Part shown: in pieces, positions 1 to 64,000 of the stretch | Position numbering within the stretch: position 1 is the stretch's first letter | Layout: every line of letters begins with the position of its first letter | NCBI RefSeq assembly: GCF_000425125.1 | Contig: NZ_KE384307.1 | Location: 408,508-472,507, forward strand | DNA length: 64,000 bases | Origin: Paenibacillus taiwanensis DSM 18679 | GTDB taxonomy: Bacteria; Bacillota; Bacilli; Paenibacillales; Paenibacillaceae | Direction: 5' to 3' | Notes under the pieces: model-generated | Database searches by the model: none | What the model saw: only the letters and a program-made list of their open reading frames with translations | Told to the model about the DNA's origin: nothing | Program-made: the position numbers and the translations under genes

Positions 1-1
1 G

Positions 2-376
2 ACGATAATTCAAGTGGATCAAGTGAAAGAACACATTACGATTAATGAAGATCCAGCAGACTTGGATGGCTTGAACTTCCTGGCAGGGAAGACGATGGAC
101 TTTGTGAACAAGAAGGCCTTTCAAGGAACGATGCTCGCCCATACAGACGGGCAGGTGCCGAACTTGATCGTGACGATCCCGGACATGACACCTTATTCCT
201 TTGGTTACCTGGTAACCTTCTTCGAGAAAGCTTGTGGTATCAGTGGATACTTGCTTGGCGTTAATCCGTTTGATCAGCCAGGTGTAGAAGCCTATAAGAA
301 GAATATGTTTGCATTGCTTGGCAAACCGGGCTATGAAGCAGAGAAAGCTGAGCTAGAATCACGATTAGCTGAATAA
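2..376 (+). CDS. pgi: Glucose-6-phosphate isomerase, C-terminal fragment
   Basis: This is the last roughly 125 residues of phosphoglucose isomerase, which interconverts glucose 6-phosphate and fructose 6-phosphate in the cytoplasm. The reading frame is open to the left edge, so the gene starts outside the window; the GTG at 14 is only an internal codon. The segment [16 protein letters not shown] followed by [20 protein letters not shown] and [20 protein letters not shown] is the typical C-terminal region of the family, where the conserved Gln and Lys near the active site lie. The fragment ends normally and is followed by its own hairpin terminator, so the gene appears intact at this end. The call is family-level knowledge applied to a clear match. 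Confidence 0.95.
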
Positions 377-452
377 ACTTATTCTGAACGTAGCCATACG
401 ACGGTTGAACCGGCATAAGCGCGTACAGCCTAGATATACATTCTGCCGATGG

Positions 453-485
453 AAGCAGTTCACCGAATATGGGGAACTGCTTTCT
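453..485 (+). terminator. Intrinsic terminator after pgi
   Basis: A nine-base stem AAGCAGTTC / GAACTGCTT with a 12-base loop is followed by a T-rich run. It sits between pgi and the next gene and separates the two transcription units. Confidence 0.75.
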
Positions 486-505
486 TGGCAATAAGTGGAT
501 GGTGA

Positions 506-1144
506 ATGTTGTTGTTGGAACGCTACAAGACGGTGCGACAATTTGGCAGCAAAGAGATTGTAATCAAAAAGTCGCGCTTTATCGGCTATGCCAAGCCGGT
601 AAAAACCGAAGCAGAAGCGCTTGAATTTATAGAAGAGATCAAGAAGAAGCATTGGAATGCCACTCATAACTGTTCGGCTTACATGATCGGAGAGCGTGAT
701 GAGATTCAGAAGGCATCCGATGATGGAGAACCGAGCGGGACGGCCGGCAAGCCTATTTTAGAAGTAATGAAGAATCAGGGCTTAAAGGATGTGGCAATCG
801 TCGTTACTCGTTACTTTGGCGGCATTATGCTCGGTGCAGGGGGACTTATTCGCGCTTACACGGATGGTGCCGTGGCTGCAATTGAGGGTGCAGAAGCAAT
901 CGTGAATGTGTTGCATCAGCAAGTGTTTGTCGAAGTCGATTATACATGGTTAGGCAAGCTAGAAAATGAACTTAGAAATAGAGATACACGGATGGGAGAT
1001 ACGACATTTACGGATAAAGTGACTTTGGTATGTTTACCGGTCGCGTCGCAAAGCGAGTCCTTTATGGCGTGGATGACTGACTTGACGCAAGGTCAAGCGG
1101 CTATCAGGAAGGGAGACCTTGTATATTATATTGAGGGACAATAA
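506..1144 (+). CDS. yvyE: YvyE/YigZ family protein (IMPACT/UPF0029)
   Basis: This 212-residue cytoplasmic protein belongs to the YigZ/YvyE family, bacterial relatives of the eukaryotic IMPACT protein. The hallmark stretch DDGEPSGTAGKPILEVM followed by VTRYFGGIMLGAGGLIRAY lies around residues 72-120. The N-terminal half is the UPF0029 fold; the C-terminal part matches the small DUF1949-type domain. Length is normal for the family. The biochemical role is not settled: it has been linked to translation-related functions, but no reaction is established. ATG 506 is chosen because the protein begins just ahead of the conserved ERYKTV and KKSRFIGYA segments, although the ribosome binding site is weak. 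The TetR gene follows 11 bases later, so the two are probably co-transcribed. Confidence 0.9.
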   Translation: MLLLERYKTVRQFGSKEIVIKKSRFIGYAKPVKTEAEALEFIEEIKKKHWNATHNCSAYMIGERDEIQKASDDGEPSGTAGKPILEVMKNQGLKDVAIVVTRYFGGIMLGAGGLIRAYTDGAVAAIEGAEAIVNVLHQQVFVEVDYTWLGKLENELRNRDTRMGDTTFTDKVTLVCLPVASQSESFMAWMTDLTQGQAAIRKGDLVYYIEGQ

Positions 1145-1155
1145 GGAGAACCGCC

Positions 1156-1761
1156 ATGCCAAGAAAAGCAGTAGATCAGGAGTTGTCGCGTGAGCGTATA
1201 TTAGAGGTAGCCAGACATCTTTTCGTAACAAAGGGGTATCGAGCTATTTCGATGCGCAGTATAGGTCAGCAGCTTGGGTACAGTCACGGTTCACTCTACT
1301 ATCATTTTAAAGATAAAGCAGAGCTCTTTTATGCGTTAGTTCAAGAAGATTTTAGACGTCTTGGTCGTTTGTTTGAGCGTGTTCTCAATCAAGCGCCAAA
1401 TGATGGCATGTCAAAGCTTGAACAGGTAATGCTTGAGTTTATGAGCTATGGGCTTAATCATCCTCATCATTATGAGATTATGTTTATGACACGGGATGAG
1501 GAATTGCTCGCATATGCTCGTACGGAGCAAAGTCGTTGCTTTGAGATGTTCTCTACAATTGTTCGTCAATCCCTAAGTTCGCATAGGTTGTCGGAGCATG
1601 ACCGACACAACATCCCACGAAGTTTGTTTTTAGCAATGCATGGATTTATTTCTTATTACATTCAAGATCAGGTCACTTTTGAAGATGTTAAGCCAGCCGC
1701 AACTGCACACGTTCGTTTCCTCTGTATGAAAGCGGTCGAAGAAGCAGCACAATCTGCATAA
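1156..1761 (+). CDS. TetR/AcrR family transcriptional regulator
   Basis: This 201-residue protein is a TetR-type DNA-binding regulator. The N-terminal helix-turn-helix covers about residues 10-55: an ILEVARHLFVTKGY helix, then SMRSIGQQLGYSHGSLYYHF, the canonical recognition segment. The C-terminal 130 residues form the usual ligand-binding/dimerisation domain and are too divergent to name a ligand. The start ATG is preceded by AAGGAGAA at good spacing. It sits 11 bases after yvyE, so both likely share a transcript. The target is unknown; the neighbouring LysM gene or its own promoter are possibilities, but nothing in the sequence proves either. Confidence 0.9.
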   Translation: MPRKAVDQELSRERILEVARHLFVTKGYRAISMRSIGQQLGYSHGSLYYHFKDKAELFYALVQEDFRRLGRLFERVLNQAPNDGMSKLEQVMLEFMSYGLNHPHHYEIMFMTRDEELLAYARTEQSRCFEMFSTIVRQSLSSHRLSEHDRHNIPRSLFLAMHGFISYYIQDQVTFEDVKPAATAHVRFLCMKAVEEAAQSA

Positions 1762-1996
1762 GGAACTTCTCCCGTGTTCCTTACAAATAGGCAATGGTAG
1801 CGTACACGTTTAGCTATCAGACCACATATGCTGGCATTAGCCCAGTGCAATTAGCGACACTAGAGCTGCACCGAATTGCGGATGATACAGCAGGTCATGT
1901 TGTATGCTCGTACTTTACTATGGTCAAAGTTTAGTGTGATACCGCAATGCTATTGTGAAGCGACTGGGTACAGCGTGAGTGGGGAGGACAGCTAAT

Positions 1997-2317
1997 ATGA
2001 TTGAATATGTAGTGCGACCAGGGGATTCCATATATACGATTGCCAGTCGTTATGGTGTTTCTCCAGCCTATTTGGCGCAGGTGAATGGTTTAACTTTAAA
2101 TGATATTGTGTACCCCGGACAGGTCGTTAGAGTACCTACAGGCAGTGCTATACCGATTCCGGTAAGTCCCGTTCCACCGTTTATTCCTGGCGGGGGGCAG
2201 CCTGTTCCACCTCCATTACCAGATGGTTTTTCTTTGGAACGAAGAGTGTCGGTACTGGAGCGACAAGTACATCAGCTTCAACGAGAAGTAGCTCAACTCA
2301 AAAGCCAACACGTGTGA
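1997..2317 (+). CDS. Small LysM-domain protein with proline linker and coiled coil
   Basis: The product is about 106 residues. One LysM domain occupies residues 3-47 (YVVRPGDSIYTIASRYGVSP ... VYPGQVVRVP), which in this family binds peptidoglycan or related glycans. A proline/glycine-rich linker (about 50-78) follows, then a C-terminal heptad segment (LERRVSVLERQVHQLQREV) that should form a coiled coil. There is no signal peptide or membrane segment. In spore formers, signal-less LysM proteins are often delivered to the forespore or spore coat; that is inference here. The frame is open to a GTG at 1979, but the GGGGAGG ribosome binding site lies at 1981-1987, so ATG 1997 is the start. Confidence 0.8.
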   Translation: MIEYVVRPGDSIYTIASRYGVSPAYLAQVNGLTLNDIVYPGQVVRVPTGSAIPIPVSPVPPFIPGGGQPVPPPLPDGFSLERRVSVLERQVHQLQREVAQLKSQHV

Positions 2318-2366
2318 CCCTTACACATGAAGAGACGTTGGCAGCCAGTCTTCTATATACAATATG

Positions 2367-2413
2367 AAGCATGTGTTTACGTACAGTTATTGTGCGTAAG
2401 CAGATGCTTTTTT
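2367..2413 (+). terminator. Intrinsic terminator after LysM gene
   Basis: Long stem AAGCAT...TTACG / CGTAAG...ATGCTT with a small internal asymmetry, followed by six Ts. It ends the LysM transcription unit. Confidence 0.8.
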
Positions 2414-2578
2414 GCTGTGCAGGAAGCCAAATCGTGTGACAGCAGTTCAGATCGTCACAGCGGCAAGTCGTTAATCTTGCAATAATGTAAGTTGAATGTA
2501 CATGCGATGTAGGTCAGAATTAAGGGAACAGCTTGCCCTATTTTAATATAGTAGGAGTGGGTCATAGGAGGAGCAGCC

Positions 2579-3280
2579 ATGCAGTATACACATAACTGGA
2601 AAAACATACTGCGTGGCATCCTAGCGGTCAGTTTCATGTTTGTACTGCTTGGCTGTGGGCGGCAGACAGAGGAGAAGCTGCTGGAAGTTAAGAGGCTTAT
2701 TGCGGACGTTCAAAAGGAACATAGTCTGGATAAAGCTCAGCTTAAACATGTAGTTGTGGAAGGCATGGAACAATATTTACATATTTCTATGGCACAAGAC
2801 CAGCTACATTTGTCTTATGGTTTAAGTAAGAATTTAAAGCCTTATGGACTGCTCGGTCAAACAGCAGACGATATGGTTACGATTATCGGCCGTGTAACAC
2901 CTCAAGCAGCAACAGTAGGGCAGGATGTAAACGGTATATTTGCTGAAATTGATTGCAGTACCAACAAAGTGTACGCGTTAGGTGTTATCCGAAAGGATAG
3001 TGTTAGGCATTACAGGTGGAAAAGTCCATCCCCCACCTTAGCAGACGCCTTAGCAGAGCAAAAGGCGCGTTTGTTTCTATTTAAGCATTTTAAGGTGAAG
3101 GACGAGTCTTTAGTGCGAATTAACCGCCGTGAGTGGATAAGAGGACGCTTTATGTTTTGGGACAAGGCGACTAATACGAGCTATGTAGTTGCCATTGATG
3201 AGGCGAACCGCATTACGGGTTTTCATCGTATGGCGGATGATTCACATGCAATCCTGATTGGCCAAGCCCCCTTTCTATAA
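2579..3280 (+). CDS. Hypothetical lipoprotein
   Basis: This is a 233-residue protein with a lipoprotein signal peptide: a basic N-terminus, a hydrophobic core at about residues 11-25 and the lipobox LLGC, so Cys-26 should be lipidated and the protein anchored on the outer face of the membrane. I do not recognise the mature domain. It is mixed alpha/beta in character, with no cysteines in obvious pairs beyond one at the DCSTN segment and no catalytic motif. The start ATG follows AGGAGGAGC at ideal spacing. It stands alone between a terminator upstream and a hairpin downstream, so it is a monocistronic unit. The function is unknown. Confidence 0.8.
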   Translation: MQYTHNWKNILRGILAVSFMFVLLGCGRQTEEKLLEVKRLIADVQKEHSLDKAQLKHVVVEGMEQYLHISMAQDQLHLSYGLSKNLKPYGLLGQTADDMVTIIGRVTPQAATVGQDVNGIFAEIDCSTNKVYALGVIRKDSVRHYRWKSPSPTLADALAEQKARLFLFKHFKVKDESLVRINRREWIRGRFMFWDKATNTSYVVAIDEANRITGFHRMADDSHAILIGQAPFL

Positions 3281-3294
3281 TACATGAACACATG

Positions 3295-3328
3295 AAATGC
3301 ACCTGTCTTTGGCAGGTGCATTTATATT
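3295..3328. terminator. Bidirectional terminator
   Basis: Perfect 11-base stem AAATGCACCTG / CAGGTGCATTT with a seven-base loop, T-rich on the plus side and A-rich on the minus side. It lies between the convergent lipoprotein gene and yjbQ and can serve both. Confidence 0.85.
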
Positions 3329-3343
3329 TTTAACTGTGTCTAG

Positions 3344-3754
3344 CTAGTTGATTGCATCAGGGATTAAACGAACGATACATTGTCGTTCACGAGGTCCGTC
3401 AAATTCGCAGAAGTAGATGCCTTGCCAAGTTCCGAGCAGCAGCTCGCCCTCGTGGATGATAATAGTTTGGGAGCTGCCTACCGTGATGGCTTTTAAGTGT
3501 GCGGCAGAATTACCTTCAGCGTGCCTGTACTTCGCGTGTTTCCAAGGGTAGCATTCGTCAAGTCGCATCAGAACGTCGTGTTTAACGTCAGGATCTGCAT
3601 TTTCATTAATCGTAATGCCTGCTGTTGTATGTGGGCAGTACACTATAGCTATACCGCTAACCATACCTGCGCTGCGCACAATGGTCGATATTTGCTTTGT
3701 TAATTCGATCATATCATCTCGCTGTAAAGTGCGAAGCTTTATCGTATGAAGCAT
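3344..3754 (-). CDS. yjbQ: YjbQ/UPF0047 family protein
   Basis: The product is a 136-residue single-domain protein of the YjbQ (UPF0047) family, usually annotated as secondary thiamine-phosphate synthase because members can show that weak activity. The physiological reaction is not established. Family markers are the [16 protein letters not shown] segment, [12 protein letters not shown] and [16 protein letters not shown], which provide conserved His and Glu/Asp residues for a metal-binding pocket. The frame stays open upstream by 30 codons, but a strong AGGAGGGAGGGG site sits directly before ATG 3754 and the family normally begins with this short beta strand, so the shorter start is used. It is divergent from the sulfate transporter operon. 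Confidence 0.88.
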
Positions 3755-3886
3755 GTTGATTCCCCTCCCTCCTATGTTAGACGTGTCATTAAATGCAAAG
3801 TTGCTCTTATAGCCAGCATGACATATACGGGTGAAAGAACCCATAATAAGGATGTCGGATAACGTACAGAACGTTAAATTAAAGTA

Positions 3887-3915
3887 TTGACGGACGTACT
3901 AACATTTGGTAAAGT
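3887..3915 (+). promoter_or_regulatory. Promoter of sulfate transport operon
   Basis: TTGACG and TAAAGT hexamers are separated by exactly 17 bases, about 80 bases before cysT. An AT-rich stretch follows. A repressor site for a cysteine-responsive regulator would be expected here, but I cannot point to one with confidence. Confidence 0.6.
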
Positions 3916-3995
3916 ATTTTAAAATAAACACCAAGTAAACAAGTAGGAATTATTAAAATTTATTTGGCAGAGAGTACAAGGATGGGGGAGTTGTC

Positions 3996-4811
3996 TTGAA
4001 CGCGGTATTGCATCATAAAGGGGTGCTATGGGGATTTAGAACGACGCTGCTCTTGTATATGTTGTTGCTAATCATTTTACCGATCGCAGGCATATATGTT
4101 CAGTCCTTGTCTGGAGGGCTAGGCGTCTTGGTAGAGAGTCTAACGGAGCCGCTTGCATGGCAGTCCGTCTGGTTGACTATCCGTTTGGCTTTCATGGCTG
4201 CCGTTATTAACGTTGCAGTTGGAACCGTATCCGCCTGGGTATTGCACCGTTATTCATTTCCTGGTCGAACTTTACTTAACAGTCTCGTGGATTTACCGTT
4301 TGCGCTGCCTACAGCGGTAGGCGGATTAATGATATTACTTCTTCTGGGTCCGAACAGTTGGGTGGGGCAACTGGCTGACTCAATGGGCCTGCGAATTGTA
4401 TTTGCAGAGCCTGCGATTGTTGTTGCCATGGTGTTTGTGACGTTCCCATTTGTCATCCGTGCCGTACAGCCGCTTCTCGAAGAAGCTGATCGATCGCAAG
4501 AAGAAGCTGCCCACACGCTAGGGGCCTCGAAATGGAGAACCTTCTTTCAAGTTCTACTTCCTCAGATGAGGCCTGGCATTATCAGTGGCGGCATGCTCGC
4601 CTTTTCTCGGGCGCTTGCTGAATTTGGAGCCGTTGTGCTGGTGGCTGGCAACATTCCGGGCAAGACATTAATCGCTTCAGTCTACATTTTTGGAGAAATC
4701 GAGAGCGATAATCCACAAGGAGCCGCCGCAGTTTCTGTAATCCTTCTAACTTTGTCTTTCCTTATTTTGTGGCTAATTAATACGCTGCAAGCTCGGGAGG
4801 GAAGATCATGA
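3996..4811 (+). CDS. cysT: Sulfate/thiosulfate ABC transporter permease CysT (CysU)
   Basis: This is a 271-residue inner-membrane permease with about six hydrophobic segments. It carries the ABC-permease EAA loop (EEAAHTLGASKWRTFFQVLLP, residues about 170-190) that docks on the ATPase. The LVDLPFALPTAVGGLMI and FSRALAEFGAVVLVAGNIPG segments are typical of CysT/CysU. It pairs with CysW to form the channel for sulfate and thiosulfate uptake. The start is TTG 3996, chosen because GGGGGAG lies five bases upstream and no better codon is near. It overlaps cysW by four bases (ATGA), a sign of translational coupling. Confidence 0.93.
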   Translation: MNAVLHHKGVLWGFRTTLLLYMLLLIILPIAGIYVQSLSGGLGVLVESLTEPLAWQSVWLTIRLAFMAAVINVAVGTVSAWVLHRYSFPGRTLLNSLVDLPFALPTAVGGLMILLLLGPNSWVGQLADSMGLRIVFAEPAIVVAMVFVTFPFVIRAVQPLLEEADRSQEEAAHTLGASKWRTFFQVLLPQMRPGIISGGMLAFSRALAEFGAVVLVAGNIPGKTLIASVYIFGEIESDNPQGAAAVSVILLTLSFLILWLINTLQAREGRS

Positions 4812-5647
4812 CATCACGACCACCCCGCATTTCTCGTACAGGTAAGTCCCTAATTGGATTTACGTATATGCTATTTATTGTCCTTTTACTTGTTCCGTTG
4901 TTGCAGATTGTATTTGGTGCCGGTAAGCAGGGGATGGGCTCCTTTACACAATCCTTGCTTCGCCCAGAGGCACTGCATGCCATGTGGATGACCTTCAGTG
5001 TTGTTGTTGTGGTGACGTTGCTTAATACCTTCTTTGGAATTTTAACGGCAATCGTTATTGTCCGCGGGGATTGGCTTGGCAGACGTGTGCGTCAATTGAT
5101 GAATAGCATCATTGATTTACCATTCGCTGTTTCGCCAGTCATAGGCGGTTTTATGATTGTGCTGTTGCTTGGTCCGCATACGGTGTTGGGTGCTTTTCTT
5201 GCGAAAGTTGGTATGCCGGTCGTATATGCTTTTCCGGGCATGGTTCTAGCTACGTTATTTGTTACTTTTCCGCTTATGGTGCGTGAAGTAGTACCGGTGT
5301 TACAGGAAATTGGAACACAGCAGGAAGAGGCGGCATCCTTGTTGGGTGCTTATAGCTGGACGACGTTTTGGAAAGTGACCTGGCCCTCTATTCGCTGGGG
5401 TGTCACTTATGGTGTAGTCTTAACGATTGCGCGCTCTCTAGGTGAATTTGGTGCGGTCCTAGTTGTGTCAGGCAACATTATTAATAAGACGCAGACGATG
5501 ACTACACTCGTGTATCAAGACGTTGATAATTTTAATATTGCTGCGGCGAACAGTGTGTCACTTGTACTTGCGGTTGGCTCTGTTACACTTTTGCTGCTAA
5601 TGGAGTGGGCCAAAAAAAGAAAAGGGGTGCAGGCAGATGCACATTGA
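4808..5647 (+). CDS. cysW: Sulfate/thiosulfate ABC transporter permease CysW
   Basis: This 279-residue permease is the partner of CysT. It has about six membrane segments, the conserved SIIDLPFAVSPVIGGFMIVL stretch and an EAA loop (QQEEAASLLGAYSWTTFWKV). The C-terminal RSLGEFGAVLVVSGNI and TLVYQDVDNFN segments match CysW rather than ModB. Start ATG 4808 overlaps the cysT stop by four bases and follows GGGAGGG. The gene overlaps the next one, cysA, by 11 bases, so all three are translated from one mRNA. Confidence 0.93.
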   Translation: MTSRPPRISRTGKSLIGFTYMLFIVLLLVPLLQIVFGAGKQGMGSFTQSLLRPEALHAMWMTFSVVVVVTLLNTFFGILTAIVIVRGDWLGRRVRQLMNSIIDLPFAVSPVIGGFMIVLLLGPHTVLGAFLAKVGMPVVYAFPGMVLATLFVTFPLMVREVVPVLQEIGTQQEEAASLLGAYSWTTFWKVTWPSIRWGVTYGVVLTIARSLGEFGAVLVVSGNIINKTQTMTTLVYQDVDNFNIAAANSVSLVLAVGSVTLLLLMEWAKKRKGVQADAH

Positions 5648-6701
5648 GGTCAGAGATTTAAACAAATGGTTTGGTCAATATCATGCTGTCCGCAATGTGA
5701 ATTTTTCGATTGAACCGGGTCAGCTTATTGGCTTGCTTGGTCCGAGCGGTGGCGGCAAAACGTCTGTCCTGCGGATGCTGGCTGGATTGGAACGGCCAGA
5801 CAGTGGAGAGATTCGTTTCTACGATAAGGTTGTAAACGATGTTCCCCCTCAGGAGCGCGGGATTGGATTTGTGTTTCAACATTATGCCTTGTTTAAGCAC
5901 ATGACTGTGTTTGATAATATCGCATTTGGCTTAACGATTCAGAAGTGGCCAAAAGATCGAATTCGTGCCAGAGTGGCCGAATTGTTGGAGCTTACAGGTT
6001 TAAGCGGGATTGAGAAGCGCTACCCACATCAATTGTCAGGCGGTCAGCGTCAGAGGGTAGCTTTTGCGCGGGCGTTAGCGCCTGAACCGCAGCTGCTGCT
6101 GTTAGATGAGCCATTTGCAGCCATTGATGCAAAGATTCGTAAAGAGCTGCGGAGCTGGCTGAAATCACTGATTGATCGTGTCGGTATTACGTCCATATTT
6201 GTCACGCATGATCAAGATGAGGCAATCGAGGTAGCTGACGAGATTATGATTATTCAGCAAGGCTCCGTTGAACAGAAGGGAACACCTTGGGATATATACA
6301 AGACACCACAAACTCCGTTTGTAGCTGAATTTATCGGGGAATCTACGATCTTAACTAATGTGCACACGTTAAAAGGGTTTGATTCCACCTCCGCTTGGCC
6401 CAATAGCAAAGCGCTTATACGCCCAGAGTATATTGAAGTGGGCAGAGTTGGCGAGCTGCGGCTAGCATCTGCAAGTGAGCGTGGCATTGTGAAGGCGTTA
6501 CATTTTCGAGGAAGTGAGTGGTTAGTGGAGGTAGCAGTAGGAGAACTGACGCTCAAGACTTACCGCACGCTGGAAAATCCGGTACTACAGATTGGTGAAG
6601 AGGTGCAGGTGCTTGTGCATCGTATATATTTATTTAATGAGGATGACCACTGGGTGATGGAGAATCCATTAAAAGAAGATCCTATGCCTGTTCACATTTA
6701 A
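5637..6701 (+). CDS. cysA: Sulfate/thiosulfate ABC transporter ATP-binding protein CysA
   Basis: This 354-residue cytoplasmic ATPase powers sulfate/thiosulfate import. Walker A is GPSGGGKTS (about residues 36-44), the Q-loop lies in FVFQHYALFKHM, the signature is LSGGQRQR, Walker B is LLLLDEPF, and the switch His is in FVTHDQDEA. The last 110 residues form a TOBE-like regulatory domain (RPEYIEVGR ... VQVLVHRIYLF). The FKHMTVFDNIAFGL segment is characteristic of CysA. It overlaps cysW and is followed 17 bases later by the binding-protein gene. Confidence 0.95.
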   Translation: MHIEVRDLNKWFGQYHAVRNVNFSIEPGQLIGLLGPSGGGKTSVLRMLAGLERPDSGEIRFYDKVVNDVPPQERGIGFVFQHYALFKHMTVFDNIAFGLTIQKWPKDRIRARVAELLELTGLSGIEKRYPHQLSGGQRQRVAFARALAPEPQLLLLDEPFAAIDAKIRKELRSWLKSLIDRVGITSIFVTHDQDEAIEVADEIMIIQQGSVEQKGTPWDIYKTPQTPFVAEFIGESTILTNVHTLKGFDSTSAWPNSKALIRPEYIEVGRVGELRLASASERGIVKALHFRGSEWLVEVAVGELTLKTYRTLENPVLQIGEEVQVLVHRIYLFNEDDHWVMENPLKEDPMPVHI

Positions 6702-6718
6702 CGGAAGGAGAATGCTTC

Positions 6719-7816
6719 ATGATACGTCCGTATACTCAGAAGCCGAGGTATAAATCGGTAAGTATGCTACTGCTTCTGCTTATGTTTACTACGGTCAGCC
6801 TCACTGGCTGTGTACAGCAAGAAGCATCCCCGCGTGCGAGTCTGCCTGCCAAGGAGAGCAAGAAGAAGGATTCCGTTACGTTAGTGATCGGAGCTTATTC
6901 CGTTGCAAAGGATGCGTTGCAGCTTATTATTCCAGCCTTTCAGCAAGAGTGGAAGCAGCAGACGGGGCAGAGCGTCGAAGTACAGCAATCGTACGAGGCT
7001 TCTGGCACGCAAGCGCGTTCAATTGCAGGGGGCATGGAGGCAGACGTTGCTTTGTTTGCCATGTCAGGGGACGTAGATAAGCTTGTTAAGGCTAAGTTAG
7101 TATCCCCACAATGGCAGGAGCAAGATCGTTATGGCGGCATGGTAACGAACTCAATCGTTGTGATTGGAACTCGCGAGCATAATCCGCATCAAATAAAGGA
7201 CTGGACAGATCTTACACGCGCAGATGTTGATGTGTTATATCCTAATCCGAAGACTTCGGGTGGTGCGCAGTGGGATATTAATGCAATCTATGGCTCAGGT
7301 TTGCAATTAGCCAAAAAGCAGGGTGTAGATGCATCAGATGCGCCTGCGTATGCTAAAAAGCTACTGGCTGATATTCACAGCCGTGTCATCTCAATGGATA
7401 AAAGCGGCCGTGCCTCTATGGCAGCATTCGAGTACGGGGTAGGAGATGCGATCGTTACCTATGAAAATGAATTGCTCGCTCGCCAGAAACAAGGCATACA
7501 CTATGAAATCGTCGTGCCGAAGCATACGATTCGCATTGATAATCCAATTGTGGTGGTCGATCACTATGCAGATAAGCATGGGACACGTGAAGTGGCAGAA
7601 GCATTTGTTGCTTTTGCCAGAAGCGAGAAGGCACAGCAAATTTGGGTGGAAGCGGGCTTTCGTGCCGTCAACGAGCAGGTAGCCAAAGCCCATGCCGGAC
7701 AACTCGTTAATCCTGAAGAGTTATTTACGATTGAGGATATGGGCGGCTGGGAACATGTTCGAGAGACGTTGTACAGTAAACGAGGAATATGGTATCAAGT
7801 GCTGGCAGGCTTGTAG
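6719..7816 (+). CDS. sbp: Sulfate-binding lipoprotein
   Basis: This 365-residue substrate-binding protein has a lipoprotein signal: hydrophobic core at about residues 15-30 and lipobox LTGC, so it is anchored outside the membrane. After a Lys/Ser linker it carries the sulfate-binding fold: QSYEASGTQARSIAGG, VIGTREHNPHQIKDWTDL and YPNPKTSGGAQWDINAIYG, the last two being specific to sulfate/thiosulfate-binding proteins rather than molybdate ones. It comes last in the operon, whereas many genomes place sbp first. A strong GGAAGGAG precedes ATG 6719, and a terminator follows the gene. Confidence 0.93.
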   Translation: MIRPYTQKPRYKSVSMLLLLLMFTTVSLTGCVQQEASPRASLPAKESKKKDSVTLVIGAYSVAKDALQLIIPAFQQEWKQQTGQSVEVQQSYEASGTQARSIAGGMEADVALFAMSGDVDKLVKAKLVSPQWQEQDRYGGMVTNSIVVIGTREHNPHQIKDWTDLTRADVDVLYPNPKTSGGAQWDINAIYGSGLQLAKKQGVDASDAPAYAKKLLADIHSRVISMDKSGRASMAAFEYGVGDAIVTYENELLARQKQGIHYEIVVPKHTIRIDNPIVVVDHYADKHGTREVAEAFVAFARSEKAQQIWVEAGFRAVNEQVAKAHAGQLVNPEELFTIEDMGGWEHVRETLYSKRGIWYQVLAGL

Positions 7817-7861
7817 TTCGGCGTGGCTTGTCCCGTTAGGCTCGACTTATAACATGTAACA

Positions 7862-7891
7862 GAGCATCTTCGATTAGGAGGATGCTTTTTT
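7862..7891 (+). terminator. Intrinsic terminator of cys operon
   Basis: Stem GCATCTTC / GAGGATGC (one G-U pair) followed by six Ts, 45 bases after sbp. Confidence 0.85.
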
Positions 7892-8045
7892 GATGCTTGA
7901 ATATAAAATGAATAACACGTTGGCATCGTTGTAGGCTAGGAGCGTAGAGTGTGGTGGCGAGTGAGGTAAGGAATATTTCAGATTATCTTCGGGAAATAAA
8001 CGAAACCTCACTCTGGTTGCTGACAGTCAATTTGCTTCTATTTCA

Positions 8046-8780
8046 TCACACGATATCAGATTTGAGCAACGGAATATCAGTCGTTATTCTTCTAATACCA
8101 AGAGCATATAACTGCTTGGCAATTTCTAAGGAGCGCACCGTCCATACCGCAAGATCAAGTTCTAATTCAACCGCTTCTTTAACGAGTTTAGGATTGCCAA
8201 GCACCAGTTCAAATTGCAGGCAGCAAGCAGCGTGGCCAAGTCCTTTCAATGATTCCAATGCTATCTCGTTGTCTGTCAAAAAGCCAAGCTCAATAGTCGG
8301 GTGCAGCTTGCGTATAAGCATCAAATTGTTAGGATGGAATGAGATGATGATCGTCTGCTCGATTAGATTATATATATTTAGCATTTGCAGTAGAGCGCGT
8401 CCTTCTTCCTCAGTAATCGATTCCTTGAGCTCAAGTTGAAGTCCGGCCTGACGCTCAGCACAAAGCTCTAAAGCTTCTTCTAGCAGTGGAACTTTACAAC
8501 CCGCAAATTCAGGCTTGAACTTGATGCCAGCGTCCGCCTCCCAGATTTCAGCGATCGTTAAGTCCCGAATGCGGCCAGTGCCTGTTGTTGTACGATTCAA
8601 TGTATCATCGTGTATGATGACCGGAATACCTTCCTTTGAATGATGAATATCTAATTCAATGCTGTCAGCGCCCAAATCTAATGATCGGCGGAACGCCTCC
8701 ATTGTATTTTCTGGAAAGATTGCGGCATAGCCTCGATGTGCCACAATTTCCAGGTTAGTCTTATCCAATTGGCCTTTCAT
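8046..8780 (-). CDS. Glycerophosphodiester phosphodiesterase
   Basis: This 244-residue cytoplasmic enzyme of the GDPD family hydrolyses glycerophosphodiesters, products of phospholipid turnover, to glycerol 3-phosphate and an alcohol. Catalytic elements are visible: HRG at residues 15-17, PENT at 23-26, ELD at 42-44 (metal ligands) and the second catalytic His in IIHDD (57). The remainder fits a compact TIM barrel ending in ALGIRRITTDIPLLK. There is no signal peptide, so it is the intracellular UgpQ type rather than the secreted GlpQ type. ATG 8780 is preceded by AAGGAGGAC. It is divergent from the PhnP-like gene and stands alone. Confidence 0.92.
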   Translation of the reverse strand: MKGQLDKTNLEIVAHRGYAAIFPENTMEAFRRSLDLGADSIELDIHHSKEGIPVIIHDDTLNRTTTGTGRIRDLTIAEIWEADAGIKFKPEFAGCKVPLLEEALELCAERQAGLQLELKESITEEEGRALLQMLNIYNLIEQTIIISFHPNNLMLIRKLHPTIELGFLTDNEIALESLKGLGHAACCLQFELVLGNPKLVKEAVELELDLAVWTVRSLEIAKQLYALGIRRITTDIPLLKSDIV

Positions 8781-8957
8781 ATTCGAGTCCTCCTTAATAA
8801 AAGTGGGTTTTAGTCATATTTTACGCTCATATCAGCGGATTCACATAACAAAAACTCACATCTTGCAGCTGAAACCGATTATACTGAAAAAGAAAAACAT
8901 CGTAAATGAACAAGTATGTAATGTTCTTGTAAAGATTAGCAGGGAGAGAGACCATTT

Positions 8958-9818
8958 ATGCCTCGAAATGTGAAAAGCATCCAATTGAATCGAGACAAGC
9001 TGGAATGGCAGTGCGTATTTCTGGGCAACAGCGACTCGCTTGGTGTACCTCGTGTATATTGTAATTGTCCAGTGTGTGAAGAGGCAAGATCAACTGGTCA
9101 TAATCGACGTTATCGTTCATCCGTCTTGGTATATCAAGCTGACCGCCAGTTGCTTGTTGATTGTGGTCCAGATTGGCCATTGCAAATGGAATTGACAGGC
9201 ATTCGTTTTATTGCCGATATATTGATTACGCATGCGCATCAGGATCATATCGCTGGCTTACCCGCCTATGCGGATGTGTGTCGATGGCTAGAACGGCGAG
9301 GTCGTGTCATTGCACCGCAAGAGGTCATTGATACGATTAAACAGATGTATGGCTGGCTGGATCGTTATATTGATTTTATTCCAATTACACAAGAGTGGAT
9401 ATGGGAGGCGTGGCGAATACGTCCAATTCGAGTGAATCATGGTAAAAATGGCTATTCGTACGCGTATCGTTTTGAGCGGGAGCATTCCGTAGAGTTAACT
9501 GCTGGGACTTCGGAGAGTGCTAAGAAGCGTATCGACGCATGGGTGTATGCTTCAGATGCGATCGGACTTGGCGAGGGTGAAAAGTCGCAGCTACAGCAAT
9601 TGGATTTGCTTGTGATCGGTACTAACTTCTATTACGAATCATTTGCTTACGAGACACGTTCTGTATACGACATGGTGGAAGCGGTAGAACTGGTGCAGGA
9701 AATTACGCCTACACATACGATTTTTACACACATGTCGCATGGAGTTGACGTACGTGAGTCTTATCCGCTCCCGAAAACGGTCAAATTAGCGCATACAGGG
9801 CAGACGATCACGCTTTAA
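8958..9818 (+). CDS. PhnP-like metallo-beta-lactamase-fold hydrolase
   Basis: This 286-residue protein has the MBL fold. ITHAHQDHIAG (about residues 91-101) is the HxHxDH metal motif; YASDAIG and HMSHG supply further ligands. The N-terminal LGNSDSLGVPRVYCNCPVC segment, with a CxCxxC zinc site, is typical of the PhnP branch (phosphoribosyl cyclic phosphate phosphodiesterase) and of related PqqB-like proteins. No phosphonate genes are nearby, so a PhnP role in phosphonate use is not supported by context and a general cyclic nucleotide/phosphodiester hydrolase is equally possible. The start ATG follows AGGGAGAGAGA. A shared terminator separates it from the convergent HAD gene. Confidence 0.82.
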   Translation: MPRNVKSIQLNRDKLEWQCVFLGNSDSLGVPRVYCNCPVCEEARSTGHNRRYRSSVLVYQADRQLLVDCGPDWPLQMELTGIRFIADILITHAHQDHIAGLPAYADVCRWLERRGRVIAPQEVIDTIKQMYGWLDRYIDFIPITQEWIWEAWRIRPIRVNHGKNGYSYAYRFEREHSVELTAGTSESAKKRIDAWVYASDAIGLGEGEKSQLQQLDLLVIGTNFYYESFAYETRSVYDMVEAVELVQEITPTHTIFTHMSHGVDVRESYPLPKTVKLAHTGQTITL

Positions 9819-9867
9819 TGTCAATTCATTTCGGAAATGAACGAAAGATGTGAATAGCTGTAAACAG

Positions 9868-9919
9868 AAAACCGACCACAATCCTTATCAAATAAAGGAG
9901 ACTGTGGTCGGTTTTATTT
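9868..9919. terminator. Bidirectional terminator
   Basis: Stem AAAACCGACCACA / TGTGGTCGGTTTT (13 base pairs, 22-base loop), T-rich on the plus side and A-rich at the other end, between convergent genes. Confidence 0.85.
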
Positions 9920-9926
9920 AACGAGG

Positions 9927-10733
9927 TTACACCGTGCTCGTTTGAAGTACAAACTTCTCTATAACATGGCGAACACCTTCATCGTTGTTGGACAACGTTA
10001 CGTAGTTTGCGACACGTTTTAACGAGTCCACTGCATTTTCCATCGCCACCCCAAGCCCGGCAACCTCGATGAGATCATGATCATTCCAGGAGTCGCCAAT
10101 ACCGATCGTTTCTTCAATCGCGCAGCCAAAATGGTCGGCCAGAAAACGAAGTGCATTGCCTTTAGTGCCTTCATGGTGGGTTACTTCCAAGAAGTGCGGC
10201 TTGGATTTAGTGATGTGCACCTCGGAACCGAGCAATTCGCGAAGTTCAGGTGCGACTTCGTCCAAGCGTGCTGGCTCATCAATCATAAGCATTTTAGTTG
10301 ACGGAGAAGCTAACAGCTTGTCAAAGTCAGGTTCAATCACGTATGGAATGTTGTTTAATTGAGAATAGCCTATCAATTTATCGTTTTCTTCACGGGCGTA
10401 CAGCAGGTCGTTTACATACAACTGCAGGTGAAGATGATGCTCGGTGCAGTATTGGAGCAATTTTTGGGCAGCAGTATTAGGCACAGCGCGTTCATAAAGG
10501 ACTTCGCCGTCCATAATATTTTTGATCAAGGAGCCCTGATACGTAATAAGCGGTACGTTTAAACCGGTTTGCATTGCAATCTTACGTGCAGATGCATACA
10601 TACGTCCAGTTGCAAGTGTGACGTGCACGCCTTGTGCGACTGCTTGTTCTAATGCTCGTTTTGTGCCTTCTGTTACGAGCTTTTCGTCCGTAATCAGTGT
10701 ATCATCAACGTCTATTGCGATTAATTTGTACAT
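9927..10733 (-). CDS. Cof-type HAD-IIB family hydrolase
   Basis: This 268-residue HAD phosphatase belongs to the Cof subfamily, which dephosphorylates sugar phosphates, nucleotide intermediates or related metabolites. Motif I is IDVDDT (Asp-8 nucleophile, Asp-10 acid), motif II is TLATGR, the lysine of motif III is in HEGTKGNAL, and motif IV is GIGDSWNDHDLI. The mixed cap domain lies between motifs II and III. The start follows GGAGAGAAACC. It lies downstream of the lipoate ligase on the same strand, but 130 bases apart, so it probably has its own promoter. The substrate cannot be told from sequence. Confidence 0.9.
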   Translation of the reverse strand: MYKLIAIDVDDTLITDEKLVTEGTKRALEQAVAQGVHVTLATGRMYASARKIAMQTGLNVPLITYQGSLIKNIMDGEVLYERAVPNTAAQKLLQYCTEHHLHLQLYVNDLLYAREENDKLIGYSQLNNIPYVIEPDFDKLLASPSTKMLMIDEPARLDEVAPELRELLGSEVHITKSKPHFLEVTHHEGTKGNALRFLADHFGCAIEETIGIGDSWNDHDLIEVAGLGVAMENAVDSLKRVANYVTLSNNDEGVRHVIEKFVLQTSTV

Positions 10734-10864
10734 GGTTTCTCTCCTTGGATTTGTATATTTATATATTTGGATAAACGGTTGCTTATTCTATTGTACCTGA
10801 TGCGAGCAAGTCGCAGTGAGTATTATATGAGACGGTTACGATCGGCTATTTAAAATGGGTTCAG

Positions 10865-11869
10865 TTATTGTTGGAGCAACAACAGCTGCACAAAATCTTC
10901 CTTCTCGATATTGCCGAAATAATGTACCATATCCAGATCAGCTAATGCAGCTCGTACAGCTTGTTCCTCGAACTTGACGTCAGCGAGCAAAGCTTCTACA
11001 TCATTTACTTCGCCGATGCCAAAGAAGTCTCCAAATATTTTCACGGCTTGAATATGGCCGTCCTTGACATCAAGTCGAACATCGATAATACCTGCTGGAT
11101 ATTTTTTAGCGTTCTGTACGTTAAATTTAGGTGAGTAGCCATAGTTCCAGTCCCAGTTCTGGTAACGTTCTTCTGAAATAGCGTATATTTTCTTCCAGTC
11201 TTCTTCAGTAAGTTTGTACTGTGGCACTTGATCTGGCTCCATGCCAAAAATATGGCGCAAAATAGCAGCACGGAATTCCTCGACTGACATGGACTTGTCC
11301 AAAAATTCAGTAATGTTGGCGACGCGGGAGCGCACTGACTTCGTGCTCTTCGATTCAATTTTCATCTGTTTCACTTTAAGAGCAGAAGCGACATGCTCCA
11401 TTTGGGAGTCAAACAGCAGTGTGCCGTGACTGAACATGCGGCCACGAGTAGCGAATTGTGCGTTGCCGGATATTTTGCGCTCACCTACTTGAATATCGTT
11501 ACGTCCTGTCAAATCCGCATCTACGCCAAGCGAGCGAAGCATATCGATAACAGGCTGCGTAAACTTGCGGAAATTGCTGAACGATTCGCCATCATCCTTG
11601 GTCAGAAAGCTAAAGTTCAGGTTGCCAAGATCATGATAGACAGCACCGCCGCCAGACAAACGGCGTACGACATGAAGATTTTGTGCTTTAACGTAATCAG
11701 CATTGATCTCTTCGATCGTATTTTGATTACGGCCGATAATGATAGATGGCTCATTTATGTAAAATAACAAATAGCTATCCTCGTCCATCGGAAGATGCTT
11801 AAGTACGAATTCCTCAATCGCCAAGTTAATACGTGGGTCTGTAATGCCTTGGTTGTCTATAAATTTCAT
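10865..11869 (-). CDS. lplJ: Lipoate-protein ligase
   Basis: This 334-residue enzyme activates free lipoate with ATP and attaches it to lysines of GcvH and 2-oxoacid dehydrogenase E2 domains. The N-terminal catalytic domain has RRLSGGGAVYHDLGNLNFSF (about residues 74-93), the defining lipoate/ATP-binding motif, with GRNDI and KISGNAQ further on. The C-terminal accessory domain runs from about residue 245 (SPKFNVQNAKKYP ...). The length and two-domain layout match the LplJ/LplA class used for salvage of exogenous lipoate. ATG 11869 follows AAGAGGAGGAC. It is divergent from the nitroreductase, and the two share a 159-base regulatory gap containing a Fur-type box. Confidence 0.93.
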   Translation of the reverse strand: MKFIDNQGITDPRINLAIEEFVLKHLPMDEDSYLLFYINEPSIIIGRNQNTIEEINADYVKAQNLHVVRRLSGGGAVYHDLGNLNFSFLTKDDGESFSNFRKFTQPVIDMLRSLGVDADLTGRNDIQVGERKISGNAQFATRGRMFSHGTLLFDSQMEHVASALKVKQMKIESKSTKSVRSRVANITEFLDKSMSVEEFRAAILRHIFGMEPDQVPQYKLTEEDWKKIYAISEERYQNWDWNYGYSPKFNVQNAKKYPAGIIDVRLDVKDGHIQAVKIFGDFFGIGEVNDVEALLADVKFEEQAVRAALADLDMVHYFGNIEKEDFVQLLLLQQ

Positions 11870-11947
11870 CTACTTGTCCTCCTCTTATCTTAGGTGCAAC
11901 TGTACACCTACATTGTAATCGATTCCCTGGCAAATATAAAATGATGT

Positions 11948-11977
11948 TTGAAATTGATAATCGTTATCAAATATAAT
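11948..11977 (+). promoter_or_regulatory. Promoter with embedded Fur box
   Basis: A -35 TTGAAA (11948-11953) and -10 TATAAT (11972-11977) are separated by 18 bases. TTGATAA-TCG-TTATCAA, a perfect 7-3-7 inverted repeat, occupies 11954-11970; its core TGATAATCGTTATCA is one base off the Bacillus Fur consensus TGATAATNATTATCA. Binding here would block RNA polymerase directly. Confidence 0.75.
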
Positions 11978-12028
11978 AAAGTAGGTAACTTGATCATACA
12001 ATTTTTATATAAATGGGGAGGCATTCAT

Positions 12029-12583
12029 ATGTCTATATCTGAAACGATTCGTAATCGCCGTACGACAAACCAATTTAAAGAACAAAAATTACCGCAAGAG
12101 ACGGTACTTCGTCTGCTTAACGATGCAGTTTGGGCACCTAATCATGGCTTGCGCGAACCTTGGAGATTTATTTTTGCAGCCGAAGAGGGCAAGAGCCAAC
12201 TTGTCAATAGCCTCTACAACATTTTGTTAAAAGGAAAGTTCAAAGGTGCAGACGAAGAGCAGAAAGCCAAATGGCTTAAATATGCCAACTCTGTCCCGGC
12301 TTACTTGGTTGTTGTGATGCCAGAGGCTGCACATCCACACATTCGGGACGAGGATATGATGGCCGCAGCTAGTCTAGTCCAGAATTTCCAGTTAGCTGCA
12401 TGGGATGAAGGCATTGGTATGCTTTGGCATACGGGCGAGTATATTTACAACAAAGATTTCCGTAATACCCTCGGTGTTCAACCTGGTGAGAAGATCATCG
12501 CGGTATTACACATGGGCTTCGTCGAGAAGGCTGGCGCGGCACGGCCACGCACACCTGCTGAAGAGCGCTTCACGGTGTTGTAG
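12029..12583 (+). CDS. Nitroreductase family flavoprotein
   Basis: This 184-residue FMN-dependent oxidoreductase belongs to the nitroreductase superfamily. The N-terminal SISETIRNRRTTNQF is the FMN phosphate-binding start of the fold; WAPNHGLREPWRFIF and the C-terminal HMGFVEK segment complete the flavin site. The frame is open upstream to 11948, but that codon lies inside the promoter -35 element, while ATG 12029 has GGGGAGG eight bases before it, so the shorter form is correct. The promoter carries a Fur box, which suggests induction under iron limitation. A role in ferric-chelate or flavin reduction is therefore possible but is inference; the family reduces many substrates. A terminator follows. 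Confidence 0.88.
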   Translation: MSISETIRNRRTTNQFKEQKLPQETVLRLLNDAVWAPNHGLREPWRFIFAAEEGKSQLVNSLYNILLKGKFKGADEEQKAKWLKYANSVPAYLVVVMPEAAHPHIRDEDMMAAASLVQNFQLAAWDEGIGMLWHTGEYIYNKDFRNTLGVQPGEKIIAVLHMGFVEKAGAARPRTPAEERFTVL

Positions 12584-12635
12584 ATTATTAGCATCAGCCT
12601 GCTAACAGCGTATTAACAGCAGAATAGAAATGACA

Positions 12636-12684
12636 AAAGACTGCCCTACACGTGAACTGATACACGAGAGGGCAGTCTTTGTTA
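12636..12684. terminator. Terminator between convergent genes
   Basis: Perfect 12-base stem AAAGACTGCCCT / AGGGCAGTCTTT around a 21-base loop, T-ended on plus and A-rich before the stem on minus. It can stop both the nitroreductase and the convergent membrane-protein transcript. Confidence 0.8.
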
Positions 12685-12743
12685 GCATACACAGGCCAGG
12701 CGAGTTCGTGAGTAATATGACAAGAAATCGTTTACATTTAGCG

Positions 12744-13208
12744 TCAGGAAAGCTCGCTGTCTAGCGGATCCGCTCGGAACGTACGCCGATAGAAAATAAG
12801 CTCCGATAAATATTTGACGATCCAGGCAGCCAACAGTACGCTTACGAGCAAATGGGCACATACGAGTGGTGACAACAGCAATGTCCGCGTATCGGATACG
12901 TATATCAAATAGGCAGCGCAGCATGCTACCGCAAGGACCATAAAAAATAAAGCACCTTGATTCGCTCTGAGCGATATATGTCGCGCCACTTCTTTGTCTT
13001 CTGCTTCGTCTTTGGACATAAAGTTAACAAAATACATAAGTACTTGGAACACCACGGCGATTCCGAACACATTGCGGGCAAGTGCCATCATTTCAGTGCT
13101 GTACAGCGCAATATTTCCTTTGAGCGTCAGCAGCACAATCGTATAATAGACGGTAACGACAATGGCGGCGCCAAGCGATGCCCATGATGTTTTGTGATGC
13201 ACCGACAT
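12744..13208 (-). CDS. Hypothetical four-helix membrane protein
   Basis: This 154-residue integral membrane protein has four hydrophobic segments, at about residues 10-30, 42-64, 86-105 and 113-133. An acidic/basic loop (SKDEAEDKEVARHISLRANQ) lies between the second and third. I do not recognise a named family. ATG 13208 follows AAGGAGGAACCC at good spacing, so translation is well supported. It stands alone, convergent with the nitroreductase, and the long gap on its upstream side must hold its promoter. The function is unknown. Confidence 0.75.
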   Translation of the reverse strand: MSVHHKTSWASLGAAIVVTVYYTIVLLTLKGNIALYSTEMMALARNVFGIAVVFQVLMYFVNFMSKDEAEDKEVARHISLRANQGALFFMVLAVACCAAYLIYVSDTRTLLLSPLVCAHLLVSVLLAAWIVKYLSELIFYRRTFRADPLDSELS

Positions 13209-13657
13209 AAGGGTTCCTCCTTGAATATAAGGGTGGTTCTATTGTATTATCGCAAATTTAAAACCGAATTGCACCTACTTGAGATATAGATTTGGCTAAG
13301 GAGATGCAAGAACAGGTAAGTAATGTAAGCGTTATCTTAAAAGGTTGTGGAACGATCTGCCCCGAAATGATCAAGGTACACTATATTTCTGAATTAAGCA
13401 ATAGAGTTACCTTTAGTATATAACAATTAAGAGCATGGCAATAGTGGCTGTGTGGACATGTTGATGTAGGTCATTGTAAGTTGGCGCTTACGAGCTTAAA
13501 ATGAACGATGATACATAAGAGCAGTAGCGCGGTAAAGCATGGGTAGCAAAATGCTAATATCAAACAAACGGGAACGTTAGCAGTATCTGTGTCAGACAAG
13601 TAACATGTAATTGATGTAAGAGCATGACAAAGTAATCGGATTGTGGAGGATGTCAGT
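13209..13657. other. 449-base intergenic region upstream of the cobalamin genes
   Basis: This gap separates two divergent genes and must hold promoters for both. I see no adenosylcobalamin riboswitch core, no long ORF and no strong terminator. Several short direct and inverted repeats are present but none is convincing as an operator. Confidence 0.5.
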
Positions 13658-14761
13658 ATGACTAAAATAGAACGTTATGGTCACGGGGGTGACGTTTGGA
13701 CAGCGGCAGCCACGTTTGGTGGTCGAACAGATGATTTTCTGGATTACAGTGCCAATATTAATCCTTTGGGACCTCCTTTATTCGTAAGTGAGTCATTAAA
13801 GCACGCGTGGGACCGCATGCTTCAATATCCAGACCCTGCTCACCGCATCTTAAAGGCATCACTTGCGGACAGGCTTCAAGTGGCAGAGTCGCAATTGATG
13901 CTAGGCAACGGGGCAGCTGAGTGCATGGCCCTCGTATTATTGGCATACAGTCCAAGGTTAGTTGGTGTAGTATCCCCTTGCTTCTCCGAGTATGAATCAC
14001 TCGCCAAGCAATATGGTGCCAATGTATTACGTGTTACGGGCAAAGATCCGGATTACCGTGCTACTGAGGAGCAGATCGTTTCATTAATTCGAGAAGTCGA
14101 GGTGTGCTTTATCGGGCATCCTAACAACCCGACTGGCGCCTTGTATGACAAAAGCATACTTCGTAAGGCGGCGATAGCTGCGGAGCATTCGGGCTGCATA
14201 CTGGTCATAGATGAAGCGTTTATTGACTTTCTGGATGATGAAGCCGCTTATACTGCTTTGCCGCTGTTATCTGAATTTAACCACATCGTCATCCTACGCT
14301 CGTTAACGAAATTTTATGCCATTCCTGGTCTTAGACTTGGTTATGCGCTCGCTGCGCCTGCGCGAATTGCTGAGCTGACAAGAAAACAGGTGACATGGAG
14401 TGTGAATGGTTTGGCATTGGCAGCAGGAGAGGCGTTATTTGATAAAAATAACCGACAGTTGCTAATGGAATATGAACATCAGACGAGAAGCGTGGTGAAA
14501 TCAGAGCGGGCGTGGATGGAAGCGCAATTAACAACGCTTGGTGTTCGTTCATGGCAAAGTGCTGCGAACTTTATATTGTGTTATCTCCCTGCGCCTTGGT
14601 CTGCGGAGAAGCTACAGCAGCAGTTGGGCATGCGAGGTATTCTGATTCGCAGCTGCGCAATGTACGACGGACTACAGGAAGGACATTTCCGACTTGCTGT
14701 CAAAGACCGTGCAGCTAATGAAAGATTGATGCGTGAAATAGAGGACGTATTGAGATTGTAG
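13658..14761 (+). CDS. cobD: Threonine-phosphate decarboxylase (CobD type)
   Basis: This 367-residue PLP enzyme is of the class I aminotransferase fold. It should decarboxylate L-threonine O-3-phosphate to (R)-1-amino-2-propanol O-2-phosphate, the linker of the cobalamin nucleotide loop. The N-terminal YGHGGDVWTAA and DYSANINPLGPP are typical of this enzyme, as opposed to histidinol-phosphate aminotransferase. HPNNPTG is the PLP/carboxylate motif, and the PLP lysine is in RSLTKFYAIPGLRLGYAL. GGAGG at 13645-13649 places the start at ATG 13658 rather than the in-frame GTG 13643. Context (CbiZ, CbiB next) confirms the cobalamin role. First gene of the unit. Confidence 0.92.
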   Translation: MTKIERYGHGGDVWTAAATFGGRTDDFLDYSANINPLGPPLFVSESLKHAWDRMLQYPDPAHRILKASLADRLQVAESQLMLGNGAAECMALVLLAYSPRLVGVVSPCFSEYESLAKQYGANVLRVTGKDPDYRATEEQIVSLIREVEVCFIGHPNNPTGALYDKSILRKAAIAAEHSGCILVIDEAFIDFLDDEAAYTALPLLSEFNHIVILRSLTKFYAIPGLRLGYALAAPARIAELTRKQVTWSVNGLALAAGEALFDKNNRQLLMEYEHQTRSVVKSERAWMEAQLTTLGVRSWQSAANFILCYLPAPWSAEKLQQQLGMRGILIRSCAMYDGLQEGHFRLAVKDRAANERLMREIEDVLRL

Positions 14762-14783
14762 TTCATAAAAGGAGGACAAGCAA

Positions 14784-15590
14784 GTGCAGCCTTACCGAAA
14801 AGGAAGTCAATATTATGAATCTCAACATGTTAAAGGGGTTAAAGTGACTTGGCGTAATGAACATGCCGTCATAGAGTGGGAAGAAGCGGCAGAGGTGTGG
14901 AGCAGCGCCGTCTATCGCGGTGGACATGCAAAGGCTACTAAAATTGTAAATCATATGGTGGACAAAGCATTCGATTGCAGCGATCCTGTAGGATATATGG
15001 AGTTGAAGTGTACGGAGTGGGGGTACGAAGCCGAGCAAACGGTTGGTTTGTTAACGGCAGCAAGAATGACCCACTTGTCTGTAGAGGAAATGGAGGGAGA
15101 TCAATTTTCGGTATTTTGTACTACAACAGCCGGCACTTCTAATGCAGCACGAGCGGGTATGAAGCGAGAAACTTATTCTTCCTACTTGACTTTGGATGAG
15201 AATCTGGAGCGGAAGGATTCGTTTGCGGCAGCATCGGATCATAAAGGTGATACCAGATCAAGGATGAGACCAGGCACAATTAACACCATCATTGTTTTGG
15301 AGGCGCGCATTCAGGAGGCGGCTATTTTGAACCTGCTGCACAGTGCAGTGGAAGCTAAGGCGGCCGCACTAGCTGATTTAAACATACGTGATCGCGAAAC
15401 CGGATTAATCGCAACGGGTACGACGACAGATACGATAGCGATTGCGATATTGGATCGTGGACGCTATAAGGCCAAACATCAGTACGGTGGCACCGCAACA
15501 ACGATTGGCAATGAAATTGGCATGTTAGTTTATAATACGGTGTCTGAATCGGTACGCACCCAGTTTGAAGATGATAATGAGACGGTTTAG
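14784..15590 (+). CDS. cbiZ: Adenosylcobinamide amidohydrolase CbiZ
   Basis: This 268-residue enzyme cleaves the aminopropanol side chain of adenosylcobinamide (and in some species of pseudo-B12 forms), giving adenosylcobyric acid for salvage or remodelling of corrinoids. The CbiZ-defining elements are CTTTAGTSNAARAG (around residues 110-123), TINTIIVLEARIQEAA and the glycine-rich ATGTTTDTIAIAI near residue 210. The start is GTG 14784, supported by GGAGGAC seven bases upstream. It is sandwiched between cobD and cbiB, 22 bases after cobD, and so belongs to one transcript. CbiZ is sporadic in bacteria. Its pairing here with CbiB, which re-attaches the side chain, is the classical salvage loop. 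Confidence 0.9.
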   Translation: MQPYRKGSQYYESQHVKGVKVTWRNEHAVIEWEEAAEVWSSAVYRGGHAKATKIVNHMVDKAFDCSDPVGYMELKCTEWGYEAEQTVGLLTAARMTHLSVEEMEGDQFSVFCTTTAGTSNAARAGMKRETYSSYLTLDENLERKDSFAAASDHKGDTRSRMRPGTINTIIVLEARIQEAAILNLLHSAVEAKAAALADLNIRDRETGLIATGTTTDTIAIAILDRGRYKAKHQYGGTATTIGNEIGMLVYNTVSESVRTQFEDDNETV

Positions 15591-15651
15591 CTGGCTTTGA
15601 AATGAAGTGTGAGTGAAATAAAGTATAGAGGCGGCAAGGGGGACGTTTAAC

Positions 15652-16620
15652 ATGTATGCAGCGGCAATATGGGCTGTAGCTTACATATGGGATCGAATAG
15701 TTGGCGATCCGCGTTGGCTGCCGCATCCGGTTGTCATGATTGGTAAAGGAATATGTGCAATGGAGCGATTTGTCCGGCGTATATCAAGGTCAGAGCGAAT
15801 GCTGAAGCCATTAGGTATCTTACTGCCTCTTGTCATCGTTGGTGGGGCTTTTGGGTTGACGTGGCTGCTGCTCTTTGCTCTACATCATGTGCATCCGTGG
15901 TTGGCGTGGGCTGTGGAAGCGGTGCTGATTGGAACTACAATTGCGGTTAAGGGACTTCAGGACGCTGGGATGGCCGTGTATCGCAAACTTGCTGGAGGAG
16001 ACCTAGCGGGTGCTAGAGAAGAGGTCGGCATGATTGTCGGACGGGATACAAATACGCTGGATGAACCAGAAATAGTACGAGCTACGGTAGAGACTGTAGC
16101 TGAAAATATTGTAGATGCGGTTATTTCCCCGTTATTTTTTGCATTGTTTGGTGGGGCACCGCTTGCAATGGCTTATAGAGCCGTTAATACGTTAGATTCG
16201 ATGGTAGGCTATAAAAATGAAAAATACATAAATCTCGGCTGGGCTTCAGCTCGTTTGGACGACTTGGCGAACTGGATTCCTGCACGTGTTACTGCACTGC
16301 TGCTCACTGTTCATACTTGGTTGTTCCGAACAGGTGACGCGAAGCGTGCTTGGCAGACAGCACTGCGCGACGCGGAGGAACACCCGAGTCCGAACAGCGG
16401 GTGGCCGGAAGCAGCTGTTGCGGGTGCGCTCCACATCCGCTTAGGGGGCTACAACGTGTACAAAGGTGCCCGCTCTTTCCGCGCCTATATGGGAGAAGCG
16501 TTAGAGGAACTGGCGGCGAAGCATATTCCGGCTACTTGCCGACTGCTGCGTGGTACTTCGTTATTGTTTGCGGTTCTGGGCTTGTTCGCGCTTATGCTGC
16601 GCGGAGGGTGGTTGCTGTGA
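15652..16620 (+). CDS. cbiB: Adenosylcobinamide-phosphate synthase CbiB
   Basis: This 322-residue membrane enzyme joins cobyric acid with aminopropanol phosphate to give cobinamide phosphate. Markers are the N-terminal DRIVGDPRWLPHPVVMIGK, the GRDTNTLDEPEIVRATVETVAENIVDAVISP region at about residues 130-160 and NTLDSMVGYKNEKY. Membrane segments are visible near residues 45-90, 155-180, 205-225 and at the C-terminus. ATG 15652 is preceded by AAGGGGGAC. The stop overlaps the next gene in a GTGA arrangement. The substrate aminopropanol phosphate would come from the CobD protein encoded two genes upstream. Confidence 0.93.
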   Translation: MYAAAIWAVAYIWDRIVGDPRWLPHPVVMIGKGICAMERFVRRISRSERMLKPLGILLPLVIVGGAFGLTWLLLFALHHVHPWLAWAVEAVLIGTTIAVKGLQDAGMAVYRKLAGGDLAGAREEVGMIVGRDTNTLDEPEIVRATVETVAENIVDAVISPLFFALFGGAPLAMAYRAVNTLDSMVGYKNEKYINLGWASARLDDLANWIPARVTALLLTVHTWLFRTGDAKRAWQTALRDAEEHPSPNSGWPEAAVAGALHIRLGGYNVYKGARSFRAYMGEALEELAAKHIPATCRLLRGTSLLFAVLGLFALMLRGGWLL

Positions 16621-17444
16621 CATCACTCAAAGGAGCAGTAGGGCAGCATCGAGCAGCTAGAAAGGGCGGCGGAACCACGGGCCAGCCCATTGCACGTAAG
16701 CGCAGTGAGGCTTCGTATAGAGGCTTTGCCGGCAATAGGGGCATGGCCGGCAATCGTCGCACCCCTGTGCTGGTGCGACTTTATGTGGCGCGCCACGGTG
16801 TGACGCGCGCCAATGTAGAGCGGCGGTATGTCAGCCGCTCAGACGTGCCGCTCCTGCCTGAGGCCGGAGCGGCTTTACGCCCGCTGCGCCGCAAGCTGGC
16901 AGCGCGGCGCCCGCTCGCATTTGCGAGCGACATGCGCCGGTGCGTAAGCACGTTGGCGCATGTATGTCCGCACGGCGCAAAGCAAGCCGTGCTTGATGAG
17001 CGCTTGCGTGAACTGGATTTTGGCCAGTGGGAAGGCCTGACATACAATGATCTGCAAGCGGACGACCACTATCGCGCCTGGCTGGACAACATGGAGGCGG
17101 TCGTCCCGCCAGACGGAGAACCGTGGGCATGCTTCGAAGCACGCACTGCGGCCGCCTGGCAAACGATGCTAACAAACTCGTCATCTCGCTTTCCGTTCAA
17201 AGCGCGTACATCGCGGCTGTCCAGACAGCCCAAAGTATGCCGAACAAGTCGTTCAAGGAAGGGGGCCACAAGCAAGGACATTGTGATCGTGACGCACGGT
17301 GGAGTTGTGCGCAGACTATACACCCTTGCATGGCCCACGGCATCATTTTGGGACGTGACGGTTCCGACTGGTGGTGGCTATATCATTATCGCCCAGCAGT
17401 GGGGGAAAGTGTGGCGATTTTTAAGAACAGAGCCGCTTGTGTAG
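16617..17444 (+). CDS. Histidine phosphatase family protein, probable alpha-ribazole phosphatase
   Basis: This 275-residue protein has the phosphoglycerate-mutase/histidine-phosphatase motif VARHGVTRANVERRY (catalytic His of RHG about residue 60), RELDFGQWEGLTY and the C-terminal VTHGGVVRRL. Position in a cobalamin unit suggests CobC, which removes phosphate from alpha-ribazole phosphate. The start is GTG 16617, overlapping the cbiB stop by four bases. The longer frame to 16350 would run far into cbiB and is rejected. Two oddities are a 55-residue basic, low-complexity N-terminal extension and a 40-residue Ser/Arg/Lys-rich stretch before the second motif. The DNA from about 16780 to 17110 is markedly GC-richer than its neighbours. 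Activity is uncertain. Confidence 0.72.
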   Translation: MTSLKGAVGQHRAARKGGGTTGQPIARKRSEASYRGFAGNRGMAGNRRTPVLVRLYVARHGVTRANVERRYVSRSDVPLLPEAGAALRPLRRKLAARRPLAFASDMRRCVSTLAHVCPHGAKQAVLDERLRELDFGQWEGLTYNDLQADDHYRAWLDNMEAVVPPDGEPWACFEARTAAAWQTMLTNSSSRFPFKARTSRLSRQPKVCRTSRSRKGATSKDIVIVTHGGVVRRLYTLAWPTASFWDVTVPTGGGYIIIAQQWGKVWRFLRTEPLV

Positions 17445-17543
17445 CGTTTCTTGGACATGCAACATGTCCCAGAATACGACTGGACAATGGTGTTCAATTA
17501 GCCCGTAAGCTGCGCAAAAAGAGAGGATTGCGAAATATGTAAC

Positions 17544-17572
17544 TTGCTATCCCTCTGTTGTTCACCTATAAT
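17544..17572 (+). promoter_or_regulatory. Promoter of btuFCD-cobTUSQ operon
   Basis: TTGCTA and TATAAT separated by exactly 17 bases, roughly 40 bases before the riboswitch aptamer. Confidence 0.65.
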
Positions 17573-17610
17573 CAATCATTAAGTTCACAAATGGAACGGA
17601 CAAGTGTATA

Positions 17611-17795
17611 TGACGACTTCAGGTCCTGTCCCTAACGCAAGGAGACAGGTAACAGGGAAGCCGGTGCAAATCCGGCACGGTCCCGCCACTGTATAACGGA
17701 ATTACCCGTGATAAGCTGATATCCGACCTAGCAGGGAGGAAGCGCAATCACGAATGCCGTAAGTCAGGAAACCTGCCTGAAGACGTGACGAGCAA
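17611..17795 (+). promoter_or_regulatory. Adenosylcobalamin riboswitch
   Basis: The conserved B12-box core is present in order: AGGTCCTGTC near 17621, AACAGGGAAGCCGGTG at about 17651, CCGGCACGGTCCCGCCACTGT ending near 17692 (the GCCACTG signature), and AAGTCAGGAAACCTGCC at 17761-17777. Such RNAs bind adenosylcobalamin and shut down downstream uptake and synthesis genes. It lies ahead of btuF and should control the whole downstream operon. The aptamer ends are approximate. Confidence 0.95.
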
Positions 17796-17930
17796 CAATC
17801 CTTCGCGGAAAGGACTAACGTCAACTCCTATCGGTCGCTTGTCAGTGTCGATATATTGCGCGGATATGAATCCGAGCCATATGTCGGTAGCTGATGGCGA
17901 TAAGCTTCTGCTGTACGATGTCAGTCGATC

Positions 17931-17970
17931 AAATCCCTATTCCTGCTTTATGATGGAATGGGGATTTTGT
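17931..17970 (+). terminator. Riboswitch expression-platform terminator
   Basis: Stem AAATCCCTATTCC / GGAATGGGGATTT (one G-U pair) followed by TTTTGTT, between the aptamer and btuF. It is the likely premature terminator formed when coenzyme B12 is bound. The 135 bases between aptamer and hairpin show no other clear element beyond a short hairpin at 17799-17813. Confidence 0.7.
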
Positions 17971-18084
17971 TATGTGGTAGGGAATAGTTAACAATTGCCG
18001 AAGAGCGAAAGAGCGATGCTGGAATGCGCTGACCGTTTCTGGTATGGGAACAAGTCATTTGTCACAATAAGGGGAGATTTATTC

Positions 18085-19074
18085 ATGAAACTATGGTGGA
18101 ATCGTACATTAGCAGCTTTGATGGTATGTGTGCTTGCTGTCAGCCTCGCGGCATGCGGTGGAGCTAAGGAAGAAGGCACACCAGCACCAGACAAGAAGCA
18201 GGAACAGACGGGGACAGAGACATCTACGGATGCCCTAAAGACTACATACCCGTTAACAGTGAAAGATGTAACAGGAGAAGAGTTTAAGTTTGACAAAGCA
18301 CCGGAGCGTATTGTGTCTGTATCACCTGCTGAGACAGAGTCCCTGTTTGCGTTAGGTTTGGACAGCCAGATTGCAGGGGTATCGGATTTTGATGACTACC
18401 CAGAAGCAGCAAAGTCTAAAGCTAAAATGGGCGGCATTATGAAGCCAAACGAAGAGGCTATTATTGCAGCAAAGCCTGATATCGTATTTACGGGCATTTC
18501 CATGAAAGAAGATGTAGTGAAGAAGTTCCGTGATTTAGGAATTACGATTTTTAAAGTAGAACCTAAATCTTTTGACGATGTACTTAAAAATATTGAATTG
18601 TACGGCCTGATTACAGATCGTCAGCAGCAGGCTAAAGATATTGTAGATGGCATGAAAAAGACACGCGACGATATTCAAGCCGCTGTTAAAGGTGCAACGG
18701 ATAAGAAAAAAGTATATATTGAGTTCTCACCAGGCTGGACAGTTGGCAGCGGCGAATTTATGAATGAATTAATCGAGCTGGCAGGTGGCGTTAACGTGGC
18801 AGCGGACGCGCAAGGCTGGGTTCAAATTAATGAAGAGAACATTATTAAGAGCAACCCAGATGTGATCATGTTCTCACAAGCAATCGTAGATTCGGCTACA
18901 AACAAAACACTCGAAGAAATTATTCGTGGGCGCAAGGGCTGGGAGAACATTAACGCCATTAAGAACAATCAAGTTATTGGCTTTGATTCCAACTTGATTA
19001 GCCGTCCGGGACCTCGTGTAGCGGAAGGACTTAAAGTGATTGCAAAAGCAATTTATCCAGAATTAATCAAGTAA
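18085..19074 (+). CDS. btuF: Cobalamin-binding lipoprotein (BtuF type)
   Basis: This 329-residue ABC substrate-binding protein delivers corrinoids to BtuCD. The signal peptide ends in lipobox LAAC, followed by a charged Glu/Lys/Thr linker. The mature part is the two-lobed periplasmic-binding fold with a long connecting helix: RIVSVSPAETESLFALGL, KPDIVFTGISMKEDVV, VYIEFSPGWTVGSGEFMNE and NPDVIMFSQAIVD. The family also includes iron-siderophore binders, so substrate assignment rests on the B12 riboswitch upstream and cob genes downstream. ATG 18085 is chosen over the open frame from 17995 because GGGGAG precedes it and it begins a proper signal peptide. Confidence 0.88.
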   Translation: MKLWWNRTLAALMVCVLAVSLAACGGAKEEGTPAPDKKQEQTGTETSTDALKTTYPLTVKDVTGEEFKFDKAPERIVSVSPAETESLFALGLDSQIAGVSDFDDYPEAAKSKAKMGGIMKPNEEAIIAAKPDIVFTGISMKEDVVKKFRDLGITIFKVEPKSFDDVLKNIELYGLITDRQQQAKDIVDGMKKTRDDIQAAVKGATDKKKVYIEFSPGWTVGSGEFMNELIELAGGVNVAADAQGWVQINEENIIKSNPDVIMFSQAIVDSATNKTLEEIIRGRKGWENINAIKNNQVIGFDSNLISRPGPRVAEGLKVIAKAIYPELIK

Positions 19075-19129
19075 CATTACAATTGCTAAGATATTACACC
19101 AAGATGAGCAACTTAAGATGGGATGAGGC

Positions 19130-20203
19130 ATGATGAATAACATCAACCGAACATCGCGTTTAACGTGGCGACACCTTACAATCGCAGGAGGAGCAGGCAT
19201 ATTGCTGCTCCTTTTGTCCGTTGTAGGATGTCTTGCAATCGGTTCCGTACGTATGCCATTTGGCGAGATTACACGTATTTTGCTGCACCACCTTCCTTGG
19301 ATCGGAGATCAGATTCCGGTAACTTGGGATGATGCTTCTGCCCAAATTATGATGAAGGTTCGTTTTCCACGTGTGCTGTTAGCTGTTCTGGTAGGCGCAT
19401 CACTTGGCATTGCCGGAACTGCATTTCAAGGGGTGCTGCGTAATCCATTAGCAGATCCCTATACATTGGGTGTATCGTCTGGCGCTTCAGTAGGCGCAGC
19501 GCTGCTTATTTATTTTGGACTGCAATATGCTTTTTTCGGACAATGGACGATACCTGTTGTTGCTTTTGTAACGGGTGTGCTTACGCTTATTGTTGTCTTG
19601 AAAATGGCAAGGGAGAATGGCAAAATTCCAGTTGAAACCCTCATATTGTCGGGGGTGGTGACGAACGCATTTCTTGGGGCTATCGTGTCCTTTATGGTTG
19701 CTATGTCCAAGCAGACCATCAATGAAATTTTGTTTTGGGTAATGGGGAGCTTAGCTTTAAGAGGCTGGCCTTATATTTATGTAATTGCGCCTTATTTTGC
19801 AGTAACGTTTGTCGTACTGTGTGCTTATACACGACAACTCAATTTGCTTGCCCTTGGCGAGCGGCAGGCAGCTCATTTGGGACTTGATGTTGAACGAACC
19901 AAATGGATCGTACTGTTAACCGCAACGTTAGTAACGGCAGGGGCCGTCTCCGTATCTGGAGTTATCGGGTTCGTAGGGCTTGTCGTTCCTCATATGCTTC
20001 GACTAATCATTGGGCCTGATTACAGATTACTTATGCCTTTGTCAGCTTTGGGCGGTGGTATTTATGTGATGTGGGCGGATACGATTGCCCGTTCAGCGTT
20101 GGCACCTACAGAAATTCCGCTCGGTGTTGTTACCGCCTTTATTGGTGCGCCATTTTTTGCTTATTTATTGATAAGGAACAAAAAAATGAGACGAGGGGAG
20201 TGA
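19130..20203 (+). CDS. btuC: Cobalamin ABC transporter permease (BtuC type)
   Basis: This 357-residue FecCD/BtuC-family permease has about ten membrane segments. Markers are RFPRVLLAVLVGASLGIAGT (residues about 74-93), NPLADPYTLGVSSGASVGAA and the late VSGVIGFVGLVVPHMLRLI. Together with the ATPase and lipoprotein it forms the corrinoid importer. Two ATG codons stand in tandem at 19130 and 19133; either could be used, with GGGATGAGG as the ribosome binding site. The downstream ATPase gene begins seven bases after the stop. Confidence 0.9.
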   Translation: MMNNINRTSRLTWRHLTIAGGAGILLLLLSVVGCLAIGSVRMPFGEITRILLHHLPWIGDQIPVTWDDASAQIMMKVRFPRVLLAVLVGASLGIAGTAFQGVLRNPLADPYTLGVSSGASVGAALLIYFGLQYAFFGQWTIPVVAFVTGVLTLIVVLKMARENGKIPVETLILSGVVTNAFLGAIVSFMVAMSKQTINEILFWVMGSLALRGWPYIYVIAPYFAVTFVVLCAYTRQLNLLALGERQAAHLGLDVERTKWIVLLTATLVTAGAVSVSGVIGFVGLVVPHMLRLIIGPDYRLLMPLSALGGGIYVMWADTIARSALAPTEIPLGVVTAFIGAPFFAYLLIRNKKMRRGE

Positions 20204-20210
20204 GACACGA

Positions 20211-21149
20211 ATGGCCTACAAACATGAAAGCTCAGGGAATGTGACGTTAGAAAAGGCGGCTATGCTGGAATCTACAGCAATGATTTCACCTAATACCCAC
20301 TCTGGCGGCGCTAATACTAGTGATTCCATGAGAGGGAAATCACACGCTGTGACCGAAGTCCCTGTCATTGCGGCTGATGGATTGTATCATAGCTATGGCG
20401 GCCGTCAAGTGCTGCATGATGTCTCGCTCTCTGTTCAAGCAGGTGAATGGCTAGGCATAATTGGCCCTAATGGCAGCGGCAAATCAACGCTGTTATCCCT
20501 GTTGTCTCATGCAGAGAAAGCGTCAAAAGGCGCAGTATCCATTCATGGAAAAGCCATTCATGCTTATAAGCGGAAAGAATTATCGCGTCTGATGGCTGTG
20601 TTGCAGCAGGAAGCTTTGCCGCCTGTGCACTTCACGGTGCGGGACATTGTGGAGATGGGCAGATTTCCGTATCAATCCTGGTTTGGGAGTGAACGTAAAG
20701 ACAGCAGGCTGATCGTGGATCATATCATGTCTAAGCTCCAATTAGACCCAATTGCAGATCGGCCGTTGGATCGTTTGAGCGGGGGACAGCGGCAACGGGC
20801 AGCACTAGGCAAATTGATGGCGCAATCACCTAGTATTGTGTTGTTGGACGAGCCAACAACTTATCTTGATATTCGTTATCAGGTTCAGTTTATGGATGTT
20901 ATTAGGGATTGGCAGCAGGATTGTGGCTTGACGGTTGTGTCCGTCCTGCACGATTTGAACTTGGCCGCGCTGTACTGTGATCGGATCATCGTTATGCAGG
21001 AAGGCGTAATCGCGGCGGAAGGCACACCGCAGCAGCTAATGACGACAGAACTGCTTCAGCATGTATTTGATACAAAGACGGTTATTGTGCCACATCCAGA
21101 CTGTAGCAGGCCGCAGGTGCTCGTTTGTCCTGGATCAGTAGGAGATTAA
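20211..21149 (+). CDS. btuD: Cobalamin ABC transporter ATP-binding protein (BtuD type)
   Basis: This 312-residue ATPase belongs to the FecE/BtuD group. Walker A is GPNGSGKST, the signature is LSGGQRQR, Walker B is VLLDEPTTYLD and the switch His lies in SVLHDLNLA. The first roughly 48 residues form an unusual Ser/Thr/Asn-rich extension before the normal start of the domain (VIAADGLYHSYGG). The ATG at 20211 has GAGGGGAG upstream, and no ribosome binding site precedes the internal ATG near 20328, so the extension seems real. It is coupled to btuC and followed by cobT after about 115 bases. Confidence 0.9.
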   Translation: MAYKHESSGNVTLEKAAMLESTAMISPNTHSGGANTSDSMRGKSHAVTEVPVIAADGLYHSYGGRQVLHDVSLSVQAGEWLGIIGPNGSGKSTLLSLLSHAEKASKGAVSIHGKAIHAYKRKELSRLMAVLQQEALPPVHFTVRDIVEMGRFPYQSWFGSERKDSRLIVDHIMSKLQLDPIADRPLDRLSGGQRQRAALGKLMAQSPSIVLLDEPTTYLDIRYQVQFMDVIRDWQQDCGLTVVSVLHDLNLAALYCDRIIVMQEGVIAAEGTPQQLMTTELLQHVFDTKTVIVPHPDCSRPQVLVCPGSVGD

Positions 21150-21263
21150 ATAATAGAGAATTGCTCAGGCTTATGAGGACTGCACAATTATAAGAAGTAG
21201 TTATGAAGACAACTCACATCGATGCAGCTAAGAATGAACCGACAAAAATGGAGATGATGAATA

Positions 21264-22319
21264 ATGACACAGCAATGGAGTAACGTAATCCCGAATTTAA
21301 ATGAAGAGGCTCGTGAGGCAGCGCTTTTGCACCAGAATCAGTTAACAAAGCCGCCAGGGAGTCTTGGTGTGCTCGAACAACTTTCGCTGCAGCTTGCAGC
21401 TATAACGGGAGAAGTCGTTCCTCAGTTGGATAAAAAGGCAGTAATCGTTATGGCGGGTGATCATGGTGTGTGTGAGGAAGGCGTTAGTGCGTTTCCAGCA
21501 GAAGTGACCCCGCAGATGGTCCTGAATTTCATACACGGCGGCGCGGCAGTTAATGTGTTGGCACGCGAGGCGGGAGCACAGGTTGTGTGCGTGGATGTAG
21601 GTGTGAATGCTGAATTAAACCACCCTAATCTGGTGACTCGTAAAGTGCGATATGGTACGTCAAATATGGCAAAAGGGGCTGCGATGTCACGCGAGGAAGC
21701 GCTAGCAGCCATCCAGGCTGGCGTAGATACGGTTGAAGAATTGGTGCGGCAAGGTGTCCGCCTATTTGCAACTGGTGAAATGGGAATTGGCAATACGACG
21801 GCAAGTGCCGCCATATTGTGTGCCTTTACGGGTATGGCGCCAGAGGATGCCGTCGGACGCGGAACGGGGATAGGTGATGAACAGTGGCAGCACAAGTGTG
21901 ATGTGGTACGCCAAGCGCTTGCGTGTAATCAACCGCAGGCGGAAGATGCGCTTGATGTGCTGGCGAAAGTAGGCGGCTTGGAAATTGCCGGACTTGTCGG
22001 GGTCATTTTAGGGGCTGCTCGTCATCGGGCACCTGTCGTAATTGACGGATTTATTTCCAGTGCAGCAGCTTTGACAGCAGTAAGAATAGCGCCAGAGGTG
22101 CATGGATATTTGATTGGATCACATCTATCCGATGAAAGAGGCCATCGTGCGCTTTTGGAAGAGCTGCGCCTGCAAGCTCCGCTGCACCTGAACATGCGTT
22201 TGGGTGAGGGGACGGGGGCTGTAATTTTGTTTCAGCTTATTGATGCAGCTTGCCGCATTATGCGAGAGATGGCAACGTTTGCACAGGCGGGTGTGTCTGG
22301 ACAGGAGGATGTAAAATGA
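21264..22319 (+). CDS. cobT: Nicotinate-nucleotide--dimethylbenzimidazole phosphoribosyltransferase
   Basis: This 351-residue cytoplasmic enzyme makes alpha-ribazole phosphate from a lower-ligand base and nicotinate mononucleotide. Family motifs are QLTKPPGSLGVLEQLSLQLA, VMAGDHGVCEEGVSAFP, NFIHGGAAVNVLAR, the GEMGIGNTTASAAI loop, GRGTGIGDEQWQHK and the C-terminal MRLGEGTGAVILF, whose Glu is the catalytic base. Length is normal. ATG 21264 follows a GGAGATGATG sequence. The stop overlaps cobU by four bases. Confidence 0.95.
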   Translation: MTQQWSNVIPNLNEEAREAALLHQNQLTKPPGSLGVLEQLSLQLAAITGEVVPQLDKKAVIVMAGDHGVCEEGVSAFPAEVTPQMVLNFIHGGAAVNVLAREAGAQVVCVDVGVNAELNHPNLVTRKVRYGTSNMAKGAAMSREEALAAIQAGVDTVEELVRQGVRLFATGEMGIGNTTASAAILCAFTGMAPEDAVGRGTGIGDEQWQHKCDVVRQALACNQPQAEDALDVLAKVGGLEIAGLVGVILGAARHRAPVVIDGFISSAAALTAVRIAPEVHGYLIGSHLSDERGHRALLEELRLQAPLHLNMRLGEGTGAVILFQLIDAACRIMREMATFAQAGVSGQEDVK

Positions 22320-22873
22320 GTGGCCGCATTGTGCTGGTTACGGGTGGGGCCCGCAGTGGCAAGAGCTCGTTTGCAGAACGATATGTAATGAAGCATTCGC
22401 CGCAGGGCAGCACATATGTGGCAACTGCCGAGGCGTACGACGATGAGATGCGAGAGCGTATTGCCCTCCATCAGCAGCAGCGTGAGGAGTCCAATTATAG
22501 ATGGCGTATAGCCGAGAGTCCTCAAGGGCTGCCAGCATGGATAAATGCAGCCGCAGAGCCAGCTGTACTCGTTGATTGCTTAACTATCTGGCTGTCGAAT
22601 GAACTGCTTGCTGTAGAGCAGCACCCGAACTTGGATCAGCTTGTGGACGATTGCATCACACAATTGGTAGCGGCGGCGGCTGGATTCAACGGCATGCTGG
22701 TGTGTGTGACAAATGAGGTTGGGAGTGGTGTTGTGCCAGCCTACAAGTTGGGTCGAACCTTTCGCGATGCAGCGGGCCGCTTGAACCAACGAATGGCTGC
22801 ACTTGCAGATGAAGTGTATTTGGTGACAGCGGGCATTCCTATTGAAATAAAAAGACTGAGGGTAGAGCTATGA
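22316..22873 (+). CDS. cobU: Adenosylcobinamide kinase/phosphate guanylyltransferase
   Basis: This 185-residue bifunctional enzyme phosphorylates adenosylcobinamide and then adds GMP. The P-loop GGARSGKSSFAERY lies at the N-terminus, followed by VATAEAYDDEMRERIALHQ (the guanylylated histidine region), LVDCLTIWLSN and TNEVGSGVVPAYKLGRTFRD. The frame is open to 22250, but GGAGGAT sits seven bases before ATG 22316, which also gives the normal family start. It overlaps cobT and cobS by four bases each, so the three are coupled. Confidence 0.95.
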   Translation: MSGRIVLVTGGARSGKSSFAERYVMKHSPQGSTYVATAEAYDDEMRERIALHQQQREESNYRWRIAESPQGLPAWINAAAEPAVLVDCLTIWLSNELLAVEQHPNLDQLVDDCITQLVAAAAGFNGMLVCVTNEVGSGVVPAYKLGRTFRDAAGRLNQRMAALADEVYLVTAGIPIEIKRLRVEL

Positions 22874-23712
22874 AGCTTTGGCTACAGGCCTTTGTGGCGG
22901 CTGTACAATTTCTTACACGTATTCCATTCCCCGTTGAAGTACCCTTTACCAATCAAGTGTTAAAACGCAGCGTTGTATTTTTTCCGCTTGCGGGCGGCTT
23001 GGTAGGTTTGCTGGTTTGGTTGGCAGGGGCAGGATTAACAGCTGTACTTCCGTCATGGCCAGCTGCAGCGCTCGTGCTGCTGCTAGCATTGGGCTTAACA
23101 GGTGGATTACATTTAGATGGGCTTATGGATACCGCAGACGGCCTGCTAAGTCACCGTCCGCGGGAACGGATGCTGGAAATTATGAAGGATAGCCGCGTCG
23201 GAGCGATGGGAGTTATTGTTTGTTTTATCGTATTGCTCCTTCAGTGGTCGTTGTTTGCTGTGATGATGGAGCATGGACAATGGGGATTGTTTATTGCGCT
23301 CCCGTTTATCGGCAGTCGATATGCGATGGTGTGGGCAATTGCATCAGAGCCTTGTGCACGCAAGGATTCAGGAATTGGTGTGATGTTCCAAGGTGTTCAC
23401 ATGTTTTATGTGCTAGGTACGATGCTAACTACGATTGCACTTTCAGCGTTATTTTTGTTCGGAGGATTGAATCTCCCCGTACCATTTGCCGCTCAGCATG
23501 TGGATCAAGCTTGGCGGTGGAGTCCTAGCCTGTTGTTGGGCGGTTATATTTTGATAGTTCAACTATTTAGTTGGGTTTGTTCTCGCAGCATTTCACGTAA
23601 ATTAGGTGGCTTAACTGGTGATACGTATGGAGCCATCTGTGAGCTGATGTTGACGCTGCTACTGCTAGGGCTTGTTATTAACATGGGGATAGATGGAGGT
23701 GGAGGCCGATGA
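22870..23712 (+). CDS. cobS: Adenosylcobinamide-GDP ribazoletransferase (cobalamin synthase)
   Basis: This 280-residue integral membrane enzyme joins adenosylcobinamide-GDP with alpha-ribazole (phosphate), the last assembly step. Typical elements are AVQFLTRIPFP at the N-terminus, FFPLAGGLVGLLVWL, and the acidic LHLDGLMDTADGLLSHRPRE with the KDSRVGAMGV that follows, which hold the Mg-binding residues. About six to seven membrane segments are visible. ATG 22870 overlaps the cobU stop, and its own stop overlaps cobQ. Confidence 0.95.
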   Translation: MKLWLQAFVAAVQFLTRIPFPVEVPFTNQVLKRSVVFFPLAGGLVGLLVWLAGAGLTAVLPSWPAAALVLLLALGLTGGLHLDGLMDTADGLLSHRPRERMLEIMKDSRVGAMGVIVCFIVLLLQWSLFAVMMEHGQWGLFIALPFIGSRYAMVWAIASEPCARKDSGIGVMFQGVHMFYVLGTMLTTIALSALFLFGGLNLPVPFAAQHVDQAWRWSPSLLLGGYILIVQLFSWVCSRSISRKLGGLTGDTYGAICELMLTLLLLGLVINMGIDGGGGR

Positions 23713-25346
23713 GCGAGCAACGCCAAATTCATCATACTTGTGCTGCGCAGAAGGCTGTTGGTGGCAGAGCGATTATGCTTCAAGGCACAGCATCTGATGT
23801 CGGGAAAAGTGTTGTGACGACAGCACTTTGCCGTATTTTCAAACAGGATGGGTATCGGGTTGCGCCCTTTAAATCACAAAATATGGCGTTAAACTCTTAC
23901 GTAACTCCTGACGGCAAAGAAATCGGCCGCGCGCAGGGCGTTCAGGCTGAAGCGTGTGGAATAGCTGCTACTACGGATATGAACCCCGTCTTGATCAAGC
24001 CGATGCAGGACATGCATTCGCAAATTATTGTGCACGGCAAACCGTATCGTAATATGAGTGCGCTCCGTTATCGCTCGGACTTTCTCCCTGTAGCGCGGCA
24101 GCTTGTAACGGAAGCAGTTGAAAGATTAAAGGCCGCATATGATATCGTTGTGATGGAAGGTGCGGGGAGTCCTGCGGAAATTAATTTGAAGCATAATGAT
24201 ATCGTAAATATGAATATGGCTAAATGGGCGGATGCACCAGTCATTTTAATCGCAGACATTGATCGTGGCGGTGTATTTGCTTCGATTGTGGGAACGTTGG
24301 AGCTGTTAGAGCCGGATGAACGCGAGCGTGTCGTTGGATTTATTATTAACAAGTTTCGCGGCGATCTGGAGCTGTTACGCCCTGGGTTAACATGGTTGGA
24401 GGAACGGACGGGGAAGCCTGTACTGGGTGTTCTGCCCTATGCGGAAGACTTGGACATTGAAGCTGAGGATTCAGTAGCATTGGAAAAATGGAAGGTTCGA
24501 GTGGACCCCGAACGAGATATTGATATTGCGGTGCTTGCGATTCCGCGAATTTCTAATTTTACAGATATAGACCCGCTAACATCAGAAGGTGACGTTCGTA
24601 TCCGTTACGTCAAGCACCCGCAGCAGCTAGGGGAACCAGACGTTGTTATTATTCCAGGTTCGAAAAGTACAATTGCTGATCTGCTGTGGTTGCAGTCAAC
24701 AGGTTTGGCGGAAGCGCTAACTACGCTTCGTGAACGAAAAAGCCGGCAAGGGAGCGGCTTGCGGATCGTTGGCATCTGTGGGGGCTATCAAATGCTAGGT
24801 AAGTCTCTAATCGATCAGGAAGGTGTAGAAGCAGAGCCTGGAACTATAGTGGTGGGCTTAGGCTTGCTGCCTGTAGAGACGGAATTTGCCGCTATCAAAC
24901 GAACGGAGCAAGTGAAAGGTACGTTGATTACGAATTTGCCCTCATGGAGACCGCTGCAAGGGTTAACTATGGAAGGCTATGAAATCCATATGGGACGCTC
25001 TGTCAAGTTATCAGATGATGCTACGGCACTGGTCAGGTTAGCAGAAGTAACAGCGGATGGTGCTCAACACAACGAAGGATCGGATATGTCCTTATCGAGT
25101 GCCACAGATGACGGTTGTGTGAGTGAGGATGGGTTAGTGTTTGGAACGTATTTGCATGGATTGTTCCACAACGATGATTTTCGTCGTGGCTGGTTGAACC
25201 TCATTCGTATTTCTAAGGGATATGACCCACTGCCTGTACAGCTTCGGTTTAAAGAGAAGAAAGAGCACGCGTATGATCGGCTTGCAGAGCTCACACGTAA
25301 GCACCTGAACATGGAAGCTATTTACAAGGCGATAGGAAGCGATTAA
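23709..25346 (+). CDS. cobQ: Cobyric acid synthase
   Basis: This 545-residue glutamine-dependent amidotransferase amidates four side chains of adenosylcobyrinic acid a,c-diamide. The N-terminal BioD-like ATPase domain has MLQGTASDVGKSVVTTALCR, FKSQNMALNSYVTPDGKEIG and EGAGSPAEINLK. The C-terminal glutaminase domain has the nucleophile in VGICGGYQMLG and the catalytic His in FGTYLHGLFHNDDFRR. It is about 40-50 residues longer than many homologues owing to a Ser/Asp-rich insert before the final His motif and a His-containing N-terminal tail. Its presence implies that the corrin ring is made elsewhere in this genome. Last gene of the operon. Confidence 0.95.
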   Translation: MSEQRQIHHTCAAQKAVGGRAIMLQGTASDVGKSVVTTALCRIFKQDGYRVAPFKSQNMALNSYVTPDGKEIGRAQGVQAEACGIAATTDMNPVLIKPMQDMHSQIIVHGKPYRNMSALRYRSDFLPVARQLVTEAVERLKAAYDIVVMEGAGSPAEINLKHNDIVNMNMAKWADAPVILIADIDRGGVFASIVGTLELLEPDERERVVGFIINKFRGDLELLRPGLTWLEERTGKPVLGVLPYAEDLDIEAEDSVALEKWKVRVDPERDIDIAVLAIPRISNFTDIDPLTSEGDVRIRYVKHPQQLGEPDVVIIPGSKSTIADLLWLQSTGLAEALTTLRERKSRQGSGLRIVGICGGYQMLGKSLIDQEGVEAEPGTIVVGLGLLPVETEFAAIKRTEQVKGTLITNLPSWRPLQGLTMEGYEIHMGRSVKLSDDATALVRLAEVTADGAQHNEGSDMSLSSATDDGCVSEDGLVFGTYLHGLFHNDDFRRGWLNLIRISKGYDPLPVQLRFKEKKEHAYDRLAELTRKHLNMEAIYKAIGSD

Positions 25347-25392
25347 GGAACGAGCATGCCCGCCGCCGTGTGAAGCCTTTATAATTTGTGAA

Positions 25393-25446
25393 ATCAGTTC
25401 CCCTCATGTAAGTGTGAGCTTCACACGTATATGAGGGGTAACTGAT
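25393..25446. terminator. Large inverted repeat between convergent genes
   Basis: Outer arms ATCAGTTCCCCTCAT / ATGAGGGGTAACTGAT (one bulge), then an inner GTGTGA / TCACAC. There is no T run on either side, so it is not a classical terminator, but its place between cobQ and the convergent EcsC gene suggests transcript end formation or protection. Confidence 0.55.
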
Positions 25447-25463
25447 GACTTTACCAATACGCT

Positions 25464-26309
25464 TTAAGAAGGCTCCCTGTCCTCCTCCAGCTCCTGGAGC
25501 ATCTTCAGCACAACTCGCTTTCTATACATCATTTGCGCTGTTTCTGCGACATCGTGTATAAGCGACCGATTCATAAAGGAGCCAAACACCATACCCGCTA
25601 CCGGAATCGACTGGAACAATTTTTTCCACCCGAAATTATCAGTAAAGGCGATCATCGTTTCACGCCAGCCCTGCATCTCGGACAGTGCTTCGCGATCGCG
25701 GTCCTCACGATGGTATTCAGTGAGCTCTTTAAGAATAGCCTGCTTGCCCACAATATCTGACGATGAAAATTGCATACATTTTACAACAAATACTCGCTCC
25801 TCACGTGCACTTGGATCAAAGCCATAGCTGATGGCTGTCTCCTGAATGACCTTAAGTGATATCCCCAAAATTGCAGGAATATCAATTGCCAGCGTAAATA
25901 TGCCGCCAAAGCCTGTCGTAGCACCTTGGGCAAAGGCAGCGGACTTATGGGATTCCCGCAGTTGAGACGCAACTTCATCGCGTACAGCAAGAGGGACACG
26001 CTGGACATCGTTGATACATGCCACGGCTAACGCTTGCTCAGGCGTGGTCTTCTTCCATTGCTGCTCCATTTTGTGTAATACGTGCTTCTCTTGAATTAAA
26101 TAACGTCCTCCTGTGTGCAGATAGCTGCCGACTTCATCTAATACCTGGCCCACTTTTCGTTGTAATATTTTGGGGCTAAGCTTGTCCAATATCATAAACG
26201 GGATACGACCGATCTTCTCCCAAAACCAGAGCTCGCGCTGTTCCTTTTCCCACGTTTCAATTTCCATTTTGGCCTGTAGCAGTGCGGCACGTTGCTCATC
26301 TGTACGCAT
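25464..26309 (-). CDS. EcsC family protein
   Basis: This 281-residue protein matches the EcsC family, named after the third gene of the Bacillus ecsABC locus; its molecular function is not known. Recognisable parts are the N-terminal EIETWEKEQRELWFWEKIG, the glycine-rich AAFAQGATTGFGGIFTLAIDIPAILGISLK stretch around residues 125-155, which may contact the membrane, and the C-terminal SIPVAGMVFGSFMNRSLIHDVAETAQ. No ecsA/ecsB transporter genes are adjacent, so this is a stand-alone paralogue. ATG 26309 follows AAGGAGGATC. Confidence 0.82.
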   Translation of the reverse strand: MRTDEQRAALLQAKMEIETWEKEQRELWFWEKIGRIPFMILDKLSPKILQRKVGQVLDEVGSYLHTGGRYLIQEKHVLHKMEQQWKKTTPEQALAVACINDVQRVPLAVRDEVASQLRESHKSAAFAQGATTGFGGIFTLAIDIPAILGISLKVIQETAISYGFDPSAREERVFVVKCMQFSSSDIVGKQAILKELTEYHREDRDREALSEMQGWRETMIAFTDNFGWKKLFQSIPVAGMVFGSFMNRSLIHDVAETAQMMYRKRVVLKMLQELEEDREPS

Positions 26310-26534
26310 ATGATCCTCCTTATAGAACTCGCAAATGGATGCATGCGTTGTTTGCTTTACAACGTTTGCAGCATACGAAGCATTCTACTAGTAATAAGAA
26401 GTTGTACGTGCAGACTGGTGCATTGTTTCAACGAAATGTATGAAATATCCTGTTTGTATTCCGTTTGGAATGCGGGCCAGCAGGGTAATGATGAAGATAT
26501 AAACTAAGGGAAGACCCGCAAGGAGAGAAGATTT

Positions 26535-27053
26535 ATGGAAGTAGGGTTATTGGTTTCCATTTTTATGATCCAAATCGTTTACGTCTCCTTTTTCACCCTA
26601 CGGATGATCCTAACCCTGAAAGGACAAAAGTATTATGCCGCTGCGCTGAGCTGCGTCGAAATTACGATATACGTGCTTGGTTTAAACATGGTGCTCAAAT
26701 ATTTGGATCAGCCGATAAGCTTGATTGTATATGCGCTAGGGTATGGATTGGGTGTGCTCGTTGGCTCTTGGATCGAAGAAAAGATAGCGCTTGGTTATGT
26801 TACGCTACGGGTAATTGTTAACAATCCGGAGAGTAGTGTTCCTAATCATCTTCGTGATCTGGGTTATGGTGTGACGACTTGGATTGGGAGCGGGCGAGAT
26901 GGGGAGAGGTTAATGTTAGAGGTGCTCGCACGTCGCAAAAATCAAAAAAAGCTTTATCAGTCCATCATGGATGTGGAGCCGCGCGCCTTTATTGTTACAT
27001 CTGAGCCGACGCGCCTTCATGGGGGATTTTGGGCGAAGGCGACTAGACGTTAG
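26535..27053 (+). CDS. yebE: UPF0316 membrane protein (YebE, DUF2179)
   Basis: This 172-residue protein has an N-terminal three-helix membrane domain (about residues 5-80, including TLRMILTLKGQKYYAA) and a C-terminal cytoplasmic DUF2179 domain (LRVIVNNPES ... EPRAFIVTSEP). The layout and the sequence GYGLGVLVGSWIEEKIALG match the UPF0316/YebE family. DUF2179 domains fold like nucleotide-binding regulatory modules, and some relatives may sense cyclic nucleotides; no reaction is known. The start follows AGGAGAG. It lies immediately before the c-di-AMP riboswitch but is probably a separate unit. Confidence 0.88.
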   Translation: MEVGLLVSIFMIQIVYVSFFTLRMILTLKGQKYYAAALSCVEITIYVLGLNMVLKYLDQPISLIVYALGYGLGVLVGSWIEEKIALGYVTLRVIVNNPESSVPNHLRDLGYGVTTWIGSGRDGERLMLEVLARRKNQKKLYQSIMDVEPRAFIVTSEPTRLHGGFWAKATRR

Positions 27054-27095
27054 CGATATCCTAACAAGGGAATACGCTTATCAATTTGACCAAAG

Positions 27096-27124
27096 TTGAC
27101 TATAAGCATAAACCTATATATAAT
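27096..27124 (+). promoter_or_regulatory. Promoter of opuC operon
   Basis: TTGACT and TATAAT with exactly 17 bases between them; the predicted RNA start near 27131 falls at the 5' edge of the riboswitch. Confidence 0.8.
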
Positions 27125-27129
27125 ATTAC

Positions 27130-27262
27130 ATATGCTTAATTCCCGACCAAGGGAAGCGGGGGAACCGTTTCATTGGGGCGAATCGCCATTATGGCGTAGG
27201 AATCCATCTTTTCCGAGCCCGTCAGCTAACCTCGTCAGTAGGAGATGGGTCTATTTATGATT
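27130..27262 (+). promoter_or_regulatory. c-di-AMP riboswitch (ydaO/yuaA type)
   Basis: The conserved core is clear: GCTTAATTC ... GAAGCGGGGGAACCG, TTGGGGCGAATCGC, GCGTAGGAATCC and CCGAGCCCGTCAGCTAACCT, in the order and spacing of the ydaO/yuaA motif. This RNA class binds cyclic di-AMP and usually turns off osmolyte or potassium uptake and cell-wall genes. Here a terminator follows and the regulated genes are an osmoprotectant importer. Confidence 0.92.
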
Positions 27263-27271
27263 TATTAGCTT

Positions 27272-27302
27272 AGGACCCGAACGTGATTTTGGGTTCTTTT
27301 TT
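27272..27302 (+). terminator. First terminator of riboswitch expression platform
   Basis: Stem AGGACCC / GGGTTCT (one G-U pair) with a 12-base loop, followed by six Ts, directly after the aptamer. Confidence 0.8.
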
Positions 27303-27312
27303 GCATTTACAG

Positions 27313-27366
27313 ACCCTGATGAATCGGATGTCGTGATGACGATCCGTTTGTTCGGGGTTTTCTTAT
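27313..27366 (+). terminator. Second terminator in the opuC leader
   Basis: Outer stem ACCCTGA / TTCGGGGT, inner CGGAT...ATCCG with a short TC/GA pair, then TTTTCTTATTT. It lies only 10 bases after the first terminator, so the leader has two hairpins in series before opuCA. Confidence 0.65.
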
Positions 27367-27478
27367 TTGGATTCCCGCGCAAGTAGCACTCTTCATTACC
27401 CGTGTTATTTCTCTCCCGGCCCATCTCTTTTATTAACTGGCACAGCGCTGCACAAACGTCGAATTAGAAAGGAGGTTT

Positions 27479-27511
27479 ATGAACAAACTGGCTATAATCG
27501 CATTTTTTTGA
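27479..27511 (+). CDS. Possible 10-residue leader peptide in the opuC leader
   Basis: ATG 27479 is preceded by a near-perfect AAAGGAGG ribosome binding site and opens a short frame of sequence MNKLAIIAFF ending in TGA. It lies in the 260-base untranslated stretch between the second terminator and opuCA. The strong ribosome binding site is the only evidence for translation. It could be a leader peptide, a chance site, or the remains of a displaced start. Confidence 0.3.
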   Translation: MNKLAIIAFF

Positions 27512-27628
27512 ACGAAAAGCACAACGACAGCTTTTATTTTGATTCGCCGTAACCGGATATGTTTAAGGATAAAAGGTGTCCGCACGTGGCTTAGAACTGA
27601 ACAGAATAGATAGAAGAGGTGACTGTAA

Positions 27629-28801
27629 ATGATTGAACTACAACAGGTAAACAAAGTATATGATGATGGATTCCACGCCTTAAAAGATATTAACCTCACG
27701 ATCAAAAAAGGTGAGCTTACTGTCTTTATCGGTCCGAGCGGGTGTGGCAAGTCCACTACCATGAAAATGATCAATCGCTTGATTACCCCTTCTAGCGGTA
27801 AAGTGCTTATTAATGGCAAGGACATATCTGAACAGAACCCAGTTGAGCTCAGACGGAATATAGGTTATGTGATCCAGAACGTTGGTTTGTTTCCGCATAT
27901 GACCATTGCGAGAAATGTAGCAGTGGTGCCTCACCTGAAAAAATGGGAGCAGGATCGCATTCAACCACGAGTGGAGGAATTGATGCGGATGGTTAATTTG
28001 GACCCAGAGGTTTACCGTGATCGATATCCATCTGAGCTGAGCGGGGGACAGCAGCAGCGTATCGGCGTAATTCGTGCATTAGCGGCAGATCCGGACATTA
28101 TTCTGATGGATGAGCCGTTTAGTGCATTGGATCCAATAAGTCGCGAACAGCTGCAAGAGGAATTGAGCCGTCTGCAAGAGGAACTGCATAAGACGATTAT
28201 ATTTGTTACCCACGACATGGATGAAGCGATCAAAATCGCGGATACAATCGTGATGATGAAGGATGGAGAGGTTGTTCAGACGGGGTCGCCCGAATCGATT
28301 TTACGTTATCCAGCTAATGATTTTGTACGCACCTTTATCGGGCAAAAACGGATGGAAGAAGGACCACAGGGTGAGCCGCTTCGTCTGTCTACGGTAGATG
28401 ATGTCATGGTTACACAGCCAGCAACAACGTACCCGAGCCGTGGCTTGGCAGAAGCCGTCAAAATTATGGAAGGGCGCAGGGTTGACTCCTTGTTTGTTGT
28501 AGATCGCTTCCGCAAGCTGCTTGGCATCGTGTCCATTTATCGAGTGCTTAATATGTTTAACGAGGAAAATAAAACGGTCGGTGACGTCATGCGGCCTATT
28601 GGTTATCAGGTCGCTCCAGGTACACCACTGCCAGTCGCAATTGAGATGATGAGCAATCACAGGTTGACCAATTTGGCCGTGGTGGATGACGACGGTCGTC
28701 TGCTCGGACTGATAACGCGGGGCAGCATCGTTAAGCATCTGAATGAAGTGTATCCGACGATTGTGGAACAATTTGCGTCAAGCCTCGGAGAGGAGGCGTA
28801 G
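27629..28801 (+). CDS. opuCA: Osmoprotectant ABC transporter ATP-binding protein with CBS domains (OpuCA)
   Basis: This 390-residue ATPase energises glycine betaine/carnitine/choline-type uptake. Walker A is GPSGCGKST (residues 35-43), the signature is LSGGQQQR near 136, Walker B is IILMDEPFSALDP and the switch His is in FVTHDMDEA. Two CBS domains form the C-terminal third (VDSLFVVDRFRKLLGIVSIY; LTNLAVVDDDGRLLGLITRGS). In Listeria and Staphylococcus OpuCA the CBS domains bind c-di-AMP and inhibit transport; the same is likely but unproven here. The ribosome binding site is AGAGGTG. The gene is the first of four. Confidence 0.93.
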   Translation: MIELQQVNKVYDDGFHALKDINLTIKKGELTVFIGPSGCGKSTTMKMINRLITPSSGKVLINGKDISEQNPVELRRNIGYVIQNVGLFPHMTIARNVAVVPHLKKWEQDRIQPRVEELMRMVNLDPEVYRDRYPSELSGGQQQRIGVIRALAADPDIILMDEPFSALDPISREQLQEELSRLQEELHKTIIFVTHDMDEAIKIADTIVMMKDGEVVQTGSPESILRYPANDFVRTFIGQKRMEEGPQGEPLRLSTVDDVMVTQPATTYPSRGLAEAVKIMEGRRVDSLFVVDRFRKLLGIVSIYRVLNMFNEENKTVGDVMRPIGYQVAPGTPLPVAIEMMSNHRLTNLAVVDDDGRLLGLITRGSIVKHLNEVYPTIVEQFASSLGEEA

Positions 28802-28805
28802 ACCT

Positions 28806-29465
28806 ATGAATAACTTGGTATCCTTTTTTCAAGAACGAGGTGCTGATATTGCAATCGCACTTCAGGAGCATTTAGTTATCACTTTTGCAGCGGTATTATT
28901 AGGCTCCCTGTTGTCTATCCCATTAGGTATATTACTTGTATATAACCGTTTCAAATGGATAAACAGCATCGTATTTTTCTTTGCAAATATTCTTCAGACC
29001 GTACCTAGCCTGGCATTGCTAGCTATTCTTATTCCGTTTCTTGGCATTGGAATGAAGCCTGCTATCGTCGCTCTATTCCTGTATTCCATCATGCCGATCC
29101 TGCGAAATACGTATGATGGCTTTGCTTCCGTTGATTCCAGTGTGCTGGAATCGGCACGGGGGATGGGGTATGGAACGATGCAGCGTATTTTACGCATTCA
29201 ATTTCCGTTATCCTTGCCTTACGTCATGTCGGGAATACGTATTACAACGGTGTACATTATTAGCTGGGCTACGCTTGCGACACTGATTGGTGCGGGTGGT
29301 CTTGGGCAGCTTATCGTATCTGGGCTTGGCGTGAACAAGCTGGAGTTAATTGTGACAGGAGCCGCAGGGGCGATTTTGTTGGCGCTGCTTGCTGATGCGC
29401 TCCTTGGCTGGCTGGAACGTTTGCTAACAAGACGATTCGGACGGACAAGTTCGATTGCTGCATAA
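28806..29465 (+). CDS. opuCB: Osmoprotectant ABC transporter permease OpuCB
   Basis: This 219-residue permease has about five to six membrane segments and the OpuC/ProW-type core: LGSLLSIPLGILLVYN, NILQTVPSLALLAILIPFLG, FLYSIMPILRNTYDGF and the EAA-like ESARGMGYGTMQRILRIQFPL. The frame extends back to 28743 inside opuCA, but GAGAGGAGG lies just before ATG 28806, five bases after the opuCA stop, so the shorter start is correct. It pairs with the second permease (OpuCD) encoded after the binding protein. Confidence 0.92.
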   Translation: MNNLVSFFQERGADIAIALQEHLVITFAAVLLGSLLSIPLGILLVYNRFKWINSIVFFFANILQTVPSLALLAILIPFLGIGMKPAIVALFLYSIMPILRNTYDGFASVDSSVLESARGMGYGTMQRILRIQFPLSLPYVMSGIRITTVYIISWATLATLIGAGGLGQLIVSGLGVNKLELIVTGAAGAILLALLADALLGWLERLLTRRFGRTSSIAA

Positions 29466-29498
29466 ATGCGTAAGAGAGCAAGTGGAGGAGGAAACGGC

Positions 29499-30401
29499 AT
29501 GCTACGCAATAAAATAACTGCCGGACTTACGGCAATGTTGCTTCTGATATCGGTGCTTCTAGCCGGCTGCGGTACGGAGCATCAATTAATTATCGGAACA
29601 CAGACGTTTACGGAAACGAAGATCTTAGCTGAAATGTATAAAGCACTAATCGAGGATCAAACGGACATTAAGGTCAAAGTGATTCCTGACCTCGCGTCCA
29701 GCACCGTTGTTTTAAATGCTATTAAAAATGACGATGTGCAGCTAGGCACTTTGTACAGCGGAGAAATTTTTAACAACCATTTCCCGATCAAAGAGACGAA
29801 AGACCGCGCGCTTGTGATGCAGCAGGCTAAGGAGGGTTTTCATAAGTATTGGGGTCTCAAATGGTTTGATTCGTTAGGGTTTGAAAATACGTATGCCTTC
29901 ACTGTTCGTAAAGATTTAGCGGACGAAAAAGGGTATAAGCAAATATCAGATATTAGTAAAGATGCAGCAGATTTGCGACTTGGGATAGACACAACTTGGC
30001 TGGAACGAACGGACGTTGGCTATCCGGCGTTCCAGAACACGTACCAATATAAATTCGGGAAGTCGTATCCGATGGAGCAAAGCTTAGTTTACCAGGCCGT
30101 CGGGAACAATCAAGTGGACATCGTGGTGGCCTATTCAACAGACTCGCGCTTAAAGGCATACAATCTCGTTACATTAGCAGATGATAAGCAGTTTTTCCCA
30201 CCCTACGATGCGTCGCCAGTCATGCGCGAAGATGCTTTGCAGCAGCATCCGGAAGCAGCAAAGGCTATTGAGGTGCTGATTGGGAGCATGGATGTCAATA
30301 CGATGATCAACTTGAATTATCAGGTTGATATGGAGAAGAAGAGTGAGCGCGAGGTGGCGCTTCAATATTTGCAAGACAAAGGACTATTGCGTACGAAATA
30401 G
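29499..30401 (+). CDS. opuCC: Osmoprotectant-binding lipoprotein OpuCC
   Basis: This 300-residue substrate-binding lipoprotein has a hydrophobic signal ending in LAGC near residue 25. The mature OpuAC-type domain includes IIGTQTFTETKILAEMYKAL, PDLASSTVVLNAIKNDDVQ, TLYSGEIFN and DIVVAYSTDSRLKAYNL, as in choline/carnitine/glycine betaine binders. The aromatic cage that would reveal the exact substrate cannot be judged by eye. ATG 29499 is preferred over 29466 because GTGGAGGAGG immediately precedes it and it begins the signal peptide. Confidence 0.92.
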   Translation: MLRNKITAGLTAMLLLISVLLAGCGTEHQLIIGTQTFTETKILAEMYKALIEDQTDIKVKVIPDLASSTVVLNAIKNDDVQLGTLYSGEIFNNHFPIKETKDRALVMQQAKEGFHKYWGLKWFDSLGFENTYAFTVRKDLADEKGYKQISDISKDAADLRLGIDTTWLERTDVGYPAFQNTYQYKFGKSYPMEQSLVYQAVGNNQVDIVVAYSTDSRLKAYNLVTLADDKQFFPPYDASPVMREDALQQHPEAAKAIEVLIGSMDVNTMINLNYQVDMEKKSEREVALQYLQDKGLLRTK

Positions 30402-30426
30402 TGTATAGACAAGAAAGGAGGATACT

Positions 30427-31119
30427 ATGGGAAATTATGAATGGTCGATCGCAGATTTGTTAGCTTATATGAGTCGTAACTCGGGCATGCTTTGGGAATA
30501 CTTTGTGTCCCATGTTGTGATGGTGCTGAGTGGTCTCGGGTTAGCGATTGTTATTGGTTTGCCGTTAGGCATATGGTGTTCAAAAAATGAAAGGCTGGCC
30601 AAATTCATTCTAGGTATTACAGGTGTGTTGCAGGTCGTGCCGAGCTTAGCTTTGCTTGTGCTGCTAATGCTTGTATTGGGTCTTGGCAGCACGACCGTCA
30701 TTATTGGGTTGCTGTTCTACTCGTTAAATCCAATCGTCAGAAATACGTACGTGGGGCTTAAGCAGGTGAACCCAAGCTATATTGAAGCAGGACGCGGCAT
30801 TGGCATGAGTCCGCTGCAATTGCTAATGAAAGTTCGCTTTCCGCTTGCGCTGACGTACATTATGACAGGACTGCGCATCGCAGCTGTCATTGCAATTGGA
30901 GTTGTCACGATTGCGCCAATGGTTGGCGGAGAAGGGCTTGGCCGCGAAATTTACGCGGGCATTAACAACCAGAACCCGCTGCGCATTTATGCGGGTGCGA
31001 TTCCTGCTGCACTGCTTGCAATCGTGGCAGATATTGTGCTTGGCTACTTCCAACGCAAGCTTAAGTTTGATGAGCGTAAGCATAAGCGTCAAGGAAATAA
31101 AAAAATAAGCACCACGTAA
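30427..31119 (+). CDS. opuCD: Osmoprotectant ABC transporter permease OpuCD
   Basis: This 230-residue permease is the homologue and partner of OpuCB. It has the same core segments: IVIGLPLGIWCSKNE, GVLQVVPSLALLVLLMLVLG, LLFYSLNPIVRNTYVGL, IEAGRGIGMSPLQLLMKVRFP and IAPMVGGEGLGREIYAG. A GAAAGGAGG site precedes ATG 30427. The gene order A-B-C-D is that of Bacillus opuC/opuB. A strong terminator follows, ending the operon. Confidence 0.92.
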   Translation: MGNYEWSIADLLAYMSRNSGMLWEYFVSHVVMVLSGLGLAIVIGLPLGIWCSKNERLAKFILGITGVLQVVPSLALLVLLMLVLGLGSTTVIIGLLFYSLNPIVRNTYVGLKQVNPSYIEAGRGIGMSPLQLLMKVRFPLALTYIMTGLRIAAVIAIGVVTIAPMVGGEGLGREIYAGINNQNPLRIYAGAIPAALLAIVADIVLGYFQRKLKFDERKHKRQGNKKISTT

Positions 31120-31125
31120 ACAACG

Positions 31126-31186
31126 TACACCTTTTGAATAGCTCGCTGCTGAGGCGCTTGCAAGCTATTCAAAAGGTGTATTTTTG
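31126..31186 (+). terminator. Intrinsic terminator of opuC operon
   Basis: Perfect 18-base stem TACACCTTTTGAATAGCT / AGCTATTCAAAAGGTGTA followed by five Ts. Confidence 0.92.
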
Positions 31187-31297
31187 TAGCCTGTATTACG
31201 GAACGAGACACTGCATAAAATGTTATTTGTTTTAAATTACATATGTAAAATTTGACGTATTAAATCAAAGCTATTACACTGGAATAAGAAATGGAGG

Positions 31298-31317
31298 TCG
31301 GTAAGGAACGATACCGA
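31298..31317. repeat. Small inverted repeat upstream of MFS gene
   Basis: TCGGTA-8-TACCGA lies about 30 bases before the MFS start. It could be an operator, as multidrug pump genes are often repressed, but it is short. Confidence 0.3.
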
Positions 31318-31348
31318 ACGAACCAAAGTGAATGGTGGAGTGTTAGTT

Positions 31349-32794
31349 ATGAACGAGGAGCGATTATCCAAGAACACGTTTTGGAGTATAATGTTTGCTA
31401 TTTTTTTTGGCAATTTTCTTGCTGTTTTAAGTACAAATACCGTTAACGTTGCACTGCCTGTCCTTATGAAGCATTTTGGCGTGGAACTGCCATCTATTCA
31501 ATGGGTGCTGACAGGATTTATGCTGGCAACGGGTACTGTTGCACCTGCTGTCGGGTATTTTGCTAACCGGATGAGTACGAAACGACTATATTTATTTGCG
31601 TTAAGTGGCTTTGTGCTCACCTCTGTTTTATGTGCAATATCTTGGGATGAACATAGCTTAATTGTATTTCGGGTGCTGCAGGGGTTGTTTAGCGGTATCA
31701 TTATGCCAACAACGATGACTATCGTATATCAAATTATACCGCGAGAGCAGCAAGCCTTTGCTATTAGCATTTGGAGCTTGTCCGCCATGCTTGCACCTGC
31801 GATCGGCCCAACTCTGGCGGGGTGGATCATCCATGTTGCTGATTGGCACTGGCTGTTCTGGATAAACGTGCCGATCGGATTGGTGGCACTGCTCGCCGTT
31901 GTCAAGTTTATTCCAATGTATCGGATGCGTGAGCAGCAGCGATTCGATAAGCTTGGCTTCGTGATGGTTATAACAGGCAGCTTGCTGCTGTTGCTCGCTT
32001 TTGGTAATGGGCAGGCCTGGGGCTGGGCTTCTGTGAAGACGTTGGCCTTTATTATAGGAGGGCTGCTTATTATCGGGGTGTTTGTTCGCCGTTCACTGCG
32101 ACAGGAGCATCCTTTGCTCGAATTCCGTGTATTCCGTTATTTGCGCTTTTCTTACTCGATGTTACTGGTTAGTATAATCACGATCAGTTTGTATGCAGGC
32201 GGCTTGTTAACCCCTTTATTTCTACAAAATGTACAGGGGGCATCTGCGTTAACGACTGGGCTTATTTTGCTTCCGGCTTCCTTGTTGATGGCGTTGGTTA
32301 TTCCTTTTACGGGGAGATGGTACACCAAATACGGCCCAGTTCCTTTGATCATAGTTGGCCTTCTGTTTATGGGCTGTGGCACTTACATGCTTAGTCGGCT
32401 AGAAGTAAATACACCCCATGTGGAAATTACACTATGGATGGCACTACGTAATGTAGGAATAGCCCTTGCCAATACGCCAGCGATGAATGCCGGGATGAGC
32501 GCTGTAAAAAGGGAATGGTCAGGGTACGCTTCGTCCATCAATAGCTGGATTCGTCAAGGACTCGCTTCACTGTCCATTGGCTTGTTCTCGTCGTTGTTAG
32601 CGGCTCGTACCCTTGCTTATGCTGCACAGCTTAGCGCTGCGGGGGGCGACACGGCGATAGTGAAGCCGATTGCGTATACACACGGTATTAATGATATTAA
32701 TCTGATTAGTTTTGTCATGACATTGGTAGGAATTCCGGTAGCTTTCCTCCTAAAAGATAGAAAGAAAAAGTCTGTGCAGCAGGCTGGGGAATAA
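31349..32794 (+). CDS. MFS transporter, DHA2 (EmrB/QacA) family
   Basis: This 481-residue drug:proton antiporter-like protein has 14 hydrophobic segments. Motif A-like region AVGYFANRMSTKRLYLF and antiporter motif C (LAPAIGPTLAGWII) are visible, with QWVLTGFMLATGTVAPA in the second helix, all typical of EmrB/LmrB/QacA pumps. It probably exports a toxic compound; the substrate cannot be inferred. The frame starts at GTG 31328, but GTGGAG lies eight bases before ATG 31349, which is used. No adjacent regulator or membrane-fusion protein is present, as usual in Gram-positives. There is no clear terminator before the convergent MOSC gene. Confidence 0.9.
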   Translation: MNEERLSKNTFWSIMFAIFFGNFLAVLSTNTVNVALPVLMKHFGVELPSIQWVLTGFMLATGTVAPAVGYFANRMSTKRLYLFALSGFVLTSVLCAISWDEHSLIVFRVLQGLFSGIIMPTTMTIVYQIIPREQQAFAISIWSLSAMLAPAIGPTLAGWIIHVADWHWLFWINVPIGLVALLAVVKFIPMYRMREQQRFDKLGFVMVITGSLLLLLAFGNGQAWGWASVKTLAFIIGGLLIIGVFVRRSLRQEHPLLEFRVFRYLRFSYSMLLVSIITISLYAGGLLTPLFLQNVQGASALTTGLILLPASLLMALVIPFTGRWYTKYGPVPLIIVGLLFMGCGTYMLSRLEVNTPHVEITLWMALRNVGIALANTPAMNAGMSAVKREWSGYASSINSWIRQGLASLSIGLFSSLLAARTLAYAAQLSAAGGDTAIVKPIAYTHGINDINLISFVMTLVGIPVAFLLKDRKKKSVQQAGE

Positions 32795-32936
32795 AGAACG
32801 GGAGGGTAAAGCGTGCTAAACGCACTTAGCCCGTGCAAGCGTGGTGTTAAGGGCGCACTTCGTTATTAGGCGGCTAAGGCAATGTATTCAGCGGTACATT
32901 AAATGACTACATGTGCCCTTGCAGCGATCAACTCGT

Positions 32937-33623
32937 CTAGCTTTGTGTGCCTTGAATACGTTCTGATGTATCTTGCAGGATCCCTTGCAGCCGCTTCGTC
33001 AAAGTTGCACGCCAACTGGCGGACAGTGAGGGATTGGCAAGCATACGTGCGACCCCTTCTTCCCCGTGCTTGTGATGATGCATCACTTCATTCGCATATT
33101 GAATGGATACGGCGGCTTCATCTGCTTGAATTAAAGTCAGCTTATCTTCTGGACGTACAACCCCCTCCTCAATCACTCGCAAATAATAGCCTGTAAATCC
33201 GGTGTCCTGCATCCATACCGGGATTTCTTTCTTATCGTAACGCGCAGCAAGCTTAAAGCAAGGTTGACGAGGCTGCGTCACCTGTACGACAGCTTCTCCA
33301 ATACGAAACATATCTCCAATATGAACATTTGTTTCAATTAGTCCGCTAGTCGTTAAGTTCTCGCCAAACGCCGCATGCGGCAATTCGTGGCCCCATTCTC
33401 GCTGCCAGAAGTCATAATGCTCGCTCGGGTACACGCAAATTGCTTTGTCGGGGCCGCCGTGGTGCTTCGTATCTGCGACACCATCACCCTCAAAGCCAAG
33501 CTGTTGCAATTGGATCGGCAGCTGAACAGGCTGCTTAACGATGCCGGAGCGAACGGGTTTGCCATTATACGTGAGCGAATCAGTTGGTAATGCGACATTT
33601 AATGAAATAATTGCAGCTTGCAT
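32937..33623 (-). CDS. MOSC domain protein (YiiM-like)
   Basis: This 228-residue protein has a MOSC beta-barrel followed by a small helical C-terminal domain, the layout of YiiM. Conserved segments are GFEGDGVADTKHHGGPDKAICVYP (about residues 43-66), GENLTTSGL and TQPRQPCFKLAAR, whose Cys is the expected molybdenum-cofactor/sulfur ligand. YiiM-type proteins use the molybdenum cofactor to reduce N-hydroxylated compounds and protect against base analogues. The start is ATG 33623 after GAAGGAGGCC. It stands alone and is convergent with the MFS gene. Confidence 0.88.
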   Translation of the reverse strand: MQAAIISLNVALPTDSLTYNGKPVRSGIVKQPVQLPIQLQQLGFEGDGVADTKHHGGPDKAICVYPSEHYDFWQREWGHELPHAAFGENLTTSGLIETNVHIGDMFRIGEAVVQVTQPRQPCFKLAARYDKKEIPVWMQDTGFTGYYLRVIEEGVVRPEDKLTLIQADEAAVSIQYANEVMHHHKHGEEGVARMLANPSLSASWRATLTKRLQGILQDTSERIQGTQS

Positions 33624-33758
33624 AAAAGGCCTCCTTCAGAATACGGTAACCAATTTACATGTATGAGTTCGTAGGTTAAGCTTGTTATATGTCCGAACTA
33701 GGAAGCGTTTAGTCGGTACGAGCGAATCTAGTTAATAATATAGTGCATTTGCCATTAA

Positions 33759-34730
33759 ATGAACAGTATAGTCAGGGTGATAAAGTTGTCGAATGAGGAG
33801 CCTAACCTAGTACCGTTGCAGCCCCAAAAAGAAGATGTCATTTTTTATCGGGCGGAGAGTGAAATTGGAACATTACTTCCATTTAAAGTATACCGTTGGA
33901 ATAGAGCCGGTGGAAGCATCCGCGACCATACCCATGATTATTTTCAAATTTGGTATGTCGTTAAAGGAGAGTTCATTCATACGATTAATCAGCACACCTA
34001 CTCGATGGTCAAAGGGAATATCTTTGTCATTCCACCTTATGCTGTTCACCGGGTTAATTTGGTGCCAGGTCAAGATATCGATATCATTGGGTGTGAGTTT
34101 TTGCCACATTTTATTGATGAACAATATCAACCACATAGCGGAGGCAAAGATAGTTTTGATTACTCCTATTTGGAACAATTTATGTTGGACGAGGAACATG
34201 TTACTCCTAAAGTTGCACTCAGTGGAGAAACAGATTTGGAAGTATCCCGTCTGCTTCATGAAATGCTAGATGAGTTCCAGTCGGGCAAACGTTATTATGA
34301 ATTAGTGCTAAAAGCAAATTTGTTGAAGCTGATGTCCGTTATTATGCGGGAGATGGCACGTCAATCAGGCCAATCCAATGAGGAAGACGAGCGGGTAGAG
34401 AAGTTTAGAGAACTGATGACAGCGGCTATTCACTATATTCATGAGCACTACAATGAAGAATTGCGGCTAGAGAAGTTGTGCCGCAAGTTCAGTATTTCCA
34501 AGTCGTATTTTTGTGCCTTGTTCAAGCGCTTTACCGGAAAAACTTATAACGACTATTTGATCGATTACCGCGTTCATCAAGCTGCTGCGATGCTCATTGA
34601 TACGGACATGACGGTAACAGACATTTGCTTCCAAGTTGGCTTTAACGATGTTCCTTACTTTTCACGTGTGTTCAAGCGCCAGACGGGTGTGACACCGACC
34701 CACTTTAAAAAAAATGCTTCATCTATATAA
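33759..34730 (+). CDS. AraC family transcriptional regulator with cupin sensor domain
   Basis: This regulator of up to 323 residues has an N-terminal cupin (DHTHDYFQIWYVVKGEF ... GNIFVIPPYAVHRV, about residues 55-110), which senses a small molecule, and two C-terminal helix-turn-helix motifs (LEKLCRKFSISKSYFCALFK; VTDICFQVGFNDVPYFSRVF, about 235-310). ATG 33759 lacks a ribosome binding site. TTG 33786 has AGGGTGA five bases upstream and may be the true start. Its likely targets are itself or nearby transport or sugar genes; the opp operon lies downstream in the same direction but with its own promoter. Confidence 0.88.
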   Translation: MNSIVRVIKLSNEEPNLVPLQPQKEDVIFYRAESEIGTLLPFKVYRWNRAGGSIRDHTHDYFQIWYVVKGEFIHTINQHTYSMVKGNIFVIPPYAVHRVNLVPGQDIDIIGCEFLPHFIDEQYQPHSGGKDSFDYSYLEQFMLDEEHVTPKVALSGETDLEVSRLLHEMLDEFQSGKRYYELVLKANLLKLMSVIMREMARQSGQSNEEDERVEKFRELMTAAIHYIHEHYNEELRLEKLCRKFSISKSYFCALFKRFTGKTYNDYLIDYRVHQAAAMLIDTDMTVTDICFQVGFNDVPYFSRVFKRQTGVTPTHFKKNASSI

Positions 34731-34960
34731 AGGGGAGTATAGAGGGCGAAACATAAATCCACTTTGAATTTATGTTCTTATCGTCGGCGGAACAGGGGAC
34801 ACGAAACGGGCATCGCAAAATGGAAATCGGCACTCAAGCCTTTATAATCCACAGCAGGTGCATGTGAAACCTTCTAACTGAGGTCAAATAAAAAACAAAA
34901 AGCTTAAAGATGTCGACAACAGATGCAAAGTGTAAGTTACACTTCTAAATAATCTGGAAA

Positions 34961-35001
34961 GCGAATAACCCTTATACAGTATAGGGTTGTTCGCTTTTTT
35001 T
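34961..35001 (+). terminator. Intrinsic terminator upstream of opp operon
   Basis: Stem GCGAATAACCC / GGGTTGTTCGC (one mismatch or wobble) followed by seven Ts. It ends transcription from the AraC side, 230 bases after that gene. Confidence 0.85.
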
Positions 35002-35077
35002 ATGGTGTGTAAACGCACGGTGCTGCGCAAGAATAGCCCATGAATTAATCGAGAGGAAAATTTTACGAAAAGATGGG

Positions 35078-35117
35078 TTTACATTTATTAACTATGGGTC
35101 TATAATGAGACTCATTA
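35078..35117 (+). promoter_or_regulatory. opp promoter with overlapping palindromic operator
   Basis: TTTACA (35078-35083) and TATAAT (35101-35106) are 17 bases apart. TAATGAG-A-CTCATTA, a perfect 7-1-7 palindrome, covers 35103-35117, overlapping the -10 and the start point. This is a good position for a dimeric repressor. It resembles Fur-superfamily or similar sites only loosely, so the regulator is unnamed. Confidence 0.65.
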
Positions 35118-35178
35118 AATTCCTAGTTAGCATATTGGAATTATAAATAATAAATAAATGTTTTCATGGAGGGTCACG

Positions 35179-36921
35179 ATGAAGAAATTATTGATTACCT
35201 TATTGTCGATCACAATGGCGAGCAGCATCTTATTGGCGGCTTGCTCCAATGATAGTTCAACACCAGCTTCAAACAGCACGCAGACATCGGCAGCAGACAC
35301 TAAAGGAACGGAGAACAGCAGTACAACAACTGCGACAACGGAGCTCACGGCGCCAATTGCAGCGAGTGACCTCTCCAAGCTTCCAGCCCAAGCGCAAAAA
35401 CGGACGGATACGATTATTGTTGGGCTTACAGATCCGAGTGGTGCCTTCACACCTTATTTCCAACAGAGCGGTTATGACGGCAACGTTTCCTCTGTACTGT
35501 ATGCGTCACTGGTAACGGTGGATGATAAAGGGCTTCCGATTCCAGACCTTGCTGAAAAATGGGATATATCCTCAGATGGTTTAACTTATACGTTCCATCT
35601 CCGCAAAGAATTAAAGTTCAGTGATGGTACACCACTCACTGCGGAGGATGTTGCCTTCACGTGGACGCTAATCCACGATAAGTCTTATGACGGCCAAAGC
35701 GAGCTGCTGACGACGATTGCGATTAAAGGTGGCAAGGCATACAAAGAAGGCAAGGCGAAGTCGATCGAGGGCATTAAAATTATTGATCCACAAACCATTG
35801 CTGTCACAATTGAGAAGCCTAATGCTAAGGGGCTTACTATATTAGGCAGTGAAATTTTGTCCAAAGCGTATTACGGCAAAGACTATACGTTTGGCAGTCT
35901 CGACTATATTAAAAAGCTCCACGCAACACCTGTAGGGACTGGTCCGTACAAGCTGGAGAAGTTTATTCCAGGTCAAGAGGTACGATTTGTAGCAAATGAG
36001 TTTTATTACAAAGGCAAACCGAAAACGGAGCATTTTATTTATAAAACAACAGAAGGGGATACTTGGCAATTTATAGAGACGGGTGAACAGGACTATGGCA
36101 GCTTCCAGGCTACACAAGAAAATATAGATAAATTAAAGGGACTGGGCTTCCTTAACATCATTCCTTACACAGCAAACAACTATGGTTATTTGCAATTTAA
36201 CCTGGAGCATCCAACACTTAAAGACAAAAAAGTGCGCCAAGCGCTGACCTACGGCTTGGACCGCAAAACGATTTACGTTGACGCGAACCAAGGAGCAGGA
36301 CAGATTGCTAATATTCCGGCGTCACCCATCGCCTGGTCCTATACAGAAGAGGGCATTAATCCGTATAACTACGATCCGGAAAAAGCAAAGCAACTGCTTG
36401 ATGAGGCTGGATGGAAAGAAGGCGCTGACGGTATTCGGGAAAAGGATGGCCAGAAGCTGAAAATCCATTTCATAGGTTCAAAAAGTAAAGCGACAGATAT
36501 TTTTATTGCTGTGGCAAAAGAAAACTATACGGCGATTGGTGTTCAACTGGAAGCAGAGCAATTTGCGGACTTTAACGCGCAAATTGCCAAATTTGAGAGC
36601 GGAGACTTTGATCTGGTATCGTTCTCCACGCCGATTTTAGGTGATCCTTCAGATGGTGTGATTTCCTTCGTGAATGGAGAAGTGAAAGGATACGATAATC
36701 CAAAAGTGAAGGAATTGTACGAAAAAGGGCTGGCCACAAGTGATATCGAAGCGCGAAAAGCGGTATACAAAGAGCTGTATCAAATTATTAATGACGATGC
36801 GCCATACATTTTTACGAGTTATCGAAAATTAGTAGTCGCTTACAATGGTCGGATCGAGGGCTTATCCATTAGCCCGCTGCGAGGTTTGTCTGCCAGCCTG
36901 CCTGACTGGAAATTAAAATAA
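35179..36921 (+). CDS. oppA: Peptide-type ABC transporter substrate-binding lipoprotein (OppA family)
   Basis: This 580-residue family 5 solute-binding protein has a signal peptide ending in LAAC, then a roughly 50-residue Ser/Thr-rich linker. Mature-domain markers are LAEKWDISSDGLTYTFHLRK, FSDGTPLTAEDVAFTW, the late KVRQALTYGLDRKTIY and the C-terminal ELYQIINDDAPYIFTSYRK. Family members bind oligopeptides, dipeptides, nickel chelates or sugars; the pocket residues cannot be read by eye, so OppA is a family name rather than proven substrate. ATG 35179 is chosen over 35158 because GGAGGGTC precedes it and it begins the signal. A GC-rich hairpin separates it from the permease gene. Confidence 0.88.
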   Translation: MKKLLITLLSITMASSILLAACSNDSSTPASNSTQTSAADTKGTENSSTTTATTELTAPIAASDLSKLPAQAQKRTDTIIVGLTDPSGAFTPYFQQSGYDGNVSSVLYASLVTVDDKGLPIPDLAEKWDISSDGLTYTFHLRKELKFSDGTPLTAEDVAFTWTLIHDKSYDGQSELLTTIAIKGGKAYKEGKAKSIEGIKIIDPQTIAVTIEKPNAKGLTILGSEILSKAYYGKDYTFGSLDYIKKLHATPVGTGPYKLEKFIPGQEVRFVANEFYYKGKPKTEHFIYKTTEGDTWQFIETGEQDYGSFQATQENIDKLKGLGFLNIIPYTANNYGYLQFNLEHPTLKDKKVRQALTYGLDRKTIYVDANQGAGQIANIPASPIAWSYTEEGINPYNYDPEKAKQLLDEAGWKEGADGIREKDGQKLKIHFIGSKSKATDIFIAVAKENYTAIGVQLEAEQFADFNAQIAKFESGDFDLVSFSTPILGDPSDGVISFVNGEVKGYDNPKVKELYEKGLATSDIEARKAVYKELYQIINDDAPYIFTSYRKLVVAYNGRIEGLSISPLRGLSASLPDWKLK

Positions 36922-36931
36922 CAACTCCTTG

Positions 36932-36961
36932 CCCCCGGGCTGCAACATACCTCCCCGGGGG
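36932..36961 (+). terminator. GC-rich hairpin between oppA and oppB
   Basis: Stem CCCCCGGG / CCCGGGGG with a 14-base loop and no T run. Such hairpins after a binding-protein gene often stabilise its mRNA so that the lipoprotein is made in excess over the permeases. Confidence 0.6.
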
Positions 36962-36986
36962 TGAATGACTTGCAAAGGAGAAGGTC

Positions 36987-37940
36987 ATGAGTACCTATTT
37001 AATGCGTAGATTGATGTACATGATACTCATATTGTTAGGCGCTTCGCTGCTTATCTTTTTACTGTATGCGATGATGCCAGGCGACTTCGTCACCAATAAC
37101 TTTAAGCTGCCAGCAGAACGCAAGGCCGAGCTGCGAGAAATATACGGCTTAAACAAGCCTGTGCTTGAACGGTATATGAATTGGATGAACAATGCGTTCC
37201 ACGGCAACTTCGGATTTTCGTTATCGCAGCAGAAGCCTGTCCTGACGTTGTTTAACGATTATATTTGGAATTCATTTCTGCTGGCTATTACGTCAACGTT
37301 TTTTACTTGGCTGCTGGCCGTTGTCATCGGTGTGGTGGCGGCCTACAAACAATATTCTTGGTTTGATACGATGGTGATGATTTTTATATTTGCGGCGATG
37401 TCGATTCCTTCTTTCTTTATCGGGCTGTTTCTCATCAAGATAATGGCCGTTGATCTGAAGTGGCTGCCGCCAGGTGGCATGCTGGTTACGGGAAGCAACG
37501 CTACCGGTATGGAATATATAAAGGAAGTGGTCCACCATATGTTTCTCCCCGTCGTCGTAATGACGCTGCTTGGTGTTGGGTCGCTCACCCGTTATTTCCG
37601 CAGCAATATGCTGGACGTCATTCGTCAGGACTTTATACGTACAGCACGCGCGAAAGGGATGAAGGAACGAGTTGTGCTTTACCGACATGCGCTTCGTAAT
37701 GCGATGCTGCCAGCGATTACGCTGATTGGTTTTGAACTGCCAGGCTTGTTTGGAGGCTCGCTAATCATTGAGAAAATATTTAACTGGCCTGGAATCGGTC
37801 AACTGTATATGCAGTCCTTTACCGTCAGGGATTATCCGCTGCTTATGGGCTTTACGATGTTTATCGCCATTTTAACGGTAATAGGCACCTTAATATCGGA
37901 CATTTTGTACCATGTAGCCGATCCACGCGTCAAGCTGTGA
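36987..37940 (+). CDS. oppB: ABC transporter permease (OppB family)
   Basis: This 317-residue inner-membrane permease has six membrane segments. It shows the OppB/DppB start (MRRLMYMILILLGASLLIFLL), REIYGLNKPVLERYMNWM, and the EAA-type loop DFIRTARAKGMKERVVLYRHALRNAM near residues 212-237, then ELPGLFGGSLIIEKIFNWPGIGQL. ATG 36987 follows AAAGGAGAAGG. It should pair with OppC to form the channel. Confidence 0.92.
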   Translation: MSTYLMRRLMYMILILLGASLLIFLLYAMMPGDFVTNNFKLPAERKAELREIYGLNKPVLERYMNWMNNAFHGNFGFSLSQQKPVLTLFNDYIWNSFLLAITSTFFTWLLAVVIGVVAAYKQYSWFDTMVMIFIFAAMSIPSFFIGLFLIKIMAVDLKWLPPGGMLVTGSNATGMEYIKEVVHHMFLPVVVMTLLGVGSLTRYFRSNMLDVIRQDFIRTARAKGMKERVVLYRHALRNAMLPAITLIGFELPGLFGGSLIIEKIFNWPGIGQLYMQSFTVRDYPLLMGFTMFIAILTVIGTLISDILYHVADPRVKL

Positions 37941-38014
37941 AGATAAAGCAGCGAACAGGGCATAAGCATAGGCAGCAATTATTAGTTTAACGCGTATTGC
38001 AGGGAGGTTTCACC

Positions 38015-38941
38015 ATGTCATCCATTACTGGCGGATTAGCGGACACGAAGCAAACAGCGGCAAGTCCGATTCGCTCTTCGTTATGGCGCCAAGCTTTCCG
38101 TCGTCTCCGTAAAAATAAGCTGGCTATGGCCGGATTGGCTTTTATTGTGTTTATGTTTCTTGTGTGCTTTTTCGGGCCTTTATTTTCACCTTATGCCAAC
38201 AACAAGATTAATCCAGCCATTATGAATCAGGCACCTTCGTTTAAACATTGGCTAGGCACCGACTTGCTTGGACGGGATGTGCTGACACGATTGCTGCAAG
38301 CGGGTCGGATCTCTTTAACGGTCGGGATTGCCTCAATGATCATCTCGGTTATTATCGGGTCCATATTAGGCGCTGTTGCCGCATATTACAGAGGTATTGT
38401 TGACCAGATCATTATGCGGATTGCCGACTTGTTATTAACGATTCCAAGCTTGCCGATCTTATTTATACTTGGTGCGTTATTGTCCGAATGGAAAGTACCC
38501 GTTGAATATCGCATGTACATCGTTATGTTAATGCTGAGCTTTGTGGGCTGGCCGGGTCTTGCGCGGCTTGTTCGCAGCCAGATGCTTACAATCCGCGAAC
38601 GTGAATATATGCAAGCCGCTATTGTGCTGGGGTTAAATGACCGCAGGAAGCTATTTAACCATATGATTCCGAACATCGTCCCGCTGCTTATCGTGATTTC
38701 GACACTAAGTATTGGCGGTGCCATTTTAAGCGAGTCTGTACTGAGCTTCTTTGGCTTAGGTGTTATGCCTCCGACACCAACGTGGGGGAACATGATTGAT
38801 GCGGCAAACAATCTAATAGACTTTGAACAGCACCCTTGGCTGTGGATACCGCCTGGTGTGGCCATTTTTACAACGGTTATTGCGATTAACATTTTTGGGG
38901 ATGGGCTGCGGGATGTGTTGGACCCTAAACAGAAGAAGTAA
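38015..38941 (+). CDS. oppC: ABC transporter permease (OppC family)
   Basis: This 308-residue partner permease has a cytoplasmic Ser/Thr/Arg-rich N-terminus, then WRQAFRRLRKNKLAMAGL, the OppC-specific HWLGTDLLGRDVLTRLLQAGR (about residues 78-98) and the EAA loop REREYMQAAIVLGLNDRRKLFNHMIPN. The end PGVAIFTTVIAINIFGDGLRDVLDPK is the standard OppC C-terminus. The frame opens at 37997, but CAGGGAGG lies between that codon and ATG 38015, so 38015 is the start. Fourteen bases separate it from oppD. Confidence 0.92.
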   Translation: MSSITGGLADTKQTAASPIRSSLWRQAFRRLRKNKLAMAGLAFIVFMFLVCFFGPLFSPYANNKINPAIMNQAPSFKHWLGTDLLGRDVLTRLLQAGRISLTVGIASMIISVIIGSILGAVAAYYRGIVDQIIMRIADLLLTIPSLPILFILGALLSEWKVPVEYRMYIVMLMLSFVGWPGLARLVRSQMLTIREREYMQAAIVLGLNDRRKLFNHMIPNIVPLLIVISTLSIGGAILSESVLSFFGLGVMPPTPTWGNMIDAANNLIDFEQHPWLWIPPGVAIFTTVIAINIFGDGLRDVLDPKQKK

Positions 38942-38954
38942 GGAATGACAGCTG

Positions 38955-39941
38955 ATGAAAAATAATGTAATCGAGATTGATCATCTCAGTACGTATTTCT
39001 ATACAGAGGAAGGTGCCGTTAAAGCGGTTAATGACGTCAGTCTACGTATTCGTGAAGGAGAGACAGTCTGTATCGTAGGCGAATCGGGATGCGGCAAAAG
39101 TGTGACCGCGATGTCGATTATGGGGCTGGTCGAGGAGCCAAGCGGCAAGGTGGTAGACGGGCGGATTCATTTTGAAGGAAGAGATTTGCTCCGTATCGAC
39201 AAACATGAACTACGTCAAATTCGCGGCAACGACATCGCGATGATCTTTCAGGAGCCGATGTCATCGCTGAATCCGGTGCTGACGATTGGCATGCAGGTGA
39301 TGGAGCCGCTGATGGAGCATCAGAAGCTAAGTAAAAAGGAAGCACGTAAGCGAGCAATTGAGCTAGTCGAATTGGTGGGCATCTCTCGACCAGAGCAAAT
39401 TGTAGACAGTTACCCGCATGAATTAAGCGGTGGTATGCTGCAGCGGATTATGATTGCTATCGCGATTTCCTGTAATCCAAAGCTGCTGATTGCTGATGAG
39501 CCGACGACGGCACTAGATGTAACGATCCAAGCGCAAATTTTGGATATGCTGCGTCAGATCAAGGAGGAATCCAACACTTCCATTTTGTTAATTACGCATG
39601 ATCTGGGCGTAGTAGCCGAGATTGCGGATTATGTTATCGTCATGTACTCTGGCAAAATTGTGGAGGAAGGTGATGTAGTGGAGCTGTTTGAGCATCCGTT
39701 GCATCCCTATACACAAGGACTGTTACGTTCCAAGCCCATCATCGGCCAGCGTCAGGATGAGCTGTATTCCATTCCTGGTCAAGTGCCTAATCCTCTTGAA
39801 TTAAAGGAATCGTGTTATTTTTATGACAGATGTGAGCATTGCATGTCCATATGTCGAACGCAGCAGCCTGTGCTTCACTCCAGGGCAGGGAGACAAAAAG
39901 TGGCCTGCTGGCTGTACGAGGAGGGTGTAAGTCATGGCTGA
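38955..39941 (+). CDS. oppD: ABC transporter ATP-binding protein (OppD family)
   Basis: This 328-residue ATPase has Walker [15 protein letters not shown]-loop [15 protein letters not shown], the signature [16 protein letters not shown] and Walker [15 protein letters not shown]. The C-terminal oligopeptide-transport region has [14 protein letters not shown] and a cysteine-rich end ([17 protein letters not shown]) with CxnCxxCxxxC spacing. In DppD/OppD proteins this can hold an iron-sulfur cluster. It overlaps oppF by eight bases. Confidence 0.92.
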
Positions 39942-40944
39942 ACTGACGATTGCAGCCTCTGAGGGGATTACGCCGCAGCAAAATGCCCCTCTGCTTGAAG
40001 TTAAGGATTTGAAAACATACTTTCCGATTAAGTCGGGCTTGTTTAATCGGACGGTTGGTTACGTCAAAGCGGTAGATGGCATCAGTCTCACGCTGCAGGC
40101 AGGAGAGACATTTGGCTTGGTAGGGGAATCAGGCAGCGGTAAGAGCACAGTTGGCAGATCGATTATCCGATTAACCGAGAAAACATCTGGCGAAGTGTTG
40201 TATAAAGGGAACGATCTTTATAACATGCCGGAGAAAGAACTGCGGCATCTGCGTCCGAAAATGCAGCTTATTTTCCAAGATCCGTACAGCTCGCTTAATC
40301 CGAGGGTTCGGGTTGGCGATGCCATTGGAGAGGCGCTGCTTAACCACGGACTTGCACCAAAAGAAGAAACTCGTGATCGGGTGTTGGATGTGCTGCAAGC
40401 ATGCGGTCTTTCTTCCTATCATATCGATCGTTTTCCGCATGAATTTTCAGGAGGCCAGCGTCAGCGCATCGGTATTGCACGTGCGCTTATACTGAATCCT
40501 GACTTAATTATTGCTGACGAGCCTGTATCTGCGCTTGATGTATCTATTCAAGCACAGATTATAAATTTGTTCCGCAAGTTGCAGATGACACGCGGGTTAA
40601 CCTATTTGTTTATCTCACATGATTTAAGTGTAGTTGAACATTTATGTTCTCGTATCGGCGTGATGTACCTCGGAACGATGATGGAGACAGCACCGCGTGA
40701 CGAATTGTTTACACATCCGCTGCATCCCTATACGAAGGCACTCCTATCCGCAGTGCCTGTGCCGATCCCGCGTCTAAAACGCGAGCGTATCGTATTAAAA
40801 GGCGACATCCCGAATCCGGCGAATCCGCCGGCAGGATGTAAGTTCCATACGCGCTGCCCATATGCGACGGACATCTGCCGTCAGCTCGTGCCGGAGTTCC
40901 GGCACATGGGCAGCGAGCATTATGTAGCTTGCCACCTGGTCTAA
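39934..40944 (+). CDS. oppF: ABC transporter ATP-binding protein (OppF family)
   Basis: This 336-residue ATPase is the partner of OppD. The Opp/Dpp F type is shown by KTYFPIKSGLFNRTVGYVKA, Walker A GESGSGKST, IFQDPYSSLNPRVRVGDAI, signature FSGGQRQRIGIARAL, Walker B LIIADEPVSALDVS, and a C-terminal cysteine set (GCKFHTRCPYATDICR). Start ATG 39934 follows GAGGAGGGTG inside the oppD end. It is the last gene of the operon and is followed by a very strong hairpin. Confidence 0.92.
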   Translation: MAELTIAASEGITPQQNAPLLEVKDLKTYFPIKSGLFNRTVGYVKAVDGISLTLQAGETFGLVGESGSGKSTVGRSIIRLTEKTSGEVLYKGNDLYNMPEKELRHLRPKMQLIFQDPYSSLNPRVRVGDAIGEALLNHGLAPKEETRDRVLDVLQACGLSSYHIDRFPHEFSGGQRQRIGIARALILNPDLIIADEPVSALDVSIQAQIINLFRKLQMTRGLTYLFISHDLSVVEHLCSRIGVMYLGTMMETAPRDELFTHPLHPYTKALLSAVPVPIPRLKRERIVLKGDIPNPANPPAGCKFHTRCPYATDICRQLVPEFRHMGSEHYVACHLV

Positions 40945-40972
40945 CTATAAACTGGTGTCCCGACTTCAGTCG

Positions 40973-41018
40973 AAGCAACACACCCCCCTGGCCTGCAAGC
41001 CAGGGGGGTGTGTTGCTT
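40973..41018. terminator. Twenty-base-pair hairpin after opp operon
   Basis: AAGCAACACACCCCCCTGGC and its exact complement flank the six-base loop CTGCAA. No T run follows on the plus strand and none on the minus strand. Between the opp operon and the convergent protease gene it probably ends or protects transcripts. Confidence 0.7.
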
Positions 41019-41093
41019 GAAGAGAGGGCGATAGCTGTTCATTAGATTGGCGTCCTGCCGCTAATCGCGTGGATTCCAAGCGTCAGTTCGCAT

Positions 41094-41768
41094 TTATTCT
41101 CGGACTGGCCGCGGCTTAAAGAACAAGCTCATCGACACACGTGCGCATGCGACGGTAGCCAGTACAAAGAGCAAGGACCAGAACAAAGCCGGAACGGCGG
41201 TCATCCGCGCCAAGTTAGCTGCATCGCCTGCTTGCGCAGGACTTTGTATGGACAACATCACCAGGATCAAAGGGCTTAACACGGATTCCACGAGACAAAT
41301 AAACGCAACTAGCAAATAGTAAAACTCCTGCAACCAGCGCCAAGGAGCAAAACATACTGCTCCGCTTAATAAAATAAATCCGATGCCCCACGTTACGCCA
41401 AACGAATTACGCAAGAAGAAGATTAGACAAAGAGCGGCCAGCGCGGTTAGTACGATCAGTCCTGCTTGCGTCCTGCTGCGAGAATACAGGAAAAATAACA
41501 GCATGGCAAATAGTGCCGATGTAAGATAACCGGCTAGTGCGATCGGTATAAACTGCCATGCATGAGTGGCTGAGGAGTAGGTGACTCCACTATGATCCGC
41601 AAACAAATGGATGTACCACACTTTTCCTGACACAAGCAGTGTCATTAAGGCATGGCCAAATTCATGGATTAACGTATCCACACTTCTGAAAAAAGAAGAG
41701 AACGGAATGAACCGTGTCAGCACTGCCGCACCTATTATAAATAAAATCGTTTTCCACCAGCGATTCAT
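41094..41768 (-). CDS. M50-like membrane metalloprotease family protein
   Basis: This 224-residue integral membrane protein has about six to seven hydrophobic segments. HEFGHAL at residues 35-41 is an HExxH zinc motif placed just after the first membrane helix, as in M50B-type (site-2-protease-like) proteins. A second conserved patch with an aspartate ligand (as in LDG) is not obvious; the segment IALAGYLTSALFA may take that place. The substrate is unknown. The start ATG follows AGGAGGTTAAAAG. It stands alone, in the opposite direction to the opp operon. Confidence 0.78.
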   Translation of the reverse strand: MNRWWKTILFIIGAAVLTRFIPFSSFFRSVDTLIHEFGHALMTLLVSGKVWYIHLFADHSGVTYSSATHAWQFIPIALAGYLTSALFAMLLFFLYSRSRTQAGLIVLTALAALCLIFFLRNSFGVTWGIGFILLSGAVCFAPWRWLQEFYYLLVAFICLVESVLSPLILVMLSIQSPAQAGDAANLARMTAVPALFWSLLFVLATVACARVSMSLFFKPRPVRE

Positions 41769-41937
41769 CTTTTAACCTCCTGTTAGTGCCACAATACGCT
41801 CTTCTATTGTAACGAAACGGGAGCGGGACATCACGTCATTTTTTATATGAATGGAAGTGGATGATGTTGAAAAAGATGGCATTGTACATGTAACTATAGC
41901 GGTTAACGTAACAGGGTACAGGAGCAGAAGGATGTAA

Positions 41938-41972
41938 AAGGAAAGGCCGACGCCCCTTTACAGGGGCATCAG
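41938..41972 (-). terminator. Terminator of stalk-domain gene (minus strand)
   Basis: On the minus strand CTGATGCCCC / GGGGCGTCGG forms a ten-pair stem (with G-U pairs) followed by CCTTTCCTTTT. Confidence 0.65.
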
Positions 41973-41980
41973 CTTCGTTA

Positions 41981-43054
41981 TTAGTTTTGTATGAGACTTA
42001 GTTTGTAGTTCGTGAAATGCAAATAGGTATTACCATAAATCCACATATCTGCGTCACCAATAGGGGAATCAGAAGGATAAGTTCTATCTGGCTCACCCCA
42101 AGCCAACCAAACTTGAAACATCTCCATTCCGACGGTTACCGTTTCATTTTCGATACTCTTCCATATACTTTGTTTCCAATTATACAAATTTTTTATATTC
42201 TTGCTGAAAAACGGAAACCTTTCACTCATTGATCCTGTTCCAAAAACAGCATGGGATACAGTCGCTTGAGTTCCATTTTGCTTACGCAGCGTGTAGTGTA
42301 AGCTGCTGTCCTTATACTTGATCGAAGTTATTGTAACTTTTTCAAGGTGTTTCAGATTAGAGCTGAAAGTCGTAGCTGCTTTACTTTTGTTTGTCCACAT
42401 GGTTTTGTTAAGCAGTATGTTCTTTACTACACGTAAATCTGTCTCGGATACATATTTAGAGGGAATCGTTTCCGTTGTCCCATCAGGCTTCATGACCTCG
42501 ATGTTGTAATAATCAGGGTCAACGGCAGATTTTGTGACGTCGATGATCCATCTGGAACTGAATTCAGAGGTGGGAAATATTTTTTTGCCAAAGTCTTCAC
42601 GCAGTCTACCAGGCACAGTTGAGATATGATAGATCAACTCGTCAGTCTTGGCTGACCCAACCGCGGTATCCCATAGAAACAGCGATGTTGCACTTGATAT
42701 GTATTTTCCTGTAATCGTGCTCATCTGCTGCAGCTTCTTAAAGGTGATATATGTCGTATTCTGGTGCAGAATCGTATTTTGCTTATCGATCGAAAACGTT
42801 CCTTTATCGGTAACAACGCGGATGGAAGGCCCCTCATATTGAACGTTAATATGATCAAACGATTCGATAAGCCGGAGCGGGACATAAGTTGTATTGTCGT
42901 TTACAATAATCGCTTTGTAAGGTGATAGTTGCAGCTTGCCGTTATAAAAGGTACTAATTTCTTTATTCGTACTAACCTGCGGAGCTGCTCCTATAGATGG
43001 AGTAAAGCAAATAAACATAACCAGAACAAGTAAAAGCCAGTATGATCTTTTCAT
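41981..43054 (-). CDS. Secreted protein with copper-amine-oxidase-like N-terminal (stalk) domain
   Basis: This 357-residue protein has a cleavable Sec signal (MKRSYWLLLVLVMFICFTPS ... GAAPQ). The next segment, about residues 40-115, repeats the VNDNTTYVPLRLIE / NTTYITFKKLQQM pattern of the copper amine oxidase N-terminal stalk domain, common in Paenibacillus surface proteins and thought to act as a spacer or binding module. The C-terminal 240 residues are not recognised; they end in a small beta-rich part (VWLAWGEPDRTYP ... YGNTYLHF) reminiscent of SmpA/OmlA-like modules. Upstream is GGGGGAAC. No catalytic motif was found. Confidence 0.75.
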   Translation of the reverse strand: MKRSYWLLLVLVMFICFTPSIGAAPQVSTNKEISTFYNGKLQLSPYKAIIVNDNTTYVPLRLIESFDHINVQYEGPSIRVVTDKGTFSIDKQNTILHQNTTYITFKKLQQMSTITGKYISSATSLFLWDTAVGSAKTDELIYHISTVPGRLREDFGKKIFPTSEFSSRWIIDVTKSAVDPDYYNIEVMKPDGTTETIPSKYVSETDLRVVKNILLNKTMWTNKSKAATTFSSNLKHLEKVTITSIKYKDSSLHYTLRKQNGTQATVSHAVFGTGSMSERFPFFSKNIKNLYNWKQSIWKSIENETVTVGMEMFQVWLAWGEPDRTYPSDSPIGDADMWIYGNTYLHFTNYKLSLIQN

Positions 43055-43247
43055 GGTTGATAGTTCCCCCTATTTCTATTTTGCAAACTCTTCTATTATA
43101 AAATGACAAACCTATCATATCCAGTTATAAAATGGGAAAAGATCCTGTTCGTCATGAAGCTGTATTATTTGAATAAAGTGAATACAGTACGTAGTGGAAT
43201 CAAATCTGTGTAAGAAAGTACAACATTTGTGGAACATAGTGCAATGG

Positions 43248-43307
43248 ATGTAAACGTTTTCGACCTATAATGTAGGAAGAGAACACTACAACTTGCGAGC
43301 GCTTGCA
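43248..43307 (+). promoter_or_regulatory. cre-like and LacI-type operators at promoter of sugar gene cluster
   Basis: ATGTAAACGTTTTCG (43248-43262) matches the catabolite-responsive element pattern except for the last base. A TATAAT -10 lies at 43266-43271, but no good -35 is visible. TGCGAGCGCTTGCA (43294-43307), nearly palindromic with a central CG, is a second LacI/CcpA-type site just downstream. Confidence 0.55.
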
Positions 43308-43354
43308 TGAATGCTGAGCAGCGATTGCCCAACTAGAGAAATGGAGTGATTCAC

Positions 43355-44218
43355 ATGAAACTTGGAGTTAGTACTTATAGCTTGTACAATGCAATCCAGA
43401 GCGGTCAATTGGATGTGCTGGGTGCCCTGGAATGGTTAAAAGAACAGGGTGCAGAGCACGCAGAAATCGTTCCGCTTGGATTTGATCTGCTGGATGATTC
43501 CCAATTGGCAGAAGATATTCGTACTAAAGCGGAAGAAATCGGCTTGGAATTGTCCAATTATTGTATCGGTGCAAATTTTGCGGGGCTGGATGAAGCTGCT
43601 TTTGAGGCTGAGGTGAAGCGGGTTCAAGCACATGTAGATGTTGCACACCGTTTAGGCGTAAAGCTGATGAGACATGACGTGGCCTCCAGACCACATGCAA
43701 TGACAGGGACGGAGTACTTTGAGCAGGACTTTCCGCAGCTTGTTGCAGCCTGCCAACGTGTAGCAGACTATGCTTTAAAATACGGCATCACAACCAGTGT
43801 TGAGAATCATGGCTTCTACTTGCAGGCAAGTGAGCGTGTACGCCGGCTCGTATTAGCGGTGAATCGGCCGAACTTCAAAACTACGCTTGACGTTGGCAAC
43901 TTTATTTGTGTTGATGAACCGTCTTTGTATGCGGTGCAGCAAAATTTGCCGTATGCATCCATGGTACATTTGAAGGATTTTTATATTCGACCTGCCGACT
44001 ACAATCCCGGGGAAGGCTGGTTTAACTCCTTGCACGGCCAGTATTTGCGCGGCGCGATTGTAGGACAAGGAGATTTGCCGATTAGCGACATTATACAAGT
44101 TATCAAAAACAATGGGTATGACGGTTACTTCTCCATCGAATTTGAAGGGATGGAAGATTGTTTGCAGGCCACTCGTATTGCAATTGCCAACGCGCGTCGG
44201 CTCTGGGAGCAAGCCTGA
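43355..44218 (+). CDS. Sugar phosphate isomerase/epimerase (xylose-isomerase-like TIM barrel)
   Basis: This 287-residue TIM-barrel protein belongs to the AP-endonuclease-2/IolE-like family. The metal ligands expected at strand ends are seen in SVENHG (Glu), TLDVGNF (Asp), VHLKDF (His) and FSIEFEG (Glu). The family isomerises or epimerises keto sugars or inosose-like intermediates. GGAG lies eight bases before ATG 43355, which is preferred to the in-frame GTG 43346. It is the first gene of a three-gene unit with a Gfo/Idh/MocA dehydrogenase and a second TIM barrel, an arrangement seen in sugar or inositol-derivative catabolism; the substrate is unknown. Confidence 0.88.
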   Translation: MKLGVSTYSLYNAIQSGQLDVLGALEWLKEQGAEHAEIVPLGFDLLDDSQLAEDIRTKAEEIGLELSNYCIGANFAGLDEAAFEAEVKRVQAHVDVAHRLGVKLMRHDVASRPHAMTGTEYFEQDFPQLVAACQRVADYALKYGITTSVENHGFYLQASERVRRLVLAVNRPNFKTTLDVGNFICVDEPSLYAVQQNLPYASMVHLKDFYIRPADYNPGEGWFNSLHGQYLRGAIVGQGDLPISDIIQVIKNNGYDGYFSIEFEGMEDCLQATRIAIANARRLWEQA

Positions 44219-44271
44219 CCAACAAGCGTAGATTAGGAATAAGAGCATTACATTTATGGAGGGGGATTGAG

Positions 44272-45336
44272 ATGAGCAAAATTAAAGTCGGTGTTATCGG
44301 TGCAGGCTCCATTTCCGAATGTCATCTGGACGGATACCAAAAAAATGATCATGTCGAAATTTACGCAATCTGTGATTTAAATGAGGAGCGAGCGAAGGCA
44401 AAAGCGGAAAAATACGGTGCCACTCACGTGTACACAGATTATAACGAGCTGCTTGCGAATGCTGATATTGATGCTGTTAGCATTTGTACATGGAACAACA
44501 CTCATGCTCCGATCAGTATTGCGGCAGTCAAGGCGGGTAAGCATGTGCTGGTCGAGAAGCCGATGTGTAAGACAGTAGAGGAAGCTCTGGCTGTAGAAGA
44601 GGCTGTGCGTACATCTGACCGCACGCTTCAAGTAGGTTACGTTCGTCGTTATGGTACCAACACTCAAGTGCTGAAGAAATTTATTGATGCGGGGGATTTG
44701 GGAGATATTTATTACGCAAAAGCATCTTGTATCCGTCGTCTCGGCAATCCTGGCGGGTGGTTCAGTGATGTTGAGCGTTCAGGCGGCGGTCCATTGATTG
44801 ATCTCGGTGTCCATGTCATCGATTTGTGCTGGTACATGATGGGCAAGCCCAAGGTCAAATCGGTCACTGGTAATACTTACAAGAAGCTTGGCAATCGTAA
44901 TCATATCGAAAATTATGATTTTTACAAAGCTGCGGACTATGATGCACAACATAATACGGTGGAGGACATGGCGAATGCTTTGATTCGGTTTGAAAATGGC
45001 GCATCGCTTGTCGTTGATGTCAGCTTCTCCTTGATGGCAAAAGAAGATGAGCTCAGCATGAAGCTATTTGGTGAAAAAGGTGGCGCGGAGATCGAGCCAA
45101 AGTTGGCGATCATCGGTGAAAAGCATAATACGATGATTAATATGACACCGCAGATCGATCATTTGAGCTTTGATTTTGATAAAGGATTCCAGAATGAAAT
45201 TGATCATTTTGTAAACTGCTGTCTGGGTAAGGAAGAAACGATCTGTCCAGTTGAGGACGGCGTCGAGATGCTCAAAATATTGTGTGGAATTTATGAGTCC
45301 AGTGCGACAGGACGCGAAGTTGTCTACTCCTCATAA
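44272..45336 (+). CDS. Gfo/Idh/MocA family oxidoreductase
   Basis: This 354-residue NAD(P)-dependent sugar or inositol dehydrogenase has an N-terminal Rossmann fold (KVGVIGAGSISECHLDGY, GxGxxx motif at about residues 8-13), CTWNNTHAPIS, the catalytic HVLVEKPMC (Lys of EKP) and the C-terminal domain with GGGPLIDLGVHVIDLCWYMMG, whose His/Asp act in catalysis. The frame extends back to 44158 into the previous gene, but GGAGGGGG precedes ATG 44272. It probably supplies a keto sugar to, or receives it from, the neighbouring epimerases. Confidence 0.92.
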   Translation: MSKIKVGVIGAGSISECHLDGYQKNDHVEIYAICDLNEERAKAKAEKYGATHVYTDYNELLANADIDAVSICTWNNTHAPISIAAVKAGKHVLVEKPMCKTVEEALAVEEAVRTSDRTLQVGYVRRYGTNTQVLKKFIDAGDLGDIYYAKASCIRRLGNPGGWFSDVERSGGGPLIDLGVHVIDLCWYMMGKPKVKSVTGNTYKKLGNRNHIENYDFYKAADYDAQHNTVEDMANALIRFENGASLVVDVSFSLMAKEDELSMKLFGEKGGAEIEPKLAIIGEKHNTMINMTPQIDHLSFDFDKGFQNEIDHFVNCCLGKEETICPVEDGVEMLKILCGIYESSATGREVVYSS

Positions 45337-45423
45337 CGTTAACCATACATTTGGGATCTATTCGTTGAAGTAGAAGAGAAGTTGTCAGTTCAGAAAAGTT
45401 CTAATAGAGGAGTGTACACGGGT

Positions 45424-46296
45424 ATGGTTAAGCTGAATAACCCTATAGGGGTCATTACAGATAGTTTTCGTTTGCCTGTAAGGGAAGCACTAGTCAAGGC
45501 CAAGGAAGTCGGCGCAGACGGCGTGCAAATATATGCCGTGTCAGGTGAAATGGACCCCGCTAATCTAAGTGCTGCGGCCCGTAAGGAACTAAAAGATTAT
45601 ATCGACAGTCTGGGACTGCAAGTATCCGCACTAGTTGGTGACCTTGGAGGTCACGGCTTTCAGGACAAGGAAGCTAATCCGGCCAAAATTGAGAAGTCGA
45701 AGCGGATTATGGATCTGGCATTTGATCTGGGTACCCATATCGTGACGACCCATATCGGGCTGGTGCCTCACGAGCAAAACTATATTTTCGATGAGATGCA
45801 AAAGTCGTGTGAAGAGTTGAGCTTATATGCAAACAGTTTAGGCGGGCATTTTGCGATTGAGACGGGTCCAGAAACAGCAGCACATTTGAAATCGTTCTTG
45901 GACACGCTCACAGGAAAAGGTGTGGCAGTTAACTTTGACCCAGCTAACATGGTCATGGTAACGGGAGATGATCCGGTACAAGGGATCATTACACTGAAAG
46001 ATTATGTGGTGCACACACATGTTAAGGACGGTGTGAAGCTGCGGGAAGTAGATCCGCGTGATGTATACGGGATGCTTGGCTACGAGCCGATGACGCATGA
46101 GAAAATTGCCGAGATGGCCACATCTGGCCCGTTTGCCGAGCTGCCATTAGGCGAGGGAAAAGTAGATTTTGATGCTTATTTCCGTGCCATTGCTGATATC
46201 GGGTACACCGGATATTTGACGATCGAACGAGAAGTGGGCGACTCGCCAGAAGTCGATATTCATAAGGCGGTACAATTTATTAAGCGTTACAAGTAA
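45424..46296 (+). CDS. Sugar phosphate isomerase/epimerase (second TIM barrel)
   Basis: This protein of about 290 residues has the same fold as the first gene of the unit but low similarity to it. Probable metal ligands lie in FAIETGPE (Glu), VNFDPANM (Asp), VVHTHVKDG (His) and YLTIERE (Glu). The start is uncertain: the frame is open to a TTG at 45382, and AGAGGAG sits 12 bases before ATG 45424, which gives the normal family N-terminus. It is 87 bases after the dehydrogenase. A terminator follows the gene. Confidence 0.86.
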   Translation: MVKLNNPIGVITDSFRLPVREALVKAKEVGADGVQIYAVSGEMDPANLSAAARKELKDYIDSLGLQVSALVGDLGGHGFQDKEANPAKIEKSKRIMDLAFDLGTHIVTTHIGLVPHEQNYIFDEMQKSCEELSLYANSLGGHFAIETGPETAAHLKSFLDTLTGKGVAVNFDPANMVMVTGDDPVQGIITLKDYVVHTHVKDGVKLREVDPRDVYGMLGYEPMTHEKIAEMATSGPFAELPLGEGKVDFDAYFRAIADIGYTGYLTIEREVGDSPEVDIHKAVQFIKRYK

Positions 46297-46399
46297 GCGT
46301 TATATGTAATAGATGATTAATTGTAATACGAAAACCGAAATTGACCGTGTCATGGCAGTTGACGCTAACGGCTAATTAAATAGTAAGAGATAATGTTGT

Positions 46400-46432
46400 C
46401 AAGCCGCCGTCGTATATCGGGCGGCTTGATTT
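46400..46432. terminator. Bidirectional terminator
   Basis: Stem CAAGCCGCC / GGCGGCTTG with an 11-base loop, followed by ATTTAT; it separates the sugar unit from the convergent MocR gene. Confidence 0.7.
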
Positions 46433-46435
46433 ATG

Positions 46436-47779
46436 TTACCATCTGATTGCCTGCTTCACTTCCTCAATAATCGCCTTCACACCATCATCGATGGATGCTG
46501 ACTTTGCTCTTGAGATGCTTATTCTTATAAACTTTTCTCGTTCCGCATATTCGTTCAAATAAAATCCCCGTCCAGACACGACGTGAACGTTCCGGTTAGC
46601 GAGACGTTTTATAAATTGCTCCAAATTAACTTTGTGCGGCAGCTTGAATTGAATATAAATTCCCGAATGAATGTCTGGAATCTCGATGAGTTCTGCCTCA
46701 TTATGGCGTGCTACTGCTTCGTTCAGTAGTTGGATCCGCTCTTTGTATTGTTTTATTATTTTATGCTTGTGCCGCTCGTACATGCCGTTATTGATATATA
46801 CCTCCAGCGCCGCCTGAGACAATAATGAGGTATCTCCGTATCTACTGGCATCTTTAAACTTGCTAATGAGGCAATCGGGCAGTACGGCTACCCCCAATCT
46901 TAAGCCTGGAAAAATAATTTTAGAAAAGCTCTTCACATAAATAACGTGCGAGGATCTGTTATAAGCAAATATAGGCTCATAATTGCGCAATGCACCCAAA
47001 TCTGCCATATAATCGTCCTCGATAATAAAAATATCGTATTTGGTAGCAAGCTCTGCGATTGCTTTTCTTTCCGCTGCGCTTAACGTGGTGCCAAGCGGAT
47101 TTTGGTATCTGGGCATCGTGTAAAAAAACTTGATGTTCCCGCTTTTGAAGTGTGCCTCAAGTACCTCCAAGTCAATCCCCGCTGCTGTACGGGCGATCCC
47201 GACGACAGGGATATTTTTGTTTTCCAAGTAACGCAAATAAATATCGTACCCTGGCTGCTCAACAAGAATTGTTGTCCCGCTGCCTGGGAAATCCATATTT
47301 GACAGCATCTCCAGCACTGGCTGAATGCCAGACGTAATAAAGATACGCGCTGCCGGTGCAAATACTTGATCACTAGCTAAATGCGAAACGAGTGTATGCC
47401 GCAGTTTATCAAGACCGTGGGTATCGCCGTATGTAAATAGGTTGTATTTATAAATATCAATCGCTTTATTCAAACAATGTTGAAAGTCCAAATAAGGAAA
47501 AACGTTGATATCCGGTGAAGCGGAGGCAAAATCAATCCGGTCATCATCTATGTCGTGACAACTATTTCCGAGTATGTCGACCACGTAGAAGCCACTCTGT
47601 GGAATCGAATAGATGGCATGACGTTTTTCTAGTTCGGTGTAAGCACGTGTAATTGTGCTAATGCTGCAATTGTATATTGCTGCGGCCCTTCGTACAGAAG
47701 GCAGCTTGTGGCCGGGTTTGTACTGCTGATTTTTAATTTTCTCTTCCATATCAGATAAGATGGCATCATATTTTCTCAT
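46436..47779 (-). CDS. MocR/GntR-type regulator with aminotransferase domain
   Basis: This 447-residue protein has an N-terminal winged helix of the GntR type (KPGHKLPSVRRAAAIYNCSISTITRAYTEL, about residues 20-50) and a class I aminotransferase-like domain. In the latter, TMPRYQNPLGTTLS and the PLP lysine in YVKSFSKIIFPGLRLGV are intact. MocR proteins use PLP or amino compounds as effectors. The frame continues upstream to 47848, but AAAGGAGGCAGC stands right before ATG 47779. It is divergent from an EamA transporter gene, a common pairing in which the regulator controls the transporter. Confidence 0.9.
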   Translation of the reverse strand: MRKYDAILSDMEEKIKNQQYKPGHKLPSVRRAAAIYNCSISTITRAYTELEKRHAIYSIPQSGFYVVDILGNSCHDIDDDRIDFASASPDINVFPYLDFQHCLNKAIDIYKYNLFTYGDTHGLDKLRHTLVSHLASDQVFAPAARIFITSGIQPVLEMLSNMDFPGSGTTILVEQPGYDIYLRYLENKNIPVVGIARTAAGIDLEVLEAHFKSGNIKFFYTMPRYQNPLGTTLSAAERKAIAELATKYDIFIIEDDYMADLGALRNYEPIFAYNRSSHVIYVKSFSKIIFPGLRLGVAVLPDCLISKFKDASRYGDTSLLSQAALEVYINNGMYERHKHKIIKQYKERIQLLNEAVARHNEAELIEIPDIHSGIYIQFKLPHKVNLEQFIKRLANRNVHVVSGRGFYLNEYAEREKFIRISISRAKSASIDDGVKAIIEEVKQAIRW

Positions 47780-47949
47780 CCCGCTGCCTCCTTTTATAAA
47801 GTCATATTTATTATACAGGAAGTAAACTGTACCGCTACAGTTTGGCAAAAAAGTCGTTTTTATGTTCGCTTTTTTGCCTTATTTTTAAGGTGACGGAGGA
47901 GACGTCCTCGGTTCAAATTCCCTAAAGAGGAAGAGAGGATTCTATCACG

Positions 47950-48693
47950 ATGCAATCTAAAGGCTTAAAGCTTGCTAATTTGTTAGCTGTACTGAACGCC
48001 GCGATTATCGGCTTCTCGTTTTTGTTTACGAAAGTGGCGCTCGAATACGCCCACCCGATGGATACGCTGACCTATCGGTTCGCTGCCTCATTTTTGATCA
48101 TGTCGATCCCCGTGGCATTCGGTTGGGTTAAGCTAAATTATTACGGCAAGCCTGTGTTTAAAGTGCTGCTGCTTGCTACGATGTACCCGCTCGGATTTTT
48201 TACGCTGCAAGCCTTTGGTTTACAGCATGCAACATCTTCTTTTCTACTCGTGTCCATTATTCAGCATGCAGCTGCTGGTACGTTTGACCGCTTTGTTGCG
48301 CCGCTTGCCAATAGCACATTTATTTTGTCGATCCTGTATCTAGGGGGGATTGCTTCGTTGCTAACTGCGCTGACAGCCAATTATATATTGTCAAAGATGG
48401 AAGCGTCGAAAATGAGTGTATTTACAAATCTGTCAACGATTGTGTCGCTTACAGCGGGAGCAATGTTTCTCGGTGAAGAAGTGAGGATATATCATCTGCT
48501 TGGTTCCGTCATGATTATTGGAGGTATAATTGGCACACATCGGTTTGGGCGCAAGAGGGCGTCTCAGCATAACGTCCAAGCGAGTGAAAACGTGGAAAAC
48601 GTGTTGGGGTGTAAGCTATCACGGTGGAATTTTAAGCGGATGAACATGCAGGCGATGCTATACAACTTCACCGGAGGTTGCGGCCCCCGGTGA
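47950..48693 (+). pseudogene. EamA/DMT transporter with internal deletion
   Basis: The frame codes for 247 residues. Residues 1-97 match the first membrane helices of a DMT transporter (LLAVLNAAIIGFSFLFTKVA ... FFTLQAFGLQHATSS). Residues 102-196 match the end of the second repeat (IIQHAAAGTFDRFVAP, ILYLGGIASLLTALTANYIL, SVFTNLSTIVSLTAGAMFLG). The end of the first EamA repeat and start of the second, normally about 90-100 residues, are missing in frame around 48241-48260. A 45-residue tail after residue 200 is unlike the family. It is probably non-functional, though still translatable behind AAGAGGAAGAGAGG. Confidence 0.7.
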
Positions 48694-48712
48694 ATAGTTG
48701 TCAGGCAGAATG

Positions 48713-48734
48713 CTCTAGCCTCATAAGGCTAGAG
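48713..48734. repeat. Hairpin overlapping the end of the M1-like gene
   Basis: CTCTAGCC-TCATAA-GGCTAGAG is a perfect eight-base inverted repeat that includes the minus-strand stop codon. A second repeat TTCACCGG / CCGGTGAA lies at about 48667-48694 at the end of the EamA frame. Neither has a T run. Confidence 0.5.
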
Positions 48735-50225
48735 GGGAGGCTTAGAATGAGTAAGCAACACTTCCAAGTCAGCCTTTGCTTTAGGACTAATTTGCGTACT
48801 TACCGTATTCAGGAGGCCGCTGACAGAGGTCATTTTACCAGAATAAGTTTTATAGAAAGATTGTATCCAACTATTAAATGCCTCTATGTTATATTGATTT
48901 ATCCACTCCATAAGCGCAGCGGTTCCTTTTGCCTGATAATGCAGCTCGGCGTCAGCACCTAGTCTTACTGCGGGTGCTGCGGGAGGATACATATTTGTAT
49001 TAATGAGCGCAGGTTGAGGCCATCGTTTATTATTGTCATTATACTCAAAATAGGCTGCCAAAAATGCGGATAGTCCGTCGCTAATAAAGCCGTCTGTACT
49101 CGCATTGGAGCCAATTGCATTTTGAGTCCATTGCTTCGCTATAGCACGGATTAACTCATCCCGCTGAACGAAACCATCTGGTTGGCGACTGAATACGACG
49201 ATTCCATCAGGGCTGTAAGACATACCAGCGTAGGGCGCTTCTACTAGCTTCAGCTCAGCATAAGGCAAAGGTCCGACTGTAGCAGAAAGCCAATCAGCTA
49301 CTGAAGCTGCGGTGTCAAGGACGGAAGTGTAATCTACAGACTGCTGATCGTTTAATGAATGAATCCGATGGACAGTTACACGCAAATGATTTGCTAACGT
49401 ACGTTCACCTTCCTGCTTGTAGCGGCCCCCATAGAAAGCAAATTGTCTGCTTGTTTCGGACTTCGTTTCGAGCAGCAGTCGTCCATCTATATGTTGGCGA
49501 TGAATTTCTTGTCCAGTAGTAATTATTTCCCAAGCCTCAGGTACATCAAGTATGACATGATATTGCCCCATTGGGTAGAAATCGCTGCGGTATGAAGAGT
49601 TATACGGCACACGATTCCACCCGCGATCGGCTTGCTTATATACAGCAAGCTGTGGCGTCCACATGAAGCCGCCTACCGTGTGATCGCTGTAGCTTAGCGC
49701 GTGAGCGCCAAAAGGAACTTTGACCTCGTATCTGATCGTGAGCTGAGTTGTTGCCCCCGGGAGCAGCTTTTTTGGGAGCTTTATCGTTAACGCCTGATTT
49801 TGATGGATATAAGTTAGCGACTTGCCATTTGCTGTTGTAACCGAGTAAGTAGTCACGCCACCCTGAAAATTGTCTGCTGCATTTCGATTGCCCACTTGCT
49901 TTGTTTCCAGTAACGCTTGATTAAGCTGCCTCTCACGTATAGGTTGTGTGGAAAGGTTGCGATACATATCTGCGAACCAATGAAATACGAGTTCGGACAA
50001 AGGATCACCGTATTCATTTCTAAACGTAATATTGGCCGTTGCTTGCAGCGTATGGCTATTATCCAGCCATCGTGCATGAATATCATATAGAAGTGGCGGG
50101 TCGGTACGGGCCGCTTCACCAATAGCCGACCGCTGGTTGATCTTAATACCCGCCAGTACGATGAAAATAATAATAAACAGCATAGCGATAATCATTAATG
50201 TGCGCTGGGGTTTAAATCGGTACAT
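48729..50225 (-). CDS. M1 aminopeptidase-like membrane-anchored protein lacking zinc ligands
   Basis: This 498-residue protein has one N-terminal membrane segment (about residues 10-26) and an extracellular M1-peptidase-like body: an N-terminal beta domain (LSELVFHWFADMYRN) and GAHALSYSDHTVGGFMWTPQ. The substrate-binding-like segment is APYAGMSYSPDGIVVF (330-345). Where active enzymes have HEIAHQW, this protein has RAIAKQW (360-366), and the later EGL is DGL (383-385). Both zinc histidines and the first glutamate are thus replaced, so it should be catalytically inactive or act as a binding protein. Start ATG 50225 follows AAGGAGTCC. Confidence 0.78.
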   Translation of the reverse strand: MYRFKPQRTLMIIAMLFIIIFIVLAGIKINQRSAIGEAARTDPPLLYDIHARWLDNSHTLQATANITFRNEYGDPLSELVFHWFADMYRNLSTQPIRERQLNQALLETKQVGNRNAADNFQGGVTTYSVTTANGKSLTYIHQNQALTIKLPKKLLPGATTQLTIRYEVKVPFGAHALSYSDHTVGGFMWTPQLAVYKQADRGWNRVPYNSSYRSDFYPMGQYHVILDVPEAWEIITTGQEIHRQHIDGRLLLETKSETSRQFAFYGGRYKQEGERTLANHLRVTVHRIHSLNDQQSVDYTSVLDTAASVADWLSATVGPLPYAELKLVEAPYAGMSYSPDGIVVFSRQPDGFVQRDELIRAIAKQWTQNAIGSNASTDGFISDGLSAFLAAYFEYNDNNKRWPQPALINTNMYPPAAPAVRLGADAELHYQAKGTAALMEWINQYNIEAFNSWIQSFYKTYSGKMTSVSGLLNTVSTQISPKAKADLEVLLTHSKPPL

Positions 50226-50444
50226 ACCAATAGGACTCCTTCCTGCTTCGTCAATCTTAATTGAAGATATTAGATACCTAAGATTAACTGTATCGCAAAC
50301 AGGAACGATGAAGTATTGATATGACTTACAACAAGCTTACAGCATTGTAATCAACTTCCATGTCTTTACTAGGCGGTGGTCCACCTGCGCCTGAACATCC
50401 TATTGTGCTAGAATTATGAGGCCCAAAAGGCAGAGTTACTGGTG

Positions 50445-50777
50445 TTAGGTAGAGGTTCGAGGCGCCCACAGAATGATGGCAACACCAATGATGCAGATGG
50501 CTGCACCGATCACATCGTAGCGATCAGGGAGCTTTTTGTCTACTAGCCATCCCCACAAGACGGCTAGTACTATAAACACACCGCCATAAGCGGCGTACAC
50601 TCGCCCGAAGGAGGGAAAATGTTGGAGTGTAGGTACGATGCCATATCCAATCAAGATTAAGCTGCCTACAATACCGTACCAGAATGGCTTGGCTTCGCGA
50701 AGCCATAACCACACGAGATATCCGCCCCCAATTTCAGCCAGACCAGCAGCGATAAAAAGTAAAATAGCTATAAACAC
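50445..50777 (-). CDS. YnfA family membrane protein (UPF0060)
   Basis: This 110-residue protein has four membrane helices. The family markers are [21 protein letters not shown] (about residues 13-33), [24 protein letters not shown] and [18 protein letters not shown]. YnfA-type proteins resemble small multidrug transporters, but their substrate is uncertain. The start is a GTG at 50777, supported by AGGAGAGGAGC about ten bases upstream. It stands alone. Confidence 0.9.
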
Positions 50778-50884
50778 TTCGTACCTGCTCCTCTCCTATT
50801 TGAAAAATGATAAGTTTCTCCATTATTATAGCGCAGCATGTTTGAAAAGGAAGGCGAGGTTCTTGTTCAGGGCAGCTGTTTAAA

Positions 50885-50918
50885 CTAAAAAAGAGCATGG
50901 GCAGTGCTTCCCATGCTC
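50885..50918 (-). terminator. Terminator of FkbM gene
   Basis: On the minus strand GAGCATGGG / CCCATGCTC with an eight-base loop is followed by six Ts. Confidence 0.85.
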
Positions 50919-50963
50919 GCTTATTTAGGATAAAGGATAACCAACCAAGACGGACAAGCTAGC

Positions 50964-51746
50964 CTAGCACATTAACATAAACGGATAATTGCCTTCTTGA
51001 ATGACCTGCTCAAGTATAATTGGTACGGGCAGTCCCTCTTGAGACAGCATGTAGAACGACTTACCCCAGTCGTAATGATACTTCTTCAGCAGCTCAGTAA
51101 ATGCTTCCCAGCGATGCTGCATCATAGCTTTATTGACTTCAAAGACGGTTACGTTAACTTTATGTCGTATCAGCTGTTCCATACCTAAGAAAGCTTCGTA
51201 TTCGCCTCCTTCTATATCAATCTTAAGCCAATCGATACGGGACAAATGCTCCAGCTCTTGATCAAGAACAGCTGCTTTTACGGATACAGTTTCGAACTCA
51301 TCGATGTAATGCTGGTTATAGGTTTCGTCATGCATACGAATCGAACTGTTTCCCATAAACCGCTTTGCGACATGGAACGTTACATCTCCTGGCTCGTTAA
51401 ACACTGCTTTTTGCTGCACCTGTGTACGGTCGTGCAAATAATTTAATGACAAGTTGTCATTCAGGAAATGGAGCAAATGCGGATTTGCTTCATAGGCATA
51501 CAATTGTCCTGTATGACCGATCAGATGGCCAAGCAGAACGGAAAAATAACCGATATTTGCACCTACATCCACCACAACTTGACCTGGCTTAACCATACGT
51601 GAAAAGTAATTTGTTAAGGGAGACTCAAATACCCCCGTAAGCGCTAAAAAGGGCATCAAGCTTAAATCGTCTGACGGACAGACAAGCAGGCCGCCGTATC
51701 CCGTTTTTAACAGCATGCGCTGGTTGCCAATGTAGCACGCATCCAT
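50964..51746 (-). CDS. FkbM family methyltransferase
   Basis: This 260-residue SAM-dependent methyltransferase has motif I in VVVDVGANIGYFSVLLGHL (residues about 57-75), the acidic second-strand residue in YAYEANP, and the FkbM-specific DWLKIDIEGGEYEAFLGME near 170-190. Such enzymes methylate hydroxyl groups on polyketides, sugars or glycans; nothing nearby tells the substrate. The GTACTATGG-type start has GAGGTGG upstream. It has its own terminator. Confidence 0.88.
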   Translation of the reverse strand: MDACYIGNQRMLLKTGYGGLLVCPSDDLSLMPFLALTGVFESPLTNYFSRMVKPGQVVVDVGANIGYFSVLLGHLIGHTGQLYAYEANPHLLHFLNDNLSLNYLHDRTQVQQKAVFNEPGDVTFHVAKRFMGNSSIRMHDETYNQHYIDEFETVSVKAAVLDQELEHLSRIDWLKIDIEGGEYEAFLGMEQLIRHKVNVTVFEVNKAMMQHRWEAFTELLKKYHYDWGKSFYMLSQEGLPVPIILEQVIQEGNYPFMLMC

Positions 51747-51927
51747 AGTACCACCTCATCTTGTATGCATTTGCCTCTCGTAGAAGGCTGTTAATAAGCA
51801 GTTTATGGGTGGTTAAGGCGTTGCATGCCTTGGTGGCTCGGATTGGTCCGTTGCACAATGACACTATTTTATGTATAGATGATGCGCGGCGAGATATAAC
51901 GGCCCTTTAGTGCTGTTCACGTTATGA

Positions 51928-52317
51928 TCATATGTTAACTTGATAGGCTAACGCTAATTCATCCCCAGTACGGCCGCGTATTCCCCAATTATGCTTGGGG
52001 GACTCCATAATTGTGATTTCAATATCATCTGCTCCGATATCCAGCTGCTCTGTAATGTGCTGGTATAGCAAGTGGATCAGACGTTTTTTGGTTTCGATGG
52101 AACGGCCTTCAAACATCACAATTTCGATTATCGTATATTTGGTGCTTCTGTCAGAAGGATAACTGAAGTCCTCTGGCTCCAGGTGGATAAAACGATGAAA
52201 CTTTTTGCCTGGTGGATATTGTAACGCTTCCACAATGCAGGCGTGAATAATCATCGACAATTGTGCTTGTCGCGGCTTTAATTCGGATCGAATGCCGTAT
52301 ACCTTGACTTGTCCCAT
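51928..52317 (-). CDS. Tautomerase family protein
   Basis: This 129-residue protein matches the tautomerase/MIF-like family in its longer two-repeat form: KVYGIRSELKPRQAQLSMII, KKFHRFIHLEPEDFSYPSDRS and TIIEIVMFEGRSIETKKRLI are typical. Classical tautomerases need Pro as the residue after the start Met; here it is Gly-2, so the catalytic proline is absent at this position and activity in the usual sense is doubtful. The start ATG 52317 has GGGGGCTC about 12 bases upstream. It stands alone. Confidence 0.8.
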   Translation of the reverse strand: MGQVKVYGIRSELKPRQAQLSMIIHACIVEALQYPPGKKFHRFIHLEPEDFSYPSDRSTKYTIIEIVMFEGRSIETKKRLIHLLYQHITEQLDIGADDIEITIMESPKHNWGIRGRTGDELALAYQVNI

Positions 52318-52422
52318 CAGGTAATGAGCCCCCTGTATATGAAGTGGTGATAGACCTTAAAATACATTATAATAACTCTTAGATAAAGTTTCCATATTTT
52401 ACTCATAAAAAGGGGAGTCATC

Positions 52423-53223
52423 ATGATTTTGTTGGACGCCAAGCCGCTTCACCGGCTCTTGCAGCCTCTAATTGAACAGATGACGTATGTTCCTTCGCTT
52501 GTACATGCCGTACTGCATGACAACATTGAAGGTTCGGTCTGGGTAAACGATAACCTCCATCCAACCACCGCGGTTATTGGCACAAGCAACGGCTTATTTG
52601 CTGTATTGGGGAATGCGGCAGATCACCATGTGCATATATGGCTGAACAGCCTATACACGTACCGATATCGTGAGTCAAACAAGCGCTTTTCAGTGTTTGT
52701 GACTTCATCGGAATGGGAGCAGGTGCTGACCGAGATGATGGGGGAGGACGGCGAGCGGCATCGCAGAGCCTCTTACGTACTGCGTCATAAGCTGGATTCA
52801 TTTCCTCCTGCCTATGTGGAGGCAGGATTTGGACTTAAGCGTATAACGCCGGAGACGATACGAGAAAGCTTAATGTTTAATGTTGCTTATTACGAAGAGT
52901 ATTGGGGTTCTGTCTCGCGTTTTTTACGAAAAGGGTTCGGATATGCCATTACTTACGAGGAACGAATTGTATGTGAATGTACAGCGATCTTTCTTGGACA
53001 TCCCTATGTAGAAGTGGACATCGCGACTCATCCAGAATTTCGCGGGTTAGGGCTAGGTCGTATTGCCGCTGCTGCATTTATTCAGCATAGTTGGCGTCTT
53101 GGCCTAATGCCGCGGTGGGAATGTAATATTGATAACAAGTCGTCGATGCGCCTGGCGGAGAAGCTAAGCTTCTCTCATGCCAATGCCTATACGGTCATAG
53201 CGAAGGCTAAGGTTTCTAGTTAA
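52423..53223 (+). CDS. GNAT family N-acetyltransferase (GNAT_acetyltran type)
   Basis: This 266-residue protein has an N-terminal domain of unknown role (about 1-130) and a C-terminal acetyltransferase fold. The acetyl-CoA motif is VDIATHPEFRGLGLGRIAAAAFI (about residues 193-215), followed by PRWECNIDNKSSMRLAEKLSF, typical of this larger GNAT subgroup. The acceptor is unknown. AAGGGGAGTC precedes ATG 52423. Confidence 0.88.
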   Translation: MILLDAKPLHRLLQPLIEQMTYVPSLVHAVLHDNIEGSVWVNDNLHPTTAVIGTSNGLFAVLGNAADHHVHIWLNSLYTYRYRESNKRFSVFVTSSEWEQVLTEMMGEDGERHRRASYVLRHKLDSFPPAYVEAGFGLKRITPETIRESLMFNVAYYEEYWGSVSRFLRKGFGYAITYEERIVCECTAIFLGHPYVEVDIATHPEFRGLGLGRIAAAAFIQHSWRLGLMPRWECNIDNKSSMRLAEKLSFSHANAYTVIAKAKVSS

Positions 53224-53267
53224 AGGGGTTTAAGTTCGCGATCTGTCTATGTTTACGTTTATCCATA

Positions 53268-53294
53268 CAAGAGGACCACGAAGTGGTCCTCTTG
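53268..53294. terminator. Perfect hairpin between convergent genes
   Basis: CAAGAGGACCAC / GTGGTCCTCTTG, 12 base pairs and a three-base loop, without a T run; between the GNAT gene and convergent yciI-like gene. Confidence 0.6.
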
Positions 53295-53318
53295 GCGTTA
53301 CTGTTAAACATTAAATAT

Positions 53319-53579
53319 TTAATATTTAATGTCCCATTCCCGAAGATGCAGACTGCGTACGCCCTCTACCACATATGGGTCGTTCTCCGCCAACTGCTGC
53401 GCTTCCTCTAGCGAATCTGCTTTGTAAATGACCATGCCGCCTGAACCGTCCTTGAATGGACCTTTCAAGTGTACTTTTCCTTGCTCGCTCAGTGCAGCCA
53501 AGTACTCTAAATGCTGCGGACGTAACGTCAAATTTCTGGATTCATCTAACATGTCTAATACTGCTGCGAAGTATGCCAT
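53319..53579 (-). CDS. YciI family protein
   Basis: This 86-residue protein belongs to the YciI/DUF family with a ferredoxin-like fold. Its catalytic-type pair (His and Asp) is suggested by LRPQHLEYLAALSEQGKVHLKGPF and AENDPYVVEGV. Members resemble dehalogenases or dehydratases, but no function is established. The frame opens 11 codons earlier, but AAGGAGATC lies before ATG 53579. Neighbours give no clue. Confidence 0.88.
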   Translation of the reverse strand: MAYFAAVLDMLDESRNLTLRPQHLEYLAALSEQGKVHLKGPFKDGSGGMVIYKADSLEEAQQLAENDPYVVEGVRSLHLREWDIKY

Positions 53580-53691
53580 ATGTACGATCTCCTTACATCC
53601 AATTGGATTCATTCTGTGATTCTGTAAACTATTATAGCCTAACGGGGATAGTTGTGCAGCGTGTATACATACGGGCTTTCAGACAGCAACC

Positions 53692-54117
53692 TTATAGGGG
53701 GATCATTCTATACATGCCTAAAGATTTAGGCTCAGTATAGTCAAAGCCAAATTGCTTATACAGTTGGTCGGCGGGCACATCAGCAAGTAGACTGATATAT
53801 GCTCCTTTAGCGGCATGCAGGTCCAAATATGCCGTTATTTCTTTCATAATTAGCTTGCCCAGTCCTGCACCTTGATGCGCAGGATCAACGGCAATGTCAA
53901 CTACTTGATAAAAGCAGCCCCCGTCTCCTATAATTCTTCCCATGCCGATTAGCTTGTCCCCCTGACGTAAAGTGACTGCAAAGATGGAATGGGCTAATCC
54001 GATTTTTGCTCCGTCTAGCGACTTGAGGCTAAGCCCAGTAAGTGCTCTTAATTGTATGTATTCTTCAGGCTGGGGAGCTTCGTACAAAACGGCTATGCTG
54101 CTATCTGCTGAAACCAT
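53692..54117 (-). CDS. GNAT family N-acetyltransferase
   Basis: This 141-residue single-domain acetyltransferase has the acetyl-CoA binding motif VDIAVDPAHQGAGLGKLIMKEI (about residues 72-93), with GRIIGDGGCFYQVVDI as the preceding strand and LYKQFGFDYTEPKSLGMYR as the family-typical end. It is likely a small-molecule or protein N-acetyltransferase of the YkwB/ElaA-like group; the substrate is unknown. ATG 54117 follows GGAGGGTATC. Confidence 0.88.
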   Translation of the reverse strand: MVSADSSIAVLYEAPQPEEYIQLRALTGLSLKSLDGAKIGLAHSIFAVTLRQGDKLIGMGRIIGDGGCFYQVVDIAVDPAHQGAGLGKLIMKEITAYLDLHAAKGAYISLLADVPADQLYKQFGFDYTEPKSLGMYRMIPL

Positions 54118-54315
54118 ATGATACCCTCCAAATGCTGATCAATTGATGGAACGTAATCCTGTTTTCTTTGCAGAATTACGTCCCATAACATCATTATATA
54201 GCAATGGCGAGGTTGAATAAATCAACGGGATCTACGCTGCTTTCTTGTCCCTACAGCGAGCCTAAAACCAGCCTATAGCAAGTATATAGCATGCCTAAAT
54301 CAAGTCTCGTGCGGT

Positions 54316-56493
54316 TTAGTATGCTCGTACTGCTGCTGCCCGAGTCATCGCCAACACGTTTGCTACGATCCGATATCCCGCGGCGTCTGACATCGTCAGG
54401 ATGGACTCTGGATGAAATTGGACGGCAGCAATGGACAATTCCTTATGCTCCACCGCCATCACAACCCCATCTGCTGCTATGGCAGTGACCTGCAAACACT
54501 CAGGTACTTGAGCGGCGTGTAATGAATGGTAGCGTCCAATCTTAAAGCTGGAGGGCAGTCCATCCCAGAGCGGAGTGCGCTGCGTAATAGACAGATGCGC
54601 CGGCTTGCCGTGCTGTGGATAGTCGAGCACCTCTAGTTGACCGCCAAAGTATTCGACAATCCCTTGCAAGCCTAAGCAAACGCCAAATATCGGCAGCTGG
54701 CGGTCCACGCACAGCTGTATAGTCGTGTGCAGATCAAAGTCGTTTGGTGTCCCAGGTCCTGGCGACAGGACGACAAGATCAAACGTATTATTTTGCTGAA
54801 GCAACTGCTGTGCATGCTTGGTTCTGACTGTAACCACTTCAGCGCCTGTTTGTCTGAAATAGCTGGCGAGCGTATGGACAAAGGAGTCCTCGTGGTCCAC
54901 AAACAAAATACGCTGCCCGCTCCCCGATAAATGATCTTCCTGCTCAGAAGTGTTCACTATTGTTGCACCACGAATAGCTTGAATAAGGGCCGCACCTTTC
55001 ACAAGCGTTTCTTGTTCCTCCTCAGCGGGGATAGAGTCATACAGCAGAGTGGCGCCTACTCTTACTTGGGCAATCCCATAACTCAACCTGATCGTACGGA
55101 GTGTCAGCCCCGTATTAAGATTGCCGTTAAACGTATACATGCCTACAGCGCCGCCGTACCAGCCTCGTGCGTCCGCCTCGTGGTCCTCAATCCATTGGAT
55201 CGCAGCACGCTTGGGAGCGCCTGTCACTGTAACCGCCCACATATGGGTCATAAAGGCATCTAAAGCATCAAATTCCGGTAAAAGCCTGCCTTCAATATGA
55301 TCCACCGTATGAATTAAATGGGAGTACATTTCCAGTTGCCGTCGGCCAATGACCTTGACACTGCCAGGAACACAAATTCGTGACTTATCGTTTCGATCCA
55401 CGTCTGAGCACATCGTCAATTCCGCTTCGTCCTTTTTGGAATTAAGCAAAGTACGAATCTGCTCGGCATCCTCAAGTGGAGAGGTACCACGCTTAATCGT
55501 GCCGGAGATCGGACAAGTTTCAATCCGATTTCCTTCTACGCGCACGTACATTTCAGGGGATGATCCAACCAAATGCTCATGGCCCAGATGAATAAAAAAA
55601 CCGTACGGACTTGGATTAATCGCATTTAACCGTTTAAAAACTTCAGAAGGCTTGTCATGATAAGGCTCCACGAGCGTATGTGAGGGCACCACTTCAAACA
55701 AGTTGCCCACACGGAATTCATGGACAGCTTCTTCAACGAGCTTCGCGTATTTGCCTGGTTCATAAGGCTGAGGTAAGGAATGAGCAGCATCTGTACTCGC
55801 GATCTCATTGGCAATTGTTCGTTCCATACCTTGAGTTGCGAGCCCCTCAAATTCGAAATCATAATAAAGTGTATAGGCTTGACCGATATTTCGATCCACG
55901 ATCACAATCTCATCGGGCAGGTAAAGCACAAGGTCTGTATGGGTATCGGAACGTGTATGTGTTAAGCGCAAAGACTCAAATTGAAACACAAGGTCGTATC
56001 CGAATGCACCGTATAGGCCAAGGTGGGAGTCTTCCGTCGAGTGAAATATATCTTTAAAAAGACGCATCAGTGTAAAAATAGAGGGCTGGCGTGTCCGTTC
56101 TTCTTCAAACACAACTTCGTTGGCTGATTCCATCGTTCCGAGTATGGCCGTATCGGTACTTGAATGAATGGTTAGTTCAGGTAAACGAGTAAGGTGAGGG
56201 TGAATGATGTCCAGAAGGACACCACCGCGTTCATTAAGCGCACGACATTCAAACTGCTTGCCGGAAGCACGTAGTTCCAGTGGTGGATCGGCAAAACCGA
56301 TATCCCAGCGCGAATAACGACCAGGGTACTCATAGCCGCTTGTAAACAAAGCACCTCGAACCTGATCGATTCGAGTTACGATTTTTGTGATGGATGCCTC
56401 AATTTCAGTCGGGATTAAATGGCGGGTAATGTGGATGCCGCCTTGGGTAACGTAGTTGTGGTGCTGTGTGGACAATGGAAAATGAATGCTCAT
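54316..56493 (-). CDS. trpEG: Fused anthranilate synthase TrpE-TrpG
   Basis: This 725-residue enzyme converts chorismate and glutamine to anthranilate, the first step of tryptophan synthesis. The TrpE part (about residues 1-500) has SGYEYPGRYSRWDIGFADPP, PISGTIKRG, TMCSDVDRNDKSRICVPG and AVTVTGAPKRAAIQWI. The TrpG part (about 525-715) has LSPGPGTPNDF, the nucleophile in FGVCLGLQGIVEYFGG and the His/Glu in AVQFHPESIL. Fusion in this order is known in rhizobia and in some phenazine enzymes but is unusual in Bacillales, where trpE and trpG/pabA are separate. No other trp gene is near. AAGGAGGAAGAG precedes ATG 56493 and can be sequestered in the leader. Confidence 0.9.
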   Translation of the reverse strand: MSIHFPLSTQHHNYVTQGGIHITRHLIPTEIEASITKIVTRIDQVRGALFTSGYEYPGRYSRWDIGFADPPLELRASGKQFECRALNERGGVLLDIIHPHLTRLPELTIHSSTDTAILGTMESANEVVFEEERTRQPSIFTLMRLFKDIFHSTEDSHLGLYGAFGYDLVFQFESLRLTHTRSDTHTDLVLYLPDEIVIVDRNIGQAYTLYYDFEFEGLATQGMERTIANEIASTDAAHSLPQPYEPGKYAKLVEEAVHEFRVGNLFEVVPSHTLVEPYHDKPSEVFKRLNAINPSPYGFFIHLGHEHLVGSSPEMYVRVEGNRIETCPISGTIKRGTSPLEDAEQIRTLLNSKKDEAELTMCSDVDRNDKSRICVPGSVKVIGRRQLEMYSHLIHTVDHIEGRLLPEFDALDAFMTHMWAVTVTGAPKRAAIQWIEDHEADARGWYGGAVGMYTFNGNLNTGLTLRTIRLSYGIAQVRVGATLLYDSIPAEEEQETLVKGAALIQAIRGATIVNTSEQEDHLSGSGQRILFVDHEDSFVHTLASYFRQTGAEVVTVRTKHAQQLLQQNNTFDLVVLSPGPGTPNDFDLHTTIQLCVDRQLPIFGVCLGLQGIVEYFGGQLEVLDYPQHGKPAHLSITQRTPLWDGLPSSFKIGRYHSLHAAQVPECLQVTAIAADGVVMAVEHKELSIAAVQFHPESILTMSDAAGYRIVANVLAMTRAAAVRAY

Positions 56494-56707
56494 CTGTCTC
56501 TTCCTCCTTAAAATGTGGAGAAGAGAACTGAGAAGAAGAATCCCCTAGCGTAGATAAATATATAACTTTGCTCGACTCAACTCATCTCAACGTTCTCTCT
56601 GCTCTACTCTGCTCAACTGGTATTGTGCATGAACGGCTTGCTTATCGTGCAGTCAACTGCCGAAATCGCTCGCTTTCACGCCTGTCTTAGCTTGCTCCAC
56701 TAAGATT
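56494..56707 (-). promoter_or_regulatory. trpE(G) leader with TRAP-like GAG repeats and alternative pairing
   Basis: On the minus strand the RNA should start near 56707. A hairpin TCTTAG / CTAAGA lies at its 5' end (56685-56705). Eight GAG triplets follow, five bases apart in two sets of four (plus-strand CTC at 56612, 56607, 56602, 56597 and 56586, 56581, 56576, 56571), separated by 11 bases. Downstream, CTCTTCTCC can pair with the ribosome binding site GGAGGAAGAG (56498-56525). The overlapping GTTCTCT (56522-56528) can instead pair with AGAGAAC within the GAG region (56592-56598). Confidence 0.7.
56571..56614 (-). repeat. Periodic GAG triplets (candidate TRAP binding site)
   Basis: Eight perfect GAG units on the minus strand, period five bases, two-base spacers (CA, UA, CA; AU, UU, UC). 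Imperfect triplets CAG, AAC and AAG fall at the flanking and central positions, giving about 11 units in all. Confidence 0.75.
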
Positions 56708-56713
56708 TATCTC

Positions 56714-56742
56714 ATTGTAATGAAAAAGGCCGCATTCGTCAA
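56714..56742 (-). promoter_or_regulatory. trpE(G) promoter
   Basis: On the minus strand TTGACG (56737-56742) and TACAAT (56714-56719) with a 17-base spacer; the start of RNA is predicted near 56707. Confidence 0.75.
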
Positions 56743-56763
56743 AGAAAAGCTGTGCCGAACATC

Positions 56764-56791
56764 AAAAAAAGCGAAGACCTAATGTCTTCGC
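56764..56791 (-). terminator. Minus-strand terminator upstream of trpE(G)
   Basis: GCGAAGAC / GTCTTCGC with a five-base loop, followed by seven Ts on the minus strand. No gene ends here. Confidence 0.85.
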
Positions 56792-56918
56792 CTGTTCATA
56801 ATAAACTAATATCTAAATCGAGTTGGGAAATGCTAACAATAGGTTGAAGCCAGCCCATGTATATGCTAAGATGGGAGTACTTATTGTCTAGTGTTAACTG
56901 AATTGAGCATTATTATCT
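56764..56918 (-). ncRNA. Candidate small RNA or leader upstream of trpE(G)
   Basis: A separate promoter-to-terminator unit lies upstream of the trpE(G) promoter on the same strand. From the promoter at 56925-56953 the RNA would start near 56918 and end at the terminator at 56764, giving about 150 nt. It contains a 20-codon frame (56796-56858) with one Trp codon but no ribosome binding site. It may be a stable small RNA or an attenuated leader. Confidence 0.45.
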
Positions 56919-56924
56919 AATAAT

Positions 56925-56953
56925 AGATTACCACAGAAATAATGCTTTGTCAA
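56925..56953 (-). promoter_or_regulatory. Second minus-strand promoter in trpE(G)-helD gap
   Basis: TTGACA (56948-56953) and TAATCT (56925-56930) on the minus strand, with a 17-base spacer. A 7-2-7 palindrome ATTATTA-TC-TAATAAT (56909-56924) sits at the start point. Confidence 0.7.
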
Positions 56954-56989
56954 ACAGTATGTAATTATTAACATAAAGGGAGCGGTGAC

Positions 56990-59347
56990 ATGAGTACAGA
57001 AAATCAAGAGTGGCTGAACGAACAAGCACGCGTCAATCATATTGTGGCTGAAATCCATGATCGTATTGAAGTGCTTGGGCATCAAGTAAGTGACGTGAGA
57101 ACGGATATCGTAGACATCCGAAAGACGTTCTGGGACGACGTAACCGTTAACTTTGAAGACGGTGATGAAGCCGCTGAGACGGCGGCTAGCATTAAGCAGC
57201 AAGCCGAGCTGATGTCTGAACGGGAACGAAGCCATCGCCAAGCGCAAAAGCAGATGAAGACATTGGCAAGACTTGAGCAGTCACCTTATTTTGGTCGCAT
57301 TGATTTCAAGGAGACGGGCGAGCCAGATACGGAAAAAGTATACCTTGGCATTGCTTCATTGTTAGATAAAAGCGGAATGGAATTTCTAATATATGATTGG
57401 CGAGCGCCGGTATCGAGCTTGTATTACGATTACCCGCCAGGTCCAGCCAAATACGAGACACCAAGTGGAGCCATTGAAGGCGAGATGCAGCTAAAACGGC
57501 AGTTTATTGTTCGTAATGGCCGCATCAGCAGTATGTTTGATACCGGTGTAACGATTGGTGACGAACTCCTTAAAGAAGTGTTGGGAAAACAGGCAGATTC
57601 TCAAATGAAAAGTATTGTTGCTACGATCCAAAGGGAGCAAAATCGTATTATCCGCAATGAACATAGCAAATTGCTTGTCGTGCAAGGTGCTGCGGGTAGT
57701 GGTAAAACATCGGCTGCATTGCAGCGTGTAGCGTATCTGCTGTATCGTCATCGTCAGACGCTTAGTGCGGAACAAATTGTGTTATTTTCACCTAACCCGA
57801 TGTTTAACCATTATGTTTCAACGGTGCTGCCAGAGCTTGGTGAGGAAAATATGCAGCAGGTTACGTATCAGGAATTTTTGGACCATCGCTTAAGTTCTTT
57901 CTTTACCGTGGAAGATCCGATTGATTTGCTGGAATATGAGCATTCAGCGAGAGATGATGCTGATTACAGTGTGCGAATGGCTGCCGTCCACTATAAATCT
58001 TCCGTTGATTTTATGGAGATGATCGAACGTTATGTTGCGTATTTGGGGCGAGAAGGTATGCTGTTTAAGTCCGTGTACTTCCATGATGAGGTTATTGTTT
58101 CTGCTGAACGATTACGTGATCTGTTCTATTCGTACAATCAGGAGATTTCAATTCCGAATCGGGTTGATATGCTAAAGGATTGGATACTCAAGCAGCTAAA
58201 GGCATATTCTCGCACGCAAACTTCAAAATCGTGGGTAGAAGAACAAATGGAACTGCTGGAAAAAGAGGACTACTTGTGGGCCCATCAAGAACTCCGACGC
58301 AGACGAGGAAGTACCCCCGAAGAGGATACCTTTGATGATTTTGATCGTGAACAGGAATTGCTGGCGATAAAGATTGTTCAAGATGCGTTAAAACCGTTGC
58401 GAAATTCGGTTAAAAAATTAATGTTTATCGATTTGCAAAGTATTTATATGCAGTTGTTCGAAAATACGCACATTGCTGCTTCTTTGCAGGTTAAGTTGCC
58501 ACAGGAGTGGGCAGAAATTGCTCGGATGTCGGTAGAACGACTCCATGCGGGTAGTTTGCTCTATGAGGATGCAACACCTTATCTGGATCTTCAAGGGCGA
58601 ATTGAGGGGGTTCACGTTAATACGTCAATCCGCCATGTCTTTATTGATGAAGGCCAGGATTATTCGCCTTATCAATACTTCTTTGTGAAGCGTATGCTCC
58701 CGCGCAGCCGGATGACCGTGCTTGGCGACTTGAACCAAGCGATCTTTACGCATGCAGGCTCTGGCAGCGGGCTACAGGCGATCAAGGAGCATTATGACGA
58801 GGCTGAGACAGAGACTTTTGTATTAACGCAGAGCTACCGATCAACAAGGCAGATTGTCGAATTTACGCGACAATTGATTAAAGGCGGTGAGGTGATCGAA
58901 CCGTTTAATCGGAACGGTGTGATGCCGACTTTGATGAAGGTGCCGGATGAGACCGCACTAATCAATAACATAGCTCAACGTATTTTATCTCTACAAGCAG
59001 AAGGGTACGAGTCAATCGCTGTTATTTGCAAGACGGCTGCTGAAAGTGAACGTGCGCATGCGGCGTTAAAGGATCTTGTTTTGCTTCGGCTGATCGGTAA
59101 GGACACCGCTTCTTTTGAGCGTGGTACGCTCGTTATCCCTTCGTACTTGGCTAAGGGTGTGGAGTTTGATGCTGTACTTGTATATAATGCGTCGATGGAT
59201 CATTACGCCCAAGAAGGTGAACGCAAACTGTTCTATACAGCATGTACACGCGCCATGCATGAGCTTTATATGTATTATACGGGCGAGCGAAGCCCTTTTA
59301 TTGCTGAAGCTAGTCGTGACAGCTACGTACACGTAGAAGACAATTAG
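56990..59347 (+). CDS. helD: RNA polymerase recycling motor HelD (UvrD/Rep-like)
   Basis: This 785-residue superfamily 1 helicase-like ATPase binds RNA polymerase and frees stalled complexes. The N-terminal coiled-coil arm is seen in residues 1-90 (long charged helices), followed by the HelD-type segment YDWRAPVSSLYYDYPPGPAKY. Walker A is QGAAGSGKTSAALQR near 235, the Walker B-like IDEGQDYSPYQYFF near 555, LTQSYRSTRQIVEF (motif IV/V) follows, and the C-terminal LFYTACTRAMHELYM is motif VI. Size fits Bacillus HelD. ATG 56990 follows AAGGGAGCGG. It is divergent from trpEG. Confidence 0.92.
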   Translation: MSTENQEWLNEQARVNHIVAEIHDRIEVLGHQVSDVRTDIVDIRKTFWDDVTVNFEDGDEAAETAASIKQQAELMSERERSHRQAQKQMKTLARLEQSPYFGRIDFKETGEPDTEKVYLGIASLLDKSGMEFLIYDWRAPVSSLYYDYPPGPAKYETPSGAIEGEMQLKRQFIVRNGRISSMFDTGVTIGDELLKEVLGKQADSQMKSIVATIQREQNRIIRNEHSKLLVVQGAAGSGKTSAALQRVAYLLYRHRQTLSAEQIVLFSPNPMFNHYVSTVLPELGEENMQQVTYQEFLDHRLSSFFTVEDPIDLLEYEHSARDDADYSVRMAAVHYKSSVDFMEMIERYVAYLGREGMLFKSVYFHDEVIVSAERLRDLFYSYNQEISIPNRVDMLKDWILKQLKAYSRTQTSKSWVEEQMELLEKEDYLWAHQELRRRRGSTPEEDTFDDFDREQELLAIKIVQDALKPLRNSVKKLMFIDLQSIYMQLFENTHIAASLQVKLPQEWAEIARMSVERLHAGSLLYEDATPYLDLQGRIEGVHVNTSIRHVFIDEGQDYSPYQYFFVKRMLPRSRMTVLGDLNQAIFTHAGSGSGLQAIKEHYDEAETETFVLTQSYRSTRQIVEFTRQLIKGGEVIEPFNRNGVMPTLMKVPDETALINNIAQRILSLQAEGYESIAVICKTAAESERAHAALKDLVLLRLIGKDTASFERGTLVIPSYLAKGVEFDAVLVYNASMDHYAQEGERKLFYTACTRAMHELYMYYTGERSPFIAEASRDSYVHVEDN

Positions 59348-59460
59348 GAAGTAGTCGTAAAATGATAGGCTGCTGCAACCGGAAAGTAATTTACAAGCAT
59401 GATTGCATAGTGTGCTATTGAACGGTACAAGTGGATATGACGTAAAATTAGGATAGAAAT

Positions 59461-59491
59461 AAGCCTGGCAGATGAGCTGCCAGGCTTATTT
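59461..59491. terminator. Bidirectional terminator
   Basis: Perfect 11-base stem AAGCCTGGCAG / CTGCCAGGCTT with a five-base loop and ATTT on both outer sides, between convergent helD and the pseudouridine synthase. Confidence 0.8.
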
Positions 59492-59510
59492 GAATTAGAC
59501 GTGTAGGATG

Positions 59511-60755
59511 TTATCGTTCTTCACGAAACAGATTGGTAAATGTTTTAGGGATATCTGTCTCAAAGCGCATCAACTTGCCTGAAGTGGGATGCTTAAATGC
59601 CAAGACACGAGCATGTAGTCCAAGTCGTCCAATCGTTTTGGACTTGGCGCCATATTTCTTGTCGCCAACAATCGGGTGCCCGATATCTTGCATATGGACA
59701 CGGATCTGATTTTTGCGGCCGGTTTCCAGACTGACCTCTACTAGAGAATAATGGCGATTGGATTGCAGCAGCTTGTAATGCGTAATCGCTAGCTGACCAT
59801 CATTGGCGAATGGACTGGAGTACATTTTAAGCGTCTTGGTTTCTTTGAGCCACGATTTCACGGTACCCTCGGGTTTCTTCACAGCACCTTCTACAAGCGC
59901 AATATAAGTACGCTCTTGAACCGTATCCTGCCACGATTGTTGTAGCTTCTGCTGCACATGCTCGCTTTTTGCAAACATCATCACACCTGATGTATCACGA
60001 TCTAGCCGATGCACAACAAATACGCGGTTGCTAGCGCCTGATTTACGAACGTGCGTCATCAGTTGGCGATAAGCTGTTACTTCATCACCAGGGAAGTCAT
60101 GATGTGAAGATATGGACAATAAACCAGCATCCTTATGAATAATTAGGACATCATCATCTTCATGGATGATACGCAAGCCGATCATTGGCACTTCTTCCGG
60201 GGCGCGGCCTATCCGGACGATGACGGTCTGCCCTGGCTCAAGGTTGTAGTTGTAAGCCTTGGTTACGCGACCATTAACCGTGATTTGACCACGCGCAAGC
60301 ATTGCCTTGACAGCGTTACGTCCTGAACCAGACATTTGTTCTAATAGGAAAGCAAGCAGTTCGCCTTGCTGCTTAACTTCATAAGACTTTGACTTTATAG
60401 GTGCCGCGGCAGGTTTATCTTGGCGCTTGCTGTCTGCTTTGTGCTTGGATGCAGCAGTTGAAACCGGCTTAGTAGAGTATTCAAAAGCAGAGCGTGTCCC
60501 CTTGGGGCCTGCTGTATGTGCTGTATGTCTGGCAGAGGCATGGGCTTGCTTGCCTGAGGTTCCACCAGATCGGTGGGCCGATGAGCGATTGTTCTTCGAA
60601 GGTGGCGCTGCGTAATCGAATGGGCTCTTGGCGTTTGCATTTGACGATGCTGTATTTGATGATGCTGTATATGTGTTTGATCCACGCTTAGGCGACCGAT
60701 TTGCAGTGGATTTGTTGGCGTGATTGGTCTTTCTTGGTTGATGCTGTGATTTCAT
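59511..60755 (-). CDS. RluA family pseudouridine synthase with long N-terminal extension
   Basis: This 414-residue enzyme should isomerise uridine to pseudouridine in rRNA or tRNA. An S4 RNA-binding domain (residues about 130-185, GRNAVKAMLARGQITVNGRV) precedes the catalytic domain, which holds VVHRLDRDTSGVMMFA with the catalytic Asp, then ETGRKNQIRVHMQDIGHPIVGDKKYG. The first 120 residues are a Ser/Thr/Asn/Ala/Lys/His-rich, disordered-looking extension not found in typical RluA proteins. ATG 60755 is preferred to 60773 because GAGGAGC lies between them. Confidence 0.88.
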   Translation of the reverse strand: MKSQHQPRKTNHANKSTANRSPKRGSNTYTASSNTASSNANAKSPFDYAAPPSKNNRSSAHRSGGTSGKQAHASARHTAHTAGPKGTRSAFEYSTKPVSTAASKHKADSKRQDKPAAAPIKSKSYEVKQQGELLAFLLEQMSGSGRNAVKAMLARGQITVNGRVTKAYNYNLEPGQTVIVRIGRAPEEVPMIGLRIIHEDDDVLIIHKDAGLLSISSHHDFPGDEVTAYRQLMTHVRKSGASNRVFVVHRLDRDTSGVMMFAKSEHVQQKLQQSWQDTVQERTYIALVEGAVKKPEGTVKSWLKETKTLKMYSSPFANDGQLAITHYKLLQSNRHYSLVEVSLETGRKNQIRVHMQDIGHPIVGDKKYGAKSKTIGRLGLHARVLAFKHPTSGKLMRFETDIPKTFTNLFREER

Positions 60756-60966
60756 AGATGGATAGCTCCTCATTCGTAACCGAATTTAATAGTTCTATCA
60801 TAACAAAAAGGGGAAGCAATCGCTATAAGCTGGCTACAGGACACGTTTGTCTAAGGTTAAACAGAGCCGATTAACCTGCACGAGCAGTACGCACATGGTA
60901 TACTAACAACATATACAACTGGATCGTGGCATAAGGGATCTTGAACAAAGGGAGTAGATTGCAGCA

Positions 60967-62814
60967 ATGGCATTAACGATGATGGATGCACGGAATACGC
61001 TTAAGCGTATTTATGGATATGAAGATTTCCGGGAAGGTCAGACACTCATTATCGAGCATTTGTTAAATCGGCAGGATACGGTAGGCATTATGCCAACGGG
61101 TGGAGGTAAATCGATTTGTTATCAGATTCCGGCGCTGCTTCAGCACGGACTAACACTTGTTATTTCTCCGCTAATCTCGCTGATGAAGGATCAGGTGGAC
61201 GCGCTTCATACGTTGGGGGTTGAAGCGGCGTTTATTAATAGCACGCAAGAAATAGCCGAGGTTAACCGGATTTTTCGTCAGGCAGAGCAAGGGAAGCTGA
61301 AGCTGCTGTATGTCGCGCCGGAACGGCTCGAAAGTGATTGGTTCCGTGAACGTGCGGCCTCCTTGCGTATTTCTTTTATTGCAGTTGATGAGTCCCACTG
61401 TGTCTCGCAATGGGGGCATGACTTCCGCCCGAGTTACCGAGCAATCGCACCTTTTGTGCGCGCGCTTGCCGCGCATGAATTTGGCGAGCGTCCGCTCGTG
61501 GCAGCATTTACGGCAACCGCCACGCCTGAAGTGACGGAGGACATTATTCGCTTGCTGGAGCTGCGTCAGCCTGAGTTGGTCATTACAGGCTTCAAGCGGG
61601 ATAATCTGGCGTTTACCGTGCTGCGCGGTGAGAATCGTAAAGAATTCACGCTTAACTACGTGAAGCAGCGAGCTAGCCAAGCGGGCGTAATTTATGCCTC
61701 CACACGTAAGGAAGTGGAGGATCTGCACGAGATGCTGGAGAAGGCAGGCGTGCCAGCGGGCAGGTACCACGCAGGCTTGTCGGATGACGAGCGCGCCAAG
61801 ATGCAGGAGGCTTTCCTTTACGATGACATTCGGGTCATCGTTGCAACCAATGCGTTTGGCATGGGCATTGATAAGTCAAACGTACGTTATGTGCTGCACT
61901 ACAACATGCCAAAGCATATGGAGGCATACGTGCAAGAAGCGGGGCGGGCAGGTCGTGACGGGGAGCCCAGTGAATGCGTGCTGCTTTTCCATCCGCAGGA
62001 CATACAGACGCAAAAGTTCTTTATTGAGCAAAGTGAATCGCTGCCTGAACGAAAGGCACATGAGTATAAGAAGCTGCAATCAATGATCGACTATTGTTAT
62101 ACGCTTGGTTGCTTGCAGACGTATATGCTTAAGTACTTCGGTGAGGAGAATGATATGCCTTGCGGCGTATGTGGCAATTGCAAAGATGAGCGTGAAGAGG
62201 TAGATATTACGGTAGAAGCACAGAAGATCTTCTCCTGTATTTATCGGATGCGCGAGCGGTTTGGTGTCTCTATGGTAGCCTCTGTGCTCAAAGGGTCACG
62301 GAACAAGAAAGTGCTCGACTATCGATTTGACACGCTGTCTACGCATGGTGAGATGCGCCATCTAACAGATAAGGCAATTGCTGACTTGATCTACGTCTTA
62401 ATTGCGGATGGATATTTACAGCTTAGCGAAGGGCAGTATCCGGTCGTTAGGCTGCTTCAACCTGCCGCAGATGTGTTGAAAGGACAACGCAAGGTGATGC
62501 AAAGAGTTGCCAGTTCCCTTAAGCCGAAAGTATCAGCCGCGGTGGATGAAACGTTGTTTGAGCAGCTTCGACTGCTGCGACGTGACATTGCCAACAAGGC
62601 GAATGTGCCGCCCTATATCGTCTTTAATGACAGCACGCTGCGCGAGATGGCAGAGACACGGCCAACGACAGAGCTTGCTTTCTTAAAAGTGAAAGGTGTC
62701 GGGGAGGCCAAGATCAAGAAATTCGGGATGCCGTTCTTGGAATTGTTCCGGCAGTTAAAAGATGCCGAAGCGGAGCAAGATGAACGCGGGGATTGGGAGG
62801 ACATGAGCGAATAG
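60967..62814 (+). CDS. recQ: RecQ family ATP-dependent DNA helicase
   Basis: This 615-residue 3'-5' DNA helicase functions in recombination and fork repair. Motif I is MPTGGGKSICYQIP, motif Ia SPLISLMKDQVD, motif II (DESH) AVDESHCVSQWGHDFRPSYR, motif III AFTATATPEVTEDI, motif V VIVATNAFGMGIDKSNVRYVLH and motif VI YVQEAGRAGRDGEPS. The zinc site follows (Cys pattern near residues 380-405), then a winged helix and an HRDC-like C-terminal domain (ELRETARPTTELAFLKVKGVG-type end). The layout is that of full-length RecQ. GGGAG precedes ATG 60967. Confidence 0.95.
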   Translation: MALTMMDARNTLKRIYGYEDFREGQTLIIEHLLNRQDTVGIMPTGGGKSICYQIPALLQHGLTLVISPLISLMKDQVDALHTLGVEAAFINSTQEIAEVNRIFRQAEQGKLKLLYVAPERLESDWFRERAASLRISFIAVDESHCVSQWGHDFRPSYRAIAPFVRALAAHEFGERPLVAAFTATATPEVTEDIIRLLELRQPELVITGFKRDNLAFTVLRGENRKEFTLNYVKQRASQAGVIYASTRKEVEDLHEMLEKAGVPAGRYHAGLSDDERAKMQEAFLYDDIRVIVATNAFGMGIDKSNVRYVLHYNMPKHMEAYVQEAGRAGRDGEPSECVLLFHPQDIQTQKFFIEQSESLPERKAHEYKKLQSMIDYCYTLGCLQTYMLKYFGEENDMPCGVCGNCKDEREEVDITVEAQKIFSCIYRMRERFGVSMVASVLKGSRNKKVLDYRFDTLSTHGEMRHLTDKAIADLIYVLIADGYLQLSEGQYPVVRLLQPAADVLKGQRKVMQRVASSLKPKVSAAVDETLFEQLRLLRRDIANKANVPPYIVFNDSTLREMAETRPTTELAFLKVKGVGEAKIKKFGMPFLELFRQLKDAEAEQDERGDWEDMSE

Positions 62815-62831
62815 GCATGTTCTACAAAAAT

Positions 62832-62859
62832 AAAGGACCCGAATTACCCGGGTCCTTTT
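62832..62859. terminator. Bidirectional terminator
   Basis: Stem AAAGGACCCG / CGGGTCCTTT with a seven-base loop followed by Ts on plus and TTTATTTTTG on minus; between convergent recQ and the kinase gene. Confidence 0.85.
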
Positions 62860-62891
62860 CCATGTGCAAATCCGTTACGAATCCACAATCG

Positions 62892-64000
62892 TCACATTTC
62901 TTCTCGCCGGTTTGATAAGCTGATCGGGATAATGATATGTACACTTAAGCCCATACCCGCTTCAGAAAGGAATTCAATGCTTCCCTCCAAACTGATCACT
63001 CGCTCACGAATTCCGGATAAGCCCATGCGGCTAAATGAGGATTGCATATTCTCAAGGTTCATCCCAATACCATCATCTTTATAGGTAAGATGAATGTGAT
63101 GATCGACTTCTTTAATATCAATAATGACTTGATTGGCTTTGGCGTGCTTCTCCGTGTTACGTAACAATTCCTGCATAATCCGATAGACGGCTGTAATCTG
63201 TTCTTCACTTAACTTTGCCGTTACCGGCTTGCTTTGAAGAATGACAGCAAAGTTCACCTGAAGTTGAAGATGGTCTGTCAGAGATTGTATCGCCTCTACA
63301 ATGCCAAGCTCGTTAATTAACGGAGGTCTTAACTCATTACACGTTTCACGAATCTGATGGATGACGTCAAGTAATCCCTCCCTGATTTGATACAGCTCAT
63401 TGTGCATATGTGCAGACAATTTGTTGTCTACCATAAAGGTTTCAAGTCTTCTGTACCAGATCAGTTGATCCTGCAATGCGGAATCATGGAGATCCGAAGC
63501 CAGTCGGCGGCGTTCATTTTCGGACAGGAGAAACAAGAGCCGCAGCAGCCAAGGAGATGTAGTAGCAGACTGTGCTTGACTCATTTCCTCTTCCAACTGT
63601 TCCATCAGATTTTCAAGAAAGTACAGGTTCTCATGTACGATGCTAGTGTAATTCGCGATCGTTTTCAGCCATTGAAGCTCATCGACATTAAATAAAGTCC
63701 GGTTGTTTTTGTTGCCAATCCAAAGTACGTACAAACAGTCTTTACGTTTGCCAATAATTAAGGCGACGCCGTGAGGCATCGTAATTACATCAGCAATTTG
63801 AAATGTGTGGGCGCTTGCTAGCAGTGCCTTGGAGATCGCCTGATCCACATCACTAGAAGGAGCCGGAGTCACGCTCTGTTGATCGCTGTTGACCGTTAAA
63901 AATTGATATCTGCAATACGGCAGCATGATCGACACTTCTTGTTCAATGGCACGAATCAGGTCATCCTTCTTCATGACACGCGCCATTGAACGGGAGAAGC
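62892..64000 (-). CDS. NarL-type sensor histidine kinase (ComP-like), C-terminal part
   Basis: The frame is open to the right window edge, with no stop before 64000, so the N-terminus is missing; ATG 63986 is only an internal codon. The visible about 370 residues hold a GAF-like region (20-130: SIMLPYCRYQFL ... VALIIGKRKDCLYVLWIG), a HisKA_3 dimerisation domain with the phosphorylated His in RRRLASDLHDSALQDQLIWYRR, and a HATPase domain (MQELLRNTEKHAKANQVIID, DDGIGMNLEN, GLSGIRERV). These resemble ComP of the quorum-sensing competence pathway. The partner response regulator is not in the window and should lie, if adjacent, upstream. Confidence 0.85.
   Translation of the reverse strand, partial: FSRSMARVMKKDDLIRAIEQEVSIMLPYCRYQFLTVNSDQQSVTPAPSSDVDQAISKALLASAHTFQIADVITMPHGVALIIGKRKDCLYVLWIGNKNNRTLFNVDELQWLKTIANYTSIVHENLYFLENLMEQLEEEMSQAQSATTSPWLLRLLFLLSENERRRLASDLHDSALQDQLIWYRRLETFMVDNKLSAHMHNELYQIREGLLDVIHQIRETCNELRPPLINELGIVEAIQSLTDHLQLQVNFAVILQSKPVTAKLSEEQITAVYRIMQELLRNTEKHAKANQVIIDIKEVDHHIHLTYKDDGIGMNLENMQSSFSRMGLSGIRERVISLEGSIEFLSEAGMGLSVHIIIPISLSNRREEM

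Follow-up and report, generated by a model that had tools for sequence, protein, structure and literature searches.

A predicted TRAP-dependent translational control leader upstream of an unlinked, fused anthranilate synthase gene in Paenibacillus taiwanensis

The trpEG gene of the analysed window (the whole stretch of 64,000 nucleotides) is preceded by a leader that we read, with a probability of about 0.85, as one through which TRAP controls the translation of a fused anthranilate synthase, encoded apart from the trp operon. From the repeats, their conservation, the TRAP gene and the alternative pairings in models, we infer TRAP binding, its tryptophan dependence and a mainly translational repression. 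TRAP control, as put forward in the first-pass annotation of this DNA, is supported by the presence of MtrB together with the conserved periodic KAG triplets. According to the proposed mechanism, at low tryptophan TRAP would be inactive, the GAG repeats would be paired to the pyrimidine tract further downstream, leaving the Shine-Dalgarno (SD) region free; with ample tryptophan, the TRAP ring would wrap the repeats and the freed tract would pair with the SD, so that TrpEG would not be made. The elements of the leader are the following:

56714..56742, minus strand: predicted promoter TTGACG-17-TACAAT (sequence scan, 10/12 matches; start expected near 56707)
56685..56705, minus strand: 5' stem-loop TCTTAG..CTAAGA with GAG in the loop (predicted fold; stem kept in the nearest relative, L003)
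56627..56681, minus strand: larger second 5' hairpin domain (predicted fold; outer stem kept in L003, by eye)
56566..56619, minus strand: predicted TRAP binding site, 8 GAG and the near-misses CAG and AAG (sequence, chain scoring, profile match, conservation in L003)
56592..56598, minus strand: antisequestor arm AGAGAAC, within the repeats (complementarity and free-state fold)
56517..56539, minus strand: pyrimidine tract, able to pair with the repeats or the SD (complementarity and folds; same position in orthologues)
56498..56509, minus strand: Shine-Dalgarno region AAGGAGGAAGAG (sequence)
54316..56493, minus strand: trpEG, fused anthranilate synthase, 725 aa (TIGR01815, NF010081, Chorismate_bind, GATase)

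The eight GAG triplets described in the first-pass annotation, repeated every 5 bases in two blocks of four and accompanied by near-misses, are all present: on the minus strand they start at 56614, 56609, 56604 and 56599 in block one and at 56588, 56583, 56578 and 56573 in block two, with an 11-base step separating the blocks and the near-misses CAG (56619) and AAG (56568) lying outside them. The pyrimidine tract indeed has the two pairing options previously attributed to it, GTTCTCT (56528-56522) being complementary to AGAGAAC (56598-56592) in the repeats and CTCTTCTCC (56525-56517) to GGAGGAAGAG (56507-56498) at the SD. The hairpin near the predicted RNA 5' end was likewise recovered in the predicted fold, and the first 90 nt of the leader, including both 5' hairpins together, fold at a predicted -28.5 kcal/mol. 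Four promoter-like sites occur in the scanned 801 bases, against a shuffle mean of 1.7. Between the last GAG and the SD lie 62 nt, the ATG of trpEG is at 56493 and, in line with the earlier remark that no T-run terminator follows the repeats, the scan found no terminator-like site between the repeats and this ATG.

Repeats were scored as the number of KAG in the best chain of 11 triplets spaced by 2-3 nt, at least 6/11 being taken as the pattern. The window leader reaches 8/11, while its 200 dinucleotide shuffles have a mean of 4.5 and a maximum of 7; the 11-base step in the middle of the repeats and the count of only 8 perfect triplets are points against the reading. Within the family, 30 of the 394 genomes gave a trpEG match at E <= 1e-150, and 29 leaders were scored, the window's included, L031 being left out for its incomplete match. 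At least 6/11 KAG triplets are present in 27/29 of them and at least 7/11 in 25/29, so the comparison with related leaders suggested as a check reveals a periodic KAG pattern conserved upstream of the same gene, and a TRAP-type leader, judged on sequence, is the usual state where Paenibacillaceae carry trpEG. The two family leaders without the pattern, L027 and L028, hold 2 and 3 KAG, though both genomes have TRAP; three g1 leaders (L004, L005, L007) reach 12 KAG in one chain.

The second collection comprised the best 80 of at least 576 confirmed trpEG relatives, some from the same species as the family loci. A TRAP-type leader with at least 6 KAG precedes 8 of its 14 Bacillota loci (L071, L073-L075, L079, L082, L085 and L127), and the repeat string of the leader L009, from the genus-mate G004, is identical to that of Paenibacillus aquistagni L074. 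In a ninth Bacillota locus, L077, the 6 KAG counted extend over a T-box (shuffle p 0.06); L076 has 5 KAG (p 0.13), yet a similar tract and SD by eye. Among the remaining, non-Bacillota loci of these best 80, one of 66 (L090) scores 6 and thus reaches the pattern.

The nearest relative of the window trpEG, L003, shares 90% protein identity with it. From the repeats through the ATG the two sequences differ at 1 of 129 columns, and in the TRAP-site region at 0/57; within the first 600 bases the third codon positions differ at 56/200, and a stretch further upstream differs at 25/171. Both promoter hexamers are unchanged in L003, with 3 differences, all in the spacer, and the 5' stem-loop keeps its stem, with 3 differences in the loop (GAG to TAG).

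A genome search for mtrB, likewise suggested earlier, retrieved a homologue: the window genome (G000; 5.25 Mb, 20 contigs) gave one PF02081 match (E 5.2e-37, 128.2 bits against a cut-off of 21.3), at L001:1489-1716. Solved TRAPs align with residues 6-75 of the encoded 75-residue TRAP, which keeps the EKLDK and KIRG stretches that contact RNA in TRAP; at positions 15 and 72 of the B. subtilis numbering, as counted by eye, it presumably has Lys and Thr. Such Lys15/Thr72 features are tied, in excerpts of PMC3184956, to likely 12-subunit TRAP rings, Paenibacillus included. MtrB was found in 394/394 family genomes, so that its presence cannot discriminate within the family, and co-occurrence of TRAP and trpEG inside it was set aside as uninformative evidence. 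For 21 of the 80 loci in the second collection the genome was searched for TRAP, and 12 have it: the 8 whose leader is of TRAP type, L076, the two T-box genomes and Syntrophomonas L080, which has no repeats before trpEG. Among these 21 genomes, TRAP was absent in L078, L081 and 7 non-Bacillota, including L090, the one non-Bacillota leader scoring 6; the leaders of the two Bacillota genomes without TRAP (L078, L081) are also without repeats. Anti-TRAP was not found in G000 at E <= 1, and the best match across 8 genomes had E 0.023. A C..C.G.G motif search of 26 loci of the window genome (23 T-box loci, L001, L032 and L033) hit two places, both in L047; both were rejected, one crossing stop codons and the other lying inside an apparent PheS (by eye).

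Folding covered 34 leaders, many of them close relatives: 25 of the 29 from the family plus 9 further ones; L027-L031, L072, L077, L078, L080 and L081 were left out because of missing repeats, start-overlapping repeats, a T-box or an incomplete match. The repeats were barred from pairing and the resulting cost of opening the SD was compared with 60 tract shuffles per leader. Blocking raised this cost in 34/34 leaders, above the shuffle mean in 31/34; the observed rise was reached by at most 3 of 60 shuffles in 20/34 leaders and by more than 3 in 14/34. For 14 hand-picked representatives the mean rise was 4.9 kcal/mol against 1.8 for shuffled tracts, and 0 of 20000 combined shuffle draws reached 4.9. 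The window leader taken from just before the repeats showed a rise of 2.9 kcal/mol, within the shuffles (26/60 reach it), and in the full window leader, folded with no shuffle control, the SD-to-ATG cost went from 9.1 to 16.3 kcal/mol with the repeats blocked. The fold comparison suggested in the first-pass annotation therefore bears out the expectation for the set and not for the window leader alone: the models support switching between antisequestor and SD-sequestor across lineages, not beyond shuffles for that single leader. By eye, the pairing partners vary by lineage (GAGAACAGG or GAGACAGG with CCTGTTCTC; AGAGAAC with GTTCTCT; AGAAGAGC with GCTCTTCT), and beside the sequestor loop L021-L025 have an A-U pair where L004-L009 have G-C. 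Such lineage-varying partners, here compared by eye with no covariation statistic, are what a maintained structure would give; a MAFFT alignment made of 20 SD regions had too many gaps for pairs to be counted.

That the repeats are a functionless low-complexity 5-base repeat or a GA-rich stretch is very unlikely. The search that bears on this used a sequence-only TRAP-site profile of 8 rows, built from 7 relatives' trpEG leaders and the window genome's own trp operon, with the window trpEG leader excluded. Perfect (CCGAG)n runs in genome G380 match the same profile, so that caution about mimics is real. Nevertheless, in G000 the profile gave, at E <= 0.05 and with 150 of 455 first-look candidates scored, two matches: the window trpEG leader (0.00105) and the trp operon leader, itself a training row (3.6e-11), so that the only other match is a trp leader. 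Moreover, the spacer bases of 144 KAGNN units from 21 leaders, in which the KAG is fixed by how the units were picked, are mixed and G-poor (2% and 9%), indicating that the repeats are not a plain 5-base microsatellite. On these varied spacers and on the near-identity to L003 from the repeats to the ATG, a microsatellite origin was rejected.

A binding of TRAP that acts at least partly on transcription, either by terminator-less termination or by exposing untranslated mRNA to Rho or RNases, appears possible, if rather unlikely. Excerpts of PMC3913778 report that B. subtilis TRAP still cut read-through 12-fold with the stem and U-tract deleted. The earlier statement that control would be translational only agrees with the lack of a recognised terminator in the leader but is too firm on exclusivity, because B. 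subtilis TRAP can end transcription without an attenuator, as the same excerpts describe, and action through translation alone is our interpretation. Against a transcriptional output stand the missing terminator and the choice between antisequestor and SD-sequestor, which recurs across lineages in folding and points to translation. Control by another tryptophan sensor, a T-box or a riboswitch, seems extremely improbable for the window gene: Lederbergia L072 and Sporolactobacillus inulinus L077 do carry T-boxes (specifier TGG by eye) before trpEG, but scanning the window with Rfam at gathering scores yields only distant c-di-AMP and cobalamin riboswitches, and a T-box or riboswitch at the trpEG leader was discarded, with none at Rfam gathering scores and no RF00230 match upstream. 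TRAP-dependent, mainly translational control of trpEG remains the preferred reading.

The B. subtilis trp leader carries a 5' stem-loop at the transcript start, to which the predicted 5' stem-loop of the trpEG leader may correspond. In B. subtilis, TRAP is known to bring about sequestering of the trpE SD and to cover directly the ribosome site of trpG, trpP and ycbK (excerpts of PMC11255114 and PMC4347634). As in the B. subtilis trpEDCFBA leader, in the window the TRAP repeats lie upstream and the freed strand would sequester the SD; there, however, an attenuator acts on the whole operon, whereas the present leader has no recognised terminator and would serve an unlinked fused gene that exists alongside the operon. 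The predicted control resembles that of trpG, trpP and ycbK in being translational TRAP control outside the trp operon, but differs from their direct occlusion, the window repeats stopping well short of the SD and overlapping neither it nor the start codon. Among the scored leaders, start-overlapping repeats are found in L029 and L030 (7/11 KAG). T-boxes are known on trpE genes (excerpts of PMC2494555), and the leaders of L072 and L077 place tryptophan-related control on the same gene as here, but with a tRNA-sensing element and no TRAP site.

A further comparison is the trp operon leader of the same genome (L032, 11/11 KAG). Its repeats, like those of trpEG, lie downstream of a promoter-like site; unlike the trpEG leader, it has a terminator-like hairpin with a T-run before trpE, in the classical attenuator layout, so that this genome seems to combine an attenuator-type TRAP leader with a terminator-less one. 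A search at title and abstract level, with most subscription literature outside it, found no description of a TRAP leader on a fused trpEG; the mechanism is known from B. subtilis trpE, and the unlinked fused trpEG would be a target not described there. If the TRAP reading is true, the TRAP regulon would gain a target undescribed in the cited papers, in a family in which all 394 genomes examined carry TRAP, and a natural leader without recognisable terminator would offer a test case for TRAP acting through translation alone.

TrpEG (725 aa) scores 1018.8 bits with TIGR01815 (TrpE clade 3; cut-off 739.15) and 1093.2 bits with NF010081 (cut-off 645), and holds Chorismate_bind and GATase (glutamine amidotransferase) domains. 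The window genome has three TIGR00564 matches: an above-cut-off trpE directly before trpD, a 481-bit match below the cut-off, and trpEG. In an NCBIfam scan the 481-bit match scored 405.6 against the PabB-clade2 cut-off of 408.55 and is ambiguous, as is its Brevibacillus counterpart (L176); that of Pseudalkalibacillus (L177) passes PabB-clade2 (413.7). A sequence resembling the window genome's TrpE lies within 1500 bases upstream of trpD in 5 of 18 genomes (G000, G014, G299, G082, G004) and not in the other 13. Ten of these 13 trpD loci have a KAG chain reached by at most 2% of 200 shuffles, with 11/11 triplets in L221, L222 and L224; no such chain was found before trpD in L228 and L229 (g17) or L235 (Lederbergia).

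The best TIGR00564 match is trpEG itself in G001, G005, G006 and G015. In the three of these that were followed further (G001, G006 and G015), the four other fetched matches all pass pabB TIGR00553 (358-378 against 328.4 bits), beside weaker TIGR00564 matches of 130-135 bits; in these three genomes trpE is gone from the trp operon, and trpEG appears to be the sole anthranilate synthase. The best match is also trpEG in three Sporolactobacillus genomes, with further matches of 142-161 bits. Four g17 genomes have one other match, of 431-456 bits, below the TrpE and PabB cut-offs (NCBIfam); it is likely PabB, scoring higher with PabB-clade2 (379-381) than the window genome's own TrpE (337). In the three genus-mates G001, G006 and G015 (L241, L242, L243), pabB was seen within about 0.5 kb after trpEG.

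In a 55-row midpoint-rooted tree, 27 of the 29 Bacilli rows fall outside the cyanobacterial-proteobacterial group, and L029 and L030, whose repeats overlap the start codon, fall inside it with starred support. The first-pass view that such a leader is unexpected on a rhizobial-style gene is therefore only partly apt, most Bacilli rows grouping apart from the cyanobacterial and proteobacterial ones and most Paenibacillaceae leaders being of TRAP type. The occurrence on the same gene of TRAP leaders, start-overlapping repeats (L029, L030) and T-boxes (L072, L077) suggests that tryptophan control was repeatedly recruited to trpEG, in a history that stays tentative since some tree rows are long. 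A wider scenario seems to us about evenly balanced: in Bacilli, tryptophan control outside the operon would have been imposed repeatedly on the fused unlinked TrpEG, through a translational TRAP leader, through a start-overlapping TRAP site on the separately acquired L029/L030 gene and through T-boxes. In some lineages TrpEG would have displaced the operon trpE, a single TRAP pool then governing the first enzyme at the level of translation and the rest of the operon at that of transcription, with the window genome and its two enzymes as an intermediate. In such a scenario one could trace how a regulator retains control as the first enzyme of the pathway gives way to an unlinked gene.

Several further sites were observed. 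In G380, a g17 genome, (CCGAG)n microsatellites occur at several places (L205, L209, L211, L213), preceded by a similar flank ATCCGTTAG, as TRAP-site mimics. KAG repeats overlap a Tautomerase_2 gene start near 1500-1530 of L207 (G103; profile E 0.0057); the window has a tautomerase of the same Pfam family (51928-52317), for which a TRAP site was considered and dropped, no such repeats being seen upstream by eye. Weak KAG runs (E 2e-4 to 0.026) lie at methyltransferase-domain gene starts near 1500 of L208, L210 and L212 (G299, G353), L210 and L212 being alike by eye in two genera. The window also holds a c-di-AMP riboswitch (27123-27256) and a cobalamin riboswitch (17604-17794), both over Rfam gathering scores, and elsewhere in the genome a T-box precedes an SNF-family transporter gene (L040; G000:C2:628640-628898). 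Finally, a strong TRAP-site match (E 7e-9) near 1500 of L197 (G299) precedes a PLP-dependent enzyme gene, trpB-like by eye, and is perhaps a separate TRAP leader.
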